DNA of 64,000 nt from an uncultured Bacteroidota bacterium (GTDB taxonomy: Bacteria; Bacteroidota; Bacteroidia; Bacteroidales; F082): positions 1 to 64,000 of the forward strand of contig CAITDJ010000046.1 of assembly GCA_903891085.1 (NCBI GenBank). Reading direction: 5' to 3'. How positions within the stretch are numbered: position 1 is the first letter of the stretch; each line of letters begins with the position of its first letter. The translations under genes and the position numbers were made by a program. Shown here one piece after another: positions 1 to 64,000 of the stretch. The notes under the pieces were generated by a model. That model worked only from the letters and a program-made list of their open reading frames with translations, searched no databases and had not been told where the DNA came from.

Positions 1-770
1 AGGGGGCAGGGGGTGAGCGTTGGCAAGGCCTCCCCTCACCCCTTAGTCCCCTATAGGGGAACCTATCGCGCGGGTTTATTCGTTTGGCAAAATTATTATC
101 TGAAAACTTTATTACTAAAAATAGTAAAAACAGCGGGCAGATCCCCTTCAGGGGCAGGGGGTGAGCGTTAGCAAGGCCCCCCTCACCCCTTAGTCCCCTA
201 TAGGGGAACCCATCGCACAGGTTTATCCGTTTGGTAATATTTTTACCTGAAAACTTTATTACTAAAAAAAGTAAAAACAGCGGGCAGATCCCCTTTAGGG
301 GGCAGGGGGTGAGCGTTGGCAAGGCCTCCCCTCACCCCTTAGTCCCCTATAGGGGAACCTATCGCGCGGGTTTATTCGTTTGGCAAAATTATTATCTGAA
401 AACCTTATTACTAAAAATAGTAAAAACATCGGGCTGATCCCCTTCAGGGGCATGGGGTGAGCGTTGGTATTTTTCAATTAATCAAATTTTTATCTGAAAA
501 CTTCTTCTGTTCAAAAAAGTAAAAACATCGGGCAGATCCCCTTCAGGGGGCAGGGGGTGAGCGTTGGTTTTTTTCAATTAATCAACTTTTTATCTGAAAA
601 CTTCTTCTGTTCAAAAAAGTTAAAACAGCGGGCAGATCCCCTTCAGGGGCAAGGGGTGAGCGTTGGTATTTTTCAATTAATCAACTTTTTATCTGAAAAC
701 TTCTTCTGTTCAAAAAAGTTAAAACAGCGGGCTGATCCCCTTCAGGGGGCAGGGGGTGAGCGTTGGCACT
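1..770 (+). repeat. Left REP-like inverted-repeat array
   Basis: Direct array of GC-rich units beginning at about 1, 150, 297, 446, 545, 645 and 744. The first three are about 148 bp and the next three about 99 bp. A full unit has two inverted arms: one contains CCCCTTCAGGGG followed by a G-rich run ending GGTGAG, the other is its imperfect reverse complement containing CCCCTATAGGGG. A linker of about 16 nt separates them, and an AT-rich spacer follows. The short units keep only the first arm. No gene lies here; open frames through the array translate only repeat sequence. No transposase of the REP-associated (RAYT) type is in the window. Confidence 0.85.
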
Positions 771-819
771 TTATTAGTATGTCTTGTCCTGAAATAGTTT
801 TACATTGAGGGTTTCCGTT

Positions 820-915
820 GCGGCCTTCGCGCATCCTTTGCGACCTTGGCGTGAAACAAAGAAGCACGCAACGAAATCAGAGGAAAAGTTTCTCGTAGCG
901 GGGACAATTTGAAAT
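820..915 (+). repeat. Degenerate direct repeat left of the TA pair
   Basis: This stretch begins gcggccttcgcgcatcc and ends near gacaatttgaaat. A related copy lies at 1520-1598, beginning gcggccttagcgcatcc and ending gcgcaatgtgaaat. Both have the same order of words (gcggcctt, gcgcatcctt, gcgacct, gtgaaa, ttctcg, caat, gaaat). The two copies bracket the toxin-antitoxin genes in the same orientation, inside the REP-like arrays. Confidence 0.7.
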
Positions 916-966
916 AAAAAAACACCCCAACTTACATTCTTTAACAACAATAAACCGTACAAAATA

Positions 967-991
967 ATACTTTTGTAAAAAATAGAAGTAT
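967..991 (+). promoter_or_regulatory. TA operon promoter and possible autoregulatory operator
   Basis: TACTTTTG at 968-975 matches the Bacteroidetes -7 box (TAnnTTTG) just upstream of the antitoxin ATG at 990. Six-base inverted arms, ATACTT (967-972) and AAGTAT (986-991), overlap both the box and the start codon. That is the usual position for antitoxin autorepression. Binding is inferred, not shown. Confidence 0.45.
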
Positions 992-1214
992 GACTACTAT
1001 TCAAATTAATGATAAAACAAAAATCGGAAAAACAGTGCTGGAGATGTTGAAAGCATTAGCTCTTATTGAAAATGATGATTCGATTAAAATTCTTGACGAA
1101 ACAGAATATCTATTATCTTCAAAAGCAAATAAAGAAGCATTGATGCATGGTATCAAACAAGTCAAGGAAGGTAAAAAAGGAAAAACCATAAAAACATCCG
1201 ATTTGTGGAAGTAG
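990..1214 (+). CDS. Putative antitoxin of a YoeB-type pair
   Basis: A 74-residue protein encoded directly before, and overlapping by 10 nt, a clear YoeB/Txe-type toxin, so by position it is the antitoxin. It lacks the classic YefM N-terminus. It has a helical N-terminal part (roughly residues 10-45) and a basic Lys/Gly-rich C-terminus around residues 55-68 ending in DLWK, the kind of flexible tail that often wraps the toxin. Antitoxins of this class normally neutralise the toxin and repress the operon as a complex. The ATG at 990 follows a -7 promoter box by about 15 nt. The family is not recognised with certainty; the call rests on context. Confidence 0.7.
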   Translation: MTTIQINDKTKIGKTVLEMLKALALIENDDSIKILDETEYLLSSKANKEALMHGIKQVKEGKKGKTIKTSDLWK

Positions 1215-1465
1215 AATTTCTCGATAAAGCAATTGATGACATTGAATTTTGGAAGAAGTCGGGCAACAAAACAGTTCAGTCCAAAATAACAAAATTGCTT
1301 GAGAGCATTTGTATAACTCCATATTCAGGCATCGGAAAGCCGGAACCATTAAAACATGAACTTAGCGGGTACTGGAGCCGTCGGATCACTGACGAACATC
1401 GATTGATATATATAATTTCTGAAAATCGCATTAAAGTAATCTCAATACGTTTCCATTATACATAA
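1205..1465 (+). CDS. YoeB/Txe-family mRNA interferase toxin
   Basis: An 86-residue protein of the RelE superfamily, Txe/YoeB branch, close to the family length of about 84. These toxins bind the ribosome A site and cleave mRNA. The YoeB catalytic residues appear offset by one: Glu47 in GKPEPL, Arg66 in DEHRLIY, and the C-terminal His84-Tyr85 in RFHYT. The GYWSRR block is also typical. The start is GTG at 1205, inside the last codons of the antitoxin (gat ttg tgg aag tag), implying translational coupling. The pair stands alone between repeat arrays, with no other accessory gene nearby. All catalytic residues are intact, so the toxin is probably functional. Confidence 0.9.
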   Translation: MEVEFLDKAIDDIEFWKKSGNKTVQSKITKLLESICITPYSGIGKPEPLKHELSGYWSRRITDEHRLIYIISENRIKVISIRFHYT

Positions 1466-1519
1466 TTCAAAAGGAAAGATTCCCACATTAGGAGCAGGGT
1501 AATTAAAAATGTTTTCTTG

Positions 1520-1598
1520 GCGGCCTTAGCGCATCCTTAGCGACCTCCGTGTGAAAGGTTCTCGTGAAAAGGTTCTCGCAACGGGCGCAATGTGAAAT
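1520..1598 (+). repeat. Degenerate direct repeat right of the TA pair
   Basis: Right-hand partner of 820-915, same orientation and word order, shorter by about 17 bp. It lies 54 bp after the toxin stop and directly before the right REP-like array. Confidence 0.7.
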
Positions 1599-1603
1599 GT
1601 AAT

Positions 1604-2097
1604 ATGTGGGCAGCTCCCCTTCAGGGGGAAGGGGGTGAGCATTAGCAAGGCCCCCTTCGCCCCTTAGTCCCCTATAGGGGAACCCATCGCACAGGTTTAT
1701 CCGTTTGGTAATATTTTTACCTGAAAACTTTATTACTAAAAATAGTAAAAACAGCGGGCAGATCCCCTTCAGGGGGCAGGGGGTGAGCCTTAGCAAAGCC
1801 TCCCCTCACCCCTTAGTCCCCTATAGGGGAACCCATCGCACAGGTTTATTCGTTTGGCAAAATTATTGTCTGAAAACTTTTACTGTCAAAAAAGTTGAAG
1901 CAGCGGGCAGATCCCCTTTAGGGGGCAGGGGGTGAGCGTTGGCAAGGCCTCCCCTCACCCCTTAGTCCCCTATAGGGGAACCCATCGCACAGGTTTAATC
2001 GTTTTGGTAAAATATTAATCTGAGAAATTCTACTGTTCAAAAAAGTAAAAACATCGGGCAGATCCCCTTTAGGGGGCAGGGGGTGAGCGTTAGCAGA
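1604..2097 (+). repeat. Right REP-like inverted-repeat array
   Basis: The same unit as at 1-770 and in the same orientation. G-rich arm starts fall at about 1623, 1771, 1920 and 2071, so the periods are about 148, 149 and 151 bp. The first three are full two-armed units; the last stops after its first arm near 2097. The AT-rich spacer differs between units (for example tattactaaaaatag versus tactgtcaaaaaag), so the copies are not recent identical duplications. No gene is present. Confidence 0.85.
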
Positions 2098-2574
2098 ACA
2101 AATCGCACACTACTGCAAGAAAAATGAAATATATTAGAGACTGTCTAAAATTCTGAATTTAATTCGAAAACTGTTAGTTCTTTTGAATATCGAACAAGAA
2201 TTACTCACTACGTTCGTGAGATCGCTACGCTTAGTTAACGATTTTAGATTTATGAAGTATCCAAATCTACAGGGTTTATACCCGCTTCGTAAATCGTAAA
2301 TCCTTGTTCATTGTTCTTAAATCTTTCATTGGCTAAATTTAGTCAGTTACTTAGTCTGGAAATATCATCTTCCAGGTAATTGGTTTTGGTCATTTTGCCT
2401 TTCAAAAAAACGAAAAAACAAAACAAATTGTATCACTCCATTTGATCAAGTCCATTCCTTTTTTGCCAATCTGGATGACGAAAAATGATAATAATGATCT
2501 ATCTTTGTTGTCAAATCCTCGGTCATTTTCAGCTTTGGTGGATGTCCCTGATTAAATAAAACATGAACAACATA

Positions 2575-2680
2575 AAACTAAGCAATGAAATTAATGAATG
2601 CCGTAATTCAATTTCTATATAATTCACGATGTCAGATATTTATATAATTTTCAATGACAGATTACTTATATTGGCCCCCT
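2575..2680 (+). repeat. Dispersed intergenic repeat, copy 1
   Basis: AT-rich stretch related along most of its length to 9787-9890 and 15721-15852. Shared words in order are agcaat, ttaatg, cgtaattcaattt, taattcac, gatatttatataatt and a final ttcaatgacagattactta. The ending falls into 7-nt words (AATTTTC AATGACA GATTACT), as in the other two copies. It is the most diverged copy. Confidence 0.5.
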
Positions 2681-2684
2681 TTTA

Positions 2685-2707
2685 AAAAACCATAAATTAT
2701 GGTTTTT
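2685..2707. promoter_or_regulatory. Perfect 11-bp-arm palindrome upstream of the 2766 gene
   Basis: Arms AAAAACCATAA (2685-2695) and TTATGGTTTTT (2697-2707) flank a single central A. It lies about 60 bp before the ATG at 2766. The right arm ends in a T-run, so it could act as a terminator or as a dimeric operator site; the sequence alone does not decide. Confidence 0.45.
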
Positions 2708-2765
2708 ATGGACAGAGCAACAAAGCTACCTTTCGTTATTTACCAAACATGAATACAACCCAGCC

Positions 2766-3068
2766 ATGATCACCCAACGCAACCACAAAGGTCAATTCAC
2801 CAAAGGCCACAACGGCTTCAAACCCAAAGGCGCGATAAACAGGAAAACCCGTCAACAGCAAAGTCGTATCGAAGAATTGCTAAAACTCATCGATCAGCAT
2901 CTCGAAATGGATGTTCTCAATCTTGATGGAAAAGAAAGAATCAAACTATGGTTAAACCTGGAAAAATCACAAATAAAAAACAAATCAGATCAACCCGATC
3001 CGGCAGCCGGTATACAACCGGAAAATAAAATTACTTTCGAAGTAGTTCGTTCCACCAATTCCCAATAA
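2766..3068 (+). CDS. Small basic hypothetical protein, DUF5681-like N-terminus
   Basis: A 100-residue protein starting at ATG 2766. Residues 1-30 are very basic and Gly/Asn-rich (GQFTKGHNGFKPKGAINRKTR). This resembles the KGQFxKGNxGxxGRPKGxxNK pattern of DUF5681 and some phage or mobile-element proteins, often next to terminase-like genes. Residues 33-75 look helical, and the C-terminus is a polar tail. No partner gene lies nearby: upstream is repeat-rich DNA, downstream an unrelated membrane protein. It may be a remnant of a mobile element or a small nucleic-acid-binding protein. No firm function can be assigned. Confidence 0.5.
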   Translation: MITQRNHKGQFTKGHNGFKPKGAINRKTRQQQSRIEELLKLIDQHLEMDVLNLDGKERIKLWLNLEKSQIKNKSDQPDPAAGIQPENKITFEVVRSTNSQ

Positions 3069-3165
3069 CAAATTATCACCCATGTAAATACGCACCTACC
3101 CGTCTCACAATTCACTACCATCAATGGAATTCGACCAACATATTACCATAATTCACTTTTCTTTT

Positions 3166-3174
3166 TATCTTTGC
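3166..3174 (+). promoter_or_regulatory. Bacteroidetes -7 promoter box (TATCTTTGC)
   Basis: Exact match to TAnnTTTGC, 63 nt before the ATG at 3237. An in-frame TTG at 3171 lies inside this box, which argues that translation begins at 3237 and not at the TTG. Confidence 0.7.
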
Positions 3175-3236
3175 CCGTCACTTATGTTACCATTAAAAAA
3201 TTTCGGAAACGAATCAATTTTTCCCAGTTTATTGCA

Positions 3237-5552
3237 ATGAACAGTATGAATAACAACGACGATTCTCCCCTCTTCCCAGAGCCGGAAAAAGACAATCAGG
3301 AAACACCGCCGGAGGTTTCACAACAAAGCCGGCATAGGCATCACCACCGCAGCTCTTCCGGCAAACGTTCCGGCAGCATTCAAAGCAAAAAGAAAAGTTC
3401 TTTTGAAACCATCGTAGCCAAACAGCTGCTGAAGATAATAGGGGTGCTGTTTTTTATTGGAGGTTTACTCTGGATGGTGCTTAAAAGTGATACCATTCCT
3501 TATGTTTCGCAACTGTTCGCCAGCTTTTTTTCAGTGGTCGGTGAAGAAAATAATATTGCTGTAATTTCAGACACGGGTGCAACCGGTATTTTGTTTTATC
3601 TATTTCCCGGAATCTTAGTGTTGGCATTTGCTTATGCCAATAAATTTATTTTAAAAGGTCCGAACTGGTTGACGCTGACTTCTTTTTTCACAGGTACAGG
3701 ATTACTATATATAGCACATATAATTCAGATTTTTTATAGTATTTTTATAACAGGGGCTCTTCTCTATTCAACATTGACCCTTGCCGTTGCTGTGACCTTG
3801 CTTATCGCCACATCGGTTGTCTATTTCACTTCACTTGTTCATAAGCCGCGGGTTCATCTTGTTTCTATTGCCTTCATCTACCTGATGGTAATCATCTTAG
3901 CGATCGGGTACGGGTCAACAAATCATCAACTTTTCGCCTTTATTTTCATTTTCTCAGCCTTGGTTTTCATCTTCTCGGGACAATATTCAGGCAGTACGGT
4001 AAACACTGTCAACGCTTTTTTTGCGGTCGGCTATTTCGGGCTGTTTTTTTTAAGGAAACTTTACATCAAGGACAATCCTGATCTGGTATGGTTTTATACA
4101 GGCTATGCAACAGTATTATACCTGTTGCTTATGATGATCAGGATTTTAAAACCCTATACAGGCAACAAGCCTGTAAAACGCTACTTCAATCATTCCATCA
4201 TCTTTGTGGTTACAGTTTTCTATTTTGCAACGGTTTGGTATGCGTTTCGAAAATATAATCTGGAGAACTGGCAGTGGCTGTTCGCCCTGTTGCTGACCAT
4301 CGTAAATTATGCCCTGTTACTTTTCAGCCAATGGGTTCGCCCAAAACAAAGCCGTTCACCCTATTATCTTGCCGCAATCATGGTGGCTGCTGCCATCATT
4401 CCACTCATGGTTCAGCAGAGCATGTTGGTATTGTATGCAAGCATGGCATCACTACTTTTCATTATCTATGGCAAATACCGTAAAAATCAGTTTGCTGCGT
4501 TGATGTCGGTGGGCGCATTGAGCATTGCTATGGTACTACAGGTGGTAAAAACGGTGATTGTTTTTTACCCGGCAGTTTATTTCGAATCAACATTGTTGCC
4601 CATGCAACCATTTATGGTAAATATGATCGGGGGATTGGGTTTGACACTTGCCTCCTATCTTGTTAACCGTCTTTTTACGTCCATCAGTTTCTCCTATTCA
4701 CACAACTGGTTTAGCAGGACTAATACGGGCCTCTACATCACTTCCCTGCTTTATGCATCGTTGTATTTTACTTCCTTTTGGTTGTTCCAGTATCTTTTCT
4801 TTTCGGTTATGAACGTGCCCGAAGCACAACTATTAAGCTGGTACACCTTCCATATAACTTTTTTGCTGGTATTGCAGTTGTTTGTGTTGGAAGTAAAATC
4901 ATGGGTTTACAAGCCGTTTTTATGGATTTCCATCGCTTCCATTGTGGCGATGCCATTGGTTATCAACTTCTTCATTATCTTATTACGCGAATTGGCACTT
5001 GACAACAGAGGTGCCGCTTTGGGTAGTTTTTACTTTCACTATGTCACCTTGTTTTCGCTTGTCGTGCTTTTTATAATCACTACTTCCAGTATTAATACAA
5101 CATATTATCAATTCAAAGAGCGAAATACCTGGATACTGCTCTCTCGCATCGGTTTCTTTGTTTACCTGATATTGGCCGAATATGACCATTTCTCTGTAAT
5201 TACCAGTGGACAGCTGCACAACGGAAATAATATCACCGAAGCCAATCGGTATTTGCCATACAGCCTGGTTTTTTTCCTTACAAGTTTTATATTGATTGTG
5301 TTCTCATTCAGAAGAAACATTCAACTATTGCGTATAATTTCATTGCTTCTACTGTTTTTCACTGTCCTAAAAGTCTTTATCATCGACTTCAGTACTTTTA
5401 GTTCTGCCCGACAGGCATTTTCCTTCTGGGTGGTTGGCGGTGTTTTATTGTTGTACTCATTCTTTTATCAACAGTTGCGAAAGACAAATTTCAAATCAAC
5501 TTCTTCGGCCAGCGAAAGCAGTTCGCGGCATCACAGGAGAAAAAGAAGATAG
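3237..5552 (+). CDS. DUF2339-like polytopic membrane protein
   Basis: About 771 residues from ATG 3237; a second ATG at 3246 is possible. A hydrophilic His/Ser/Lys-rich N-terminal segment of about 60 residues is followed by nearly continuous hydrophobic segments, probably 18-22 membrane helices. The protein ends in a basic Ser/Arg/His tail. The last helices (a run with TVLKVFIIDFSTF, then a glycine-containing helix ending in YSFFYQQL) match the C-terminal pattern of DUF2339 inner-membrane proteins, whose function is unknown. It appears monocistronic, with its own -7 box at 3166 and a repeat tract downstream. The family call is moderate; membrane location is certain from composition. Confidence 0.7.
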   Translation: MNSMNNNDDSPLFPEPEKDNQETPPEVSQQSRHRHHHRSSSGKRSGSIQSKKKSSFETIVAKQLLKIIGVLFFIGGLLWMVLKSDTIPYVSQLFASFFSVVGEENNIAVISDTGATGILFYLFPGILVLAFAYANKFILKGPNWLTLTSFFTGTGLLYIAHIIQIFYSIFITGALLYSTLTLAVAVTLLIATSVVYFTSLVHKPRVHLVSIAFIYLMVIILAIGYGSTNHQLFAFIFIFSALVFIFSGQYSGSTVNTVNAFFAVGYFGLFFLRKLYIKDNPDLVWFYTGYATVLYLLLMMIRILKPYTGNKPVKRYFNHSIIFVVTVFYFATVWYAFRKYNLENWQWLFALLLTIVNYALLLFSQWVRPKQSRSPYYLAAIMVAAAIIPLMVQQSMLVLYASMASLLFIIYGKYRKNQFAALMSVGALSIAMVLQVVKTVIVFYPAVYFESTLLPMQPFMVNMIGGLGLTLASYLVNRLFTSISFSYSHNWFSRTNTGLYITSLLYASLYFTSFWLFQYLFFSVMNVPEAQLLSWYTFHITFLLVLQLFVLEVKSWVYKPFLWISIASIVAMPLVINFFIILLRELALDNRGAALGSFYFHYVTLFSLVVLFIITTSSINTTYYQFKERNTWILLSRIGFFVYLILAEYDHFSVITSGQLHNGNNITEANRYLPYSLVFFLTSFILIVFSFRRNIQLLRIISLLLLFFTVLKVFIIDFSTFSSARQAFSFWVVGGVLLLYSFFYQQLRKTNFKSTSSASESSSRHHRRKRR

Positions 5553-5628
5553 GAGTTAGAGGTTTGGATGGTGAAAAGTGAGTATATTATTGAAAATTCG
5601 GTCAACGTTATTCAGGCATTGAGACACC

Positions 5629-5677
5629 CTAACTACTAACTACTAACTACCAACCACCACTAACTACCAGCACCAAA
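5629..5677 (+). repeat. Heptanucleotide tract (CTAACTA word)
   Basis: Three CTAACTA units (5629-5649), then CCAACCA and more diverged units, lying between the DUF2339-like gene and the polysaccharide export genes. One of several intergenic 7-nt-period tracts in the window, each with its own word. Confidence 0.6.
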
Positions 5678-5721
5678 AACACTTTAAAACCCACGAAATC
5701 ACCTTGCTTTAAAAAAAAACA

Positions 5722-5730
5722 TATTTTTGC
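5722..5730 (+). promoter_or_regulatory. -7 promoter box (TATTTTTGC) for the export module
   Basis: Matches TAnnTTTGC and lies 47 nt before the ATG at 5777. Likely drives the Wza-like and Wzc-like genes together. Confidence 0.65.
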
Positions 5731-5776
5731 ACCTTATTGCTGCCATAATTCATTGAATTTGAACAACCATTTATAC

Positions 5777-6562
5777 ATGAAGAGAACACAATCGATTCGA
5801 AAAACCATCTTTCTGGCCATGCTTGCCGGTATGATGTTGGTTTCATGCGTCCCGCAAAAGCAAATGCTGATACTGCAAAGTGCAGACAAGAATGATACGA
5901 CCAACCAGTTTAACAATGACCGGTCCATCTTCTATAAAATACAGCCCGGCGACAATCTTTACATACGGGTAATCAGTCTCGACGAAAAAACTGCCATGAT
6001 GTTTAATCCCGGAGGTTCTGCCAATAGTCAGATTTATTCGACCGACGCTTCAATTTACCTGAACAGTTATACGGTAAGCGAACAGGGGACCATTGAGTTT
6101 CCGCTGGCGGGGCAAATTTATATTCAAAATTTATCTGTCGAGGAAGTGAAGACCCGGCTGCAGGAGATTCTTGACCAATATATCAAAGAAACAGTGTTGG
6201 TTGTGAAATTAGTGAACTTCAACCTGACAATTCTGGGTGAAGTGCGTAATCCCGGACAATACAAGGTATATAAAACAGAAATCAATATTCTCGAAGCCAT
6301 CTCCATGGCAGGTGATTTGGGTAATTTTGCCAACCGAAACGAAGTGACAATTGTGCGGCAGACAAAAACCGGTTCTGAAACCTTTGTGGTCGATTTGGCC
6401 TCCAGCAATATACTCGGTTCTGATTTTTATTATCTGAAACCGAACGACATCCTCTATGTGAAACCATTGAAAGGAAAACAATTTACGTTTGCCGAATTTC
6501 CTTATGCCGTGGTGTTTAGTGCCCTGTCGACTCTAATCCTTATGTTAAATTACATCCAGTAA
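5777..6562 (+). CDS. Polysaccharide export outer-membrane lipoprotein (Wza-like)
   Basis: About 261 residues from ATG 5777. An N-terminal signal ends in a lipobox (LVSC, Cys about 24), so the mature protein should be lipid-anchored. A poly_export domain follows (around residues 45-140, beginning YKIQPGDNLYIRV), then one SLBB-type domain (LTILGEVRNPGQYKV region) and a C-terminal hydrophobic segment (FAEFPYAVVFSALSTLILMLNYI) suitable for membrane insertion. The protein would form the outer-membrane export channel for capsule or exopolysaccharide together with the Wzc-like kinase encoded 12 nt downstream. It is shorter than E. coli Wza (about 380 residues), as is usual in Bacteroidetes. Confidence 0.9.
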   Translation: MKRTQSIRKTIFLAMLAGMMLVSCVPQKQMLILQSADKNDTTNQFNNDRSIFYKIQPGDNLYIRVISLDEKTAMMFNPGGSANSQIYSTDASIYLNSYTVSEQGTIEFPLAGQIYIQNLSVEEVKTRLQEILDQYIKETVLVVKLVNFNLTILGEVRNPGQYKVYKTEINILEAISMAGDLGNFANRNEVTIVRQTKTGSETFVVDLASSNILGSDFYYLKPNDILYVKPLKGKQFTFAEFPYAVVFSALSTLILMLNYIQ

Positions 6563-6574
6563 AACATCATTATT

Positions 6575-9055
6575 GTGGAAAATTTGCAACCCTATCAACA
6601 GGAAGAAAGCATCGACCTGAAAGCACTCTTTTTTAAATTCGCCCGTTTCTGGTATTTGTTTTCCATATCGATCTTCATCGTGCTGCTCATAGCATTTATG
6701 TTTAACAAATACACCAAATCGGTGTATGAAGTGAAGGCTTCTGTACTGGTTAAAAACGACAAAAAAAGTGGCGGCGGCGGCCTGGATGCAACCGCCCTGT
6801 TGGGAGGCATCGGTCTGAATGCGCAGCAAAACCTTCAGAATGAAATTGGCGTGCTCATGTCCTATTCGTTGAGTATGCGCGTGGTGAAAGAGATGAATGC
6901 AGAGGTAAGCTATTTCAACGAAGAAAGCTTTATAAAAAATGAAATGTACCGCACCGCACCTTTTGAGGTAGAAGTCGATTTCAACGTGCCACAGGCAGTT
7001 TCATTGCCCTACAGCCTCAACATCATCGACAGCCAGCAATTCAGCCTCGATGCCGAAGGTGATAACATCAGTAAATACAATTATAAAACCGCCGGCATGA
7101 TCGAAGGCGCTAAAATTGAAAAACTACGGTGGGAAGGCTCCTTCCGCTTTGGTGAATGGATCGACAATGGTTACAACCGGTTCCGGATTGTATTGAATGA
7201 AAAATTTGATCCTGAAATCCACCTGAAAAGCAAAATGCATTTTGTGTTAAACGACTATGAATCGACACTTAAAGTACTTCGTGGATTTAAAATTGAACCC
7301 ATCAACCGTGAAGCTTCTATTGTAAATATAACACTCCGGGGACCGATCAAGGAAAAATCAGCCGATTTTCTGAACCGGCTTATTGACACCTATCTGCAGA
7401 GCGGACTTGAAAAGAAAAATATGATTGCCGAAAACACCATCGAATTTATCGACTCTCAATTAATTGATATTCAGGACTCACTGAGCAGGGCCGAAATTGA
7501 CCTGCAGGATTTTCAAACAAGCAACGACCTGATGGATCTTGATATGCAATCGCAACAGGTGTATGAGTATATGAAAGACCTTGACAACCAGAAAGCGGAA
7601 TTGGAAGTAAAATCAAAATACTACCGCAGTCTGAAAAAATATCTGGTCGACAACCTGGAGCATCCCGAACAGTTGATTGCCCCAAGCGCCATGGGCATCG
7701 AAGACCCGCTCCTGAACCGGTTGGTGGAAGAATTGGTCAATCTATCAGGTAAAAAAACGGAACAATTACTCTCATCTACCGATAAACATCCGCTGGTTGT
7801 CAGCATCGATTCGCAAATCAGTAATACAAAAAAAGCCCTTATCGAGAACATCAGCAACATCATCAACAATTCTGATGTTGCCATACGCGACCTGAATGGC
7901 AGAATCGTGGTCATGGGTAAAGAGCTGAACAAACTGCCCAGCACGCAGCGTTTACTCATCGGCTATAAACGTAAATTTGAGCTCAGCAATACAATTTATA
8001 ACTTCCTGATGCAGAAACGGGCCGAAGCGCAGATCACCAAGGCAAGCAATATGCCCGACAATGAGGTAATTGACCCTGCTGAGGCTTCATTGAGTGAAAT
8101 GGTCTTTCCGAAAAAGAGTCTTAACTACACCATTGCCCTGTTGTTGGGTATTTTAATCCCGCTGGCCTATATCTTTGGCCGCGACTACCTGAACGATAAA
8201 ATCGTTGATCGTAAAGACATCGAAAAAGCAACCAGGCTGCCCATTGTCGGGCAAATCATGCACAACAACAAAGATACACAGCTGGTGGTGGCCGAATCAC
8301 CCAAATCGTCTATCTCCGAATCATTCAGGTCGGTGCGAACCAACATCGAGTTTCTGGTTCAGGGCAAAGAGAAGTGCGTGATCATGGTAACGGCTGATAT
8401 GGTAAGTGCCGGAAAAACCTTTGTTTCTATTAACCTGGCCAGTATTTATGCCATGTATGGAAAAAAGACAGTCCTGCTTGGCTTCGACTTACGTAAACCC
8501 AAAATCTATCAGGATTTCGGAGCCTCTAACACAACTGGTTTGAGTACCTATCTTAAAAACGAGCACACCCTCGACCAAATCATTCAGCCTTCAGGTAAAG
8601 TTCCTAACCTCGACCTGATCATGGCAGGTAAGATTCCGCCTAATCCGGCTGAATTGATCGCCTCTGCCAAATGTACAGAACTGTTCGATGAACTTCGAAA
8701 ACGTTACGACTACATCATCATCGATACGCCTCCTATCGGCCTGGTAACGGACGCCTTCCTGCTTATGAAACATACTGATGTGAATCTCTTTATTGTGCGT
8801 CAGAATTATACGCATAAAAAAATCTTCGAATCCATCATCAAGGATATTGAAGACCGGAATATTCCAATGAGCATTCTTGTAAACGACATCCGCATGGGTG
8901 GTGGTTATGGCTATGGCTACGGTTATGGTTATGGTTATGGCTACGGGTATGGTTATGGGTATGGTTATGGGTATGGTTATGGGTATGGTTATTATACCGA
9001 TGAGAAGGAAGAAAAGAAACCGGGGTACATGAAAAGAATGTTGAATAAAGTGTGA
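6575..9055 (+). CDS. Wzc/GumC-like tyrosine autokinase, polysaccharide co-polymerase, with Tyr-Gly tail
   Basis: An 826-residue inner-membrane chain-length regulator fused to a BY-kinase. The start is GTG 6575. Order: N-terminal Wzz domain with a membrane helix (about residues 24-45), a long periplasmic coiled-coil region, a second helix (about 515-535), then the cytoplasmic kinase. Walker A ends in SAGKT with Lys614 but lacks the usual PGEGK. Walker A' is LLGFDLRKP, Walker B IIIDTPP. The C-terminus carries fifteen alternating Tyr-Gly steps plus one Tyr (8906-8995) before an acidic/basic end. In this family the terminal tyrosine cluster is autophosphorylated and cycles oligomer assembly. The gene sits 12 nt after the Wza-like gene. 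Confidence 0.9.
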   Translation: MENLQPYQQEESIDLKALFFKFARFWYLFSISIFIVLLIAFMFNKYTKSVYEVKASVLVKNDKKSGGGGLDATALLGGIGLNAQQNLQNEIGVLMSYSLSMRVVKEMNAEVSYFNEESFIKNEMYRTAPFEVEVDFNVPQAVSLPYSLNIIDSQQFSLDAEGDNISKYNYKTAGMIEGAKIEKLRWEGSFRFGEWIDNGYNRFRIVLNEKFDPEIHLKSKMHFVLNDYESTLKVLRGFKIEPINREASIVNITLRGPIKEKSADFLNRLIDTYLQSGLEKKNMIAENTIEFIDSQLIDIQDSLSRAEIDLQDFQTSNDLMDLDMQSQQVYEYMKDLDNQKAELEVKSKYYRSLKKYLVDNLEHPEQLIAPSAMGIEDPLLNRLVEELVNLSGKKTEQLLSSTDKHPLVVSIDSQISNTKKALIENISNIINNSDVAIRDLNGRIVVMGKELNKLPSTQRLLIGYKRKFELSNTIYNFLMQKRAEAQITKASNMPDNEVIDPAEASLSEMVFPKKSLNYTIALLLGILIPLAYIFGRDYLNDKIVDRKDIEKATRLPIVGQIMHNNKDTQLVVAESPKSSISESFRSVRTNIEFLVQGKEKCVIMVTADMVSAGKTFVSINLASIYAMYGKKTVLLGFDLRKPKIYQDFGASNTTGLSTYLKNEHTLDQIIQPSGKVPNLDLIMAGKIPPNPAELIASAKCTELFDELRKRYDYIIIDTPPIGLVTDAFLLMKHTDVNLFIVRQNYTHKKIFESIIKDIEDRNIPMSILVNDIRMGGGYGYGYGYGYGYGYGYGYGYGYGYGYGYGYYTDEKEEKKPGYMKRMLNKV
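8906..8995 (+). repeat. In-frame Tyr-Gly coding tandem repeat
   Basis: A 6-nt period (tat/tac plus ggn) encoding alternating Tyr and Gly, 16 Tyr in all. Four exact copies of the 12-nt word GGGTATGGTTAT lie at 8945-8992. Because the unit is a multiple of three, slippage would change the number of tyrosines without a frameshift. Confidence 0.95.
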
Positions 9056-9090
9056 GTCTTTGTTTGAGCGGTGAGAAGTAAACATAAAGA

Positions 9091-9202
9091 GTAGCTGGTA
9101 GCTGGTAGCTGGTAGCTGGTGGCTGGTAGCTAGTAGCTAGTAGCTGGTAGCTGGTGACTAGTAACAAGCAGCCAGTAACTAGTAACTAGTAACCAGCAAC
9201 AA
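9091..9202 (+). repeat. Heptanucleotide tract (GTAGCTG word)
   Basis: Sixteen phased 7-nt units, beginning with four GTAGCTG then drifting to GTAGCTA, GTAACTA and GCAACAA. It fills the gap between the kinase gene and the UpxY-like gene. No gene is present. Confidence 0.85.
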
Positions 9203-9232
9203 ACAAACCCGTCTCAGAATAATAACAAATAA

Positions 9233-9754
9233 ATGCCCGTCAAAACTCCGATACCACAGTATCAATGGTTCGCACTTTATACCCGCTCACAAAGCGAAAG
9301 AAAAGTAGCCATTGAATTACAGCACCGAGGCATTGAGGTCTTTTTGCCCCTGGTAAGCCGCTGGAGGCAATGGAGTGACCGTAAAAAAAAGGTGGAAGAA
9401 CCACTGTTCCGGTCCTATGTGTTTGTTTGTATCAGTGAGTCTGAATACTATAATGCACTAAATGTTCCCGGGGCTGTGCGGTTCGTTACTTTTGGAGGGA
9501 AGGCCGTGGCTATTCCCGAAAACCAGATTGCAGCAATCAGACATTATTTGCATGAATTTGATGAAGTGACGGTTGATGAACAACTCCTGAAAACCGGTGA
9601 GATCGTCCGAATTAAAGCAGGCCCAATGGAAGGATTGATTGGCAAACTGTTGAAATATAAAAATAAATTCCGTTTAATTATTCAGATTGATACCATCGGT
9701 CAAAGTATTGCCTTGCATATCCCGCGTTCACGCGTTGAAGCAATTGGTATTTGA
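9233..9754 (+). CDS. UpxY-type NusG-like transcription antiterminator
   Basis: A 173-residue NusG paralogue. The NGN domain covers about residues 10-110 (WFALYTRSQSERK, then FLPLVSRWRQWSDRKKKVEEPLFRSYVFV). A KOW-like segment follows around 120-165 (TGEIVRIKAGPMEGLIGKLL). This is the layout of Bacteroides UpxY regulators, which prevent premature termination in the capsule operon they belong to. Unlike typical UpxY genes, which come first in the operon, this one follows the wza/wzc-like genes and precedes an epimerase gene. Start ATG 9233. The antitermination role is inferred from family; which operon it serves is unclear, as no large glycosyltransferase cluster is in the window. Confidence 0.85.
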   Translation: MPVKTPIPQYQWFALYTRSQSERKVAIELQHRGIEVFLPLVSRWRQWSDRKKKVEEPLFRSYVFVCISESEYYNALNVPGAVRFVTFGGKAVAIPENQIAAIRHYLHEFDEVTVDEQLLKTGEIVRIKAGPMEGLIGKLLKYKNKFRLIIQIDTIGQSIALHIPRSRVEAIGI

Positions 9755-9786
9755 TTAATGCGGTTGGATGTTTAGGATGGTTTTCA

Positions 9787-9890
9787 TTAAGTAATAAGAA
9801 GCAATTAATGTCGTCATTGAATTTTTGTAAATTTCACAATGGTAGATATTTAAATAATTGTCAACTGTCCATTATCAATTGTTCATTACT
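9787..9890 (+). repeat. Dispersed intergenic repeat, copy 2, ending in a heptad tract
   Basis: Starts ttaagtaataagaagcaatt, nearly identical to the start of 15721-15852. It ends in phased 7-nt words AATTGTC AACTGTC CATTATC AATTGTT CATTACT (9856-9890) directly abutting the promoter box at 9891. Confidence 0.65.
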
Positions 9891-9899
9891 TATCTTTGC
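9891..9899 (+). promoter_or_regulatory. -7 promoter box (TATCTTTGC) for the epimerase gene
   Basis: Exact TAnnTTTGC match, 24 nt before ATG 9924. It gives the epimerase its own transcription start even though it follows the upxY-like gene. Confidence 0.7.
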
Positions 9900-9923
9900 C
9901 CTTTACATCCATAATTTCATTAA

Positions 9924-10913
9924 ATGAATCTTTTCAAAGATATTCCGGTATTGGTAACCGGTGGTGCCGGTTTCATCGGTTCAAACCTGATTGAACGGCT
10001 ACTGTCAGAAGGAGCCCTCGTAAGTTGCCTCGACAATTTCGCTACCGGTCACCGGTATAATATCGAATCCTTCATGCAACATCCTGAATTCAGGCTTATC
10101 GAAGGAGATATCAGGGATGCGGCTACATGCAATATAGCCTGTTTGAATCAGACCTACGTTTTTCATCAGGCTGCCCTTGGATCGGTGCCTCGTTCCATCA
10201 ACGACCCTGCAACCACAAATGCTGTTAATATTGGTGGTTCACTCAATATGCTCGTTGCAGCGCGTGATGCAGGTGTAAAAAGGTTTATATATGCTGCCAG
10301 CTCAAGCACCTATGGCGATTCAGAAAGCCTGCCTAAGTTGGAAGACAACATCGGCCGACCGCTTTCACCCTATGCCATCACCAAATATGTGAACGAATTG
10401 TATGCTGATGTTTTCGCGCGAACTTACGGTACCGAGTCAATTGGACTGCGCTATTTTAATGTGTTCGGACGTCGTCAGGATCCAAATGGTGCCTACGCAG
10501 CCGTTATCCCTAAATGGATGAATAGTTTCATCAAACATGAACCCATTCTCATCAACGGTGATGGAGAATATAGTCGCGACTTCACTTATATCGACAATGT
10601 GATTCAGGCCAACCTGCTGGCTGCGCTTACTGCATCGGATGTAGCGGTGAATCAGGTATATAATGTTGCCTATGGCGATCGTACTACCCTCAACCAATTG
10701 GCGCATTGGATCCGTGAGATACTTGCAACCTATGATGCCGACATCGCAAAGGTGGAGATACAACATGGTCCCTACCGAAAAGGAGATATTCCGCATTCAT
10801 TGGCTTCTATCGCAAAAGCACAACAATTACTCGGCTATCAGCCTGAATTTGACCTCAAAAAGGGTCTGACAGAGGCCTGTAAATGGTATTGGAGCGGATT
10901 GAAGTTAAAATAG
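9924..10913 (+). CDS. UDP-N-acetylglucosamine 4-epimerase-like NAD-dependent SDR
   Basis: A 329-residue extended short-chain dehydrogenase. The Rossmann glycine motif is [10 protein letters not shown] near residue 15. The catalytic Ser/Tyr/Lys are in [10 protein letters not shown] (about 123-132) and [12 protein letters not shown] (Tyr and Lys about 151-155), and the C-terminal substrate region contains [19 protein letters not shown]. That last block is typical of the WbpP/TviC/Gne branch, which interconverts UDP-GlcNAc and UDP-GalNAc (or their uronic acids). It probably supplies an activated sugar for surface polysaccharide, consistent with the export genes upstream. Exact substrate is not determined from sequence. 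Confidence 0.85.
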
Positions 10914-10989
10914 TTGCTGGTGACTGGTTGCTGGTTGCTGGCTACTAGAGACTAGTGACCAGAAACTAGTGACTAGCTATGAGCTATAT
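10913..10989 (+). repeat. Heptanucleotide tract (GTTGCTG / GTGACTA words)
   Basis: Eleven phased 7-nt units beginning at the final base of the epimerase stop codon: GTTGCTG GTGACTG GTTGCTG GTTGCTG, then GCTACTA GAGACTA GTGACCA and so on. It resembles the 9091-9202 tract in pattern (G-N-N-R-C-T-R). Confidence 0.8.
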
Positions 10990-11030
10990 GCTGAAAGCAT
11001 TATTTATTCTCCTCACATTGTAAATTTGCA

Positions 11031-11039
11031 AAATAGACT
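11031..11039 (+). promoter_or_regulatory. -7 promoter box (TAAATTTGC)
   Basis: Matches TAnnTTTGC, 36 nt before the ATG at 11076. Confidence 0.65.
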
Positions 11040-11075
11040 GAAATCTCTTACTTTTGACGATTAAAGCATTTTATT

Positions 11076-12005
11076 ATGACTTCAGATTCTTCAGAATTTT
11101 CGAATCCAATACCTTCACCCAACGCCACTCGTTGGATATATATCGTGCTCGTTATCTTTGCATTGCTCATTATCATGCTTTCCATCTGGCTCATTTCAAC
11201 CAAGTCGAACCTTCGGGTGTTACAGGCAGAAAAAGATGAACAACGCATCGGGCTGGTGCAGGAAGTGGATAGTGTAATCTCCATGCACAATCAGACCAAG
11301 GCAGCCTATGGTGCATTGGCCGATTCGTTGGTAGCCAAAGACAGCCTGATTCAGGCCAACGCCATCGAAATCAAACGATTGCTCGACACTGAATGGGAAT
11401 ATTATAAAGTAAAGAAAAAACTCGAACGCCTTCAGGTAATCTCACAGGGTTATATCAGGCAGATGGATTCGCTGTATACCGTTAACCGTGATCTTACCGA
11501 GGAAAACGAACGGATTCGTGAAGAGGTTACCATTGAACGTAAACGCAATATTCAACTCAACAAAGCCAAGGAAGAATTATCCGACAAGGTTGAATTGGTT
11601 GCCGTGTTCAAAACCTATAATGTGAAAACTTCCGGAATACGACAAAAAGGCAGCTCTGAAACAGAAACCGATAAGGTGAAACGTGTTGAGAAAATTAAAA
11701 TCTGCTTTACGCTGGCAGGGAATAGCATTATTACCCCCGGCACGAAAAATATCTATTTGCGCATTGCCCAGCCCGATCGTAAAATTCTGTCCAAAGGCAG
11801 GGGTGACGAGTTTTCGTTCCTCTACAAAGGTGAAAGACTACAGTATTCAATCATGCAGACAATCGACTATCGTAATGTTGATCAGGAAATATGTGTGTAT
11901 TGGGACAAGCGTGATACCCAGGATTTACAGGAAGGTCTCTATAATATAGATATTTACGAAGGCGATGCGGTAATTGGCATGGTAAGTATGGCATTGAGGA
12001 AATAG
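11076..12005 (+). CDS. Membrane-anchored coiled-coil protein of unknown function
   Basis: A 309-residue protein with three parts. A short polar N-terminus precedes one membrane helix (about residues 20-45, YIVLVIFALLIIMLSIWLI). A long heptad-rich coiled coil follows (about 50-180). The C-terminal domain of about 120 residues is probably beta-rich (KICFTLAGNSIITPGTKNIYLRIAQPD onward). Similar proteins occur as conserved hypotheticals in Bacteroidetes; no enzymatic motif is seen. The layout suggests a scaffold or envelope protein with the coiled coil and C-domain on one side of the inner membrane. It has its own promoter box, and the next gene (tdk) is convergent. Start ATG 11076 is supported by the helix position. 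Confidence 0.6.
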   Translation: MTSDSSEFSNPIPSPNATRWIYIVLVIFALLIIMLSIWLISTKSNLRVLQAEKDEQRIGLVQEVDSVISMHNQTKAAYGALADSLVAKDSLIQANAIEIKRLLDTEWEYYKVKKKLERLQVISQGYIRQMDSLYTVNRDLTEENERIREEVTIERKRNIQLNKAKEELSDKVELVAVFKTYNVKTSGIRQKGSSETETDKVKRVEKIKICFTLAGNSIITPGTKNIYLRIAQPDRKILSKGRGDEFSFLYKGERLQYSIMQTIDYRNVDQEICVYWDKRDTQDLQEGLYNIDIYEGDAVIGMVSMALRK

Positions 12006-12032
12006 TCGCATATTTCCACATCACTTTTTACT

Positions 12033-12614
12033 TTACACTTTTTTTCTGTTTTCAAGAAAACACTTACGGCACAAGGGTTCATAACTTTCCGTTTCACCCA
12101 GCATGACTAACTTATCTCCGGCAATCTTGCGATGTGAATAATGGGCCAGACTTCCGCATTCCATGCAAATGGCATGTACCTTCGTGACATATTCGGCAAC
12201 CGCCATCAACTTCGGGATAGGGCCAAAAGGATTACCCTGAAAATCCATATCCAGGCCGGCCACAATCACACGGCAGCCTGCATCAGCCAACTGATTACAC
12301 ACCGCCCCAAGCTCATCATCAAAAAACTGGGCTTCATCAATCCCGATTACATCCACCTGCGTAGCATAAAACATGATCTCCGAGGCACTTTGCACCGGAA
12401 TAGAATGAATTGAATTGGCATCGTGTGACACAACATCCGCTTCGCTATAACGGGTATCGATATGCGGTTTGAATATCTCTACACGCTGTTTGGCAATGCG
12501 GGCACGGTTCAACCTGCGTATCAATTCTTCGGTCTTACCCGAGAACATCGATCCGCAAACAACCTCAATCCATCCCGTGCGTTTATTGCTGTTTGAATCT
12601 TTTTCGAGAAACAT
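12033..12614 (-). CDS. tdk: Thymidine kinase
   Basis: About 193 residues from ATG 12614. Type II thymidine kinase, phosphorylating thymidine with ATP in nucleotide salvage. Visible motifs: P-loop [11 protein letters not shown] near residue 22, the catalytic-base region GIDEAQFF, and the zinc-binding cysteines in CMECG and CRKC. The length matches the family (about 190-200). An upstream in-frame start at 12710 would pass through the promoter box at 12659-12667 and is rejected. The gene is convergent with the coiled-coil protein gene and divergent from the operon starting at 12702. Confidence 0.95.
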
Positions 12615-12658
12615 TGATAAAACTGTTGGGTTCTTAGTAATTTTATACGCTAATTGAT

Positions 12659-12667
12659 GCAAAAATA
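12659..12667 (-). promoter_or_regulatory. -7 promoter box (TATTTTTGC) for tdk
   Basis: The plus strand reads GCAAAAATA, giving TATTTTTGC on the minus strand, 44 nt upstream of the tdk ATG. It lies in the short divergent gap before the gene at 12702. Confidence 0.65.
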
Positions 12668-12701
12668 CGTTATTATTGGCAGTTAAAGTACAGCAATAAG
12701 G

Positions 12702-13535
12702 ATGGAACAAAACATTTTACTCAACAAAATTCAAGGGCAGATAAATACCCTGCAACTGCAGATCGACAGCATTGCTTCTCAACCAGAATTGATTTATCGT
12801 ATTGATATCGAATCGCTTAAACGAAACGTTATCCAACTATATGATTTACTTTTTCAGTTGAAACCGGTTGGAACAGTGTATGATGACACACTTGCTGACA
12901 CCGTCACACAGGAGAGTAAGCAGGCTGCACCCATTGAAGTAGAGGTAGTTCCTGCACCCGATTTTGTGATACCTCAACCCGAAAATATTGTTGTTGCTGA
13001 TTATTTTCCTTCGGATATGGAGCAGGATCTTGCAGAAGAGGCATCAGAAGTAAAGCCGGATGAACCGTTTAGTTTTCAAATTGAAACAGAATCAGAAAAC
13101 ATAGAGGAGGATGTGTATGAAGATTATCAGCATACTGATGCTCCATACCCGGACTCCTTCAAACAGCAACCGGTTTATGAAAACCCTGTCCGGTCAGGAT
13201 TTGCTCCTACACTTGATTTGTTCGACGATTCATTTCCGGCATCATTGGGCGAAACAATGGCAACATCCAGAGACATGAGCATTGCCGGACATATGCAACA
13301 GAAAAAAATCGACGATCTGCGTTCCGCCATCGGTATCAACGAAAAATTTCTTTTCATCAATGAACTGTTTGGTGGCAACCTCAATCAATACAATAAAACT
13401 ATCGAAGAGTTGAATAACTTCAGAAGCCTGTCGGGTGCACAAACCTGCCTCATGGAACTGGGAGTGCAACATCAGTGGCCGCCTCATTCACAGGCACTCG
13501 TAAAATTGAAAGACCTGATTGAGCGTAAATTCTGA
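12702..13535 (+). CDS. Acidic conserved hypothetical protein
   Basis: A 277-residue cytoplasmic protein with no signal peptide. A helical N-terminal region (about residues 1-58) is followed by a long acidic low-complexity linker (about 60-185, rich in Glu, Asp, Pro). A conserved-looking C-terminal domain spans about 195-277 ([19 protein letters not shown], then [20 protein letters not shown]). Proteins with this C-terminal block are known from Bacteroidetes as hypotheticals; the role is unknown. It is the first gene of a tight cluster (gaps of 3, -1 and 7 nt) leading to an M28 peptidase, a tiny membrane protein and rsmI. Start ATG 12702. Confidence 0.6.
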
Positions 13536-13538
13536 TCT

Positions 13539-14831
13539 ATGAAAATTATCAGATCATTAATTCCTATTTTGATTTTTTTTGGAATACTATTCAACCAACC
13601 ATTGGCTGCACAAGACATAAAATATGTGAAGTCGGTTGTAAAGAAACTCTCTTCCTCCCGTTTTCACGGGAGGGGATATGTCAATAAGGGTGATGCTGAC
13701 GCGGCCCGTTTCTTATCGAAAGAGATGAAAAGAGCCGGTCTGGAATCCTTCACAACTGATTATTATCAACCCTATTCCTTTGCCATCAATACCTTCCCTT
13801 CGACAGTCAGGGTGAAATTGGACGAGAAGCCGTTAAAACCGGGTAAAGATTTTGTGGTGCATCCGTCAGCGCAAACAAATAATAAAAGCTACAACCTAGT
13901 TTGGCTTGACGATACGGTAACTCAACTTAAATCGGTGTACAGACTGATCGACACATGTACATTGCATGGCAGGATGCTCGTTGTTCCCGAAGGATTGAAA
14001 AATGCATATAAAGCTGGGATACCGGGCGTTGAAGCCATGGTGCAGCGCGTAAGTGGCAATATGTGGTGGCATGTTTCGGGAGGACGCAAGCCTTCCGCAA
14101 AAGTAATTCTGAAAATAAACGACAACATCCTCAGTCGTGAAAATAAATCCATTAGCATTGATGTTGAAAATAAATTTGTCGAAAAGCATGAAACAGCCAA
14201 TCTGATTGGCTATGTGAAAGGGAGCATCCAGCCCGACAGTTTTTTTGTTTTTGTAGCACATTACGACCATCTCGGACAAATGGGGAAAAAGACAATATTT
14301 CCGGGTGCAAGCGATAATGCAAGCGGTACGGCAACAGTGCTGGATCTGGCGCGGTATTATCAGAATAATCCTGAAAAAGCCCATTATACCATGGTATTCA
14401 TACTTGTTTCAGGCGAAGAAGCCGGATTACTTGGTTCGACTTACTTTGTCGGACATCCGCTTTTTCCACTTGAGAAAACAAAGTTTGTGATCAATCTTGA
14501 TATGGTGGGAACCGGCAGTGAAGGCCTCTCGGTCGTAAACGGACTGCAATATTTGCGGGCCGCCGATCTGATTGACACGATAAATAAGGAAAAGCATTAT
14601 TTTGCTGATGTCAGGCGCGGAGGCGAATCGTGCAACAGCGACCATTGTCCGTTCTATCAGAAAGGCGTTCCGGCTTTCTTTCTGTTTACACGAGGCAATG
14701 AAAACCACGAATACCATACCATTACCGATACATACGACAAACTTCCTTTCACCGCTTATCCGCAACTTTTCGGTATTCTTACCGACTTTGTTGATCAACT
14801 CCGCTACGAACCAAGCTATTTTAAAAACTAA
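13539..14831 (+). CDS. Secreted M28-family metallopeptidase
   Basis: 430 residues with an N-terminal signal peptide (about 1-25, ending LAAQ). M28 peptidases are zinc aminopeptidases acting in the periplasm or outside the cell. The zinc/catalytic residues are visible in order: His in VAHYDHLG, Asp in GASDNASGTA, the Glu pair in SGEEAGLLGS, Asp in INLDMVG, and the last His in NENHEYHTITDT. All five positions are intact, so an active di-zinc enzyme is likely. A protease-associated-like segment lies between about residues 110 and 215. The start is 3 nt after the upstream stop, and the stop overlaps the next ATG (TAATG), indicating one operon. Confidence 0.9.
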   Translation: MKIIRSLIPILIFFGILFNQPLAAQDIKYVKSVVKKLSSSRFHGRGYVNKGDADAARFLSKEMKRAGLESFTTDYYQPYSFAINTFPSTVRVKLDEKPLKPGKDFVVHPSAQTNNKSYNLVWLDDTVTQLKSVYRLIDTCTLHGRMLVVPEGLKNAYKAGIPGVEAMVQRVSGNMWWHVSGGRKPSAKVILKINDNILSRENKSISIDVENKFVEKHETANLIGYVKGSIQPDSFFVFVAHYDHLGQMGKKTIFPGASDNASGTATVLDLARYYQNNPEKAHYTMVFILVSGEEAGLLGSTYFVGHPLFPLEKTKFVINLDMVGTGSEGLSVVNGLQYLRAADLIDTINKEKHYFADVRRGGESCNSDHCPFYQKGVPAFFLFTRGNENHEYHTITDTYDKLPFTAYPQLFGILTDFVDQLRYEPSYFKN

Positions 14832-14968
14832 TGGAATTATTTCTTATCATCGTCGCCACCCTGATTGTTGTAATTTTTACAATACTCTCATTTTATACAT
14901 CCGTCAACTCGGGCGCATCGAAGTTTGAGAAATGGATCGATAAAAAAGAAAAAGAAAAATCCAACTAG
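14831..14968 (+). CDS. 45-residue single-helix membrane protein
   Basis: Short frame ATG 14831 to TAG 14966-14968, overlapping the peptidase stop by one base (TAATG) and ending 7 nt before rsmI. It encodes one hydrophobic helix (about residues 3-23, rich in Ile, Val, Leu), then SVNSGASKFEKW and a Lys/Glu-rich cytoplasmic-type tail. The operon position and the clean helix-plus-charged-tail design argue that it is a real small protein. No homologous family is recognised. It could be a small regulator or a subunit of an envelope complex. Confidence 0.65.
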   Translation: MELFLIIVATLIVVIFTILSFYTSVNSGASKFEKWIDKKEKEKSN

Positions 14969-14975
14969 CCACTCT

Positions 14976-15683
14976 ATGTCGAAACTTTATCTCATCCCCA
15001 CCCCTATTGGCAATCTCGAAGATATCACACTGCGTGCCATCCGTATCCTGAAGGATGAAGTTGATCTTATACTGGCCGAGGATACCCGTAAAACAGGTGT
15101 GTTGCTTAAACACTACGGCATAAGCAAACCCATGGCAGCCTTTCACCAGCACAACGAACACCAGCAACTCGAGCGGATTGTCAGACGGATCGAAAATGGC
15201 GAAAGAATGGCATTGGTTACCGATGCCGGCACACCGGCCATCTCCGATCCCGGATTTCTGCTCGTCAGGGCTTGTCTCGAAAAAAATATCGAAATAGAAT
15301 GCCTTCCGGGGGCAACTGCATTTGTTCCGGCCCTTGTCAATTCGGGCCTTCCTGCTGATCGGTTCGTTTTCGAAGGATTCCTGCCCCACAAGAAAGGCCG
15401 GCAGACAAAAATTCAGTCACTCGTAAACCAATCCTATACCATCATTCTCTACGAATCGCCGCACCGTCTGCTAAAAACCCTGCAACAACTCGCCGATGCC
15501 ATGGGAAACGACCGTCGCGCTTCTATTTCACGTGAACTCACCAAATTGTTTGAAGAAACGAACCGGGGAACCCTGGCCGAACTGATTGCCTATTATTCAG
15601 CAAAAGAGGTGAAAGGTGAAATCGTTATTGTGATTGAAGGGGTTAACAAAGGAACAGATAAAGGTTCAGAATCAGATATTTAA
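14976..15683 (+). CDS. rsmI: 16S rRNA 2'-O-ribose C1402 methyltransferase
   Basis: About 235 residues from ATG 14976. RsmI uses S-adenosylmethionine to methylate the 2'-OH of C1402 in 16S rRNA. Tetrapyrrole-methylase fold motifs are present: LYLIPTPIGNLEDIT at the N-terminus, AEDTRKTGVLL (about 43-53), VTDAGTPAISDPG (about 80-92) and LPGATAFVPALVNSGLP. The usual family length is about 230-290; the short C-terminus is common outside proteobacteria. An upstream in-frame start at 14925 overlaps the small membrane protein gene and gives a Lys-rich extension; the ATG at 14976 aligns with the family start. Confidence 0.95.
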   Translation: MSKLYLIPTPIGNLEDITLRAIRILKDEVDLILAEDTRKTGVLLKHYGISKPMAAFHQHNEHQQLERIVRRIENGERMALVTDAGTPAISDPGFLLVRACLEKNIEIECLPGATAFVPALVNSGLPADRFVFEGFLPHKKGRQTKIQSLVNQSYTIILYESPHRLLKTLQQLADAMGNDRRASISRELTKLFEETNRGTLAELIAYYSAKEVKGEIVIVIEGVNKGTDKGSESDI

Positions 15684-15720
15684 TCTGATCCATTTTCACT
15701 GCAATTACCTACCGGTTATC

Positions 15721-15852
15721 TTAAGTAATGAGAAACAATTTGCTGCCTTTGAGATTTTGTAAATTACACTAAAACTGATAGTTAAATGATTTTCAATTAA
15801 CTCCGTGTTGCAGCCGGGCAGGAATTGTCCATTGTCCATTGTCAATCTTCAA
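15721..15852 (+). repeat. Dispersed intergenic repeat, copy 3, with heptad tract and GC-rich insert
   Basis: Begins ttaagtaatgagaaacaatt, like copy 2 at 9787. Near its end it reads AATTAAC, then a 21-nt GC-rich segment (15802-15822, containing TTGCAGCCGGGC), then AATTGTC CATTGTC CATTGTC AATCTTC. The insert is exactly three 7-nt periods long. The tract runs into the stop codon of the convergent gene at 15853. Confidence 0.65.
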
Positions 15853-17445
15853 TTACTTAGTCACCACTATTCTTACTGTTTTGCTGTGTTTTTCAATATT
15901 CAGTTGAAGAATGTAAACGCCTTCAGCCAGAAGGGTGCCTGCCGGAAGAATTTCAGCCAACCGGAATTCAATATTATGGCCAGCCACAACACCCATATCT
16001 TTTTTGATAACTGACCTGCCTGTTGCATCAAACAAACAGATGCTCAGCTTGCCGGACTGAGGCAATTCGATACGCACAACTGAAGATGAATTAATGGGGT
16101 TGGGTGAAACAACTGCATTGATTTCATGCTGCGCGCTGCCGGCTATTCCAACGGGGCCATCATATTCATAAGCACCTATATCGATCCGCCCGTATAGTAT
16201 GCGTAGATTGAGGTTTAAATCGTAATCGGGCAACAACAAGCCTGTTGTATCAGCAGTGCCTGAGTTTATACATGGACTTTCCTGTGTTAATTTGAAACTT
16301 CCGGCAGCTGGATCAGCAAACAAAGGATCTCCTTCGATGCAATTTTCATACAAACCATGAAAAGTACTGCCCCCAAAAGTGTCGCTCCCATATTGGATGT
16401 CGCAATTGAAGAAACCCGGTTCTGAGTAAACATCCCATATCCATACCTGAGAGCCCAGCGTATCGTAGGTTTGATTGCCATAAAGTATGCTGTTGTAAAG
16501 TTTCGTATTGGAAGTTTCGTTGCAATAAAAACCTCCTCCCATGGCAGAAAAATTGTTAACAATGGTGAGATTTGTCATTTGCGGGGAAGCGGCCACGCAG
16601 GCAATACCACCGCCAAAGAATTTCGATTCGTTGTTTATTACCAGCAGGTTAGCAATAGTCCGGTTGGGCTCACTCCGCAGGAAACCAACCGCGCCACCCA
16701 GTGCACTGTAGTTATCGTCGAACACGCAATTGACAATTTCCGGATTCGAATATTCGAATGATACACCGCCCCCAATACCCGTTGACGTGTTGCGGCAGAA
16801 TTCAATCTCATGAAGAATGGGGTTCGAACTCACAAATGAAAGTCCGCCACCGTATCCATAAATCATCCCATCATTTCCCGAATAATTATCTGTAAAGAGG
16901 CAGTTCTTCACACTGATATGTGCCTTGGAAGCATACACAGCCCCTCCCCAATAAAAAGAATAATTGTGCGATAGTCGGGAGTTGGTGATGGCTACCTTAC
17001 TGAAACGGAGAAGTCGTATAGCACCACCGTAACAGTTGACTGAATCTCCGACAGCCTTGCCATAGGTGAGACAACAATAATCAAAAACAGAAGAGTCGTT
17101 TTCCAGCGGGGTATCTTCAAAACGCAAGCCGTTCCATCCTCCCAGATTGCTGTGAATATCTCCAAATCCTACGGTATCTGCGACAGTAAAAAAAATACTG
17201 TCCGATTCAGCGCCGATGGCTCTCAACGATCCTTGCACATGCATGGAAAAATGCCCCTGAAAAATTACTTTTGTTCCGGCTTCAATGTGTAATTCCATTC
17301 CGTCAGGAATGACGATATCACAATTTACAAAAACGGTATCGTAACTCCACACACCGGTTTGCTCACCACAGGCTGTGTAATTGTTTTGGGCGAATGTGCC
17401 CATGCATATTAGGGAGACGATGACAAAGAGGAATATTTTATTCAT
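15853..17445 (-). CDS. Secreted right-handed parallel beta-helix protein with T9SS sorting domain
   Basis: A 530-residue protein with a signal peptide (about 1-19, ending TFAQ). The centre (about 50-420) shows repeated short blocks typical of a right-handed beta-helix (for example NSRLSHNYSFYWGGAVYAS and later NCVFDDNYSALGGAVGFL). This resembles polymorphic outer-membrane or pectate-lyase-like repeats. The C-terminus (about 445-530: VVSPNPINSSS, LFDATGRSV, GVYILQL, VRIVVTK) matches the type A sorting domain recognised by the type IX secretion system. It is likely exported to the cell surface or outside. No catalytic residues can be assigned. It lies alone between rsmI (convergent) and polA. 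Confidence 0.85.
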   Translation of the reverse strand: MNKIFLFVIVSLICMGTFAQNNYTACGEQTGVWSYDTVFVNCDIVIPDGMELHIEAGTKVIFQGHFSMHVQGSLRAIGAESDSIFFTVADTVGFGDIHSNLGGWNGLRFEDTPLENDSSVFDYCCLTYGKAVGDSVNCYGGAIRLLRFSKVAITNSRLSHNYSFYWGGAVYASKAHISVKNCLFTDNYSGNDGMIYGYGGGLSFVSSNPILHEIEFCRNTSTGIGGGVSFEYSNPEIVNCVFDDNYSALGGAVGFLRSEPNRTIANLLVINNESKFFGGGIACVAASPQMTNLTIVNNFSAMGGGFYCNETSNTKLYNSILYGNQTYDTLGSQVWIWDVYSEPGFFNCDIQYGSDTFGGSTFHGLYENCIEGDPLFADPAAGSFKLTQESPCINSGTADTTGLLLPDYDLNLNLRILYGRIDIGAYEYDGPVGIAGSAQHEINAVVSPNPINSSSVVRIELPQSGKLSICLFDATGRSVIKKDMGVVAGHNIEFRLAEILPAGTLLAEGVYILQLNIEKHSKTVRIVVTK

Positions 17446-17522
17446 AGAATTATATGTTTCATATTATTCAATCGATGTAATCAGTTTACCGGCTTCAAAA
17501 TAATTGCCCATTGCTATCACAA

Positions 17523-20327
17523 TCAATGCGCTTCCAGCCAGTTATTACCTGTATTCATTTCCACCAGCACCGGCACTTTCAGGGGTAATGCCGATTGCAT
17601 CCTGTGGGCTACAATTTTCTTCAGGGCATCCAGTTCTTCCATTTTTGCATCAAACACCAGTTCGTCATGTACCTGCAGAATCATTTTAGATTGCATTTCA
17701 CTTTTTTGCATATCGTCGAAAATATGTATCATGGCGATCTTAATCATATCGGCCGATGAACCCTGTATGGGCGCGTTGATGGCGTTTCGTTCGGCAAAAC
17801 CGCGCACCACGCTGTTCGATGCATTGATATCACGCAGCCAGCGCCGACGTCCGAGTATGGTTTCAACAAAGCCGTTTTTGCGTGCAAACTCAATCTGTGC
17901 GTTCATATAGGCTTTTACTCCGGGATATTCTCTGAAATAATTGCCAATGATCTCGCCTGCTTCCCGACGAGGAATTCCAAGGCGCTCCGAAAGTCCAAAA
18001 GCAGAAATGCCATAGATGATGCCAAAATTCACCATTTTGGCATTCCGTCGCATATCGCGACTCACTTCTTCGAGAGCGATGCCATAAACGCGGGATGCGG
18101 TGGCTGTGTGAATATCAAGACCCTGATTAAAAGCCTCTGTCATTCCCTCATCGCCACTCAGCGAAGCAATGATACGTAATTCGATCTGCGAATAGTCGGC
18201 AGCCAGGAGGGTATAATCTGCGTTTCGGGGAACAAACGCCTTGCGTATTTCACGGCCACGCTCGGTGCGGATTGGAATATTCTGAAGGTTTGGATTGTTC
18301 GAACTCAGGCGGCCGGTGGCTGCAACAGCCTGATTATAGGAAGTATGCACCCTTCCGTCACGTGGATTCACAAGCCCCGGAAGAGTATCAACATACGTTG
18401 ATTTAAGTTTTGTCAGTGAGCGGTAATCGAGAATAAGCGGCACAATTGGATGGGAATGCACCAATCGGCTGAGGACTTCTTCACCGGTGGGGTATTGTCC
18501 GGTTTTGGTTTTCTTCATGCTTGTTTCAAGTCCCAATTTCTCAAACAAAACATCCCCCATTTGCTTGGGTGAGGCAATGTTGAATCGTGTACCTGCCTGG
18601 GCAAAAATATCTGTCTCGAGTTGCAAAATCTCCCTGCCCAAATCATCACCAATCTGGGTCAACACCGGAATATCAACACGCACACCTTCGGCTTCCATGG
18701 AAGCAAGTACCGGAACAAGCGGCATCTCTGTTTCATTAAACAAACGTATCGCCTGCTGTTTCACCAGCAAGGGTTCAAATGTATTTTTCAATTGGAAAGT
18801 GACATCGGCATCCTCGGTGGCGTATTCTTTCAATACTTCCAGCGGAACATCCCGCATATTGCCCTGGTTCTTTCCTTTTTTACCAATCAGGTCCTCGATA
18901 GGGACAGGTGCATATCCGAGATACACCTGCGACAGGTAATCCATATTATGTCGCTGTTCGGGCTCAATCAGGTAATGGGCAAGCATGGTATCGAACAACG
19001 GGCCTTTCACTTCAATATCGTACCATCGCAGCATGGCAATATCGAATTTGATATTTTGTCCGATTTTTTGAATGGTTTCATCCGCGAAAACAGATTTGAA
19101 TTTTTTAACGATCAGCAAACACTCATGGTAATTGGCCGGGAGCGGAACAAACCATCCTTCGTGGGCTTTTATTGAAAATGACATACCCACAAGCTCCGAA
19201 ATGTTGGCATCGAGACCGGTCGTTTCGGTATCGAAACAAAAACTCTGCTGTGTTGATAACACCCCGATAAGCGCATCAATAGCGCTTTCGTTGTCGACCA
19301 GATGATAGGTATGCGCTACATCATGGATGGTTTTTTTTGAAGAAACAAAGGATTCTGTTTCAATTTCAGCAGGAATATTACTAAACAAATCGTCTGATGC
19401 GGGTGTTTTTATGCTTTGTGCAACGGCGGGCTGATTTGTACCCGAGAAAATACGTTTTGCGAAATTTCTGAATTCAAGTTCTTCGAAGAGTGCCTGTAGC
19501 TTTTCCTTGTCAGGTTCTTCCATGATCAGTTTGTCGGGTTCAAAAGGCAAAGGCACATCGGTGATGATGGTAGCCAGCTGTTTCGACTGTATGGCTTGGG
19601 CAGCAAACTGATCAATATTTTCTTTTAACTTTCCTTTGAGTTGGGAAGTATCGCTGAGTAAGCTTTCAATGGAGCCGTATTCGGCAATGAGTTTGGCTGC
19701 CGTTTTTTCACCCACACCCGGTACGCCGGGAATATTATCAGATACATCACCCCAGAGACCAAGAATATCGATAAACTGTCGGGGTTCAGAAATTCCATAA
19801 CGGGTACAAACCTCCTTCTTTCCCCACACCTCAGGACTTTCGCCAAAGCGTGCCGGTTTATAAATGAAAATATTATCTGTCACAAGCTGCCCAAAATCCT
19901 TGTCCGGCGTCATCATAAAGGTGGTAAATCCCTGCTTTTCGGCCTGAACTGCCAGGGTACCGATCACATCATCGGCCTCATAGCCGTCACAAAACAGTAC
20001 AGGAATATTGAAACCTTCAATAAGTTGCATGATATAGGGAATGGAGGCAGCCAGGTCATCAGGCATTTTCTCGCGGTGGGCTTTATATTCGACAAAATCG
20101 ATGTGGCGCTGGGTGGGTGCCATGGTATCGAAGACAACGCCGATATGGGTGGGTTTTTCGCTTTTAATGACTTCAACAAGGGTATTGGCGAAACCAAGTA
20201 TGGCCGATGTGTTGAGTCCTTTGGAATTGATGCGTGGATTTTTGTTTAGTGCAAAAAATGCCCTGTAAATCAATGCCATTGCATCGAGCAGAAAGAGCTT
20301 TGGGTTGGTATCAGCCATTGTAACCAT
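17523..20327 (-). CDS. polA: DNA polymerase I
   Basis: A 934-residue three-domain polymerase for gap filling and repair. The 5'-3' exonuclease domain covers about 1-300 (LLDAMALIYRAFFA, CDGYEADDVIGTLA, MTPDKDFGQLV). A proofreading-type 3'-5' exonuclease domain covers about 330-530, with the DxE motif present (CFDTETTGLD). The family A polymerase domain covers about 560-934 (DYSQIELRIIA motif A, the RRNAKMVNFGIIYG finger helix, LQVHDELVFD motif C). All catalytic acids are visible, so it should be fully active. The start is ATG 20327; ATG 20318 (MADTNPK) is equally plausible. Upstream TACTTTTAC is a near-match to the -7 box. Confidence 0.95.
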   Translation of the reverse strand: MVTMADTNPKLFLLDAMALIYRAFFALNKNPRINSKGLNTSAILGFANTLVEVIKSEKPTHIGVVFDTMAPTQRHIDFVEYKAHREKMPDDLAASIPYIMQLIEGFNIPVLFCDGYEADDVIGTLAVQAEKQGFTTFMMTPDKDFGQLVTDNIFIYKPARFGESPEVWGKKEVCTRYGISEPRQFIDILGLWGDVSDNIPGVPGVGEKTAAKLIAEYGSIESLLSDTSQLKGKLKENIDQFAAQAIQSKQLATIITDVPLPFEPDKLIMEEPDKEKLQALFEELEFRNFAKRIFSGTNQPAVAQSIKTPASDDLFSNIPAEIETESFVSSKKTIHDVAHTYHLVDNESAIDALIGVLSTQQSFCFDTETTGLDANISELVGMSFSIKAHEGWFVPLPANYHECLLIVKKFKSVFADETIQKIGQNIKFDIAMLRWYDIEVKGPLFDTMLAHYLIEPEQRHNMDYLSQVYLGYAPVPIEDLIGKKGKNQGNMRDVPLEVLKEYATEDADVTFQLKNTFEPLLVKQQAIRLFNETEMPLVPVLASMEAEGVRVDIPVLTQIGDDLGREILQLETDIFAQAGTRFNIASPKQMGDVLFEKLGLETSMKKTKTGQYPTGEEVLSRLVHSHPIVPLILDYRSLTKLKSTYVDTLPGLVNPRDGRVHTSYNQAVAATGRLSSNNPNLQNIPIRTERGREIRKAFVPRNADYTLLAADYSQIELRIIASLSGDEGMTEAFNQGLDIHTATASRVYGIALEEVSRDMRRNAKMVNFGIIYGISAFGLSERLGIPRREAGEIIGNYFREYPGVKAYMNAQIEFARKNGFVETILGRRRWLRDINASNSVVRGFAERNAINAPIQGSSADMIKIAMIHIFDDMQKSEMQSKMILQVHDELVFDAKMEELDALKKIVAHRMQSALPLKVPVLVEMNTGNNWLEAH

Positions 20328-20466
20328 AATTTTAAGGTAAAAGTAGGTTTTTTTGGGAATTTAAAGCGTAGATATTCGCTTATGAATCTCCTGATATAAC
20401 TTCTGCTCTACAATCCCCATTCAAGGCCGCTTGTCAATTTGTTACCTCAACTGCTGGTGTCCGCTT

Positions 20467-21888
20467 TTATACCCTCCCCAATCGCAGTGTATTCGATTTT
20501 CCCTGACTCCATTCAGGTGTACTCAATACATTGATATACAAATCATCCGTTTTTAGCAAGCCTTTGTTTTCCAAAAAACTGTTGATTTTTTCGGTGAGTC
20601 TGAATTCACTTTCAACATTTTCCAGATAAAAGCCCTCGACACCCCACAACAGACTCAACGAAAGTAACACATGCCGATCATTCGAGAAAACATAAAGATT
20701 GGCTTTCGGACGCTGACTCGACAACCTGACCGCAGAATACCCTGTATGCGTTACCACAACAATTGCTTTCGCGTTGGTGTGTTGGGCCATTTCGCAGGCA
20801 GCAAACAGGATTGAGTCGCTCATAAATCGGGGGCCTGTACTTTTTTCAGGTTCGTGGTGTTGATAATAAATATCTTCATAGTCTTCGATCTGGCTGATGA
20901 TGCGCTCCATGATCTGGATTGTTTCAACAGGATATCTTCCGACGGAAGTTTCGCCGCTTAACATGAGGGCATCGGCACCATCGAGAACAGAGTTGGCCAC
21001 ATCATTTACCTCGGCGCGGGTTGGTCGGATATTTGTAATCATGGCCTCCATCATCTGGGTGGCAACAATAACGGGCCTTCCATGACGGTGACATAGTTTG
21101 ATTATTTTCTTCTGAATCATCGGAACCTGCTGCATCGGCACTTCCACACCCAGATCGCCCCTGGCTATCATGATCGCATCAGTGGCTAAAACAATTGCTT
21201 CAATATCGGTAATGGCCTGTGGTTTCTCTATCTTGGCAATGATAAGTGGTTTGTTGACTGAAGGATGCTCGTTTATGAGCTTTCGCAATTCAATAATATC
21301 ACGTGCATTCCGAACAAAAGAAAGGGCAATCCATTGCACATCATGATCGAGAAGAAAATGGAGGTCCTGAAGATCTTTTTCGGTGAGTGAAGGCAGGCTG
21401 ATAGAAGTTTCGGGAAGGTTGACACCTTTACGGGGATAAAGTACCCCTTCATTTAACGCTTCCAGCGTAACCTCATCAACACCATTGGTTTCGATCACTT
21501 TCAGGGCAATTTTGCCATCATCAACAAGAATCGTTTCGCCCGGGCGGGCATCGGCAGCAAAGGATGAGTAACTGATATATACCCTGTTTGCATCTCCGGT
21601 CACCGGACGTGTTGAAAAGACAATACGGCTGCCCTCACTGAGCGGAATACTTTCGCAAGAGAAATCACCCAGCCTGATTTTAGGACCCTGCAAATCGGCC
21701 ATCAGGGCCACCATAGTGCCTTTCGATTCGTTGAGTGAACGTACCACTTTCATCACCTCAAGGTGATCGTCGTAACTGCCATGTGAAAAGTTGAGGCGGC
21801 AAACATCCAGCCCTGCATCAATCATTTTCCCCAGCACTTCCGAAGAAGATGAGGCAGGCCCAATGGTGGCGATAATCTTAGTTTTCAT
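20467..21888 (-). CDS. pyk: Pyruvate kinase
   Basis: A 473-residue glycolytic enzyme converting phosphoenolpyruvate and ADP to pyruvate and ATP. Recognised by TKIIATIGPASSS at the N-terminus, CRLNFSHGSYDDH, DLQGPKIRLG, the catalytic Lys block IIAKIEKPQAI, IMIARGDLGVEVP and MLSGETSVGRYPV. Length fits the bacterial family (about 470-480). It lies at the downstream end of a minus-strand cluster (fabF, rnc, IPExxxVDY protein, pyk), 46 nt after the preceding gene, an arrangement common in Bacteroidetes. The ppc gene far to the right acts on the same substrate. Confidence 0.97.
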   Translation of the reverse strand: MKTKIIATIGPASSSSEVLGKMIDAGLDVCRLNFSHGSYDDHLEVMKVVRSLNESKGTMVALMADLQGPKIRLGDFSCESIPLSEGSRIVFSTRPVTGDANRVYISYSSFAADARPGETILVDDGKIALKVIETNGVDEVTLEALNEGVLYPRKGVNLPETSISLPSLTEKDLQDLHFLLDHDVQWIALSFVRNARDIIELRKLINEHPSVNKPLIIAKIEKPQAITDIEAIVLATDAIMIARGDLGVEVPMQQVPMIQKKIIKLCHRHGRPVIVATQMMEAMITNIRPTRAEVNDVANSVLDGADALMLSGETSVGRYPVETIQIMERIISQIEDYEDIYYQHHEPEKSTGPRFMSDSILFAACEMAQHTNAKAIVVVTHTGYSAVRLSSQRPKANLYVFSNDRHVLLSLSLLWGVEGFYLENVESEFRLTEKINSFLENKGLLKTDDLYINVLSTPEWSQGKSNTLRLGRV

Positions 21889-21934
21889 TTGGTATATATA
21901 TCGTTGTTATTGAATTAAAAAACACTCCCACTGC

Positions 21935-22420
21935 TTATTTACGTGCCCTCGGAGGCATACGCTTTTCATTGCGCTGGATGGTAAGTTCATGCAGGTCAAC
22001 CTGTTCGAGAAGAGAATCAAGACCCCTAAATTTTTCCCAATCAATCGTATAGGAAAGAATCACCTTTGGAATGGTACGGATCACTTTTTTAATCTGGTCA
22101 AGTGGCAGATTAGAGAGGTTGTTGCGTATGATGAGAATAAAATCGGTTGATTGAGGAAGTTTGGTAATTCCGATGACTGTTTTATTAAGCATCAGCAGAT
22201 TATATACACTACCGTTTTCTCCCTGATTGAAATAGTAAAACGAAAGTTCCTCGCTGAATTTCTGATCGGTAAACTTCAGGTTCTGTTTTTTGGTAAGATT
22301 CAGTTTCAGCAGGTTGTTGAGGTGCCAGGCCATCACAAAGTCGTTTTCGACCGAACTGATTCCGATGATAATGATATCGTCGAAAGGTTCAGATTGAAGG
22401 ACATTCTTTTTACTGATCAC
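21935..22420 (-). CDS. IPExxxVDY-family protein
   Basis: A 161-residue protein matching the small Bacteroidetes family usually encoded between rnc and pyk, as here. The signature near residues 120-133 is diverged: it reads IPKVILSYTIDWEK where the name motif has IPE and VDY. The family has no established function. The N-terminal region contains an aromatic-rich segment (ELSFYYFNQGENGSVYNLLML) consistent with a mixed alpha/beta fold. No signal peptide or membrane helix. Start ATG 22420. The family call rests on context plus the diverged motif. Confidence 0.75.
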   Translation of the reverse strand: MISKKNVLQSEPFDDIIIIGISSVENDFVMAWHLNNLLKLNLTKKQNLKFTDQKFSEELSFYYFNQGENGSVYNLLMLNKTVIGITKLPQSTDFILIIRNNLSNLPLDQIKKVIRTIPKVILSYTIDWEKFRGLDSLLEQVDLHELTIQRNEKRMPPRARK

Positions 22421-22568
22421 AGTGGAATTTTTGGCTAAATTACAAAAAGTGAATGCAATAGTTCAAGTTATTGACCGTAAAAAAAGAGCAATATTAAAGG
22501 CAGATACGTATCATTGAGTTGTGATAGAAATTATATACAGAACTCTTGTGGGCAATCTCAATCTGTCA

Positions 22569-23345
22569 TCATGTTTTTTCAACATTCATCAACACATTCA
22601 TCGTTTTTTCGGCGGCGAGCTGTTCGGCACCTTTGATCGAAAAATCGGTTCCCTGTCCATACACGACCGTGTCGATCGTAATATCAACAACATACTGCCG
22701 GTTATACCCTTCACCTATTTCGGCAACGACATTGAATTCGAGCTGATGTTTCTCCTTCTGCGCCCATTCGATAAGTCGACTCTTGAAATTTGTGTCATTT
22801 TTCTCGAGCGAATCAAGGTCTATGTGTAGTTCAATCACGCGTTTGATCAGAATTTTGCGCGTAAATAAAAAACCTTTATCAAGATAGAGGGCACCAATAA
22901 ATGCTTCGAATGCATCGCCGTTGACTGATCTGAAAGGGTTTTTCGAATCTTTCGAAAAACTCACAAGTTTATCGAGCCCGAGTTTTTGGGCTAGTTTCCC
23001 CAGGGCAATACGGTTCACTATTTTGGACCGCATTTCGGTAAGGAAACCTTCGTTTTTATAAGGGAATTTTTTGAAAAGATATTCAGCCACAACAGCCCCC
23101 AACACAGCATCGCCAAGGTATTCGAGTCGTTCGTTGCTCAGCTTGTATCCATTGAGACTTTCGCTGGAAACGGATTTATGTTTAAACGCAAGCTGATATA
23201 AAAAAATATTCCCGGGCCGAAACCCGAAAATATTTCTTATTGCTTTTGAAAGTTCTGTATCAGCTGAGAAAAGCAAGCCTAAAGGACCAAAAAACGTCAA
23301 AATGCTTCGATTACTGATTGAATTTCTTAAAAATGAGTGATGCAT
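22569..23345 (-). CDS. rnc: Ribonuclease III
   Basis: About 258 residues from ATG 23345. RNase III cleaves double-stranded RNA in rRNA maturation and mRNA turnover. The catalytic signature is NERLEYLGDAVLGAVVAEYLF, with the second acidic cluster in GDAFEAFIGALYLDKG. A C-terminal double-stranded-RNA-binding domain follows (about 180-258, NFKSRLIEWAQKEKH onward). The start overlaps the 3' end of fabF by about 35 nt, indicating coupling; a TTG at 23357 is a less likely alternative. The N-terminal extension before the nuclease domain is usual in this phylum. Confidence 0.95.
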   Translation of the reverse strand: MHHSFLRNSISNRSILTFFGPLGLLFSADTELSKAIRNIFGFRPGNIFLYQLAFKHKSVSSESLNGYKLSNERLEYLGDAVLGAVVAEYLFKKFPYKNEGFLTEMRSKIVNRIALGKLAQKLGLDKLVSFSKDSKNPFRSVNGDAFEAFIGALYLDKGFLFTRKILIKRVIELHIDLDSLEKNDTNFKSRLIEWAQKEKHQLEFNVVAEIGEGYNRQYVVDITIDTVVYGQGTDFSIKGAEQLAAEKTMNVLMNVEKT

Positions 23346-24564
23346 TGTGCCCGCCAAACCCGAAAGTATTGCTCACGGCAGCATTAACGATACGTTTACG
23401 TGCCGTACCGAAAGTGAAATCGAGTTTGTTGTCGATTTCAGGATCGTCGTTGAAGTGATTGATGGTTGGCGGTATAATATCATTTTTCACAGCGAGAATG
23501 GTTGCAATTGACTCAACCACACCAGCACCACCAAGCAAATGGCCGGTCATCGATTTTGTTGAGTTGATTGAAATATTATACGCATGCTCGCCAAATAGTT
23601 TTACAATGGCCTTTGGTTCAGCAATATCGCCCTGAGGTGTAGAAGTACCATGCGTATTTACATGTATAATATCTTCCGGGAGCATTCCTGCATCCGAAAG
23701 CGCACGTTTCATACTCAGGTAAGCACCAAAACCTTCAGGATGCGGTGATGTCATATGATGCGCATCGGCCGAAAGTCCGCCACCAACAATCTCAGCATAA
23801 ATCCTGGCACCACGCTGGATAGCATGTTCCATCTCTTCGAGCACAATTCCTCCTCCACCTTCACCAATAACAAAACCATCGCGATCCCTGTCGAACGGAC
23901 GGGAAGCTGTGGTTGGATCATCGTTACGTGTTGATAGTGCATGCATGGCATTAAAACCACCCACTCCGGCCTGTGTAACTGCCGCTTCGGATCCACCGGC
24001 GACAAATGCCACCGCTTTCCCCAGACGGATGTAGTTATACGCATCCACCAACGAATTGGCAGAAGAGGCGCAAGCAGAAACAGTGGCGAAATTAGGCCCG
24101 CGGAACCCATACTTGATGGAGATGTGGCCGGCAGTTATGTCGGCAATCATCTTCGGGATAAAAAACGGATTAAACCTCGGGGTACCATCGCCAGTAGCAA
24201 AGGCGGTTAACTCCTCAGAAAAAGTTATCAACCCACCAATGCCCGATGACCAGATTACACCCACTTCATCTAAGTCGGTGTTTTCGGCATTCAGCCCTGA
24301 ATCAACGATCGCTTCGTCTGCTGCAATCAATCCGAACTGCGCATACAGGTCGTACTTTCTTACATCTTTGCGGTCGAAAAAATCTTTTGAATCGTAATTT
24401 TTTACCTCACAGGCAAAATGGGTTTTAAATTTGGAGGTGTCAAAGCGGGTAATATCGGCAGCACCATTAACACCATTGACAAGCGAATCCCAATAGGCCG
24501 GAACAGTATTGCCAATAGGGGTGATAGCACCCAATCCAGTGATTACTACACGTTTTAGCTCCAT
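23311..24564 (-). CDS. fabF: Beta-ketoacyl-ACP synthase II
   Basis: About 417 residues from ATG 24564; an upstream frame opening to 24627 would run into acpP. FabF elongates fatty acids by condensing malonyl-ACP with acyl-ACP. The Cys-His-His triad is visible: Cys in TVSACASSANSL, His in NTHGTSTPQGD and His in KSMTGHLLGGAG. The start ELKRVVITGLGAITPIG is the canonical N-terminus. It lies 13 nt after acpP, so the synthase and its carrier protein are made together, followed by rnc. Confidence 0.97.
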   Translation of the reverse strand: MELKRVVITGLGAITPIGNTVPAYWDSLVNGVNGAADITRFDTSKFKTHFACEVKNYDSKDFFDRKDVRKYDLYAQFGLIAADEAIVDSGLNAENTDLDEVGVIWSSGIGGLITFSEELTAFATGDGTPRFNPFFIPKMIADITAGHISIKYGFRGPNFATVSACASSANSLVDAYNYIRLGKAVAFVAGGSEAAVTQAGVGGFNAMHALSTRNDDPTTASRPFDRDRDGFVIGEGGGGIVLEEMEHAIQRGARIYAEIVGGGLSADAHHMTSPHPEGFGAYLSMKRALSDAGMLPEDIIHVNTHGTSTPQGDIAEPKAIVKLFGEHAYNISINSTKSMTGHLLGGAGVVESIATILAVKNDIIPPTINHFNDDPEIDNKLDFTFGTARKRIVNAAVSNTFGFGGHNASLIFKKFNQ

Positions 24565-24577
24565 AAAAAATGTCTTT

Positions 24578-24814
24578 TTATCCTTTGTTTTCCTGGATGT
24601 ACTTGATAGCATCACCAACGGTGCCAATCTTTTCAGCCTGATCGTCCGGAATAGCGATGTTAAATTCCTTTTCGAACTCCATGATTAATTCAACGGTATC
24701 GAGCGAGTCGGCACCCAAATCATTTGTGAAGCTGGCTTCATTAGTAACTTCGGCTGGCTCAACGCCCAGCTTCTCAACGATAATAGATACGATTTTGTCT
24801 TTAATCTCTGACAT
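24578..24814 (-). CDS. acpP: Acyl carrier protein
   Basis: A 78-residue acidic four-helix carrier. The phosphopantetheine attachment serine is Ser37 in [12 protein letters not shown]. Residues around it form the recognition helix for FabF and other fatty-acid enzymes. It is first in the acpP-fabF-rnc cluster. Upstream on the minus strand a TTACTTTGC sequence is one base off the -7 consensus and may be its promoter. The region 24815-25097 upstream holds no gene. Confidence 0.97.
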
Positions 24815-25097
24815 AACTTTAATAGTTTTTAGTTAAACGAGAATGCAAAGTAATGCATTAAATAAAAAAAAAACAAAAAAAATCTTTATAAAATTGATTT
24901 TCAGTATTTACAACGGTTGTTATTTTGGTCAAGCCGAATGTTTTAGCACTGATTGACTGTTTTTATCCGTGCTGCATTCCGGTGACGAATCAGGAAGTTT
25001 GCCAAATACCCACACTCAGATGAAGTGATTGGAAGGCTGTTTTGGAAAATTTATTCCGACAGGCCACCAACTCACCTTTCAAAATCGGGCACTTAAT

Positions 25098-26180
25098 TTA
25101 CTTTGCCTCGCCTTTTATCTTGTCGGCTTCGGTTACACCTTCGAGTACTTCGATCACTAATCCGTCGGATAATCCGGTTTTCACGAGACGTTTTTCGTAG
25201 GCCTGTGGTGCTGTTTCCACCTCAACAAAGGCGGTGTCGCCTTCAAATTTCAACAGATTTTCGTTGATAGCCAGCACATCGACCCTTCTGTCGAGTACGA
25301 TATCGGCATTGGCGCTGTATCCGGCGCGGATAAACTGCTTTTCTTTCAGGCTTACTGATGCCCTGATTTCGAATTGTATGGCACCGTTCTCTTCCACACC
25401 TTTTGGCGCGATGCGTTCAAGTTTTGCTGAAAATTTCTCCGTTTCAATGGCGCCTATGGTAAGGATAAGTTCCATACCCTCACTCAGTTTCCCCACTTCC
25501 GACTCATCCACTTTCCCTTCAAAAATCATTTCGTTCATATCAGCAACACTGGCGATGGTGGTTCCGTCGTTGAATGTATTGCTCTCGATTACCGAATTGC
25601 CTTCTTCAACAGGAACGGCGAGTACCATGCCATTGATGGTCGAACGGATGAGTGTATTGGTCACCTGACCGGCTTTTTTGGTGGCCCCTTCACGGATAAG
25701 TTCAAGATTGTCTTCGGCTGACTCGAGCTCCTGTGTCGCATTCTTATGCGCAATTTCGAAGGTGAGAAACTCAGCCTCAGGAATCACCTGCTGTTTATAC
25801 AGATCGTGATACCGGTCATAATTCTTTTTCGATTCTTCCAACGCAATCTGAGCGCGCTTCAAACGCGATTCTGCATTGTTGAGATTTATCATGTCAGGAA
25901 TGATTTTTACCCGGGCAATGAGCTGATCTTTTTTAATGATATCGCCAGGTTCAATAAAAATTTCCTCGATGATACCCGAAACCTTCGGTTTGATCTCTAT
26001 TTCTTTGCGTGGCACAACAGAACCGGTGGCAACTGTTTTGCGGATTATCGTTGTTTTAAATGGAACAACTGTATTATAAACTACTGGTTTTTTCTGAGAT
26101 TTTTGATAGAGGTAATAAATGGTGCCGGCAAATACGGCTACAAGAACAAGTCCAATTAATACTTTAAATACTGTTTTCAT
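25098..26180 (-). CDS. MacA/HlyD-like periplasmic adaptor subunit
   Basis: 360 residues. An N-terminal uncleaved membrane anchor (about 5-25) is followed by a lipoyl/barrel-sandwich half (VPRKEIEIKPKVSGIIEEIFIEPGDIIKKDQLIARV), a coiled-coil hairpin (about 105-165) and the second lipoyl half with a beta-barrel region. Such membrane-fusion proteins link an inner-membrane ABC or RND pump to an outer-membrane TolC channel. It is the last gene of a minus-strand cluster after an ATPase and two MacB-type permeases, so it most likely belongs to an ABC exporter. No TolC-like gene is in the window. Substrate unknown. Confidence 0.9.
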   Translation of the reverse strand: MKTVFKVLIGLVLVAVFAGTIYYLYQKSQKKPVVYNTVVPFKTTIIRKTVATGSVVPRKEIEIKPKVSGIIEEIFIEPGDIIKKDQLIARVKIIPDMINLNNAESRLKRAQIALEESKKNYDRYHDLYKQQVIPEAEFLTFEIAHKNATQELESAEDNLELIREGATKKAGQVTNTLIRSTINGMVLAVPVEEGNSVIESNTFNDGTTIASVADMNEMIFEGKVDESEVGKLSEGMELILTIGAIETEKFSAKLERIAPKGVEENGAIQFEIRASVSLKEKQFIRAGYSANADIVLDRRVDVLAINENLLKFEGDTAFVEVETAPQAYEKRLVKTGLSDGLVIEVLEGVTEADKIKGEAK

Positions 26181-26224
26181 TTTTTATACTCTTATTATTA
26201 TTGAATTACAAGGTTGTTTTTCAG

Positions 26225-27490
26225 TTATTCGAAGCGCAAGGCATCGATTGGTTTAATACTAATGGCGCGACGTGCAGGAATCAGCCCTGCCAGCACACCT
26301 GAAATTACTAATATGATCAAGGCAGACACGGCCACCTTAAAATCTATCGTCGGATGCAGGAACATGGTATCACTTGTGGCAGCAGCAGGCAGGTTTTTGT
26401 CGATCATTTCGATAATGAATACGCCAATAACAAGACCTGTATATCCGGCCAGGGTAGTAAGGAATACCGACTCGCCGATAATCTGTGCCATAATCTTGGA
26501 GGGGGTTGCCCCCAGTGCGCGCATGATTCCGATTTCACGCGTGCGCTCTTTCACTATGACAAGCATAATATTGCTGATACCGATCACACCGGCAAGCAAG
26601 GTTCCAATCCCGACAACCCAGATAAGCCCGTTAATCCCGGCAAACAATCCGGTCATTTGGTCAAACTCTTTTTGCAGATTAAAAAATCCTATGGCCCTTT
26701 CGTCCTCGGGAGCAACTTTATGTCGTTCTTTCAACAAGTGTTTTGCTTTCTCTTCAACCACAGTTACCGAGATATCTTTTTTTGAGGTCATGGCAAACCA
26801 CCCTACTACATCACCATAATTATATACTTTCTGCAAGGTAGTAAAAGGAATATGTATACTTTGCTCCTTGTCTCCCCCAAAATTCATATTCTGGTTTTTT
26901 GGTGAGAAAACCCCCACAACCTGAAAATAGACTCCATTGATCTGAACATATTGTCCGATCGGGTTTTCATCTTTGTTGAAAAGCACCTCCAGCACACGTT
27001 TCCCGATGACTGCCACTTTTCGGTTTTGTAAGATATCGATCTGGTTAAGGAATCGGCCCTGATCAATATTGGCCGGATCGATAAGGTTCCATTCGGGATA
27101 ATCACCATAAATACTGAAGGCGCCGGCTTTTTCTTTCCTGATTACATTATTTCCGCTTTGACGTCCACCGCCCTCAAGTCGTGGTGCAAGGATTTCGAGC
27201 TCAGGAATATTATCTTTCAGGGCTTGAATATCGTCGTTTCGGTAGTAAAAACTGCGATTTCGGGGTAATCCTTTGTATGGAATCGTTGTTTGGCGGGTCC
27301 ACATGAAAACGCTGTTGGTAGCAAAATCACCCATGCCGTTATTCACGCCATTTTTAAGTCCGCTTCCCGAACCAATCATGATCATCAGCATGAAGATTCC
27401 CCAGAACACGCCAAATGCAGTCAGCACCGTCCTGATCTTGTTTTTTGCAAGACTGCTTCCTATCTCATGCCAATAATCGCGGTCGAACAT
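26225..27490 (-). CDS. MacB/FtsX-type ABC transporter permease (second copy)
   Basis: 421 residues with the MacB layout: one N-terminal membrane helix (about 20-45), a large periplasmic domain (MacB_PCD, about 45-285), then three C-terminal helices in the FtsX domain. The REIGIMRALGATPSKIMAQII coupling-helix motif is present. It is paralogous to the permease encoded immediately upstream (27616-28848), and the pair probably forms a heterodimer on one ATPase. Such transporters work by mechanotransmission, moving peptides or lipoproteins through the periplasmic adaptor; the actual substrate is unknown. It starts at ATG 27490 and is followed 44 nt later by the adaptor gene. Confidence 0.9.
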   Translation of the reverse strand: MFDRDYWHEIGSSLAKNKIRTVLTAFGVFWGIFMLMIMIGSGSGLKNGVNNGMGDFATNSVFMWTRQTTIPYKGLPRNRSFYYRNDDIQALKDNIPELEILAPRLEGGGRQSGNNVIRKEKAGAFSIYGDYPEWNLIDPANIDQGRFLNQIDILQNRKVAVIGKRVLEVLFNKDENPIGQYVQINGVYFQVVGVFSPKNQNMNFGGDKEQSIHIPFTTLQKVYNYGDVVGWFAMTSKKDISVTVVEEKAKHLLKERHKVAPEDERAIGFFNLQKEFDQMTGLFAGINGLIWVVGIGTLLAGVIGISNIMLVIVKERTREIGIMRALGATPSKIMAQIIGESVFLTTLAGYTGLVIGVFIIEMIDKNLPAAATSDTMFLHPTIDFKVAVSALIILVISGVLAGLIPARRAISIKPIDALRFE

Positions 27491-27500
27491 ATTACTACAG

Positions 27501-27613
27501 TTTTAACTTTATACTTTTAACTTTTATACTTTAGCCTTTATACTTTATACTTTTCCCGTCTTGCAGCCGGGCCGGCACTTTAAACTTTAGCCTTTTTACT
27601 TTAAACTTTCCAC
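27501..27613 (+). repeat. Heptanucleotide tract (TTTNNNC word) with GC-rich insert
   Basis: Phased units TTTTAAC TTTATAC TTTTAAC (one 8-nt unit) TTTAGCC TTTATAC TTTATAC TTTTCCC, then a 21-nt GC-rich segment (27558-27578, containing TTGCAGCCGGGC), then TTTAAAC TTTAGCC TTTTTAC TTTAAAC TTTCCAC. The insert equals three periods. It fills the gap between the two permease genes, so it would be transcribed. Confidence 0.8.
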
Positions 27614-27615
27614 TT

Positions 27616-28848
27616 CTATTCATCTCTCAGCGCCTCAATCGGTTTGATTGCAGCGGCACGACGTGCCGGTATAAACCCTGCCAGTGCCCCGGCGATCACA
27701 AGTAAAATGGTGGCACCAACGGCAATCTGTATATTCACTTCAGGTTGCTTAAAAAAGGGGGTATCGATTTGTTTTGAAATCAACTCAAGTAATCCAACTC
27801 CCAGCACAAGTCCAATATATCCGGCAAACCCCGTAATCAGGATGGCTTCCTGGAGAATGAGGCTGATGATGCTTGCCGGTGTAGCGCCCAGAGCCTTACG
27901 TATGCCTATTTCTTTGGTACGGTCTTTTACGACAATCATCATGATGTTACTCACCCCAACTACACCGGCAATAATTGTCCCAATTCCGACGATCCAGATG
28001 AAAATGCTAATGCTGGCAAACAAATTTTTAAAACGCTGAAACTCTTCCACACTGTTCCAGAAAAACATGGCGCGCTCGTCAGTTGGATCATAATGATGTC
28101 GTGCAGCGAGTTTCTGTTTTAAGTTGTCCTGTATCAGCTTTGATTCTTCGGCGGTGGCATCACCCACGGTTACAGCAATAGTCTGAACGTCTCTCCCTCC
28201 TCCGAAAACACGTTGTGCCGTGCTTATGGGCAAATAAACTACCTGCATATTTTCGTCGCGGCCATCATCATCGGTGAATATACCCACAACCTTAAAGGGA
28301 ACACCATTCACCTTTATATAATTGTCGAGGGCTTCTTCTGTTTTAAATAATGCCTCACTCACTTTCGTGCTGATGACTGCTGATTTTCGAAATTCATTGA
28401 TGTCAATTTCATTCACAAACCGACCTTCGAGCAGGGTGAGTTTTTCAATAATGGCATAAGCCGGATGCACCGATCTTACATTGTATGAACCAAATTCGTT
28501 ATCGTGCGAAACGGTATTGCCACGCCACAATTCATACCTTGACGACAGATTGTCAATTCCATTCACCGATTGAGCGAGATAGTCATGGTCCTCGTTGGTC
28601 ATCTGAATATCACGGCCCGGTTTCATCCCTGCATAGGCTATGCTTGTTTGTCCGTTCCAAATCCAGATGGTGTTGGTGGCCGAAGAGCGAAACTGGCTTT
28701 CGACACCCTTTTGTAAACCAACGCCTGCACCCTGCAATATGATAAGCATGAAAATACCCCAGGCAACCGAAAAGCCGGTGAGAAAGGTGCGAAGCTTATT
28801 CTTCTCAATGGTTGCAAATATTTCTTGCCATTTATCCAGATCGAACAT
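27616..28848 (-). CDS. MacB/FtsX-type ABC transporter permease (first copy)
   Basis: A 410-residue MacB-type permease with an N-terminal helix (about 20-42), a periplasmic MacB_PCD domain and three C-terminal FtsX helices. The coupling motif is KEIGIRKALGATPASIISLIL. It starts 11 nt after the ATPase stop, so they are co-transcribed. The C-terminal IPARRAAAIKPIEALRDE ending matches its paralogue downstream (IPARRAISIKPIDALRFE), evidence of gene duplication. Together with the ATPase and adaptor it forms a complete MacAB-like exporter apart from the outer-membrane channel. Confidence 0.9.
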   Translation of the reverse strand: MFDLDKWQEIFATIEKNKLRTFLTGFSVAWGIFMLIILQGAGVGLQKGVESQFRSSATNTIWIWNGQTSIAYAGMKPGRDIQMTNEDHDYLAQSVNGIDNLSSRYELWRGNTVSHDNEFGSYNVRSVHPAYAIIEKLTLLEGRFVNEIDINEFRKSAVISTKVSEALFKTEEALDNYIKVNGVPFKVVGIFTDDDGRDENMQVVYLPISTAQRVFGGGRDVQTIAVTVGDATAEESKLIQDNLKQKLAARHHYDPTDERAMFFWNSVEEFQRFKNLFASISIFIWIVGIGTIIAGVVGVSNIMMIVVKDRTKEIGIRKALGATPASIISLILQEAILITGFAGYIGLVLGVGLLELISKQIDTPFFKQPEVNIQIAVGATILLVIAGALAGFIPARRAAAIKPIEALRDE

Positions 28849-28859
28849 AATGGGTAGTT

Positions 28860-29570
28860 TTAGTTTAATGCTGGTTTTTCTGGCGGACGTGGCACACCGT
28901 TTTTCTGGTCAGTATGAATTAATCCGTCGTTTAATTTAATAATTCGTTGGGTGCGGTGCGCGATATCGTTTTCATGTGTAACGATCATGATGGTGATACC
29001 ACTTTGATTGATTTCACCGAACAGATCCATTACTTCGGAAGAAGTTGCGCTATCAAGTGCACCGGTAGGCTCATCGGCCAGAATGATTTTGGGTTGACCG
29101 ATAAGTGCCCGTGCAATAGCCAAACGTTGTTTCTGTCCGCCCGAAAGCTCATTTGGCAGGTGATTCGACCATGCCGTTAATCCAACCCGCTCGAGATATT
29201 CCATGGCAATAATATTTCTTTTCCTTCGCGACACCCCCTGATAATAAAGTGGCAGGGCAACATTCTCCATCGCATTTTTAAAACTGATCAGGTTAAATGA
29301 CTGAAATACGAATCCCAACATTTTATTTCGTAACATCGCTGCTTTGGTTTCACTCATCTCGCGGATTACTTTTCCATCGAGAAGGTATTCGCCTGCATCA
29401 TGGCTATCGAGCAATCCGATGATATTCAGCAATGTGGACTTCCCTGAACCGGAAGAGCCCATGATTGAAACCATTTCCCCTTTCTCAACAGTAAGGTCAA
29501 TGCCTTTCAACACATGTAAGCTGTTACTGCCCATATGGTAACTTTTGTTTATATTTTGCAGTTTGATCAT
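28860..29570 (-). CDS. MacB-like ABC transporter ATP-binding protein
   Basis: 236 residues, the stand-alone ATPase of the exporter. Walker A is GSSGSGKST (about 40), followed by the Q-loop FVFQSFNLI, the signature LSGGQKQRLAIARAL, Walker B IILADEPTGALD and the switch-loop His in IVTHENDIA. All are intact. The sequence belongs to the LolD/MacB branch of ABC ATPases, which serve permeases with large periplasmic domains. First gene of the four-gene cluster; start ATG 29570. The 242 bp upstream (29571-29812) carry no gene. Confidence 0.93.
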   Translation of the reverse strand: MIKLQNINKSYHMGSNSLHVLKGIDLTVEKGEMVSIMGSSGSGKSTLLNIIGLLDSHDAGEYLLDGKVIREMSETKAAMLRNKMLGFVFQSFNLISFKNAMENVALPLYYQGVSRRKRNIIAMEYLERVGLTAWSNHLPNELSGGQKQRLAIARALIGQPKIILADEPTGALDSATSSEVMDLFGEINQSGITIMIVTHENDIAHRTQRIIKLNDGLIHTDQKNGVPRPPEKPALN

Positions 29571-29812
29571 AGGTGCATTATTTGTCTGGAATACATTAAC
29601 AGACTTTCATGCATATTATATGCCACCATTTATAAAAATCTAAAATACAGTTAAATACAGAAATGACTCTTTCTATTAGGTGTACGGTTTGAAACAGAAA
29701 GTGTGCGGAAATGGTCAGTCGTATCGGGTCAGGGTGGTTTCAGGGAATTTGCTAACCCTAAATTGAGAAAAATACAGACTGGATATTTGTTTTTGCAAAC
29801 GATTGAAAATAA

Positions 29813-30376
29813 TTAAGTTTTACCCTTCAGCCTGCCCGGGTTTTCGGTAAGAAAGGCCTTCCATCCAGTGTAGGACGTGCCGGCGGTAGCAGTTTTTCCT
29901 GTTTGAAAATAATGACAAACAGCCGCAGCCAGACCATCGGTCGCATCGAGGTGCTCAGGACTAGCATCAAAAAGCAACAGATTCTTAAGCATGGCAGCCA
30001 CCTGTTCTTTGGATGCATTTCCGCTTCCGGTGATGGATTGCTTGATTTTGCGGGGTGAATATTCCTCAATCGGAATGTCGCGATACAAGGCTGCCGCCAT
30101 AGCCACACCCTGTGCACGACCCAATTTGAGCATTGACTGGATATTTTTACCAAAAAAAGGTGCTTCCAGTGCCACTTCATCGGGATGATATTCATCAATC
30201 AATTCCAGGGTTCGCTCGAATATTTTTTTTAGTTTTAATGCATGGTTGGCATATTTCGAGAGCTTCAGAACACCCATCACAATCAAAGCCATTTTATTAC
30301 CTTTGACACTGATCAAACCATAACCCATGATCGTTGTACCCGGGTCAATACCTAAAATAATTTTCTCTGTTTTCAA
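29813..30376 (-). CDS. ruvC: Holliday junction endonuclease RuvC
   Basis: 187 residues. RuvC resolves Holliday junctions as a dimer. The catalytic acids are visible: Asp in [13 protein letters not shown], Glu in [11 protein letters not shown], and the Asp pair in [12 protein letters not shown]. The start is TTG at 30376; no in-frame ATG exists upstream before a stop, and the first catalytic Asp lies only ten residues in, so the TTG is needed. Its promoter box lies at 30403-30411 inside the divergent gene. The C-terminus is rich in Lys/Thr, as is usual. Confidence 0.93.
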
Positions 30377-30396
30377 AAATAACCGAATTTAGCCTG

Positions 30397-31422
30397 ATGA
30401 AAGCAAAAGTAGGCAAAAGTGCAAACATATTGCTCAGGTTGGTGATTATGGGACTGAGTTTTTGGTTTTTGTATGACCAGCTCGCTCACAAAAACATTCT
30501 TTCCGATATTATGCATCAGTTTAAAATGACAAGTATCGATAACGGTCATCGAAACCTGATGTGGCTGGTAATGTTGTTGCTGCCTCTCAACCTCAGTCTG
30601 GAAGCGTTCAAATGGAAAACACTGATTGATAAACTCGAAAAAGTATCATTTAACCGGGCTTTCACCGCCGTATTGTCGGGTATTTCGGTCAGCATGATCA
30701 TGCCAAACCGGGTAGGTGATTATTTGGGTCGTGTTTTTATCCTGGAAAAAGAAAGTCATATCAAAGGGATACTTGTCACCATAATTGGCAGTTTGAGCCA
30801 GTTACTTACGACTTTTATTGTAGGCAGTATTGCCTTGGTTTTTTCATTGAATCTGTTTTTTGATTTCGACTTTTCAATACACGCAGGTTTCTCTTTTGGA
30901 TTGATGCTTCTTATTTTCTCGTTGTTGACAGTCGCATTGTTACTTTATTTCAATGTTGGCTTGCTTAAGTTTTTAATGGCGGGTATTTTCCCGCGAAGGA
31001 AAGAGAAACTGCTGCGATATGCCGATGTGTTTTCACTTTATACACGCCTCGAATTATTGAAAGTTCTTTTATTGTCGATGTTGCGGTATCTGGTTTTTTC
31101 GATGCAGTTTTATTTGCTGCTACTCATCACAGGATGCGAAATTGCTTATCCTGAAGCCCTGATGCTTATATCGTTGAATTATTTAATTATGGCGATCATT
31201 CCAACCATTGCAATTACCGAGTTGGGTGTAAGAGGGTCCGTGGCCATTTATGTCTTTGGATTGTATTTTGCCAATACCGTTTTTTGGATCAATTCGGGTG
31301 CTACTGCAGTATTTGCGGCAAGTTCAGTGCTGTGGATCATCAACCTGGTAGTTCCGGCTATACTGGGAATTATCTTTGTTTATCGCTTACGCTTTTTCAG
31401 AAAGGAAGACCTTGATGGATGA
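30397..31422 (+). CDS. Lysylphosphatidylglycerol synthase TM-region/flippase-like protein
   Basis: A 341-residue polytopic protein with about 8 predicted helices, matching the UPF0104/LPG-synthase transmembrane family (first helix at about 10-26, then NLSLEAFKWKTLIDKLEKVSF and SGISVSMIMPNRVGDYLGR). The N-P-R-G-D block in the first third is typical of this family, whose members flip lipids or act in glycan and lipid modification. The soluble aminoacyl-transfer domain of MprF is absent, so it is not a full MprF. It overlaps the following GT2 gene by 8 nt, suggesting joint action on a glycolipid or surface polymer. Confidence 0.8.
   Translation: MKAKVGKSANILLRLVIMGLSFWFLYDQLAHKNILSDIMHQFKMTSIDNGHRNLMWLVMLLLPLNLSLEAFKWKTLIDKLEKVSFNRAFTAVLSGISVSMIMPNRVGDYLGRVFILEKESHIKGILVTIIGSLSQLLTTFIVGSIALVFSLNLFFDFDFSIHAGFSFGLMLLIFSLLTVALLLYFNVGLLKFLMAGIFPRRKEKLLRYADVFSLYTRLELLKVLLLSMLRYLVFSMQFYLLLLITGCEIAYPEALMLISLNYLIMAIIPTIAITELGVRGSVAIYVFGLYFANTVFWINSGATAVFAASSVLWIINLVVPAILGIIFVYRLRFFRKEDLDG
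30403..30411 (-). promoter_or_regulatory. ruvC -7 promoter box inside the divergent coding region
   Basis: The plus strand reads GCAAAAGTA, which is TACTTTTGC on the minus strand. It falls in codons 3-5 of the gene starting at 30397 and about 27 nt upstream of the ruvC TTG start. Confidence 0.6.
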
Positions 31423-32554
31423 TTATTTGATGGTATTGCTAAGGACGATAGAAGTGATTGCCTTGCTCTACGGACTTTTAATTATTTTATATACCATTGG
31501 CTGGTATTTATTAAAAAAAGATGTTTCAATACCGCCATCGCAGGGCACCAGGGTAAGCGTGTTGATTGCTGCCCGCAACGAATCGTTACAAATAAATCAC
31601 ATTTTGCATGGCCTTCTTGGGCAGGATTATCCATCAAGCCTTCTTGAAATCATCCTTGTTGATGACCATTCCGAGGATTCAACCGCCGAAATTATCAGCG
31701 CTTTTATCAAGGACAACCCTTCGATCAATATTACACTGATTCATGCAAAAAAGCAGGGTAAAAAAGCAGCCTTATCAGAAGCCTTGGCCAGGGCATCAGG
31801 TCAGTTTGTTTTGGTCACCGATGCAGATTGCAGCATACGTAAAACCTGGGTTTCGACCATGGTTGCAATTTACAGGCATCAGCAGGTAAAGCTGCTTCTT
31901 GGCCCGGTAATGATTGAACCCGGAACGCAATTCTTTGGCAGGTTGCAGTCACTTGAATTCATGAGTTTGATTGGCAGTACGGCAGGTGCAAGTGGTATCG
32001 GTTTTCCGGCAATGGCAAACGGTGCCAATCTGGGGTTTGATCGCCTGGCTGTAGCCGAACTTGGTGAAGAAGCACTCAATGATCGCCATGCTTCCGGAGA
32101 TGATATTTTTTTACTCTTCGCGATGCTAAAGAAATTTGGAAAGAAATCCGTTTCCTTTGCTTTTCACGAAAATGCGGTGGTGAAAACAGGTGCCTTGCCA
32201 AATGTCATGGCTTTTTTGCGCCAACGATTGCGGTGGGTTTCAAAAAGCAGTGGTTATACGAATATAGGCATCGTTTTGCCGGCAATTATTGTTTTTGTTT
32301 TTAACCTGACCTTTCTGGTACTGCTGGGCATGGCGTTTTTCTATCCTTACCTAATTTTGATTTACCTGCTTTTGATACTATTTAAGTTCATGATCGACTA
32401 TCCGCTGCTGAGTGGTGTTTGCAGTTTCATGAAAAGCAGAAAACTGCTGATTTGGGCCTTGCCACTCGAAATAATCTACCCATTTTATGTGGTTTTTGTA
32501 GCCGTTGCCGGTAACATCGCGGGTGTAAGCTGGAAAGGCAGAAAAGTAAAGTAG
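31415..32554 (+). CDS. Membrane-bound family 2 glycosyltransferase
   Basis: About 379 residues from ATG 31415. One N-terminal helix (about 5-30) precedes a GT-A catalytic domain (about 45-260): VSVLIAARNES, the ILVDDHSEDST acidic motif, TDADCSIRKTW (the DxD-like metal site) and the acceptor-side ASGDDIFLLFAM plus the RQRLRWVSKS (Q/RxxRW) motif. Three C-terminal helices follow. This pattern is that of processive or lipid-linked GT2 enzymes. Overlap with the upstream flippase-like gene implies a two-gene module making or moving a glycolipid. An upstream in-frame start at 31376 lies inside the previous gene and is rejected. Confidence 0.88.
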   Translation: MDDYLMVLLRTIEVIALLYGLLIILYTIGWYLLKKDVSIPPSQGTRVSVLIAARNESLQINHILHGLLGQDYPSSLLEIILVDDHSEDSTAEIISAFIKDNPSINITLIHAKKQGKKAALSEALARASGQFVLVTDADCSIRKTWVSTMVAIYRHQQVKLLLGPVMIEPGTQFFGRLQSLEFMSLIGSTAGASGIGFPAMANGANLGFDRLAVAELGEEALNDRHASGDDIFLLFAMLKKFGKKSVSFAFHENAVVKTGALPNVMAFLRQRLRWVSKSSGYTNIGIVLPAIIVFVFNLTFLVLLGMAFFYPYLILIYLLLILFKFMIDYPLLSGVCSFMKSRKLLIWALPLEIIYPFYVVFVAVAGNIAGVSWKGRKVK

Positions 32555-32626
32555 CGACCCGACAACGCGAACCGCTACTTTCAAAGGTTGTGACCAACAG
32601 GTCAACGTGAAACGAATTTATCCTTA

Positions 32627-33628
32627 TTATGCACCAAGTGTAGCAACCATCACTGCTTTGATCGTATGCAGACGGTTTTCAGCCTCATCAAACACGATGG
32701 ATGCGGGCGATTCAAATACTTCGTCGTTGACTTCCATGGCTTCAATTCCGAATTTTTGATAAATCTGCTCTCCAATGGTTGTCTGACGGTTATGAAATGC
32801 CGGTAAACAGTGTAAAAATTTGACATTTGGGTTGCCGGTTTTATCAAGCATTTTCTGGTTAATCTGGTATGGGAGCATCATCTTGATGCGTTCTTCCCAC
32901 ACATGGTCGGCTTCTCCCATCGAAACCCATACGTCGGTATAAAGAAAATCAACACCTTCCACACCTTCGTCAACACTGTCGGTGAGGGTGATGGTGGCGC
33001 CGGTTTCTTTGGCAATCGAACGGCATGTAGCAACGAGTTCTTCCTCCGGCCACATTTTCTTTGGTGCAACCGCCCTGAAATCCATGCCCATTTTGGCTGC
33101 ACCAACCATCAATGAGTTACCCATATTGTTGCGCGCATCGCCCAGATAGGCAAACTTAACCTGATGCAGTGGTTTATCGCTGTGTTCCATCATGGTGAGA
33201 AAATCGGCCAGAATCTGCGTTGGGTGAAATTCATTGGTTAAACCATTCCACACCGGAACACCGGCATATTTACCGAGTGTTTCGACCAAATCCTGTCCAT
33301 AACCGCGGTATTCGATACCATCATACATGCGACCCAGCACCCGGGCAGTATCTTTCATCGATTCTTTTTTCCCGATTTGCGAACCACTTGGTCCGAGGTA
33401 GGTAACATTGGCTCCCTGATCATAGGCAGCTACTTCAAAGGCACAGCGGGTGCGCGTTGAGTCTTTTTCGAAGATGAGGGCAATGTTTTTGCCTTTCAGC
33501 ATCTGTTTTTCGGTGCCGGCATATTTAGCTTTTTTTAAGTCGGCTGACAGATTAAGCAAGAACCTGATTTCCTGTGGAGTAAAATCAAGTAGTTTTAAGA
33601 AATTACGGTTTCGGAGATTGAATGCCAT
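32627..33628 (-). CDS. argF: Ornithine carbamoyltransferase
   Basis: 333 residues. Transfers carbamoyl phosphate to ornithine to form citrulline in arginine synthesis, or the reverse in arginine breakdown. The carbamoyl-phosphate loop is [15 protein letters not shown], the ornithine side is [17 protein letters not shown], and the catalytic HCLPAFH is present. The exact STRTR and SMG motifs indicate true ornithine, not N-succinylornithine, as substrate, unlike the Bacteroides argF' type. Length is near that of catabolic ArcB (about 335). It is monocistronic with its own promoter box; no other arg or arc gene is in the window. Confidence 0.93.
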
Positions 33629-33682
33629 GTTGATAATGTGTTTTGTTAATGATAATATTTTGGTGAATTCTGAGATTTTGAG

Positions 33683-33691
33683 GCAAAATTA
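33683..33691 (-). promoter_or_regulatory. -7 promoter box (TAATTTTGC) for argF
   Basis: The plus strand reads GCAAAATTA. It lies 54 nt upstream of the argF start. No ArgR-like box was recognised. Confidence 0.6.
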
Positions 33692-33761
33692 GGTAAAATT
33701 GTGAATTCCTTAACAGGCGAATGAGTAATGTTGATGGGTTGATGGGTTGATAGGTTTTCTC

Positions 33762-33770
33762 TACTTTTGC
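33762..33770 (+). promoter_or_regulatory. -7 promoter box (TACTTTTGC) abutting the DUF3109 start
   Basis: Exact TAnnTTTGC match ending only 3 nt before ATG 33774, so the transcript would have little or no leader. Directly upstream are three 8-nt direct repeats (TTGATGGG, TTGATGGG, TTGATAGG) at 33731-33754. Confidence 0.6.
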
Positions 33771-33773
33771 GGC

Positions 33774-34340
33774 ATGATACTAATAAACGATACCATTGTC
33801 AGCGAAGCCTTCATTCAGGCACAGTTTGTATGTGATTTACCACGCTGTAAGGGTGATTGCTGCGTAAGCGGTGATGCCGGCGCCCCGCTTGATGAGGATG
33901 AAATTTCATCGCTTGAGGATTATCTTGATGAAATTAAACCATTTATGACAGAGGCCGGAATCAGGGTGGTTGAGGCGGATGGTGTGTATGATTACGATGA
34001 AATGGGAAACATGGTTACACCACTTGTGGATGGTCGAGCCTGCGGTTTTGCCGGTTTTCATGATAACGGGACAAGTTTCTGTGCCATCGAAAAATCATTT
34101 CTTGCAGGTAGGATTGATTTCAAGAAACCCATCAGTTGCCATTTATACCCGGTTAGGCTGATCCGGAAAGATGGTTTCACCCATATCAACTATCACCAGT
34201 GGAGTATTTGTGTTCCGGCAATCCGCAAAGGAAACAAAGAAGGCGTTCCGTTGTATAAATTCCTCAAAGAACCCCTGATACGTAAATTTGGTGAGGAATG
34301 GTACAAACAACTTATAAAGGAAATTCAGAAGCAACGATAG
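33774..34340 (+). CDS. DUF3109-family Cys-rich protein
   Basis: About 188 residues from ATG 33774. The family is common in Bacteroidetes and related to the YkgJ-type Cys clusters that bind zinc or an iron-sulfur cluster. Conserved cysteines are visible in VCDLPRCKGDCCVSGDAGAPL (about 19-30), GRACGF, FCAIE, SCHLYPVR and SICVPA. The Cys-rich N-terminal cluster and SCHLYP are family hallmarks. No signal peptide. The function is unknown; a metal-binding role is inferred from the cysteine pattern. The promoter box sits next to the start codon, supporting this ATG over an upstream in-frame start at 33747. Confidence 0.85.
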   Translation: MILINDTIVSEAFIQAQFVCDLPRCKGDCCVSGDAGAPLDEDEISSLEDYLDEIKPFMTEAGIRVVEADGVYDYDEMGNMVTPLVDGRACGFAGFHDNGTSFCAIEKSFLAGRIDFKKPISCHLYPVRLIRKDGFTHINYHQWSICVPAIRKGNKEGVPLYKFLKEPLIRKFGEEWYKQLIKEIQKQR

Positions 34341-34358
34341 GGTCACTTCGTCTTCCCT

Positions 34359-34380
34359 CGTCGTGTCGCCGAGGCAGGCC
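34359..34380 (+). repeat. GC-rich 22-nt word with flanking 8-bp direct repeats
   Basis: A GC-rich segment bounded by TCTTCCCT at 34351-34358 and 34381-34388. Its CGCCGAGGCAGGCC (34367-34380) is exactly inverted at 34939-34952, on the other side of mscL. The right direct repeat overlaps the mscL stop codon. Confidence 0.6.
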
Positions 34381-34386
34381 TCTTCC

Positions 34387-34812
34387 CTATTTCTTCAGCA
34401 AATCCCTGATTTCGGTCAATAATTTTTCTTCATTGGTAGGTTCAAGGGGTACCGGTGCCTCAACAGCCTTTGCCTCTTCCTTACGTTGTATACGGTTCAT
34501 GGCCTTTATCAGCATGAAAATGGCAAAAGCAATGATAACAAAATCGATCACCGAATTGATGAACATTCCGTAATTGAGCGATGCTCCGGGCGTGATAATT
34601 TTTCCGGCTTCGCCCAGCACAGGCGATTTCAGCACTAATTTCAGGTCCGAAAAATCGGCTCCACCAATTAGGATTCCGATCGGAGGCATGATGACATCGG
34701 CAACAAAAGAGGAGACAATTTTCCCAAAAGCACCTCCAATGATGATACCTACGGCCATATCGAGCACGTTGCCGCGCATGGCAAATGTTTTGAATTCTTT
34801 AACGAGTCCCAT
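34387..34812 (-). CDS. mscL: Large-conductance mechanosensitive channel
   Basis: 141 residues, the usual MscL length. The protein forms a pentameric pore that opens on membrane tension and releases solutes after osmotic downshock. The N-terminal helix and first membrane helix ([40 protein letters not shown]) are canonical, with the gate region GIIIGGAFG. The second helix is [20 protein letters not shown], and a charged cytoplasmic C-terminal helix follows. It is monocistronic, flanked by a 14-bp inverted GC-rich word pair on either side. Confidence 0.96.
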
Positions 34813-34938
34813 GGTTTTATTTGGTTTAGATGGCGCAAGATATACATATTTGTATTTTGTCTAATCCGTTTTATGAAATATTTTAGGTCAGAAAACAAAC
34901 CACCGGGCAGCAAAGAAAGTGAAGTATGAAGTAAAAAT

Positions 34939-34954
34939 GGCCTGCCTCGGCGGC
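34939..34954 (+). repeat. GC-rich word, inverted partner of 34367-34380
   Basis: GGCCTGCCTCGGCG (34939-34952) is the exact reverse complement of 34367-34380. It sits in the AT-rich gap between rodA (ends 34992) and the mscL start, with AAAT on both sides. Confidence 0.6.
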
Positions 34955-34991
34955 AAATCAAAGGAAGTTTGCAGTTTACCTTTCAAAAAAG

Positions 34992-36251
34992 TTATAACGT
35001 ATTCAATCGGTAGGCATCCAACCGCAGAAAAACGAAAAGCATGATTGTGAATGCCCAAAGGCTTGAACCACCATAGCTGAAAAAAGGAAGCGGGATTCCA
35101 ATTACCGGAACAAGGCCGATGGTCATACCGATATTGATGGCAAAATGAAAAAACAGGATGGATGCCACACCATAGCCATATACACGGCTAAAAACACTTC
35201 GCTGTCGTTCGGCCATGGTGATAATACGGATGAGCATTGTCAGATAAAGACCAATAACAATCAACGACCCGGCGAAACCATATTCCTCTCCAACAGTACA
35301 GAAAATAAAATCGGTGCTTTGTTCCGGTACAAAATTGTATTTCGTCTGGGTTCCATTTAAAAATCCTTTTCCGAAAAACCCACCTGAACCAATGGCAATT
35401 TTGGATTGGTTTACATTGTATCCGGCTCCTTTCAGGTCTGTTTCGAGACCCAACAAGACATTAATCCTTGAAGTCTGATGTGGTTCAAGCACGCTATGAA
35501 ACACATAATCGACACTTAAAACGAAGGCAGCTGCGATCAGGAGCAAACCGATCAGCTTCATGATATTGATGATGTGTCGTTTGATAAACAGCAAAGCAAC
35601 ACCAAACAACACAAGCAATCCAATCAATACATACACCTGTTGGGTATAAATGGTGGCGATAAACAACACCACTGCAATCAGCGCGATAATCATAATTGCC
35701 CCCGACATCCCTTCACGGTACATGACGAGCACAAACACGGTAAAAACGATTGCAGAACCGGTATCATACTGAGCCAAAATGAGTAAGGCGGGAAGTACGA
35801 TAATTCCGATGGCAACCAGGCGCGTTTTTAGCTGGCTCAGGTCAGCATTCAGCCTGCCAAGGTAAGCAGCCAGCGCAAGTGCTGTGCCGAACTTCGCAAA
35901 TTCACTCGGTTGCAGGGCAAATCCACCAATCTGGAACCATGATTTAGAACCGGCAATGGTGGCGCCAAACAAGAGTACACCCACCAAAACAATAAGTATC
36001 AGAAAATAAATCGGAAAGGCAAAAGCAGAAAAGAATTTGGCATCGGTGAGCATAACAATGAAAGCGAGAACTATCGCTAGCACAATCCACAGCATTTGTT
36101 TGCCATAACGCTGCGACAAATCGAAAATACTGCTGTATTCCTCGTCAAAAACAGCCGAATAAATACTTACCCAGCCCATGAAAGTGAGCGCAAGAAAAAT
36201 TAAAACCGTTGGCCAGTCTAAATTTGCCAACAGGTTATTGTTGTTCCGCAT
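34992..36251 (-). CDS. rodA: Rod-shape-determining peptidoglycan polymerase RodA
   Basis: A 419-residue SEDS-family protein with about 10-12 membrane helices. It polymerises peptidoglycan glycan strands from lipid II during cell elongation, with PBP2 as the cognate transpeptidase. SEDS motifs visible: the catalytic-region Asp in LVPEQSTDFIFCTVGEEYGFAGSL and the ending PVIGIPLPFFSYGGSSLW. The start at 36251 overlaps the upstream PBP2 gene by 17 nt, the usual coupling. mreBCD, which often precede this pair, are not within the window. Confidence 0.94.
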   Translation of the reverse strand: MRNNNNLLANLDWPTVLIFLALTFMGWVSIYSAVFDEEYSSIFDLSQRYGKQMLWIVLAIVLAFIVMLTDAKFFSAFAFPIYFLILIVLVGVLLFGATIAGSKSWFQIGGFALQPSEFAKFGTALALAAYLGRLNADLSQLKTRLVAIGIIVLPALLILAQYDTGSAIVFTVFVLVMYREGMSGAIMIIALIAVVLFIATIYTQQVYVLIGLLVLFGVALLFIKRHIINIMKLIGLLLIAAAFVLSVDYVFHSVLEPHQTSRINVLLGLETDLKGAGYNVNQSKIAIGSGGFFGKGFLNGTQTKYNFVPEQSTDFIFCTVGEEYGFAGSLIVIGLYLTMLIRIITMAERQRSVFSRVYGYGVASILFFHFAINIGMTIGLVPVIGIPLPFFSYGGSSLWAFTIMLFVFLRLDAYRLNTL

Positions 36252-38067
36252 TGGCCTCTTCGTTAAAGTTTTTATTCAGTATTTTTTCTTCGAGTTCCTT
36301 CCTTTTTACGTCACCAGTGAGGTATTTCTCCATCATAAGGGTGGCTATTGGGGCAGCCCATTGAGAACCGTAACCGGCGTTTTCCACCACAACAGAAATA
36401 GCAATCTTCGGAACATCGAATGGAGCAAAAGCGATAAACAATGAATGGTCTTCGCCATGTGGGTTCTGCACTGTTCCAGTCTTACCACCAGCATCGATCC
36501 CTTCAATTTTGTTATAACGGGCTGTTCCGTGCGCTCCTTCAAACACATCACGCATGGCATTTTTTACCACCTCAAAATGTTGTGGGTCGATGCCCGTATA
36601 ATGTTTCGTTGTAAATGACGGGTCAATGCTATCGCCGTCACCGATCTTACGTATCAGGTGCGGCGGATAATAAAAGCCTTTGTTGCCAATTATGGCTACT
36701 TCATTGGCCATTTGCAGTGGTGTCAGTAATATTTCACCCTGACCAATTGCCAGCGAGCGCACTGTCATGGCATTCCAACTTCCCTGGTAAACTTTATCGA
36801 AATAATCGCGCGTGGGAACATTACCTGGCAATTCGAATGGAATATCGGTGTTAAAAGGTTTTCCAAATCCGAAACTGAACATCAGGGTTTGCCACTCTTC
36901 GTAGGCATCTTTCAGGCTACGGTGTCTGTGGTTATTCAGAATACACCGGAAAGTATTCCAGAAATAGGAATTGCATGAGTTTTCAATGGCGGGTGCTAAT
37001 GGCAAGGGTGACTGATGACTATGGGTACATTTGATGGGCGACGAGGATTTCCCCTGACAGCTGAATTGTGTGGATGGAGTAATGGCTCCGGTATGCAACG
37101 CAACCAATGCATTCACTAATTTGAAAGTGGAACCCGGAGGATATGTCCCGCTGATAGCCCTGTTGATGAGTGGTTTCTCGGGCTGTTCGAGTAATTTATT
37201 ATAGTTGGAACTGCGAACCCGACCAACCAGCAGGTTTGGATCATATCCCGGACTTGTTACCAGGGCAATGATTTCGCCTGAACTTGGGTCAATAGCAACC
37301 ACACTGCCTGTTTTGCCATGCATCAATTCCTCGCCATATAGCTGCAAAGCAGCATCAAGTCCCAACACCAGGTCTTTGCCCGCAACGGGTAAGGTGTCGT
37401 AACGCCCGTTTTCGAAACTACCTTTGGCACGGTTATACACATCAACCATCACAATTTTCAATCCCTTCTTACCACGCACGGCTTCTTCATAATGGCGTTC
37501 CATCCCTGATTTTCCGATATAGTCGCCACTTTTATAGTAATGATCGTTGTCAATATTTTTCTGGTTTACCTCACCCACGTCACCCAATATATGTGCAGCA
37601 ATGGGTGAAGGGTATTTACGCAATGTACGTGCCTGAAAATAGAAGCCCGGGAAATGATAGAGTTTCTCGGCAATGTAAGCGTAATCTTCTTTCGAAACCT
37701 GTTCTAAAAAGATGGAGGCCCGGTGACGCGAATGTGTACTTGCTTTTTTGAAACGGGCATAAAATGCCTGACGATCAATCTTCAGTAAACGGCAAAACTC
37801 CAATGTATCCATTTGTTTCACCAGTTTCGGTGTAACCATCAGGTCATAAGCCGATTCATTGTAAACCAGCACTTTACCGTTGCGATCAAACATTTTTCCA
37901 CGTGCCGGAAACTGCGTCATATAACGCAGCACATTGTTCTGGGAAGAAAGCTTATAGGATGTGTTGATAATCTGGAGATAAAACAACTTGCCAACGAACA
38001 GCACCCCTATCGCCAGAAAAATGAAAATAATAATATTTTGTCGTGTTGCGTAGAGGTTTTTCTTCAT
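36235..38067 (-). CDS. mrdA: Penicillin-binding protein 2 (elongasome transpeptidase)
   Basis: A 610-residue class B PBP. One N-terminal membrane helix (about 10-30) precedes a pedestal dimerisation domain (FPARGKMFDRNGKVLVYNESAYDLMV) and the transpeptidase domain. The active-site SxxK is STFK in YPPGSTFKLVNAL, SxN is in SCNSYF, and KTGT is in AGGKTGTVQNP. It cross-links peptidoglycan made by RodA, encoded directly downstream. A strong -7 box lies 20 nt upstream of the ATG, so the pair is transcribed from here. All catalytic residues are present. Confidence 0.95.
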   Translation of the reverse strand: MKKNLYATRQNIIIFIFLAIGVLFVGKLFYLQIINTSYKLSSQNNVLRYMTQFPARGKMFDRNGKVLVYNESAYDLMVTPKLVKQMDTLEFCRLLKIDRQAFYARFKKASTHSRHRASIFLEQVSKEDYAYIAEKLYHFPGFYFQARTLRKYPSPIAAHILGDVGEVNQKNIDNDHYYKSGDYIGKSGMERHYEEAVRGKKGLKIVMVDVYNRAKGSFENGRYDTLPVAGKDLVLGLDAALQLYGEELMHGKTGSVVAIDPSSGEIIALVTSPGYDPNLLVGRVRSSNYNKLLEQPEKPLINRAISGTYPPGSTFKLVNALVALHTGAITPSTQFSCQGKSSSPIKCTHSHQSPLPLAPAIENSCNSYFWNTFRCILNNHRHRSLKDAYEEWQTLMFSFGFGKPFNTDIPFELPGNVPTRDYFDKVYQGSWNAMTVRSLAIGQGEILLTPLQMANEVAIIGNKGFYYPPHLIRKIGDGDSIDPSFTTKHYTGIDPQHFEVVKNAMRDVFEGAHGTARYNKIEGIDAGGKTGTVQNPHGEDHSLFIAFAPFDVPKIAISVVVENAGYGSQWAAPIATLMMEKYLTGDVKRKELEEKILNKNFNEEANAEQQ

Positions 38068-38086
38068 TCCACCGTCCTTTCGGGAT

Positions 38087-38095
38087 GCAAAAATA
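38087..38095 (-). promoter_or_regulatory. -7 promoter box (TATTTTTGC) for mrdA-rodA
   Basis: The plus strand reads GCAAAAATA, giving TATTTTTGC on the minus strand, about 20 nt before the PBP2 ATG at 38067. Confidence 0.7.
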
Positions 38096-38193
38096 CTGAT
38101 ATAGTTTGAGATGTCGGAAAATTATCGACAGCATATTATTCTTCTGATACGCAGCATCAGATGGATGAATTTAACAGCTTATTTGTCACGACC

Positions 38194-39138
38194 TCATTTC
38201 ACCAATGGATGAAAATCACCGATTCGGCCCACCGGACGTATATTGCGAATGCTTTCGACAATTTCAATACTTTGCCTGGAATCGGCTAAACCATAACCGG
38301 TCCCATCAAGAATATGCCTGTAACTCAATGTGTGCAGGTCGGTAAAACCTTCGCTGAACTCGATCGCCTGTCCGTCAACAGTGATGGAACGAAAAGTTGT
38401 TTTCTTATTTTCAACAGCTTCCTTCGGAAGATTATTACTGTCAATACTCAGAAACCAGCGTACACGGGCCTTTTTGAGTTGCAAAAATCCAGCCGCACTG
38501 TCGGCCTGATTCATGTGCACCACTTTCTCAGTGGCCTCTCCGAAAATCCAGGTGAGCATGTCGAAAAAATGGACGCCGATGTTGGTGGCAACACCTCCGC
38601 TTTTTTCGATATTCCCTTTCCAGGAGCGGAAATACCAGGCGCCACGGGAAGTGATATAGGTTAGGTCGATATCGTAAATCTTATCTTTCGGACCCCTGTC
38701 AATCTTCTCTTTCAGTTCGATAATGGTCTTGTGGTGACGCAGTTGCAATATGGTGTAAATATTTTTACCGGTTTCCCGTTCAATTTCACTTAAAGCATCC
38801 AAATTCCAAGGATTCAACACGATTGGCTTCTCACAAATAGCATCGGCCTGGTTACGCAGGGCCATACGTATATGCGAATCGTGCAGGTAGTTGGGGCTGC
38901 ATATACTTACAAAGTCGATACGGTTATTTTCGCCCCTGCGAAGTTTATCGAGGTGACGGTCAAACCGTTCCGGTTCGGTGAAAAAGGCTGCATTGGGAAA
39001 ATAGCTGTCCATGATGCCAACCGAGTCGAATGGATCGAGTGCAGCAAGCAGATTATTACCGGTGTCTTTGATGGCTTTCAGATGACGGGGTGCGATATAT
39101 CCCGCCACGCCAATCAGGCCGAAATTTTTTGTTGTCAT
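38194..39138 (-). CDS. Gfo/Idh/MocA-family dehydrogenase, WbpB/WlbA-like
   Basis: A 314-residue NAD(P)-dependent sugar oxidoreductase. The N-terminal Rossmann fold (NFGLIGVAGYIAPRHLKAIKD) and the EKPI motif (ICEKPIVLNPWNL) are visible, followed by a C-terminal alpha/beta domain with GGVATNIGVHFFDMLTWIFG. The opening GVAGYIAPRHLKAI is typical of WbpB/WlbA enzymes, which oxidise UDP-GlcNAcA at C3 in making diacetamido-uronic acid sugars for O-antigen. The usual partners (WbpA, WbpE, WbpD) are not nearby, so it stands isolated. The polysaccharide role is an inference from family. Confidence 0.85.
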   Translation of the reverse strand: MTTKNFGLIGVAGYIAPRHLKAIKDTGNNLLAALDPFDSVGIMDSYFPNAAFFTEPERFDRHLDKLRRGENNRIDFVSICSPNYLHDSHIRMALRNQADAICEKPIVLNPWNLDALSEIERETGKNIYTILQLRHHKTIIELKEKIDRGPKDKIYDIDLTYITSRGAWYFRSWKGNIEKSGGVATNIGVHFFDMLTWIFGEATEKVVHMNQADSAAGFLQLKKARVRWFLSIDSNNLPKEAVENKKTTFRSITVDGQAIEFSEGFTDLHTLSYRHILDGTGYGLADSRQSIEIVESIRNIRPVGRIGDFHPLVK

Positions 39139-39363
39139 GGAGGTTCAAAGTTTATGGTGCAAATATCGGAATTTCTGATGAATGACAACTGGTTAATAAA
39201 TGTCAGCTATCGGTGTTGAAGTTTCTTTAGTCGCCATTAATTAAAATTATCCACACGCGAATTGTCTTCAGAACACAACAGACTTGTTTCATTAAAACAA
39301 TAAACAGCCAGTTTTTAAGTTAATCCGGTAGCAAAGTTTTTAATATTTTTACGATCTCTAAAT

Positions 39364-41709
39364 ATGCTGCGTATGATTTCTTTACACAAAATAGGTTGTT
39401 TTCTTAGCGTTTGTCTTTTTGTTTCTCAAACTACTGTTGCACAAGGCATTGGAATTGGGGAATGGAGAACTCACTTACCCTATCAGCAGGTAATTGATGT
39501 TGAAGTAGTTGGAGACAAAACCTATGCCGCTACCCCTTTCGATTTGTTTATTTACAATCATACCGATAACAGCATCAGCTTTCTGAACAAGGTGAACGGG
39601 CTGAACGATATCGGCATAAGTGCCATCAAATACAATAGCGGGCTTAAGACCTTGCTTATCGCCTATTCCAACACCAATATCGATCTGGTAACTGAAGATA
39701 AAATCGTGAATATGAGTGATATTTACGATAAGGATCTGATTGGAAACAAGTCGGTTAACGATGTCATGTTTATCGAAAACTACGCCTATGTTTCCTGCGG
39801 TTTCGGTATCGTGGTGCTCGATATTGAGCGCAAAGAAGTCTTCGACACCTACCTGATTGGCCCACAAGGCAGTTATATCAATGTGTATGATGTAACCCTA
39901 TACAACAACAAACTGTATGCTTCCACTGAATCGGGCATATACTATGCCGACATAGATAGTCCAAACCTGGCTGATTATAACGAGTGGACCAAAGATGTAA
40001 GCATGCTCCAACCAAATATTTCTTACCGTCAGATTGAGGCATACGCAGGTAAATTGTTTGCCAACTACTCACGCAACAGTTATAATACAGATACCTTGTA
40101 TGTTTATGACGGCACACATTGGGATTATTTCGACCGCACCAACAATTCACGCCACACAAAGTTGCGTGTCGACTTCAATAAATTTATCCTGTTAAACAAT
40201 TACAGCGTGAATGTTTACGACCAAAACCTTCAGTTATTGTATTCAGCCTATAATCTGGAAGGTGTGGGAATTGAGCCAAAGGCTGCCACACTCGACGCAA
40301 ACGATAACCTTTGGATTGGTGACCGGCAGCGGGGACTTTTCAAAACATACAATACCGGATTCAGTGCAGAGGTTATACTTCCCAATGGACCTGCCACAAC
40401 CAATGTTTACGAAATAAAAGCCAGGGGAAAATATGTTTGGGTTGCATCGGGTGGACGCGCATCAAACTGGGCAAAACTATATATGGTAGACGGTGTATTT
40501 GGCTATGATGGTTCCACCTGGCGTTCCTTCAACAGAAACAACACAACAGCTTTCGATTCCATCTCCGATTTTGTGAGCGTAGCTATTGATCCGCTTGCAC
40601 CCAACAAGGCATTTATCGGCACCTGGCAGGATGGTGTGATTGAGTTCACCGATAACGAATTGTCAACCATCTATTCGGTCAACAACAGTTCGCTGCAGCC
40701 CTGGATCGCTGCACACGACCTGGTAAATATCAGTGGATTGGACTATGATAGTTATAACAACCTATGGGTAGCCAACACCGGTGCCACCGATATTGTGTCA
40801 ATGAAAACACCTGAGGGCCAGTGGCGGTCGTTCAATCTGGGAGCATCTGCCAGCGGTATCGATGTCGCCAATATGATTGTCGATAAATCGAATTACAAAT
40901 GGATCATCCGCCGTCAGGAAGGAATGGTCATGGTTTTTAAAGACAATAACACCTTTGATAATCCCGCTGACGATAAAGTAGAAGTATTGTCATCTTCGCC
41001 CGGTAGTGGAAATATCCCCGGAAACCAGGTATTGTCGATGGCTGTTGATCAGGATGGTGCAGTATGGCTAGGCACTGATGAAGGGCCGGCGGTATTCTAC
41101 GATCCTAACCGGATTTTTGAACAAGGAATAAATTTTGATGCGCAACAAATTCTTATTCCGAGAAATGATGGAACCGGACAGGCCGATTATTTACTGGCCA
41201 GCGAAAAAATACTATCAATTGCCGTTGACGGCTCCAATAAAAAATGGTTTGGTACCGAAAATGGCGTCTTCCTGATTTCGAAAGACGGACTCGAAGAAAT
41301 TTATTATTTCAATACCGAAAACAGCCCTTTACTCTCAAATACCGTGAGCAGCATCGCGATCAACGAGGATGGTGAGGTTTTCTTCGGAACCGGCAAAGGG
41401 ATTGTTTCATTCCGTGGTAATGCTACACCTCCAACCCCTGTTAATACCAATGTGTATGCCTTCCCAAATCCGGTGCGTGAAAACTATGTTGGCCCTATCG
41501 CCATCAAAGGACTCGTTTCGGATGCTTTTGTCAAGATAACCGACATCAGTGGCAGCCTTGTGTATGAAACACAGTCAGAAGGCGGACAGGCAATATGGGA
41601 CGGACTTACCGCCAACGGAAAAGAAGTAAAGCCGGGTATTTATCTGGTATTTGTAAGCAATAACCTTGGTGAAGAAACGCTTGTTTCAAAAATTTTGATG
41701 ATGCGATAA
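39364..41709 (+). CDS. porZ: Type IX secretion component PorZ-like beta-propeller protein
   Basis: 781 residues with a signal peptide ending near VAQG. The mature start GIGEWRTHLPYQ is typical of PorZ. Two beta-propeller halves follow, with many repeated blades (VWLGTDEGPAVFY, KWFGTENGVFLI, VFFGTGKGIVSF), and the protein ends in a type A T9SS sorting domain (FPNPVRENY, ITDISGSLVYE, GIYLVFVSNNLGEE). PorZ belongs to the attachment complex that, with PorU, PorQ and PorV, cleaves the sorting signal and anchors cargo at the cell surface. The stop overlaps the recO start (TAATG), the conserved porZ-recO pairing in Bacteroidetes. Confidence 0.88.
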   Translation: MLRMISLHKIGCFLSVCLFVSQTTVAQGIGIGEWRTHLPYQQVIDVEVVGDKTYAATPFDLFIYNHTDNSISFLNKVNGLNDIGISAIKYNSGLKTLLIAYSNTNIDLVTEDKIVNMSDIYDKDLIGNKSVNDVMFIENYAYVSCGFGIVVLDIERKEVFDTYLIGPQGSYINVYDVTLYNNKLYASTESGIYYADIDSPNLADYNEWTKDVSMLQPNISYRQIEAYAGKLFANYSRNSYNTDTLYVYDGTHWDYFDRTNNSRHTKLRVDFNKFILLNNYSVNVYDQNLQLLYSAYNLEGVGIEPKAATLDANDNLWIGDRQRGLFKTYNTGFSAEVILPNGPATTNVYEIKARGKYVWVASGGRASNWAKLYMVDGVFGYDGSTWRSFNRNNTTAFDSISDFVSVAIDPLAPNKAFIGTWQDGVIEFTDNELSTIYSVNNSSLQPWIAAHDLVNISGLDYDSYNNLWVANTGATDIVSMKTPEGQWRSFNLGASASGIDVANMIVDKSNYKWIIRRQEGMVMVFKDNNTFDNPADDKVEVLSSSPGSGNIPGNQVLSMAVDQDGAVWLGTDEGPAVFYDPNRIFEQGINFDAQQILIPRNDGTGQADYLLASEKILSIAVDGSNKKWFGTENGVFLISKDGLEEIYYFNTENSPLLSNTVSSIAINEDGEVFFGTGKGIVSFRGNATPPTPVNTNVYAFPNPVRENYVGPIAIKGLVSDAFVKITDISGSLVYETQSEGGQAIWDGLTANGKEVKPGIYLVFVSNNLGEETLVSKILMMR

Positions 41710-42437
41710 TGATGAATGAACGATTGCGTGGAATCGTCTTACAGCAACACAAATACAGCGAAACCAGCCTGATTGTAAAGGTGTATACCGAAACGCGTGG
41801 TCTGCAATCATACCTGATCAAAGGTGCTTTCGGCCGGCATTCGAAACTTCGGCCGGCTTTCTTCCAGCCCATGACTTTCATCGAATTTGTGGCCGATATC
41901 AAAAGCAAACGCGACTTGCATTATATGAGCGAAATTGCCATTGAAACAGTGTTCTACACTATCCCTTTCGATATGCAGAAGAACGCCATTATATTGTTTA
42001 TTAGCGAGTTACTATCAAAAACAATCATCGAACAAGAATCCAATTCCTCACTTTTCGACTTTCTGCACCGAAGCATTTCCTGGCTCGATCTCTCAAAAGA
42101 AAACTTCACAAATTTTCATCTATTTTTTTGTTTTGAACTGACAAGGTATCTTGGTTTTTATCCGAAACTGGACAGAAACGAAAATCAGGGCTTTTTCGAT
42201 TTGATGGAAGGTGTGTTTAAAACCAATGCTCCTTCACATGGCTATTTTATAGAACCGCCGATGAGTCTGAAAATCAAGCAACTTTGTTTGAGCCGACTCG
42301 AAATCCTCAACGAAATTGAATTGTCGAACACATACCGACACGACATTCTTCACGAAATTATTACCTATTACCGCCTGCACCTTCCGGGTTTCAATGGATT
42401 GAAATCGCTCGATGTGCTGAAATCGGTGTTTGATTGA
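41709..42437 (+). CDS. recO: DNA repair protein RecO
   Basis: 242 residues. RecO anneals single-stranded DNA and helps RecR load RecA in the RecFOR pathway. The N-terminal OB fold is visible (RLRGIVLQQHKYSETSLIVKVYTETRGLQSYLIKGA), followed by a helical C-terminal part. The four-cysteine zinc finger of some RecO proteins is not obvious, as in many Bacteroidetes. The start ATG 41709 overlaps the porZ stop by one base, so expression is coupled. Confidence 0.92.
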   Translation: MMNERLRGIVLQQHKYSETSLIVKVYTETRGLQSYLIKGAFGRHSKLRPAFFQPMTFIEFVADIKSKRDLHYMSEIAIETVFYTIPFDMQKNAIILFISELLSKTIIEQESNSSLFDFLHRSISWLDLSKENFTNFHLFFCFELTRYLGFYPKLDRNENQGFFDLMEGVFKTNAPSHGYFIEPPMSLKIKQLCLSRLEILNEIELSNTYRHDILHEIITYYRLHLPGFNGLKSLDVLKSVFD

Positions 42438-42510
42438 AAACAGAATGGCAGCATGACAGGTGTTTACCCATTCTTAACAAACACTGACTTCCAACTTCTA
42501 AGTTATTTTG

Positions 42511-42519
42511 TATTTTTGC
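42511..42519 (+). promoter_or_regulatory. -7 promoter box (TATTTTTGC) for the cyclophilin gene
   Basis: Exact match, 24 nt before ATG 42543. Confidence 0.7.
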
Positions 42520-42542
42520 ACAAAATTTATTTCTGAAAACTT

Positions 42543-43169
42543 ATGAAAAAACTATTCTTAATTCTATGTTTAGTCTCAGGCATGGGCCTGCTTGCCCAAA
42601 ACAATTCCGAAACAAGGGTGCTGATCAAAACCTCACAGGGAAATATCACTGTCAAGCTTTACAACGACACGCCTTTACACCGTGATAACTTCATCAAGCT
42701 TGTCAAACAGGGATGGTACAATGGATCACCATTTCACAGGGTGATTAAAAATTTTATGATTCAGGGTGGTGGAAATAAAAAAAGTACCCAGGATCCGGGT
42801 TATACAGTTCCGGCAGAGATAAAAGCCAGTCATGTTCACAAAAAAGGTGCATTGGCAGCAGCACGCACAAGTGATGAGGTGAATCCAAAAAGAGAATCAT
42901 CCGGTTCGCAGTTTTATATTGTGCAAGGCCAGAAATATGATGAGAACACAATAAAATCAATGGCTTCGCGCAGTAAAATAAATTATACCGCCGAACAGAT
43001 AAAAGCCTATGGTACTATTGGCGGCACACCACATCTTGATGGAGCCTACACTGTTTTTGGTGAAGTAATCGATGGTTTTGATGTTATTGATCGAATTGCC
43101 ATGACTAAAACAGGTCCCGGTGATGTGCCCATGCAACCCATCACCATGACTATCGAGATATTGAAATAA
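42543..43169 (+). CDS. Secreted cyclophilin-type peptidyl-prolyl isomerase
   Basis: 208 residues with a signal peptide (about 1-18, ending LLAQ), so the isomerase acts in the periplasm on folding envelope proteins. Cyclophilin motifs: TPLHRDNFIKLVKQGWYNGSPFHRVIKNFMIQGG (catalytic Arg in FHRV), SGSQFYIV and the TVFGEVIDGFDVIDRI block. An insertion around residues 130-155 is longer than in E. coli PpiA. It has its own promoter box and is followed 24 nt later by pheS, which probably shares the transcript. Confidence 0.93.
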   Translation: MKKLFLILCLVSGMGLLAQNNSETRVLIKTSQGNITVKLYNDTPLHRDNFIKLVKQGWYNGSPFHRVIKNFMIQGGGNKKSTQDPGYTVPAEIKASHVHKKGALAAARTSDEVNPKRESSGSQFYIVQGQKYDENTIKSMASRSKINYTAEQIKAYGTIGGTPHLDGAYTVFGEVIDGFDVIDRIAMTKTGPGDVPMQPITMTIEILK

Positions 43170-43193
43170 ACCACAAAGCCTATACCGCTTCCT

Positions 43194-44210
43194 ATGAGAA
43201 CTAAAATAGCCGAACTGCTCAGCGAAATTGAACAGATTGAAATAAATACCAAAGACCAGCTCGAAACATACCGTTTGAAATACCTGAGTAAGAAGGGATT
43301 AATTCCTTCGTTGTTCAACGATTTTAAGGAGGTGGCAGCCAGTGATCGCAAGGAAATGGGTATTTTGATGAATGATCTGAAAAATCAGGCACAGGCGATA
43401 CTTGATAAATTTCAGGATAGTTTCACCACTGTATCGGGAAGTGAATTGAAAATAGATACCAGTCTGCCGGCAGCAGAACTATCGGGCGCACGTCATCCGA
43501 TCTCAATCGTCCGCCGCGAAATAAACGGAATCTTTCAACGACTGGGTTTTGTAATCAGCGAAGGTCCTGAGATTGAGGATGACTTTCATAATTTCACCGC
43601 GCTCAATTTTCCCGAAGAACATCCGGCACGTGATATGCAGGACACCTTCTTCATCTCAAAAAACCCTGATATCGCCCTGCGCACCCACACATCAAGCGTT
43701 CAGGTCCGTATCATGGAACAGGGAAAACTCCCGATTCGTATTATTGCCCCGGGCAGGGTTTTCCGCAACGAAGCTATCTCAGCGCGCGCACACTGCATCT
43801 TTCATCAGATTGAAGGACTTTATATTGATAAGCAGGTTTCTTTTGCCGACCTGAAACAGACCCTGTATTATTTTGCACAGGAATTTTTTGGCCCTGAAAC
43901 AAAGATCCGTTTCCGCCCCTCCTATTTTCCATTCACCGAAACATCAGCTGAAATGGATGTTTCGTGTAATATTTGCGGAGGCTCGGGCTGCAATATTTGC
44001 AAACATTCAGGCTGGGTCGAAATATTGGGTTGTGGTATGGTCGATCCGAATGTGCTCGATGCCTGTGGCATTGATAGCAAGGTATATACCGGATTCGCCT
44101 TTGGCATGGGAATCGAACGTGTTACCATGATGAAGTTTCAGATCAATGACCTGCGTCTTTTCTTCGAAAATGATTTGCGCTTCTTAAAACAATTTGAATC
44201 AGTCGTTTAA
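43194..44210 (+). CDS. pheS: Phenylalanine--tRNA ligase alpha subunit
   Basis: A 338-residue class II synthetase subunit that activates phenylalanine and pairs with PheT (not in the window). The N-terminal coiled coil that contacts tRNA lies at about 1-90. Class II motifs are visible: HPISIVRREINGIFQRLGF (motif 1), RAHCIFHQIEGLYID (motif 2) and GFAFGMGIERVTMMKF (motif 3). The glycine/cysteine-rich segment CNICGGSGCNICKHSGW is typical of bacterial PheS. Start ATG 43194. Confidence 0.96.
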   Translation: MRTKIAELLSEIEQIEINTKDQLETYRLKYLSKKGLIPSLFNDFKEVAASDRKEMGILMNDLKNQAQAILDKFQDSFTTVSGSELKIDTSLPAAELSGARHPISIVRREINGIFQRLGFVISEGPEIEDDFHNFTALNFPEEHPARDMQDTFFISKNPDIALRTHTSSVQVRIMEQGKLPIRIIAPGRVFRNEAISARAHCIFHQIEGLYIDKQVSFADLKQTLYYFAQEFFGPETKIRFRPSYFPFTETSAEMDVSCNICGGSGCNICKHSGWVEILGCGMVDPNVLDACGIDSKVYTGFAFGMGIERVTMMKFQINDLRLFFENDLRFLKQFESVV

Positions 44211-44227
44211 TCCGTGATTCGTGAATA

Positions 44228-44257
44228 GTGATTCTTTAATAGTAGTTAAGGAATCAC
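44228..44257. terminator. Hairpin between convergent pheS and pyrophosphatase genes
   Basis: GTGATTCTTTAA (44228-44239) pairs with TTAAGGAATCAC (44246-44257) with one G-T wobble. There is no long T-run, so a role as bidirectional terminator is only likely. Just before it are three 7-nt units (GTGATTC GTGAATA GTGATTC, 44214-44234). Confidence 0.5.
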
Positions 44258-44925
44258 TAAACCTCTGAAAGAAACATATCGAGGTTATCGAATTTGTGGT
44301 GATAATCCTCCATCGACCTGCGGATAACTTCATGCGCCTCTTCAATACCATACACATGGGTAATCTCAACATGACTTTCTTTACCTGGTAAGTCTTTGTA
44401 AGTGAGAAAATAATGTTTCATTCTGTTGAGTACCAGGGCCGGACAATCGGAAATATCCTTGTAGTTTCCATACACGGCATCATTATCGAGCACAGCAACT
44501 AATTTATCATCGGCCTCGTTGCCGTCAATCATCCTGAAGCCACCAATGGGCCTTGCACGCACGATAATATCACCATGGGCAATTTCTTTTTCGGTCAGAA
44601 CACAAATATCAATCGGATCCCTGTCGCCATTAATATCGGTACGTCCTGTTTTTTCGTTACAGTACTCTGCCACCCTTTTTGCACAAAATGTTTGTGGAAT
44701 GAAACCATACAAGGCAGGAACTACATTCGAATATTTTTGCGGTCGATCGAGCCGTAAATAACCCGAAACCTTATCAACTTCATATTTAACAGTATCCGTT
44801 GGAACCATCTCGATAAAGCAAGTGACAACAGTTGGTGCATTTGGCCCTATTTCGACACCATGCCAAGGATGTGATTTGTAACGCAAGCCCATCAGTCTGC
44901 CGATGGGATCCATGATTTTTGACAT
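44257..44925 (-). CDS. ppa: Inorganic pyrophosphatase (family I)
   Basis: About 222 residues from ATG 44925. Hydrolyses pyrophosphate to phosphate and drives biosynthetic reactions. Family I metal-binding acids are visible in INGDRDPIDICVLTE and the later DDKLVAVLDND; the substrate-side Lys/Arg block is KVSGYLRLDRPQKYSN. The start is supported by AGGAG about 9 nt upstream, an unusual Shine-Dalgarno match for this window, and by a -7 box at 44952. An in-frame start at 44955 would lie inside the box and is rejected. Longer than E. coli Ppa (176), as in other Bacteroidetes. Confidence 0.92.
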   Translation of the reverse strand: MSKIMDPIGRLMGLRYKSHPWHGVEIGPNAPTVVTCFIEMVPTDTVKYEVDKVSGYLRLDRPQKYSNVVPALYGFIPQTFCAKRVAEYCNEKTGRTDINGDRDPIDICVLTEKEIAHGDIIVRARPIGGFRMIDGNEADDKLVAVLDNDAVYGNYKDISDCPALVLNRMKHYFLTYKDLPGKESHVEITHVYGIEEAHEVIRRSMEDYHHKFDNLDMFLSEV

Positions 44926-44951
44926 AAGCAATCTCCTCAATTTGTGTGCGT

Positions 44952-44960
44952 GCAAAAGTA
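44952..44960 (-). promoter_or_regulatory. -7 promoter box (TACTTTTGC) for the pyrophosphatase gene
   Basis: The plus strand reads GCAAAAGTA. A TTG about 21 nt further upstream on the minus strand fits the expected -33 spacing, making this the best two-part promoter match in the window. Confidence 0.7.
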
Positions 44961-45083
44961 AGACAATTACCTAAGCCGAGCCAACAAGGTGTATGATAAG
45001 TTTTTGTTACTTTCTGTTTTCATACAATCCGTTGATACTTTCCCTTGCACTCCTGACTCCCCTGCTGCTTCAGATTGAATTGC

Positions 45084-45578
45084 CTATTTCTTGCCGATAT
45101 CAACATTGGCAGGTACCGACAAATGACCCTGCACTAACTTCCATTCATTGTTACATTTTTCAAGAACACCTGTAAAACGGAGTCCATCATAGCTTTGAGC
45201 AACGCCGCCAATCATGAAATTATAGCTCATCAACTGCGAGAACCAGGCAGTGTTTCCCGTGCCGTTTATCCGTATGTACTGATCACTTATCGAGATGTAA
45301 AAATCGCTTACCAGTTCAAACTGTTCGCGGTATGCGTTTTTGACACGATCCCAACCAATAAGATTGTCGGTTGAATTCGTACCAAGCATCACAATGCTGT
45401 CACTTTGTTTCCACGAGCTCTCAATTTTCTGATAATTTTCATTTTCGAGAGCGGTAAAATAATTCGTCAGCATGTTTTTAATGGAGGCCAATTCCTCCTT
45501 TTCCGACTTTCTTTGGTCATAACGATCGCAGGCAAAAAAAGCTGAAAAAAGAAACAACAGTATGTAAATCTTTTTCAT
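45084..45578 (-). CDS. Lipoprotein with NTF2/SnoaL-like domain
   Basis: 164 residues. The signal peptide ends in a lipobox (AFFAC, Cys about 17). The mature part (about 30-155) has the pattern of an NTF2-like/SnoaL_3 fold: an N-terminal helix pair (IKNMLTNYFTALENENYQKIESSW), then VMLGTNSTDNLIGWDRVKNAY and a C-terminal sheet ending NNEWKLVQGHLSV. Members range from enzymes to stress or binding proteins; no catalytic residue set can be assigned. It is monocistronic, located between ppa and the ATP synthase operon. The 245 bp on its 5' side (45579-45823) hold no gene. Confidence 0.75.
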   Translation of the reverse strand: MKKIYILLFLFSAFFACDRYDQRKSEKEELASIKNMLTNYFTALENENYQKIESSWKQSDSIVMLGTNSTDNLIGWDRVKNAYREQFELVSDFYISISDQYIRINGTGNTAWFSQLMSYNFMIGGVAQSYDGLRFTGVLEKCNNEWKLVQGHLSVPANVDIGKK

Positions 45579-45823
45579 AACGGTTATTTTTTATTAAGCA
45601 TTTAGTTTTCAGACTTTCAACGCTGAAATTACAACATTTTGCCGCCATTGTCACGTGTTTTCCCGATTATTTTCGTGAACTAATTAATTATTCAAAAAGT
45701 GCTGCAACACCCGAATTCACGCAATAAATTACTGAATTGATAAAAAAAACGAAAAATCCTTTCGTAACTGAGGATTCTTTCGTTAATTTGCACACAATTT
45801 CTAACGTAGAATCAAGTATATAG

Positions 45824-46963
45824 ATGGCGGTCAACAAAAATAAAAAGGAATCTCCCCTTTGGATATTTATTTTGGTTCTGATACTTACAGTTGGAACTAT
45901 GCAAGTGTTTGCAAATGAAACGCAACCAGTTGCTGCCCACGAAAAAGGGAATGAGCAGGAAGCCGAAGAAAAGTTCAATCCGGGCGAAGTTATTATCGAA
46001 CATCTTGTAGATGCCTACGAGTGGCATATTGCAAAAGTCGGCCACACACATATCAGCGTGCCTTTGCCGGTTATCCTGTATGATCAGGGTCAATGGCATT
46101 TTTTTATGTCGTCGAAGTTTCACCATGGAAAAGAGGCCTATAATGGTTTTTATATTTCTCACACCGGTATGCAAAAAGGGAAAATCGTTCGCAAGCTTTC
46201 CGACGGTTCCGAAGTGAAACCGCTCGATTTATCGATCACCAAAAATGCTTTTGCCATTTTCGTTTCATCTGCCGTTATCATCCTGATATTTCTGAGCATT
46301 GCCAGATCCTATAAAAAGACAAAAAAACATGCCCCGAAAGGCTTGCAATCATTGGTTGAGCCTTTGATTCTCTTCATCCGCGATGAGGTGGTGAAGACTT
46401 CAATCGGCGAAAAACATTACCGGAGATTTCTGCCTTATCTTCTTACGGTTTTCTTTTTTATCTTTCTGAACAACGTAATGGGTTTGATCCCTATTTTTCC
46501 ATTTGGCGCAAACTTAACAGGCAATTTGGCCGTCACGGGCGTGCTTGCATTGTGCACTTTCCTCACGGTTTCGTTTGGAGGGAATAAAAACTATTGGGCC
46601 CATATTTTCAACACACCGGGCGTGCCATGGTGGCTCAAACTCCCGATACCATTGATGCCCATCATCGAAATCGTGGGTATGATCACCAAACCTTTTGTAT
46701 TGATGGTGCGTTTGTTTGCCAACATCACTGCAGGTCACATCATCATTCTTGGCTTTGTTAGTCTGATTTTTGTCTTCGGACAAACCAATGCGTATGCCGG
46801 ATATGGCATGTCGGTTTTATCGATTGCCCTGTCTATTTTTATGAATTTTCTAGAATTACTGGTCGCCTTCATACAAGCCTATGTATTCACCCTCTTGTCC
46901 TCCATTTTCATTGGGATGGCCGTTGAAGAACATGCGCACGAAGAACATCACGAAAGTCATTGA
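45824..46963 (+). CDS. atpB: F-type ATP synthase subunit a
   Basis: 379 residues. Subunit a carries the proton half-channels against the c-ring in the membrane. It has an N-terminal signal-like helix and a periplasmic extension of about 100 residues (to about 140), a feature of Bacteroidetes AtpB. The usual membrane helices follow, with the essential Arg in LMVRLFANITAGH. The C-terminus is His/Glu-rich (EEHAHEEHHESH), which might bind metal. It is the first gene of atpBEFHAG; a weak -7-like sequence (TTAATTTGC) lies at about 45783. No atpI is seen upstream. Confidence 0.93.
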   Translation: MAVNKNKKESPLWIFILVLILTVGTMQVFANETQPVAAHEKGNEQEAEEKFNPGEVIIEHLVDAYEWHIAKVGHTHISVPLPVILYDQGQWHFFMSSKFHHGKEAYNGFYISHTGMQKGKIVRKLSDGSEVKPLDLSITKNAFAIFVSSAVIILIFLSIARSYKKTKKHAPKGLQSLVEPLILFIRDEVVKTSIGEKHYRRFLPYLLTVFFFIFLNNVMGLIPIFPFGANLTGNLAVTGVLALCTFLTVSFGGNKNYWAHIFNTPGVPWWLKLPIPLMPIIEIVGMITKPFVLMVRLFANITAGHIIILGFVSLIFVFGQTNAYAGYGMSVLSIALSIFMNFLELLVAFIQAYVFTLLSSIFIGMAVEEHAHEEHHESH

Positions 46964-47003
46964 TTTAAATACACCCGTTTATTAACCTTAATACACTGTA
47001 ATC

Positions 47004-47264
47004 ATGCAATTATTAACCGTTTTAATGCAAGCTGCTCTAGATCTTGCACCTATCGCCAAAATGGCTGCCGGCCTGGCTGCTTCTATCGCTACCATCGGTG
47101 CCAGTATGGGTATTGGTCAGATCGGTCGCAGTGCACTGGAATCTATCGCCCGTCAACCTGAAGCTGCCGGTGATATTCGTTCCAATATGATCGTTGCAGC
47201 CGCCCTTATCGAAGGGGTAGCTTTCTTCGCGATCGTAGTGTGTCTGTTGATCGTGTTCTTGTAA
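47004..47264 (+). CDS. atpE: F-type ATP synthase subunit c
   Basis: An 86-residue two-helix hairpin that forms the rotating ring. A short N-terminal extension precedes helix 1 (AAGLAASIATIGASMGIGQIG); the polar loop is ARQPEA, and helix 2 carries the ion-binding Glu in AALIEGVAFFAIV. The residues that pair with Glu in sodium-type rings (Gln in helix 1 at the aligned site, Ser after Glu) are absent, so proton coupling is likely. A strong hairpin with a T-run follows 13 nt after the stop, before atpF. Confidence 0.96.
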   Translation: MQLLTVLMQAALDLAPIAKMAAGLAASIATIGASMGIGQIGRSALESIARQPEAAGDIRSNMIVAAALIEGVAFFAIVVCLLIVFL

Positions 47265-47277
47265 TACGCAGCAAATT

Positions 47278-47315
47278 CCCTTTGCTGCAACGGTTGGTTG
47301 CAGCAAAGGGTTTTT
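47278..47315 (+). terminator. Intra-operon hairpin with T-run between atpE and atpF
   Basis: Perfect 14-bp arms CCCTTTGCTGCAAC (47278-47291) and GTTGCAGCAAAGGG (47297-47310), loop GGTTG, followed by TTTTT. This is the form of an intrinsic terminator. Since atpF follows at 47343, it likely acts as an attenuator or 3' stabiliser giving extra atpE mRNA. Confidence 0.8.
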
Positions 47316-47342
47316 ATTTTAAACCGAAAAAATCAATTCAAC

Positions 47343-47837
47343 ATGGAATTAATAAATCCGGGAATAGGACTTATATTTTGGATGACGCTTGCTTTTGGCA
47401 TCGTGTTTTTCATTTTAAAGAAATTTGTTTGGCCTCCCATCATGCAGGCCCTGAATGATCGCGAGCGTCATATCGAAGAAGCCTTGCAGGCAGCCGATAT
47501 CGCCCACGAAGAAATGAAGAAGTTAAAACTCGACAACGAACAGTTGTTGAAAGATGCCAAGGAAGAACGCGACGCCATCATGGCCGAAGCGCGCAAAATA
47601 CGTGAAAAAATGCTAGACGAAGCACGTGTAAAAGCCAATCTGGAAGCTGACCGTATCGTTGAAAGTGCCAAAGAACGCATCAACCACGAACGCCTCGCTG
47701 CCATGACAGAAATAAAAAACCAGATCGCCGAAATCTCTATCGAAGTAGCAGAACGTATCCTGCGCGAAAAACTTTCAGCACCAAAATCGCAGCAGGAATA
47801 TATCGAACGTTTGCTCGATAAAAAGCAACTTAACTAA
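47343..47837 (+). CDS. atpF: F-type ATP synthase subunit b
   Basis: About 164 residues from ATG 47343. The peripheral-stalk subunit: one N-terminal membrane helix (NPGIGLIFWMTLAFGIVFFILKKF) and a long charged coiled coil ending in a delta-binding region (AERILREKLSAPKSQQEYIERLL). It forms a homodimer that holds F1 against rotation. The start follows the attenuator-like hairpin by 27 nt; an upstream in-frame start at 47298 lies within the hairpin and is rejected. atpH follows 15 nt later. Confidence 0.95.
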   Translation: MELINPGIGLIFWMTLAFGIVFFILKKFVWPPIMQALNDRERHIEEALQAADIAHEEMKKLKLDNEQLLKDAKEERDAIMAEARKIREKMLDEARVKANLEADRIVESAKERINHERLAAMTEIKNQIAEISIEVAERILREKLSAPKSQQEYIERLLDKKQLN

Positions 47838-47852
47838 ACCGTTACTGGCAAA

Positions 47853-48410
47853 ATGAAGAATACGCTCTTAGCAAAACGGTATGCAAAAGCCTTGTTCGAT
47901 CTGGCTGTCGAAGACAATGTGATCGAAAATACCAGCAAGGATATGTTGCTTGTAACTGCGGTGATGAACGAAAACCGCGAACTGCGTAAGCTCATGGCAA
48001 ATCCGGTGATTCCTCCTGCACGCAAAAAACTGATCATCCGTAAGATATTCGAAAATCATCTGGGCAAACACTCGCTCACTTTTCTCGATATCCTGGTTCG
48101 CAAAGGCCGCGAAATGAATATATTGGAAATTGCTCACCAGTTTAATGAACTCTATCTGGATCACAAAAATATCGCCAGTGTTGACATCACCACCGCTATT
48201 GCCATCAATGCCGAACTTCGCGACAAATTAGTGAAACGATTCAGAGAGCTCACGAACAAAACATTGCAGATGACAGAGAAGGTTGATCCGGAAATTATTG
48301 GCGGATTTGTACTTAAAATGGACGATTATCTCTATAACGCCAGCATAAGTAAAGAGATCAGCCGACTCCACAAAGAATTTGACAAAAACTTATATATTAA
48401 AGGATTTTAA
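47853..48410 (+). CDS. atpH: F-type ATP synthase subunit delta
   Basis: A 185-residue OSCP/delta subunit that links the peripheral stalk to the top of F1. The N-terminal helical bundle begins [18 protein letters not shown], and the C-terminal part contains the conserved [24 protein letters not shown]. Usual length is about 175-185. Lies 15 nt after atpF and 17 nt before atpA. Confidence 0.95.
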
Positions 48411-48427
48411 AAAAAGAAAGACTGAAT

Positions 48428-50011
48428 ATGGCAGCTATCAATCCTGCTGAGGTATCAGCAATACTGCGTAAAGAACTTTCCGGTTTCAACACCGATGCTG
48501 TGTTGGAAGAAGTTGGCTCGGTATTACAAATTGGTGACGGAATCGCACGCGTTTATGGCATGGGAAATGCCGAATCAGGTGAGTTGGTTGAGTTTGAAAA
48601 GACCGGCCTGATGGGTATTGTGCTCAACCTTGAGGAAGACAATGTGGGTATCGTATTGCTTGGTGGTATCGAAGGTGTGAACGAAGGCGACACTGTAAAA
48701 CGGACAGGTCGTATCGCTTCACTGAACGTTGGCGAAGGGATGTTGGGTCGTGTTATCAACACACTCGGCGAACCCATCGACGGCAAAGGTGAAATCAAAG
48801 GCGTTACCTACGAAATGCCGCTCGAGCGCAAAGCCCCGGGCGTTATCTTCCGTCAACCCGTGAATGAACCACTGCAGACAGGTATCAAAGCCATCGATGC
48901 CATGATCCCGATCGGACGTGGCCAACGTGAGCTGATCATAGGCGACCGCCAGACAGGTAAGACTGCTATTGCAGTGGATACCATCCTCAACCAGAAAGAA
49001 TTCTACGACAGGGGCGAAACCGTTTACTGTATCTATGTGGCCATTGGTCAAAAAGGCTCAACGGTTGCCAATATTGTAAAAATACTTGAAGACAACGGCG
49101 CATTGCCTTACACCGTTGTCATCACTGCCACCGCCTCCGATCCGGCTGCCATGCAGTTTTACGCACCCTTTGCCGGTGCTGCCATTGGTGAGTTTTTCCG
49201 CGATACGGGTCGCCCTGCACTTGTGATTTATGACGATCTTTCGAAACAGGCTGTTGCCTACCGCGAAGTTTCGTTGTTGCTGCGTCGCCCTCCGGGACGT
49301 GAAGCCTATCCGGGTGACGTTTTTTACCTTCACTCACGCCTGCTCGAACGTGCAGCCAAAATCATCAACTCGGATGAGATTGCCAAAAACATGAACGACC
49401 TTCCTGAAAGTATTCGTCCATTGGTCAAAGGGGGCGGTTCACTTACCGCACTCCCGATCATCGAAACACAGGCCGGTGACGTTTCGGCATATATCCCGAC
49501 CAACGTGATTTCGATCACCGACGGTCAGATTTTCCTCGAGACAAACCTTTTTAACTCCGGTATTCGTCCTGCCATCAATGTGGGGATTTCGGTATCGCGT
49601 GTGGGTGGTAACGCACAAATCAAATCGATGAAAAAAGTGGCCGGTACACTAAAACTCGATCAGGCTCAATACCGCGAACTGGAAGCATTCTCAAAATTCG
49701 GTTCCGACCTCGATGCCGCCACCATGTCGGTACTCGACAAAGGAAAACGCAATGTGGAGATTCTGAAACAGCCACAATATGCGCCATTGACAGTAGAACA
49801 GCAGATTGCTATTATCTTCTGTGGGACAAACAATTTGCTGCGTAAAGTTCCGGTAAAATCCATCATAGATTTCCAAACCGAGTTTCTTCACCATTTGGAA
49901 GAAAAACACAGCGATGTGATGAAAGCACTCAAAGCCGGTAAATATACCGATGAGATGATTGCTGCCCTGAAGAATGTGGCCGCTGAAGTGGCAGCCAAAT
50001 ACGAGAAATAG
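48428..50011 (+). CDS. atpA: F-type ATP synthase subunit alpha
   Basis: 527 residues. Non-catalytic nucleotide-binding subunit of F1. The P-loop is GDRQTGKT (about 175), preceded by [40 protein letters not shown] is the alpha signature region, and the C-terminal helical domain ends [20 protein letters not shown]. The C-terminal extension is slightly longer than in E. coli (513). Expressed with the rest of the atpBEFHAG operon; its catalytic partner beta is encoded on the opposite strand about 2 kb downstream. Confidence 0.97.
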
Positions 50012-50029
50012 TATAGTAAAACCGACAGG

Positions 50030-50911
50030 ATGGCAAATTTAAAAGAAGTAAGAATACGAATCGATTCGGTCAATTCAACCCGACAGATTACAAGCGCCAT
50101 GAAAATGGTGGCCGCTTCGAAGCTTCGTAAGTCACAAAATGCAATCACTGCGATGCGGCCTTATAGTGCCAAGTTGCAGGAATTGGTGCAGAATCTGTCG
50201 AAGAGCATGGAACATACCTCCGACGAAAAATATTCGGTTCAGCGTCCGGCCGAACGCATCCTTCTTGTACCGGTCACATCGAACCGCGGACTTTGCGGCG
50301 CTTTCAATACGAATGTGATTCGTGCCACCACAAAACTGATAGCAGAAACCTACCGGCAAAAATTCGAAGCGGGCAATGTTTCGCTTTTCCCGATCGGCAA
50401 AAAAGGTGAGGAGTTTTTCAGAACCAGAAATTATAAAATCCTTGGATCAAATATCCATGTGTTTGACAGTCTCAGTTTTACCGCCATTGTTCCGATTGCC
50501 GATCAGCTTATGAAAGCTTTTGTTGATGAGGAGTTTGATCAGATTATCTTCATTTATAACCAGTTTAAAAATGCCGGGACACAGATACTCATACACGAAC
50601 AATTGTTGCCTGTTGAGATGCCCGTAGTAGATGAAAATGCACAATACGAAGGTGTTGACTATCTTTTTGAACCTGATAAAAACGCTATTCTGGACGAACT
50701 CATTCCGAAGACGCTAAAGATGCAGGTGTATAAGATGATACTTGATAGTTTTGCTTCGGAACACGGTGCCCGTATGATTTCGATGCACAAGGCTACCGAC
50801 AATGCCACTGAGATGATCAAAGACCTGAAACTCATTTACAACAAGGCGCGTCAGGCTTCCATCACAAACCAGATTATCGAGATTGTGAGCGGTGCCAATG
50901 CACTCGGATAA
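50030..50911 (+). CDS. atpG: F-type ATP synthase subunit gamma
   Basis: A 293-residue central-stalk rotor subunit. The N-terminal helix (MANLKEVRIRIDSVNSTRQITSAMKMVAASKLRKSQ) and the C-terminal helix (KATDNATEMIKDLKLIYNKARQASITNQIIEIVSGANAL) form the coiled coil that turns inside alpha3beta3. The central Rossmann-like domain contains PVTSNRGLCGAFNTNV. It is the last gene of the plus-strand ATP synthase operon; the ferritin gene follows 32 nt later. Confidence 0.96.
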   Translation: MANLKEVRIRIDSVNSTRQITSAMKMVAASKLRKSQNAITAMRPYSAKLQELVQNLSKSMEHTSDEKYSVQRPAERILLVPVTSNRGLCGAFNTNVIRATTKLIAETYRQKFEAGNVSLFPIGKKGEEFFRTRNYKILGSNIHVFDSLSFTAIVPIADQLMKAFVDEEFDQIIFIYNQFKNAGTQILIHEQLLPVEMPVVDENAQYEGVDYLFEPDKNAILDELIPKTLKMQVYKMILDSFASEHGARMISMHKATDNATEMIKDLKLIYNKARQASITNQIIEIVSGANALG

Positions 50912-50943
50912 TATTAATTTTCAACGCATTAACCAATTTTACC

Positions 50944-51468
50944 ATGATAAAAAAAGCAGTCGAATCTGCCATTATTGAACAAATCAGAAGAGAAGAACAT
51001 TCGTCACGTTTGTATCTGTCGATGGCCATCTGGTGTGAAACAAACGGTTTTCCGGGAGCAGCTGCTTTCCTTTACCGTCAAACCGAAGAAGAACGCTTTC
51101 ACCAGCTCAAATTCATTCATTATGTGAACGACCGTGGCGGTAAAGCGGTGTTGATGGCACTCGATCAGCCGGCAAATGATTATACTTCGTTGCTCGATGT
51201 TTTTCAAAAGGTGATGTTACACGAAGAATATGTTTCGGCCTCCATCAACGAATTGTATGAAGTAACACTCATCGAAAAAGATTATACCACCGGCAACTTC
51301 ATCCAATGGTTCATCACCGAACAGATTGAGGAAGAAAGCACCATGAAAACCATTCTTGACAAAATCAGTCTGGTGGGTGACGACAAAGGGGGTATGTTCC
51401 ATATCGACAAAGAACTGGCTGCGATGACAGCCGCCGCACCGGCACCTGGCGCTTCGGCAACGGCTTAA
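50944..51468 (+). CDS. ftnA: Bacterial non-heme ferritin
   Basis: A 174-residue four-helix iron-storage protein, assembling as a 24-mer. Ferroxidase-centre residues align with E. coli FtnA: Glu17, Glu50 and His53 (TEEERFH), a Glu in the HEEYVSASINELYE helix, and the Gln/Glu pair in FITEQIEEE. No heme-ligand Met of bacterioferritin is needed. The C-terminus is an Ala/Pro-rich tail (MTAAAPAPGASATA), unusual in composition. It may be partly co-transcribed with atpG (gap 32 nt), and an intrinsic terminator follows at 51488. Confidence 0.94.
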   Translation: MIKKAVESAIIEQIRREEHSSRLYLSMAIWCETNGFPGAAAFLYRQTEEERFHQLKFIHYVNDRGGKAVLMALDQPANDYTSLLDVFQKVMLHEEYVSASINELYEVTLIEKDYTTGNFIQWFITEQIEEESTMKTILDKISLVGDDKGGMFHIDKELAAMTAAAPAPGASATA

Positions 51469-51487
51469 TTGAAACTAACATAATTTC

Positions 51488-51522
51488 AATCCCGGTTTTG
51501 GAAACGAAGCCGGGATTTTTTT
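51488..51522 (+). terminator. Intrinsic terminator after the ferritin gene
   Basis: AATCCCGG (51488-51495) pairs with CCGGGATT (51510-51517), followed by a run of T to 51522. It lies 19 nt after the ferritin stop and would end the atpBEFHAG-ftnA transcript. Confidence 0.8.
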
Positions 51523-51760
51523 GTGCAGGAAAACCGATGCGCAGGAAATTATTATCCGATGGGCAGGAGTCCTTTGCTTGTACGCTCGCTGCGCACGTAT
51601 TGTTGTTTTTAATAGATTGGCTAAAAATATACATTCAGTTCGGCAACAAATCATACCGAAAAACCACACTTGTTAGGGACAAAATTGTTAAGTTTGTGAT
51701 GAAAAGGTGCTACCGCACGCGCTACAAGCGCGCGCGAACCTAAGGTACCCAGACACAAAA
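51523..51760. other. Intergenic region between convergent ftnA and atpC
   Basis: No credible gene; open frames are short and lack family resemblance. The only structure is a GC-rich hairpin CGCGCT-ACA-AGCGCG at 51718-51732. The stretch separates two terminators and may be decayed repeat DNA. Confidence 0.55.
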
Positions 51761-51790
51761 AAACCCGGCCTGTTTTCACAAGCCGGGTTT
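51761..51790 (-). terminator. Terminator after atpDC (bidirectional form)
   Basis: AAACCCGGC (51761-51769) pairs with GCCGGGTTT (51782-51790). On the minus strand it is followed by a longer T-run (the plus strand has agacacaaaaaaa before it) and lies 19 nt after the atpC stop; on the plus strand the T-run is shorter. Confidence 0.8.
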
Positions 51791-51809
51791 TATATTATAG
51801 ATTGTAATT

Positions 51810-52046
51810 TTATTCAGCCAGCACCAGCACCTTGTTGTGCAGCACTTCGAGCACACCACCATCGATATCAAAAAACTGATTTTTCTTGTCGCTCTCCTGA
51901 ATCTTGATTTTTCCTTTGCCAAGGGCCGCAATCATAGGCGCGTGGTTGTTCAGTATTTCGAACAAGCCATCCAGGCCCGGAAGCTGCACCAACTGCACTT
52001 CACCGCTGTAAATGGTTTTGTCAGGAGTAATGATTTCGAGTAACAT
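51810..52046 (-). CDS. atpC: F-type ATP synthase subunit epsilon, short form
   Basis: 78 residues, against about 130-140 in E. coli. The beta-sandwich domain is complete (LLEIITPDKTIYSGEVQLVQLPGLDGLFEILNNHAPMIAALGKGKIKI, then FDIDGGVLEVLHNKVLVLAE). The C-terminal helical hairpin is missing. In longer forms that hairpin inhibits ATP hydrolysis. The stop is followed by a terminator and not by remnants of a longer frame, so this looks like the natural length, as in other Bacteroidetes. It lies 18 nt downstream of atpD in a two-gene operon. Confidence 0.93.
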   Translation of the reverse strand: MLLEIITPDKTIYSGEVQLVQLPGLDGLFEILNNHAPMIAALGKGKIKIQESDKKNQFFDIDGGVLEVLHNKVLVLAE

Positions 52047-52064
52047 AACAAGTGGGGTTATGGA

Positions 52065-53579
<1,515 letters not shown>

Positions 53580-53612
53580 TTATTGTAATATTGTTTGAAA
53601 ATCAATTTGGAT

Positions 53613-53621
53613 GCAAATATA
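53613..53621 (-). promoter_or_regulatory. -7 promoter box (TATATTTGC) for atpDC
   Basis: The plus strand reads GCAAATATA, giving TATATTTGC on the minus strand, 36 nt upstream of the atpD start. Confidence 0.7.
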
Positions 53622-53679
53622 AAGAATTGACTTGAATTTCAGCACCAAAAAATGTCGTTTTTTGAAAAAAGGTATCAAA

Positions 53680-53805
53680 CAGTTCGCAGTCTTCAGTTCG
53701 CAGTCCTCAGTCTTCAGTTCGCAGTCTTCAGTTCGCAGTCTTCAGTCTTCAGTTCGCAGTCTTCAGTCTTCAGTTCGCAGTCCTCAGTCCTCAGTCCTCA
53801 GTCTA
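53680..53805 (+). repeat. Heptanucleotide tract (CAGTNNN word, 18 units)
   Basis: Eighteen perfectly phased 7-nt units, each beginning CAGT and ending TCG, CTT or CCT (the last CTA). It is the longest and cleanest such tract in the window and lies between atpD and lspA. Open frames through it only translate the repeat. Confidence 0.95.
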
Positions 53806-53853
53806 CTTGTCCAACTGCCGACTGCCGACTTATTTTTTTATGGTAATTTATAA

Positions 53854-54471
53854 TCACATTCCTTTCAGGAATTTTCTCTCGAAAAGCAACAGCCAAAGTA
53901 CGCCACTGGTAATCGCTGTATCAGCGATATTGAATACCGGGCGAAAGAAAATGAAATAGCCATCCAATCCAAACAGATAGCTGGGAATCCACCTTGGGGC
54001 AGTTGCCTGATCGATGACCAACAGCGGAAAATACAACATATCAACCACTTTGCCATGCAAAAAACTGGCATAGCCACCGGCTTCGGGCATGAAAGTGGCC
54101 ACCGTGTGGTAACTGCTGTTACTGAATATCAGTCCATAAAAGGCACTGTCGAGAATATTTCCAAGGGCACCGGCCAACACCAGCGAAATGCCGAATACCG
54201 GTCCAAATGCCGTTTTTTTTCGGGTCAGAATTATCAGATAAACAACCATGGCGATGGATGCCAGGATACGAAAAACACTCAGTGCCAACTTACCCCATTC
54301 ACCGGCAAACTGCATACCAAATGCCATTCCGTTGTTTTCGGTAAAATGAATAATGAACCAGCTTCCGGCCATGGCGATTTCTTCGCCGATGGTCATATGC
54401 GTTTTGATATAGAATTTTAATGCCTGATCGAGCAATAAAACAATGAAGACGATGATGATAGGACGTTTCAA
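53854..54471 (-). CDS. lspA: Lipoprotein signal peptidase
   Basis: A 205-residue aspartic membrane protease that removes signal peptides from prolipoproteins after diacylglyceryl transfer. It has four membrane helices; the catalytic Asp pair lies in GNILDSAFYGLIF and FNIADTAITSG. The ENNGMAFGM segment matches the conserved N-x-G-A/M-F region. It is longer than E. coli LspA (164) because of a loop around residues 120-165 (SYHTVATFMPEAGGYASFLHG), as usual in Bacteroidetes. It follows the DksA-like gene, separated by a terminator-like hairpin. Confidence 0.94.
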   Translation of the reverse strand: MKRPIIIVFIVLLLDQALKFYIKTHMTIGEEIAMAGSWFIIHFTENNGMAFGMQFAGEWGKLALSVFRILASIAMVVYLIILTRKKTAFGPVFGISLVLAGALGNILDSAFYGLIFSNSSYHTVATFMPEAGGYASFLHGKVVDMLYFPLLVIDQATAPRWIPSYLFGLDGYFIFFRPVFNIADTAITSGVLWLLLFERKFLKGM

Positions 54472-54488
54472 ATCTGTTCCTTTGGGTT

Positions 54489-54527
54489 AAAAACAAATCA
54501 CCCCCGAAAGTAAATCCCGGGGATGAT
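54489..54527 (-). terminator. Terminator-like hairpin between the dksA-like gene and lspA
   Basis: On the minus strand ATCATCCCCG pairs with CGGGGGTGAT (one mismatch), followed by TTTGTTTTT. It may reduce read-through from ileS-dksA into lspA. Confidence 0.65.
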
Positions 54528-54562
54528 AATTAAATCAATGAATTGTTGACCTTTATAATCAA

Positions 54563-54976
54563 TTATGCTTGTTTTTGATTCATCTTGGCTTCCATGCTCA
54601 GTGTGGCATGTGGCACAATACGCAGACGTTCTTTTGCAATCAGTTTGCCAGTAACGCGACAAATACCGTATGACTTATTTTCGATGCGGATCAGGGCGTT
54701 TTCAAGATTAACAATGAATTTCTGTTGACGGGCTGCCAGTTTACCGTTTTCTTCCTTCGAAAGCACCTGATATCCTTCTTCCAACACTTTAAAAGTTGGT
54801 GAAGTGTCGTCGGTGCCATTGTCATGTGTGTTTGAAAGTGCCTCGGAAAGAATTTTTAAATCAGCTTTTGCATTATCCAGCTTCTTCAGGATAATTGCTC
54901 TGAATTCTTCCAACTCCTCATCTGAATACCGGTTTTTTTTAACCTCAGCATGCTTTACTTTTTCTTGCTCTTTCAT
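54563..54976 (-). CDS. TraR/DksA-family regulator with degenerate zinc finger
   Basis: About 137 residues from ATG 54976. A coiled-coil N-terminal part (YSDEELEEFRAIILKKLDNAKADLKIL, then EENGKLAARQQKFIVNLENALIRI) precedes the finger region SYGICRVTGKLIAKERLRIVPHATLSMEAK. Of the four zinc cysteines of classical DksA only the first remains. The Asp/Ala tip of the coiled coil is replaced by a DNGTDD segment. DksA proteins bind RNA polymerase in the secondary channel and modulate stringent control; whether this one does is inferred. It lies between ileS (90 nt upstream) and lspA. Confidence 0.85.
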   Translation of the reverse strand: MKEQEKVKHAEVKKNRYSDEELEEFRAIILKKLDNAKADLKILSEALSNTHDNGTDDTSPTFKVLEEGYQVLSKEENGKLAARQQKFIVNLENALIRIENKSYGICRVTGKLIAKERLRIVPHATLSMEAKMNQKQA

Positions 54977-55066
54977 AGCTTTAAAATTTAGATTCCAACA
55001 ATGATTCAATTCATGAATCCGGTATAAATTTATATCAATTTTTCAATAAACAACATGATCTTTACA

Positions 55067-58000
55067 TTAATTTACAGATATATCTCTTTTTCTGATCACG
55101 ATGCGGGCCATTATAGTCTCAGTTATCTCAATATCAGCAACTTCTGCATTATCTAAATGGGCTGTAATATCCAATATTGCCAATGTTTCGGAACAAATAT
55201 ACGTTGCATAATTATTCAATGCTTCATCCAGTTCGCCTGACGATTCTATCTGCAAAATGATGTGATCAGTTACTTCAAAACCAGCGTCTTTACGCATATT
55301 CTGAACACGATTTACCACTTCGCGGGCGAGTCCTTCCTGCACGAGTTCAGGTGTAAGGGTCATGTCTAAAGCCACTGTCAGTTTGTCCTGCGATGCCACT
55401 GTCCAACCCGGAATATCTTCGGTCATGATTTCGACATCCTCCAGCGTCAGATCAATTTTTTCATCACCAATCATCACTGATTTGGCACCTGTGAGTTCAA
55501 TCTCACGAATGTCCTGCTGATTGAAAGCTGCAAAAAGCGCAGCAATCTGTTTCATCAGTTTCCCATGACGTGGTCCAAGTGTTTTGAAGTTCGGTTTGAT
55601 TTTCTTTACCAGAATATTTGCGTCTTCTCCAAGATATTCAACACTTTTCACGTTCACTTCAGAAAGAATAAGATTTTCAACCTCATTCAGTTGTTGTTGC
55701 ATCTGAATTCCGCTCACAGGAATCATGATTTTGTTGAGCGGCTGACGTACGCGCATATTTGTCTTCTTGCGCAGCGATAGCACCATCGACGATATCTGTT
55801 GTGCCATCTGCATGCGTTCCTCCAGCGCTTTATCGATGAATTCAGTGTTTGCTATCGGAAAATAAGTTAGATGTACCGATTCGAAGGCACTTTTACCGGA
55901 AGCAGTATTCAGGTCAATGAAAAGACGTTCGCCAAAGAAAGGCGCAATGGGTGAGGCCAAACGGGCCACAGTTTCAAGACAGGTATACAATGTTTGATAA
56001 GCCGAAATTTTATCGGAGGTGTATTGTCCTTTCCAGAAACGGCGGCGCGACAAACGCACATACCAGTTACTTAAATGCTCATCAACAAATAGTTGTATTG
56101 CACGTCCGGCCCTGGTTGGCTCGTAGGTTTCATATGCTTCATCCACCGTAAGGATGAGCGAATTTAATTCGGAAAGTATCCAGCGATCAATTTCAGGACG
56201 TTCGTTCAACGGAATCTCAGGTTCAGCATAAGTGAACCCATCGATGTTTGCGTATAAAGCAAAGAAGGCATAGGTATTATGCAGCGTTCCGAAAAATTTT
56301 CGCCGCACTTCATCCAGTCCGTTCAGGTCGAATTTCAGGTTGTCCCATGGCTGGGCATTCGTGATCAAATACCAACGTGTGGCATCAGGACCATATTTCT
56401 CAATTGTTTCGAAAGGGTCGACGGCATTGCCTAAACGTTTCGACATTTTATTACCACTCTTGTCGAGCACCAGCCCGTTCGATAACACCGTTTTATAAGC
56501 CACGCTATCGAACAGCATCACGGCAATGGCATGTAATGTGAAAAACCAGCCACGCGTTTGGTCAACACCTTCTGCGATAAAATCGGCCGGAAAATTCTCT
56601 TTAAATGTTTCTTTGTTCTCAAACGGATAATGCATCTGCGCATACGGCATCGCGCCCGAATCGAACCAAACGTCGATCAAATCAGCCTCACGAAACATCT
56701 TGTTGCCTGAAGGTGAAACGAGTACAATGTTGTCGGCATACGGACGGTGCAGATCGAAACTGCTGTAATTAGCAGAACTGTTATCCCCTTCTTTGTAGGC
56801 GGCAAAAGGATTGTCCTGCATGAAACCGGCTTCGACAGCACGATCAACCGCCTCTTTTAGTTCGGCCACAGAGCCAAAGCAACGTTGTTCGGTTTTGTCT
56901 TCGGTAACCCAGATTGGAAGCGGCACACCCCAGAAACGGGTGCGCGACAGGTTCCAGTCAACCAGGTTTTCGAGCCAGTTACCAAAACGGCCTTCGCCGG
57001 TTGATTTTGGTTTCCAGTTGATGGTTTTGTTGAGTTCGAGCATGCGCTCTTTGTATGCAGTTGTCCGGATGAACCAACTATCCATCGGATAATATAATAC
57101 CGGTTTGTCGGTGCGCCAGCAATGCGGATAATTGTGCACAAACTTCTCGATACGGAATGCTTTGTTTTCCTTTTTGAGCATCACCGAAATGTCAACATCT
57201 AATGTGGCTGAATCATCGGTCAGACTTTCGTCATAGGCGTTTTTAACAAACCTTCCGGAAAACTCTTTGTAGGAATCAACGTCAACAAACTCTTTAACAA
57301 ATTCACTGTCAAGTTCTTCAATCAGATATAAGCGACCACGTAAATCGACCATCGGACGTTTGCCACCTTCAGGATCGATCAGTAACAGCGGTACAATGCC
57401 GGTTTGTTTTGCCACGCGGTCGTCATCGGCACCAAAAGTCGGGGCGATATGCACGATTCCTGTACCATCCACCGTGGTTACAAAATCACCTTCGATCACC
57501 CTGAAAGCATCGCCCATCGGGCGCACCCAGGGAATCAATTGTTTGTAATTGATTCCGGCGAGTTTTTTTCCTTTGAATTCATCGATAACGGTATAAGGTA
57601 TTTTCTTATCGCCTGTTTTATAAGCAACGAAATCGCCATCAAGCATACCTGCATCAAAATAAGTATGAATGAGATTTTTGGCCAACATCACCTGAATAGG
57701 TATGCCGGTGTAGGGATTAAAAGTTTTTACGAGTACATAATCGATGTTTGAACCAACGGCAAGGGCAGTATTTGAAGGCAGTGTCCAAGGTGTGGTTGTC
57801 CAGGCAAGGATGAATAATGGTAATTGTGCATCAGCCTTGATGAACGCGGTTTTTTCGTTCCGAATCACTTCGAACTGTGCAGTGGCCGAGGTGTCTTTCA
57901 CATCGCGGTAGCAACCCGGCTGGTTCAGTTCGTGCGTGCTGAGCCCGGTGCCGGCAGCAGGTGAATACGGCTGAATGGTATATCCTTTGTATAGCAGGCC

Positions 58001-58510
58001 TTTTTCGTTGAGTTTCGAAAGCAGATACCACACGGTTTCGATGTATTTGTTATCGAAAGTAATATAGGGATTATCCAGGTCGACCCAATAGCCCATGGCG
58101 CGCGTAAGCTCATCCCACAGGTCTTTATATTTCATGACTTCGGTGCGGCAGGCGAGGTTGTATTCTTCCACGCTGATTTTCTTACCAATATCGTCTTTGG
58201 TGATGCCGAGCGACTTCTCCACGCCCATTTCAACGGGCAGGCCATGTGTGTCCCAACCGGCTTTACGTTGTACGTGCTTTCCCTTCAGGGTCTGGTAACG
58301 ACAGAAAATATCCTTGATAGCTCGGGCCATCACATGGTGAATGCCCGGAACACCGTTGGCCGAAGGCGGACCTTCGTAAAAAACATAGGCCTCGCTGTTT
58401 TTGCGTGTTTCGAGACTCTTATTGAAAATGTCGTTTTCTTCCCAGAATTTACGGATATCGACACCGATCTGGGTAAGATTTAACTGCTTGTATTCGTTGT
58501 ATTTAGCCAT
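55067..58510 (-). CDS. ileS: Isoleucine--tRNA ligase, IleS2-type with GIHH signature
   Basis: A 1147-residue class I synthetase. The HIGH-type signature at residues 56-59 reads GIHH. The editing domain CP1 spans about 190-400 (QPYSPAAGTGLSTHELNQPGCY region onward). WIRT-like SWFIRTTAYKERM and the KMSKS loop (NKMSKRLGN, about 686-691) follow, then the anticodon-binding and C-terminal domains. Length and signature place it in the eukaryote-like IleS2 clade, typical of Bacteroidetes and linked to reduced mupirocin sensitivity. Start ATG 58510. The leader from the box at 58648 is about 130 nt. Confidence 0.96.
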   Translation of the reverse strand: MAKYNEYKQLNLTQIGVDIRKFWEENDIFNKSLETRKNSEAYVFYEGPPSANGVPGIHHVMARAIKDIFCRYQTLKGKHVQRKAGWDTHGLPVEMGVEKSLGITKDDIGKKISVEEYNLACRTEVMKYKDLWDELTRAMGYWVDLDNPYITFDNKYIETVWYLLSKLNEKGLLYKGYTIQPYSPAAGTGLSTHELNQPGCYRDVKDTSATAQFEVIRNEKTAFIKADAQLPLFILAWTTTPWTLPSNTALAVGSNIDYVLVKTFNPYTGIPIQVMLAKNLIHTYFDAGMLDGDFVAYKTGDKKIPYTVIDEFKGKKLAGINYKQLIPWVRPMGDAFRVIEGDFVTTVDGTGIVHIAPTFGADDDRVAKQTGIVPLLLIDPEGGKRPMVDLRGRLYLIEELDSEFVKEFVDVDSYKEFSGRFVKNAYDESLTDDSATLDVDISVMLKKENKAFRIEKFVHNYPHCWRTDKPVLYYPMDSWFIRTTAYKERMLELNKTINWKPKSTGEGRFGNWLENLVDWNLSRTRFWGVPLPIWVTEDKTEQRCFGSVAELKEAVDRAVEAGFMQDNPFAAYKEGDNSSANYSSFDLHRPYADNIVLVSPSGNKMFREADLIDVWFDSGAMPYAQMHYPFENKETFKENFPADFIAEGVDQTRGWFFTLHAIAVMLFDSVAYKTVLSNGLVLDKSGNKMSKRLGNAVDPFETIEKYGPDATRWYLITNAQPWDNLKFDLNGLDEVRRKFFGTLHNTYAFFALYANIDGFTYAEPEIPLNERPEIDRWILSELNSLILTVDEAYETYEPTRAGRAIQLFVDEHLSNWYVRLSRRRFWKGQYTSDKISAYQTLYTCLETVARLASPIAPFFGERLFIDLNTASGKSAFESVHLTYFPIANTEFIDKALEERMQMAQQISSMVLSLRKKTNMRVRQPLNKIMIPVSGIQMQQQLNEVENLILSEVNVKSVEYLGEDANILVKKIKPNFKTLGPRHGKLMKQIAALFAAFNQQDIREIELTGAKSVMIGDEKIDLTLEDVEIMTEDIPGWTVASQDKLTVALDMTLTPELVQEGLAREVVNRVQNMRKDAGFEVTDHIILQIESSGELDEALNNYATYICSETLAILDITAHLDNAEVADIEITETIMARIVIRKRDISVN

Positions 58511-58521
58511 CTTAAAACTCT

Positions 58522-58536
58522 ACCGGAAAAACCGGT
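58522..58536 (-). promoter_or_regulatory. Hairpin next to the ileS start codon
   Basis: ACCGG-N5-CCGGT on either strand, 11 nt upstream of the ileS ATG. It may hinder initiation or be incidental; no T-box or other riboswitch features were recognised in the leader. Confidence 0.35.
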
Positions 58537-58647
58537 CTGCATTGATAATCTTTACATTAAAAAAAATTGTAATCCATCCCAGTATATGTGAAAGGTGAAA
58601 GACCTGAAACATCCACACCAGGAAATGATTACACAAAAAAATTGGGT

Positions 58648-58656
58648 GCAAAAGTA
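58648..58656 (-). promoter_or_regulatory. -7 promoter box (TACTTTTGC) for ileS
   Basis: The plus strand reads GCAAAAGTA. It lies 137 nt upstream of the ileS start, the longest predicted leader among the boxes found here. No -33 partner was recognised. Confidence 0.6.
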
Positions 58657-58747
58657 GGAAAAAATTCATTTGACGGGAGCCGACCCTTTTCGCATACTTA
58701 TAAAAAAAGACGCGCAAGAACAGAAATGAAGAACACTTTTTACATGG

Positions 58748-58930
58748 TTATTTTTCCGGGGGTACTTTTAATCCGGCTTCTCTTGCTTCGCTAATACCAA
58801 TAGCAATGGCCTGGTCTCTGTTTTTCACCTTTCCGCCACTGCCGTTTTTACCCGATTTCAGTGTTCCTTCTTTGAACTCGTGCATGACTTCCCCGATTTT
58901 TTCCTGTGCTTTTTTTGAATACTTTGCCAT
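58748..58930 (-). CDS. DUF6496-family small protein
   Basis: A 60-residue basic protein resembling the DUF6496 family: KAQEKIGEVMHEFKEGTLKSG followed by KNRDQAIAIGISEAREAGLKVP. The second half resembles the short repeat found in plant-associated and stress-linked small proteins of this family (KxRxQAIAIALSEARKAG). The function is unknown. The KVKNRDQAIAIGISEAR stretch is probably helical and may bind nucleic acid by charge. Separately transcribed; the flanks 58511-58747 and 58931-59135 hold no other gene. Confidence 0.8.
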   Translation of the reverse strand: MAKYSKKAQEKIGEVMHEFKEGTLKSGKNGSGGKVKNRDQAIAIGISEAREAGLKVPPEK

Positions 58931-59111
58931 GATGTGTTTATTAATTATTGATCACTAACTGTTCAGAAGTAGCTTGATGCGATGAAAAAAGTGTTACACA
59001 ACATTGTAAAAAACTTACATATTTCCTATCAGTTGATGCACAACTGAATTCAGGCCTAAAAGGTTTAAAATCAATGCGTCTGAATTGTAACTTACTCACA
59101 TCATTTTTTCG

Positions 59112-59119
59112 TAATTTTG
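59112..59119 (+). promoter_or_regulatory. -7 promoter box (TAATTTTG)
   Basis: Matches TAnnTTTG, 16 nt before ATG 59136. Confidence 0.6.
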
Positions 59120-59135
59120 AATAAAATCCATTCAC

Positions 59136-59645
59136 ATGACAACTTTCAAAGAAACACAAAAATTTGACCAGCCTTTGATTTGGATTGGCATCATTGCAAT
59201 CGGTATGATTATAACCTTTGTTTTTGGGGTTGGACTTTACAAACAACTTATCCAGGGTCTGCCATTCGGGAATAACCCTATGAGTGACAATGGATTGATC
59301 TTCACATTCGTGCTAACCACCCTGCTTTTTATAGGCCTTATTTTACTGTTCGCGTTTGCCAGACTGTCAACGATTATAGATAAAAATGGTATCGAATACA
59401 GATTTTTTCCATTTCAGTGCCAATACCGTAAAATAAGCTGGAATGACATTGAAAAACAGGAAGTTATCACCTATAAACCCATTCGTGAGTATGGTGGCTG
59501 GGGTATTCGGTTTGGGAAAAAGGGGAAGGCTTTCAATGTTGCCGGTGACAAAGGATTGCAACTTTATCTGAAGAATGGTAAACAGATATTGATCGGAACA
59601 CAAAAGGATGTGGACCTGGCCGATTTTCTGACAACGCTGAAATAG
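59136..59645 (+). CDS. Two-helix membrane protein, PH-like C-terminal domain
   Basis: 169 residues. Two membrane helices (about 12-36 and 55-78) with a short loop (LIQGLPFGNNPMSDNGL), then a C-terminal region of about 85 residues of mixed strands. Segments such as IIDKNGIEYRFFPFQCQYRKISWNDIEKQEVI, and later GKAFNVAGDKGLQLYLKNGKQILIGTQK, resemble bacterial PH-like domain membrane proteins (the bPH class). No enzyme motif. It has its own promoter box; the role is unknown. Confidence 0.6.
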   Translation: MTTFKETQKFDQPLIWIGIIAIGMIITFVFGVGLYKQLIQGLPFGNNPMSDNGLIFTFVLTTLLFIGLILLFAFARLSTIIDKNGIEYRFFPFQCQYRKISWNDIEKQEVITYKPIREYGGWGIRFGKKGKAFNVAGDKGLQLYLKNGKQILIGTQKDVDLADFLTTLK

Positions 59646-59726
59646 CTGAATCTTCAGAAAAAAACTCCTTCAAATAACCAACAGAAATACAAACTAGGTA
59701 CAGTATTTTATAAAAAACAAGTTGCT

Positions 59727-60710
59727 ATGATCAATAACCAATGGTATATAATTCTTGAGTCGAAAGAATTAAAAAAGAACAAACCCCTGCGGGTAAAACG
59801 GATGAATGAAGACATGGTGTTGTGGCGTAATGAAAACGGAAAAGCCTGTTGCATTGCCGATAAATGCTGTCATCGCGGGGCTTCGTTGTCCTGTGGAAAG
59901 TTGAAAGAAGGCAAACTGGAATGTCCGTTCCATGGATTTGTTTTTGATGAAACCGGAAAAGTCGTGCTGATTCCGGCCAATGGGAAAAACAAGGTGGTGC
60001 CCGAAACCATGAAAGTTACTTCGTTCAAAACCCACGAAGATGATGGCTTTATCTGGATTTGGTGGGGCGATGATGACAAAGTAACAGCAGCGCCGTTTTT
60101 CTTTACCGAACTCCGCAATTTCTCCTATTCAAGTTTCAAAGATGAATGGAATATTCATTATTCGAGGGCGATCGAAAACCAGCTCGACGTGGTTCATTTG
60201 CCATTTATCCATCGCACCACCATTGGTCGCGGCAACAAAACACTGGTAAATGGTCCGGTGGTGACCCTCGAAAATGACTTGCTCACTTTTTATGTGAACA
60301 ATGTGAAGGATGACGGCCAAACCGTTCCATTAAAACCAAACGAAATTGTTGATTATCATAAACTTTTTCACCTTCAATTTCATTATCCGAATATCTGGCA
60401 GAATTTCATTTCTGATAAAATAAGGGCATTTGCCGCCTTTGTTCCGGTTGATGAAGACAACACGGTTATATATATCCGTTACTATCAGCGAATGATCAAC
60501 TTCCCTTTATTGAAAGAGCTCTTCAATTATATTGGCAAAATATCGAGTATCATCATTCTTCGGCAGGATAAAAAAATTGTGGTCACCCAACTACCAAAAA
60601 AAAGCGAATATGCGATGGATGAACGCCTGATAATGGGCGACAAACCCATTATTGAATACCGCAAACGACGACATGAATTGATTGAGCGTTATCAAGAAGT
60701 TCCGGAATAA
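59727..60710 (+). CDS. Rieske non-heme iron oxygenase
   Basis: 327 residues. The N-terminal Rieske domain (about 1-110) has the [2Fe-2S] ligands in DKCCHRGASLSCG (Cys and His) and LECPFHGF (Cys and His). The C-terminal catalytic domain carries the mononuclear iron site in ENQLDVVHLPFIHRTT (His-x4-His), with the bridging Asp just before it. Such enzymes hydroxylate or demethylate aromatic or heterocyclic compounds using a separate reductase, which is not encoded nearby. Substrate unknown; the sequence is closer to the vanillate-demethylase or pheophorbide-oxygenase type of layout than to ring dioxygenases with small beta subunits. Start ATG 59727. Confidence 0.85.
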   Translation: MINNQWYIILESKELKKNKPLRVKRMNEDMVLWRNENGKACCIADKCCHRGASLSCGKLKEGKLECPFHGFVFDETGKVVLIPANGKNKVVPETMKVTSFKTHEDDGFIWIWWGDDDKVTAAPFFFTELRNFSYSSFKDEWNIHYSRAIENQLDVVHLPFIHRTTIGRGNKTLVNGPVVTLENDLLTFYVNNVKDDGQTVPLKPNEIVDYHKLFHLQFHYPNIWQNFISDKIRAFAAFVPVDEDNTVIYIRYYQRMINFPLLKELFNYIGKISSIIILRQDKKIVVTQLPKKSEYAMDERLIMGDKPIIEYRKRRHELIERYQEVPE

Positions 60711-60917
60711 TGTTGGAGTAATCAGGTTTCACAATTACCGTAAGTGAAAACAAGCCCAATGAAATGAGCTTAAAAATAGCCATCCTTGCGCGAATATCAC
60801 TCTTCTGATGAATTTCGGTTAAACATACAATGTTCGATTTGTACTAATTTCGCAGAATAAATCAACCTTCATCAAGGTCATGAGCGGATGATTTAACGAT
60901 GAAACTAAATAATTACT

Positions 60918-63464
60918 ATGTACCAATCAAAACGAATCGAAGCCTTTAAAAAACTGGTTAATAATAAGTTTGATATTTATAACAGCCTTTTTCTCAACCT
61001 GCCTTACCACACAGAAAATAATATTGGAATGCTTGTTCCATTGCTTTATCAACTATGTAAACAAGGCCTTGAATCGGGTAAAGATCCACAGGAAATTCTT
61101 GATGCTTTTTTCGCAAATTATGCAAGCATTGATGCAGAAAAAGATAAAATCGATTTCATGTTCAGCGTTATTCAATATGTTGAAAGACAGGTTGTTCTTT
61201 ACGACAGTGTGGAAGATGCTGCTTTTACGGATTTGCAGGATCTGACCAGTAATCTGTCTATCAAAGATTTTTTTCAATTGATTAACAACAAGAAGGATCC
61301 ATCCGACATCTCCGAAAAACTATCAAACTTCAGCGCCAGAATTGTGTTTACAGCGCATCCCACACAATTTTACACACCTTCGGTTTTGGACATCATCGGT
61401 AAACTGAGACTACTGATAGCTGATAATCAGTTGGATGAGATTGATCTGACTTTGCAACAACTGGGATTGACTTCATTAATAAACGCGAAAAAGCCCACGC
61501 CTTTTGATGAAGCAAAAAACATCATCTACTTTCTTAGAAACGTGTATTATGACGCAGTTGGCGAACTGTATGCCTATATCAAAGAGAATGTCAGGGACAA
61601 TGCATTTGATAATCCAAACCTAATAAAGCTGGGGTTTTGGCCTGGTGGCGATAGGGATGGAAATCCTTTTGTAACATCGTTCACCACGCAGGATGTTGCC
61701 GAAGAGCTACGAATTACATTGATGAAATGTTATTATCAGGATGTAAAAAAATTACAGCCAATATTGACTTTCAAGTTCATTGATGAAATACTGAATTCCC
61801 TCAGGACCAGCTTATACAAATCCATATTTAATCAGTCCGATGCCATGACGTTTGAGAAAATAATAAATCCCTTGTATGTCGTTAGAGAATTATTGGTTGA
61901 CAAATACCATAGCCTGTATCTGAAAAAACTGGATAATCTTATTGATAAGGTGAAGATATTCAGAACCCATTTTGCCACACTTGATATACGCCAGGATCAC
62001 CAAATGCATAAAAAAGTTGTGGAAGAGGTTCTTATCCGGCAGGGGTTAATTAAAACCAGTCTGGATGAACTTCAGAAAGAGGAGCTAATCAACATATTGC
62101 TCCATGAAAACATTCATGTGAAAACTGAAAACTTTGAAGAAGAAATTATTCAGGACACTATCAGGAATATTTCTCAATTGAAAAGTATTCAGGAAAGAAG
62201 CGGTGAAGAGGGTTGCAACCGATATATTATCAGTAATTCTGAGGATGTCTTCTCGGTCCTTTTCGTTTACGGTTTATTCAGATGGTGTGGAATTGAACCA
62301 AAGGAAATGACATTCGATATCATCCCGCTTTTTGAAACCATGGAGGGAATGAAAAATTCAGAATCAACCATGCAGAAACTTTTTGAACTCCCCGAATACA
62401 GATTCCATGTTTCGCAACGGAATGATAAACAAACCATCATGCTTGGCTTTTCGGACGGCACCAAAGATGGCGGATATCTGAAAGCCAACTGGTCGATATT
62501 TGAAACCAAAGAAAACTTAACATCAGTTTGCGAAAATAACAATATCAAGGCCATTTTCTTTGATGGACGTGGCGGACCACCGGCACGTGGTGGAGGTAAA
62601 ACGCACAGGTTCTATGCGTCACAAAGTCAACGCATTGCCAATCATGAAATTCAATTAACCATTCAGGGACAAACCATTACAAGCACTTACGGAACCAAAG
62701 AGCATTTCATTCATAATTGTGAACAACTTCTGACAGCCGGATTATCCAATAGTCTTTTAGAAAAGGCAAACGATTTCAACCCAACTTCACGTCAGTTACT
62801 GAAAGAGTTAGCCAACATCAGTTTTGATAAATATAATGAACTCAAAAGGCACAAGATGTTCATTCCGTATCTCGAAAATATGAGTACGCTAAAATATTAT
62901 GGAAAAGCCAATATTGGAAGCAGACCGGGCAAAAGAGGAAACAAAAAACATCTCGAACTAACAGACCTGAGGGCCATCTCCTTTGTGGGTTCATGGAGTC
63001 AGTTGAAGCAAAATGTACCCGGTTATTTCGGGACCGGAACCGCCATTCGAACCATGATAGAAGATGGCAAACTTGAAGATTTAAAGAAACTGTTTAGTGA
63101 AACACCATTTTTCAAAGCGCTTACGCTCAACAGCATGATGTCATTGTCAAAATCGAATTTTGATCTGACAGCTTATATGAAAAAGGATCCCAAATACAAG
63201 GATTTTTGGACAATTCTGCATGAGGAATATATATTGACGATTGAAATGTTGTTGCTCATTTCGGGCTATAATGTCTTAATGGAGGAAGAGCCAATTTCGA
63301 GAGAATCGATAAAAATCAGGGAGAAAATTGTGCTGCCTTTGCTTGTGATTCAGCAGTATGCTTTGCAAAAAATCAGTCAGAACGAAAGCCATAAAACACT
63401 TTATGAGAAAATAGTTACCCGTTCATTGTATGGAAATATAAACGCAAGCAGGAACTCCGTTTAA
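60918..63464 (+). CDS. ppc: Phosphoenolpyruvate carboxylase, variant active-site motif
   Basis: An 848-residue enzyme that carboxylates phosphoenolpyruvate to oxaloacetate to refill the TCA cycle. Motifs: catalytic His in VFTAHPTQFYTP, LGFWPGGDRDGNPFVT, LDIRQDH, MLGFSDGTKDGGYLKANW, FDGRGGPPARGGGKTHRF and GSRPGKRGNKKH. The glycine loop differs from the classic FHGRGGxxGRGGxP form (Asp for His, PPAR inserted). The C-terminus ends NINASRNSV instead of the usual NTG. It is somewhat shorter than E. coli Ppc (883). Family membership is clear; regulation may differ. It appears monocistronic; 60711-60917 upstream has no gene. Confidence 0.9.
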   Translation: MYQSKRIEAFKKLVNNKFDIYNSLFLNLPYHTENNIGMLVPLLYQLCKQGLESGKDPQEILDAFFANYASIDAEKDKIDFMFSVIQYVERQVVLYDSVEDAAFTDLQDLTSNLSIKDFFQLINNKKDPSDISEKLSNFSARIVFTAHPTQFYTPSVLDIIGKLRLLIADNQLDEIDLTLQQLGLTSLINAKKPTPFDEAKNIIYFLRNVYYDAVGELYAYIKENVRDNAFDNPNLIKLGFWPGGDRDGNPFVTSFTTQDVAEELRITLMKCYYQDVKKLQPILTFKFIDEILNSLRTSLYKSIFNQSDAMTFEKIINPLYVVRELLVDKYHSLYLKKLDNLIDKVKIFRTHFATLDIRQDHQMHKKVVEEVLIRQGLIKTSLDELQKEELINILLHENIHVKTENFEEEIIQDTIRNISQLKSIQERSGEEGCNRYIISNSEDVFSVLFVYGLFRWCGIEPKEMTFDIIPLFETMEGMKNSESTMQKLFELPEYRFHVSQRNDKQTIMLGFSDGTKDGGYLKANWSIFETKENLTSVCENNNIKAIFFDGRGGPPARGGGKTHRFYASQSQRIANHEIQLTIQGQTITSTYGTKEHFIHNCEQLLTAGLSNSLLEKANDFNPTSRQLLKELANISFDKYNELKRHKMFIPYLENMSTLKYYGKANIGSRPGKRGNKKHLELTDLRAISFVGSWSQLKQNVPGYFGTGTAIRTMIEDGKLEDLKKLFSETPFFKALTLNSMMSLSKSNFDLTAYMKKDPKYKDFWTILHEEYILTIEMLLLISGYNVLMEEEPISRESIKIREKIVLPLLVIQQYALQKISQNESHKTLYEKIVTRSLYGNINASRNSV

Positions 63465-63493
63465 ACCATAAAATAATTTGAAAACCATTTTTT

Positions 63494-64000
63494 ATGAAAA
63501 TGAAATCAGATAACATTGTGCTTCGCAGATTGACAGACGATGATGCACCGCACATGGCAACAATGGCCAACAACGAAAAAATATTCAGAAACGTACGCGA
63601 CGCCCTCCCCCATCCCTACACATTGGAGGATGCGATCACATTCATCAATAGCTGCAAAAATCATGATCCGATCACAACTTTCGCCATTGAATATTGCGGT
63701 GAATATGTCGGAAACATCGGACTTGTTCCCGGAAGTGATGTGTATCGTAAATCAGCTGAAATAGGTTACTTCATCGGAGAACCTTACTGGAATAAAGGAA
63801 TCGTAACAACAGCATTAAACCTGATAACTGAATATTGCTTTCACGACCTTGGTATGATTCGGGTTTTTACCGGTGTTTTTGAATACAATACGGCCTCTAT
63901 GCGGGTACTCGAAAAATGCGGTTTCGAAAAAGAATGTGTTTTTAAAAAGGCCGTTATCAAACAAGAAAAAATTTGGGATGAAGTGCGGTTTTCAAAGATC
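63494..64000 (+). CDS. GNAT N-acetyltransferase, RimJ/RimL-like (truncated by window end)
   Basis: Frame opens at ATG 63494 and is still open at 64000 (169 codons seen), so the end is outside the window. The pattern is that of RimJ/RimL-type GNAT enzymes: NIVLRRLTDDDAPHMATMANNE at the N-terminus, FAIEYCGEYVGNIGL, EIGYFIGEPYWNKGIVTTALNLI (the acetyl-CoA loop region, with Gly but without the perfect Q/RxxGxG/A) and VFEYNTASMRVLEKCGFEKE. Usual family length is about 170-185, so little is missing. Substrate (protein N-terminus or small amine) cannot be told. It starts 29 nt after ppc and may share its transcript. Confidence 0.88.
   Translation, partial: MKMKSDNIVLRRLTDDDAPHMATMANNEKIFRNVRDALPHPYTLEDAITFINSCKNHDPITTFAIEYCGEYVGNIGLVPGSDVYRKSAEIGYFIGEPYWNKGIVTTALNLITEYCFHDLGMIRVFTGVFEYNTASMRVLEKCGFEKECVFKKAVIKQEKIWDEVRFSKI

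Follow-up and report, generated by a model that had tools for sequence, protein, structure and literature searches.

The gap between atpD (F1-ATPase beta subunit, 52065-53576) and lspA (signal peptidase II, 53854-54471), two reverse-strand genes identified by Pfam, harbours a tandem array of 18 CAGTNNN units (53680-53803, forward strand) set at an exact spacing of 7 nt, with NNN being TCG, CTT, CCT and, last, CTA. It belongs to the window, the whole 64-kb stretch of DNA analysed here, with which contig 46 of a 4.0-Mb, 155-contig draft genome begins. Sequence character and promoter-like motifs suggest that this genome belongs to the Bacteroidota. An earlier sequence-only reading had claimed eighteen phased units at this site, and both unit count and spacing bear this out. 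TRF reports the array at periods of 14, 21 and 35 nt, the last a higher-order period, and a permutation test of unit order falls just short of significance (p 0.05-0.07 at lags 3 and 5). Ten bases past the array begins a short opposite arm, AACTGCCGACTGCCGACT / ACTGCCGACTGCCGACT (53813-53830, reverse strand), made of CAGTCGG units on the other strand; it is real, above chance and absent from the list of tracts given by the earlier reading. This arrangement of array and opposite arm recurs at locus L112 of a sister species (G002) and at L165. The lspA-atpD gap itself carries CAGTNNN in its own genome (G000), GTNRCTG in the congeners G002 and G003, and in a further congener, G001, a remnant-like stretch only; in other genera of the family no tract was seen in this gap. 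An Rfam search of the window found no known RNA family.

The window was scanned for tandem repeats of periods 4-30, with dinucleotide shuffles as controls and TRF as a second caller, and its intergenic DNA yielded eight tracts of period 7 and two of period 14, compared with no period-7 tract in 20 shuffles. Two forward-strand arrays of family F1, GTAGCTG grading into GTAACYA at 9091-9206 and GTTGCTG/GTGACTA at 10913-10992, form strong hairpins (z -4.9 and -6.0, respectively) and are missing from the corresponding gaps of G002 and G001, the second of them beginning at the upstream gene's stop codon. An F1-related CTAACTA array (5629-5659, forward strand) faces a gap without a tract in G002. On the reverse strand, an F4 array of AAAGTAT/AAAGGCT units (27501-27615) is called by the scan as 27501-27553 and 27577-27615, being split by a GC-rich block of 28 nt across which the 7-nt phase is unbroken; within it lies a genus-restricted GC-rich 21-mer, CCGGCCCGGCTGCAAGACGGG (27555-27575, reverse strand), and the whole tract is missing in G003, where the gap measures 31 nt. 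An F3 array, CATTGTC/AATTGTC (15824-15853, forward strand), adjoins another copy of this 21-mer at 15802-15822. The tracts that had been listed at 5629, 9091, 10913, 15823 and 27501 are thus real and above chance by both TRF and the period scan, as is a TCGTAAA tract of period 7 (2287-2325, forward strand) that had escaped notice. Others in that list fared less well as 7-nt tracts. Those given as 9856-9890 and 44214-44234 are weak and score at period 14 only, the former being an F3-like tract of AATTGTC type (9857-9888, forward strand) absent in congeners, and the latter a tract of GTGATTCGTGAATA (44214-44243, forward strand, found by TRF and the period scan) that overlaps an inverted repeat of ordinary type, situated between convergent genes and with arms 93% complementary. 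Three T-rich units at 12023-12043 were called by neither TRF nor the scan. A tract of GTTGATGG (33730-33756, forward strand) has period 8 and belongs to a second, 8-nt class; similar tracts occupy the corresponding gap of G002 and G001.

Genome-wide counts, which rest on a 639-kb sample of the same genome drawn partly from contigs known for CAGT arrays but at a distance from those arrays, reveal 34 intergenic period-7 tracts, followed by 14 of period 8, while no other period exceeds 6; shuffled sequence yields about 1.3 tracts of period 7, and no period in it exceeds 2. The proposed enrichment of period 7 in intergenic DNA is therefore strong, and the shuffles rule out chance or composition as the origin of the tracts. 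Coding sequence of the sample holds only 3 tracts of period 7. Samples of the three sister species, all in the same genus, contain 19, 7 and 5 such tracts; elsewhere in the family, samples from four further genera gave 6, 1, 0 and 0. Isolated two-copy duplications of 7 nt show a mild excess in G000 (10, where 4.7 are expected), so that de novo slippage in 7-nt steps is not clearly visible outside arrays, and a general 7-nt bias of new duplications was set aside as an explanation. Several tracts in the smaller peak at period 8 carry the word GGTTGATR/TATCAACC.

Consensus words of the 62 tracts collected from the four congeneric species were compared across all rotations and both strands. Identical words were found in 39 pairs (mean 3.0, maximum 8 for shuffled words) and matches at 6/7 or better in 170 (mean 50, maximum 68), and single linkage grouped the tracts into 8 clusters, five of which take in 58 tracts, as against 13-27 clusters in shuffles. 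The main families are GTNRCYR (F1), AATTGAC/AAATGCA (F3 and F5), AAAGTTT/AAAGTAT (F4), and AAGTCGG and GAAGACT (F2, which includes the focal CAGTCTT). A small set of families thus turns up again at site after site, and in sister species too, which refutes the proposal that words are unrelated between sites. The accompanying proposal, that simple slippage of one ancestral repeat does not suffice, survives in part: eight clusters rule out a single ancestral word, but slippage together with copying would explain much of the pattern. Self-complementarity is likewise higher in tract words than after shuffling (4.16 vs 3.81), a level reached by none of the 500 shuffles.

The arrays have a marked position relative to genes. 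Twelve of the 62 gap tracts lie between convergent genes, where 7.3 are expected by length, and four between divergent genes, where 13.9 are expected. Between genes on the same strand, 38 of 46 tracts lie closer to the stop codon before them than to the start codon after them (p = 5e-6), with a median distance from that stop of 3 nt; gene calls here are ORF-based, and their bias, if any, is towards a shorter distance to the downstream start.

Internal order and interspecies comparison reveal how the arrays change. Roughly half of the long arrays have neighbouring units (lag 1) that are more alike than in permuted order, and in several others every second unit is alike, amounting to 14-nt higher-order repeats; local block duplication thus occurs in part of the arrays, and some, the focal one included, show no significant unit-order structure by the permutation test. 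One 247-nt array elsewhere in the genome (L066:9926-10172, G000:C7) runs through three words (GGTTRCT, GGTCTTC/AGTCTTC and CCACTTC) in unbroken 7-nt phase. Orthologous gaps were available for 23 tract loci, and in 47 species comparisons, which overlap where one gap holds two tracts, the tract was missing in 26 and a period-7 tract, mostly of the same family, was present in 21; as a baseline, some 9% of all gaps carry a tract (62 tracts in 677 gaps). Together with the differing words of the lspA-atpD gap, this pattern indicates that some sites are inherited, that array length evolves rapidly and that one word can give way to another.

Copies of the GC-rich 21-mer CCTGCCCGGCTGCAAGACGGG, at up to 3 mismatches, number 13 in the own genome, 32 in G001, 5 in G002 and 1 in G003, and at the same threshold none was found in two other genera. 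At three loci in two species it lies inside AAAGNNN (F4) arrays, with equal heptad phase on both sides. Within or beside heptad arrays, with the 7-nt phase kept, it is seen at 27555-27575, 15802-15822, L318, L113 and L076, and at G000:C154:58162-58245 the 21-mer is itself tandem at exactly 21 nt. The phase-kept 21-mer is best read as a sign of composite arrays being copied between sites, although a 7-nt ruler would give the same result.

The phenomenon extends well beyond the genus. CAGT is repeated at 7-nt spacing in 70 of 198 genomes of the phylum, compared with 14 at 6 nt, where many matches resemble coding hexamers, and 11 at 8 nt. This search required CAGT by design, and CAGT as a uniquely special core was rejected, since the reversed control TGACNNN also appears in many of the 198 genomes. 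Certain arrays of other genera keep CAGT constant while the next three bases vary from unit to unit (CAGTAGA CAGTAGG CAGTGAG CAGTTAG and similar), and L198 consists of GTNNACA units in which the core is likewise constant while other bases vary. Genomes rich in arrays and genomes empty of them sometimes fall within one genus. Identical CAGTCCY arrays are found in cyanobacteria, in many other phyla and in the own genome; with CAGTCCY excluded, 45 cyanobacterial loci still hold 104 tracts of period 7, no other period exceeding 12, and loci of other phyla hold 27, no other period exceeding 4, the genomes in both sets having been selected for one heptad array and so not forming a random sample. One genome of the survey, G143 (L181, L182), is very rich in 7-nt and 8-nt arrays (CAGT matches: 88 + 113) and has no detectable Y-family polymerase. 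The idea that the arrays require a Y-family DNA polymerase was discarded on the basis of G143, G093 and G126, which have no IMS match at 99% completeness.

Heptamer repeats in bacteria are already known (PMC4679880, PMC4692102). As cited in these two papers, Mrazek 2007 found the heptanucleotide to be the commonest long repeat unit in many bacterial genomes, in intergenic DNA, and suggested that 7 nt is the stretch contacting DNA polymerase. Going by the same descriptions, the present arrays share period and intergenic location with those repeats and are degenerate, grouped in families and in some cases equipped with inverted arms. Polymerase contact leaves unexplained the absence of arrays from many genomes; a universal polymerase property fits the period shared across phyla but not the patchiness (70/198 genomes). 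The cyanobacterial heptamers described in both papers, the STRRs, resemble the present arrays in their 7-nt tandem unit, mostly intergenic location, several dispersed words per genome and dominance of period 7 in the cyanobacterial loci examined; they differ in that word families are only partly the same, and the location behind stop codons was measured in the present genus only. The suggested likeness to cyanobacterial STRRs therefore holds, but the added qualification of site-specific words does not, since families recur. Heptamer repeats have also been reported in Bacteroidetes (PMC4679880), where close relatives may have no repeats in the corresponding gap, as here. These TAACTGA repeats of Beggiatoaceae, cyanobacteria and some Bacteroidetes are likewise intergenic 7-nt tandems, and read on the other strand as CAGTTAT, thus sharing the CAGT core; unlike the arrays downstream of stop codons described here, they lie mostly just upstream of start codons, and the 38 tract words seen in the genus sample do not include TAACTGA. 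Finally, GGGAATC of Xanthomonas and GGGGAYT of Nostoc (PMC4692102) form intergenic 7-nt arrays variable in length and sequence between close relatives, with inverted pairs in Xanthomonas, but they are G-rich and quadruplex-forming, which the present words mostly are not; among the main consensus words of the genus no unit contains a G-run of three or more, except in one AAGTGGG tract.

Taken together, a 7-nt tandem unit, intergenic location, families dispersed at many loci and a presence and length that vary between species point to STRR-type heptameric satellite DNA with local turnover in 7-nt steps and words spread by copying, a reading to which we assign a probability of about 0.72. Slipped-strand replication or unequal exchange, proceeding in steps of 7 nt or of a multiple of 7, would locally lengthen, shorten and homogenise the arrays, as suggested by the order of units, the higher-order periods and the differing array lengths of the species. 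Pieces of an array at one site may be copied into a gap elsewhere and so carry its word family there, in keeping with the identical words at many loci and the one shared GC-rich block. The arrays would then persist mainly in the stretch just behind stop codons, away from promoters, where the observed position may reflect tolerance. Several observations speak against this reading: the excess of isolated 7-nt duplications is mild, unit order in some arrays, the focal one among them, is without significant structure, a universal polymerase property would not predict the patchiness, plain slippage does not predict that CAGT stays constant while the neighbouring three bases vary, as found by a search that required CAGT, and sequence comparison identified neither shared flanks around the arrays nor an apparent vehicle for copying.

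The constant cores would be accounted for if a DNA- or RNA-binding protein read 4-5 nt (CAGT, GTNAC) at 7-nt spacing and selection kept core and spacing while the other bases drifted. The variation around constant cores in several genomes and, within one and the same set of genomes, the far greater frequency of CAGT at 7-nt spacing compared with 6 or 8 nt are consistent with such binding arrays, which we nonetheless consider unlikely: tracts are often missing from the corresponding gap in sister species or carry a different word there, they lie behind genes and not in front, one genome contains several unrelated cores, and the pattern search selected for CAGT in the first place. It is also improbable that a sequence-independent 7-nt ruler, a property of some lineage-specific replication, repair or binding factor, imposes the period and so holds unrelated words, inverted arms and even the GC-rich 28-nt block in phase.

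Location right after stop codons and the excess between convergent genes would suit transcription terminators, with inverted heptad arms forming hairpins behind the gene. Some arrays, mainly of GTNRCYR, have an inverted second half and very stable folds (z -3 to -6), and the lspA tract of G003 has an A-run, GGGTG/CACCC and a T-run around it. However, the mean folding z over the 62 arrays is -1.04, no better than the -1.20 of tract-free 3' regions, the order of the arms is not fixed relative to the gene, and many words (AAAGTTT, GTGAGTA) fold poorly, so that a terminator was rejected as the general explanation and is quite unlikely to be what the arrays are for. Because mean folding does not exceed that of controls, termination is no more than a by-product in some of the arrays, in which inverted arms could terminate transcription by accident. 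A MITE- or REP-like mobile element with internal heptad arrays could account for the same words and composites at unrelated loci and for the GC-rich 21-mer embedded in several arrays, but a comparison of 342 intergenic pieces after array masking revealed no shared flank or common element, and no conserved ends were seen, which makes this origin highly improbable. At their borders, where target-site duplications would lie, the orthologous gaps are strongly diverged. The top recurring items in that comparison, by which a larger element was dismissed, were a CRISPR-like array, the 147/149-nt repeats of the window and a short ACTTTAGCTCACT repeat.

To the known heptamer repeats the present analysis adds a quantified period excess, word families, position at stop codons, turnover among congeners, unit-order evidence and a phase-keeping composite. 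Since period 7 dominates the intergenic tandem repeats of this genus and, with different words, repeat-bearing loci of several phyla, the period itself needs a cause, and the patchy distribution makes that cause searchable, a genome-wide association of array load with repair or replication genes being feasible. Arrays at gene ends that are capable of forming hairpins may also affect transcript ends and draft assemblies.

Repeats of other kinds were encountered as well. Between genes at 3-766 and 1608-2095, units of 147, 99 and 149 nt that contain GGGGCAGGGGGTGAGCGTTGG are repeated in tandem, and the CRISPR-like array noted above (L075:1-1680, G000:C17) has the repeat AAATGTGCTCAGTATTTCAAAGATACAATCTAAAAGCAATTCACAAC. 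A coding hexamer repeat at 8897-8992 makes up the Gly-Tyr-rich tail of a Wzc-like tyrosine kinase, whose gene adjoins polysaccharide export and NusG-like genes.
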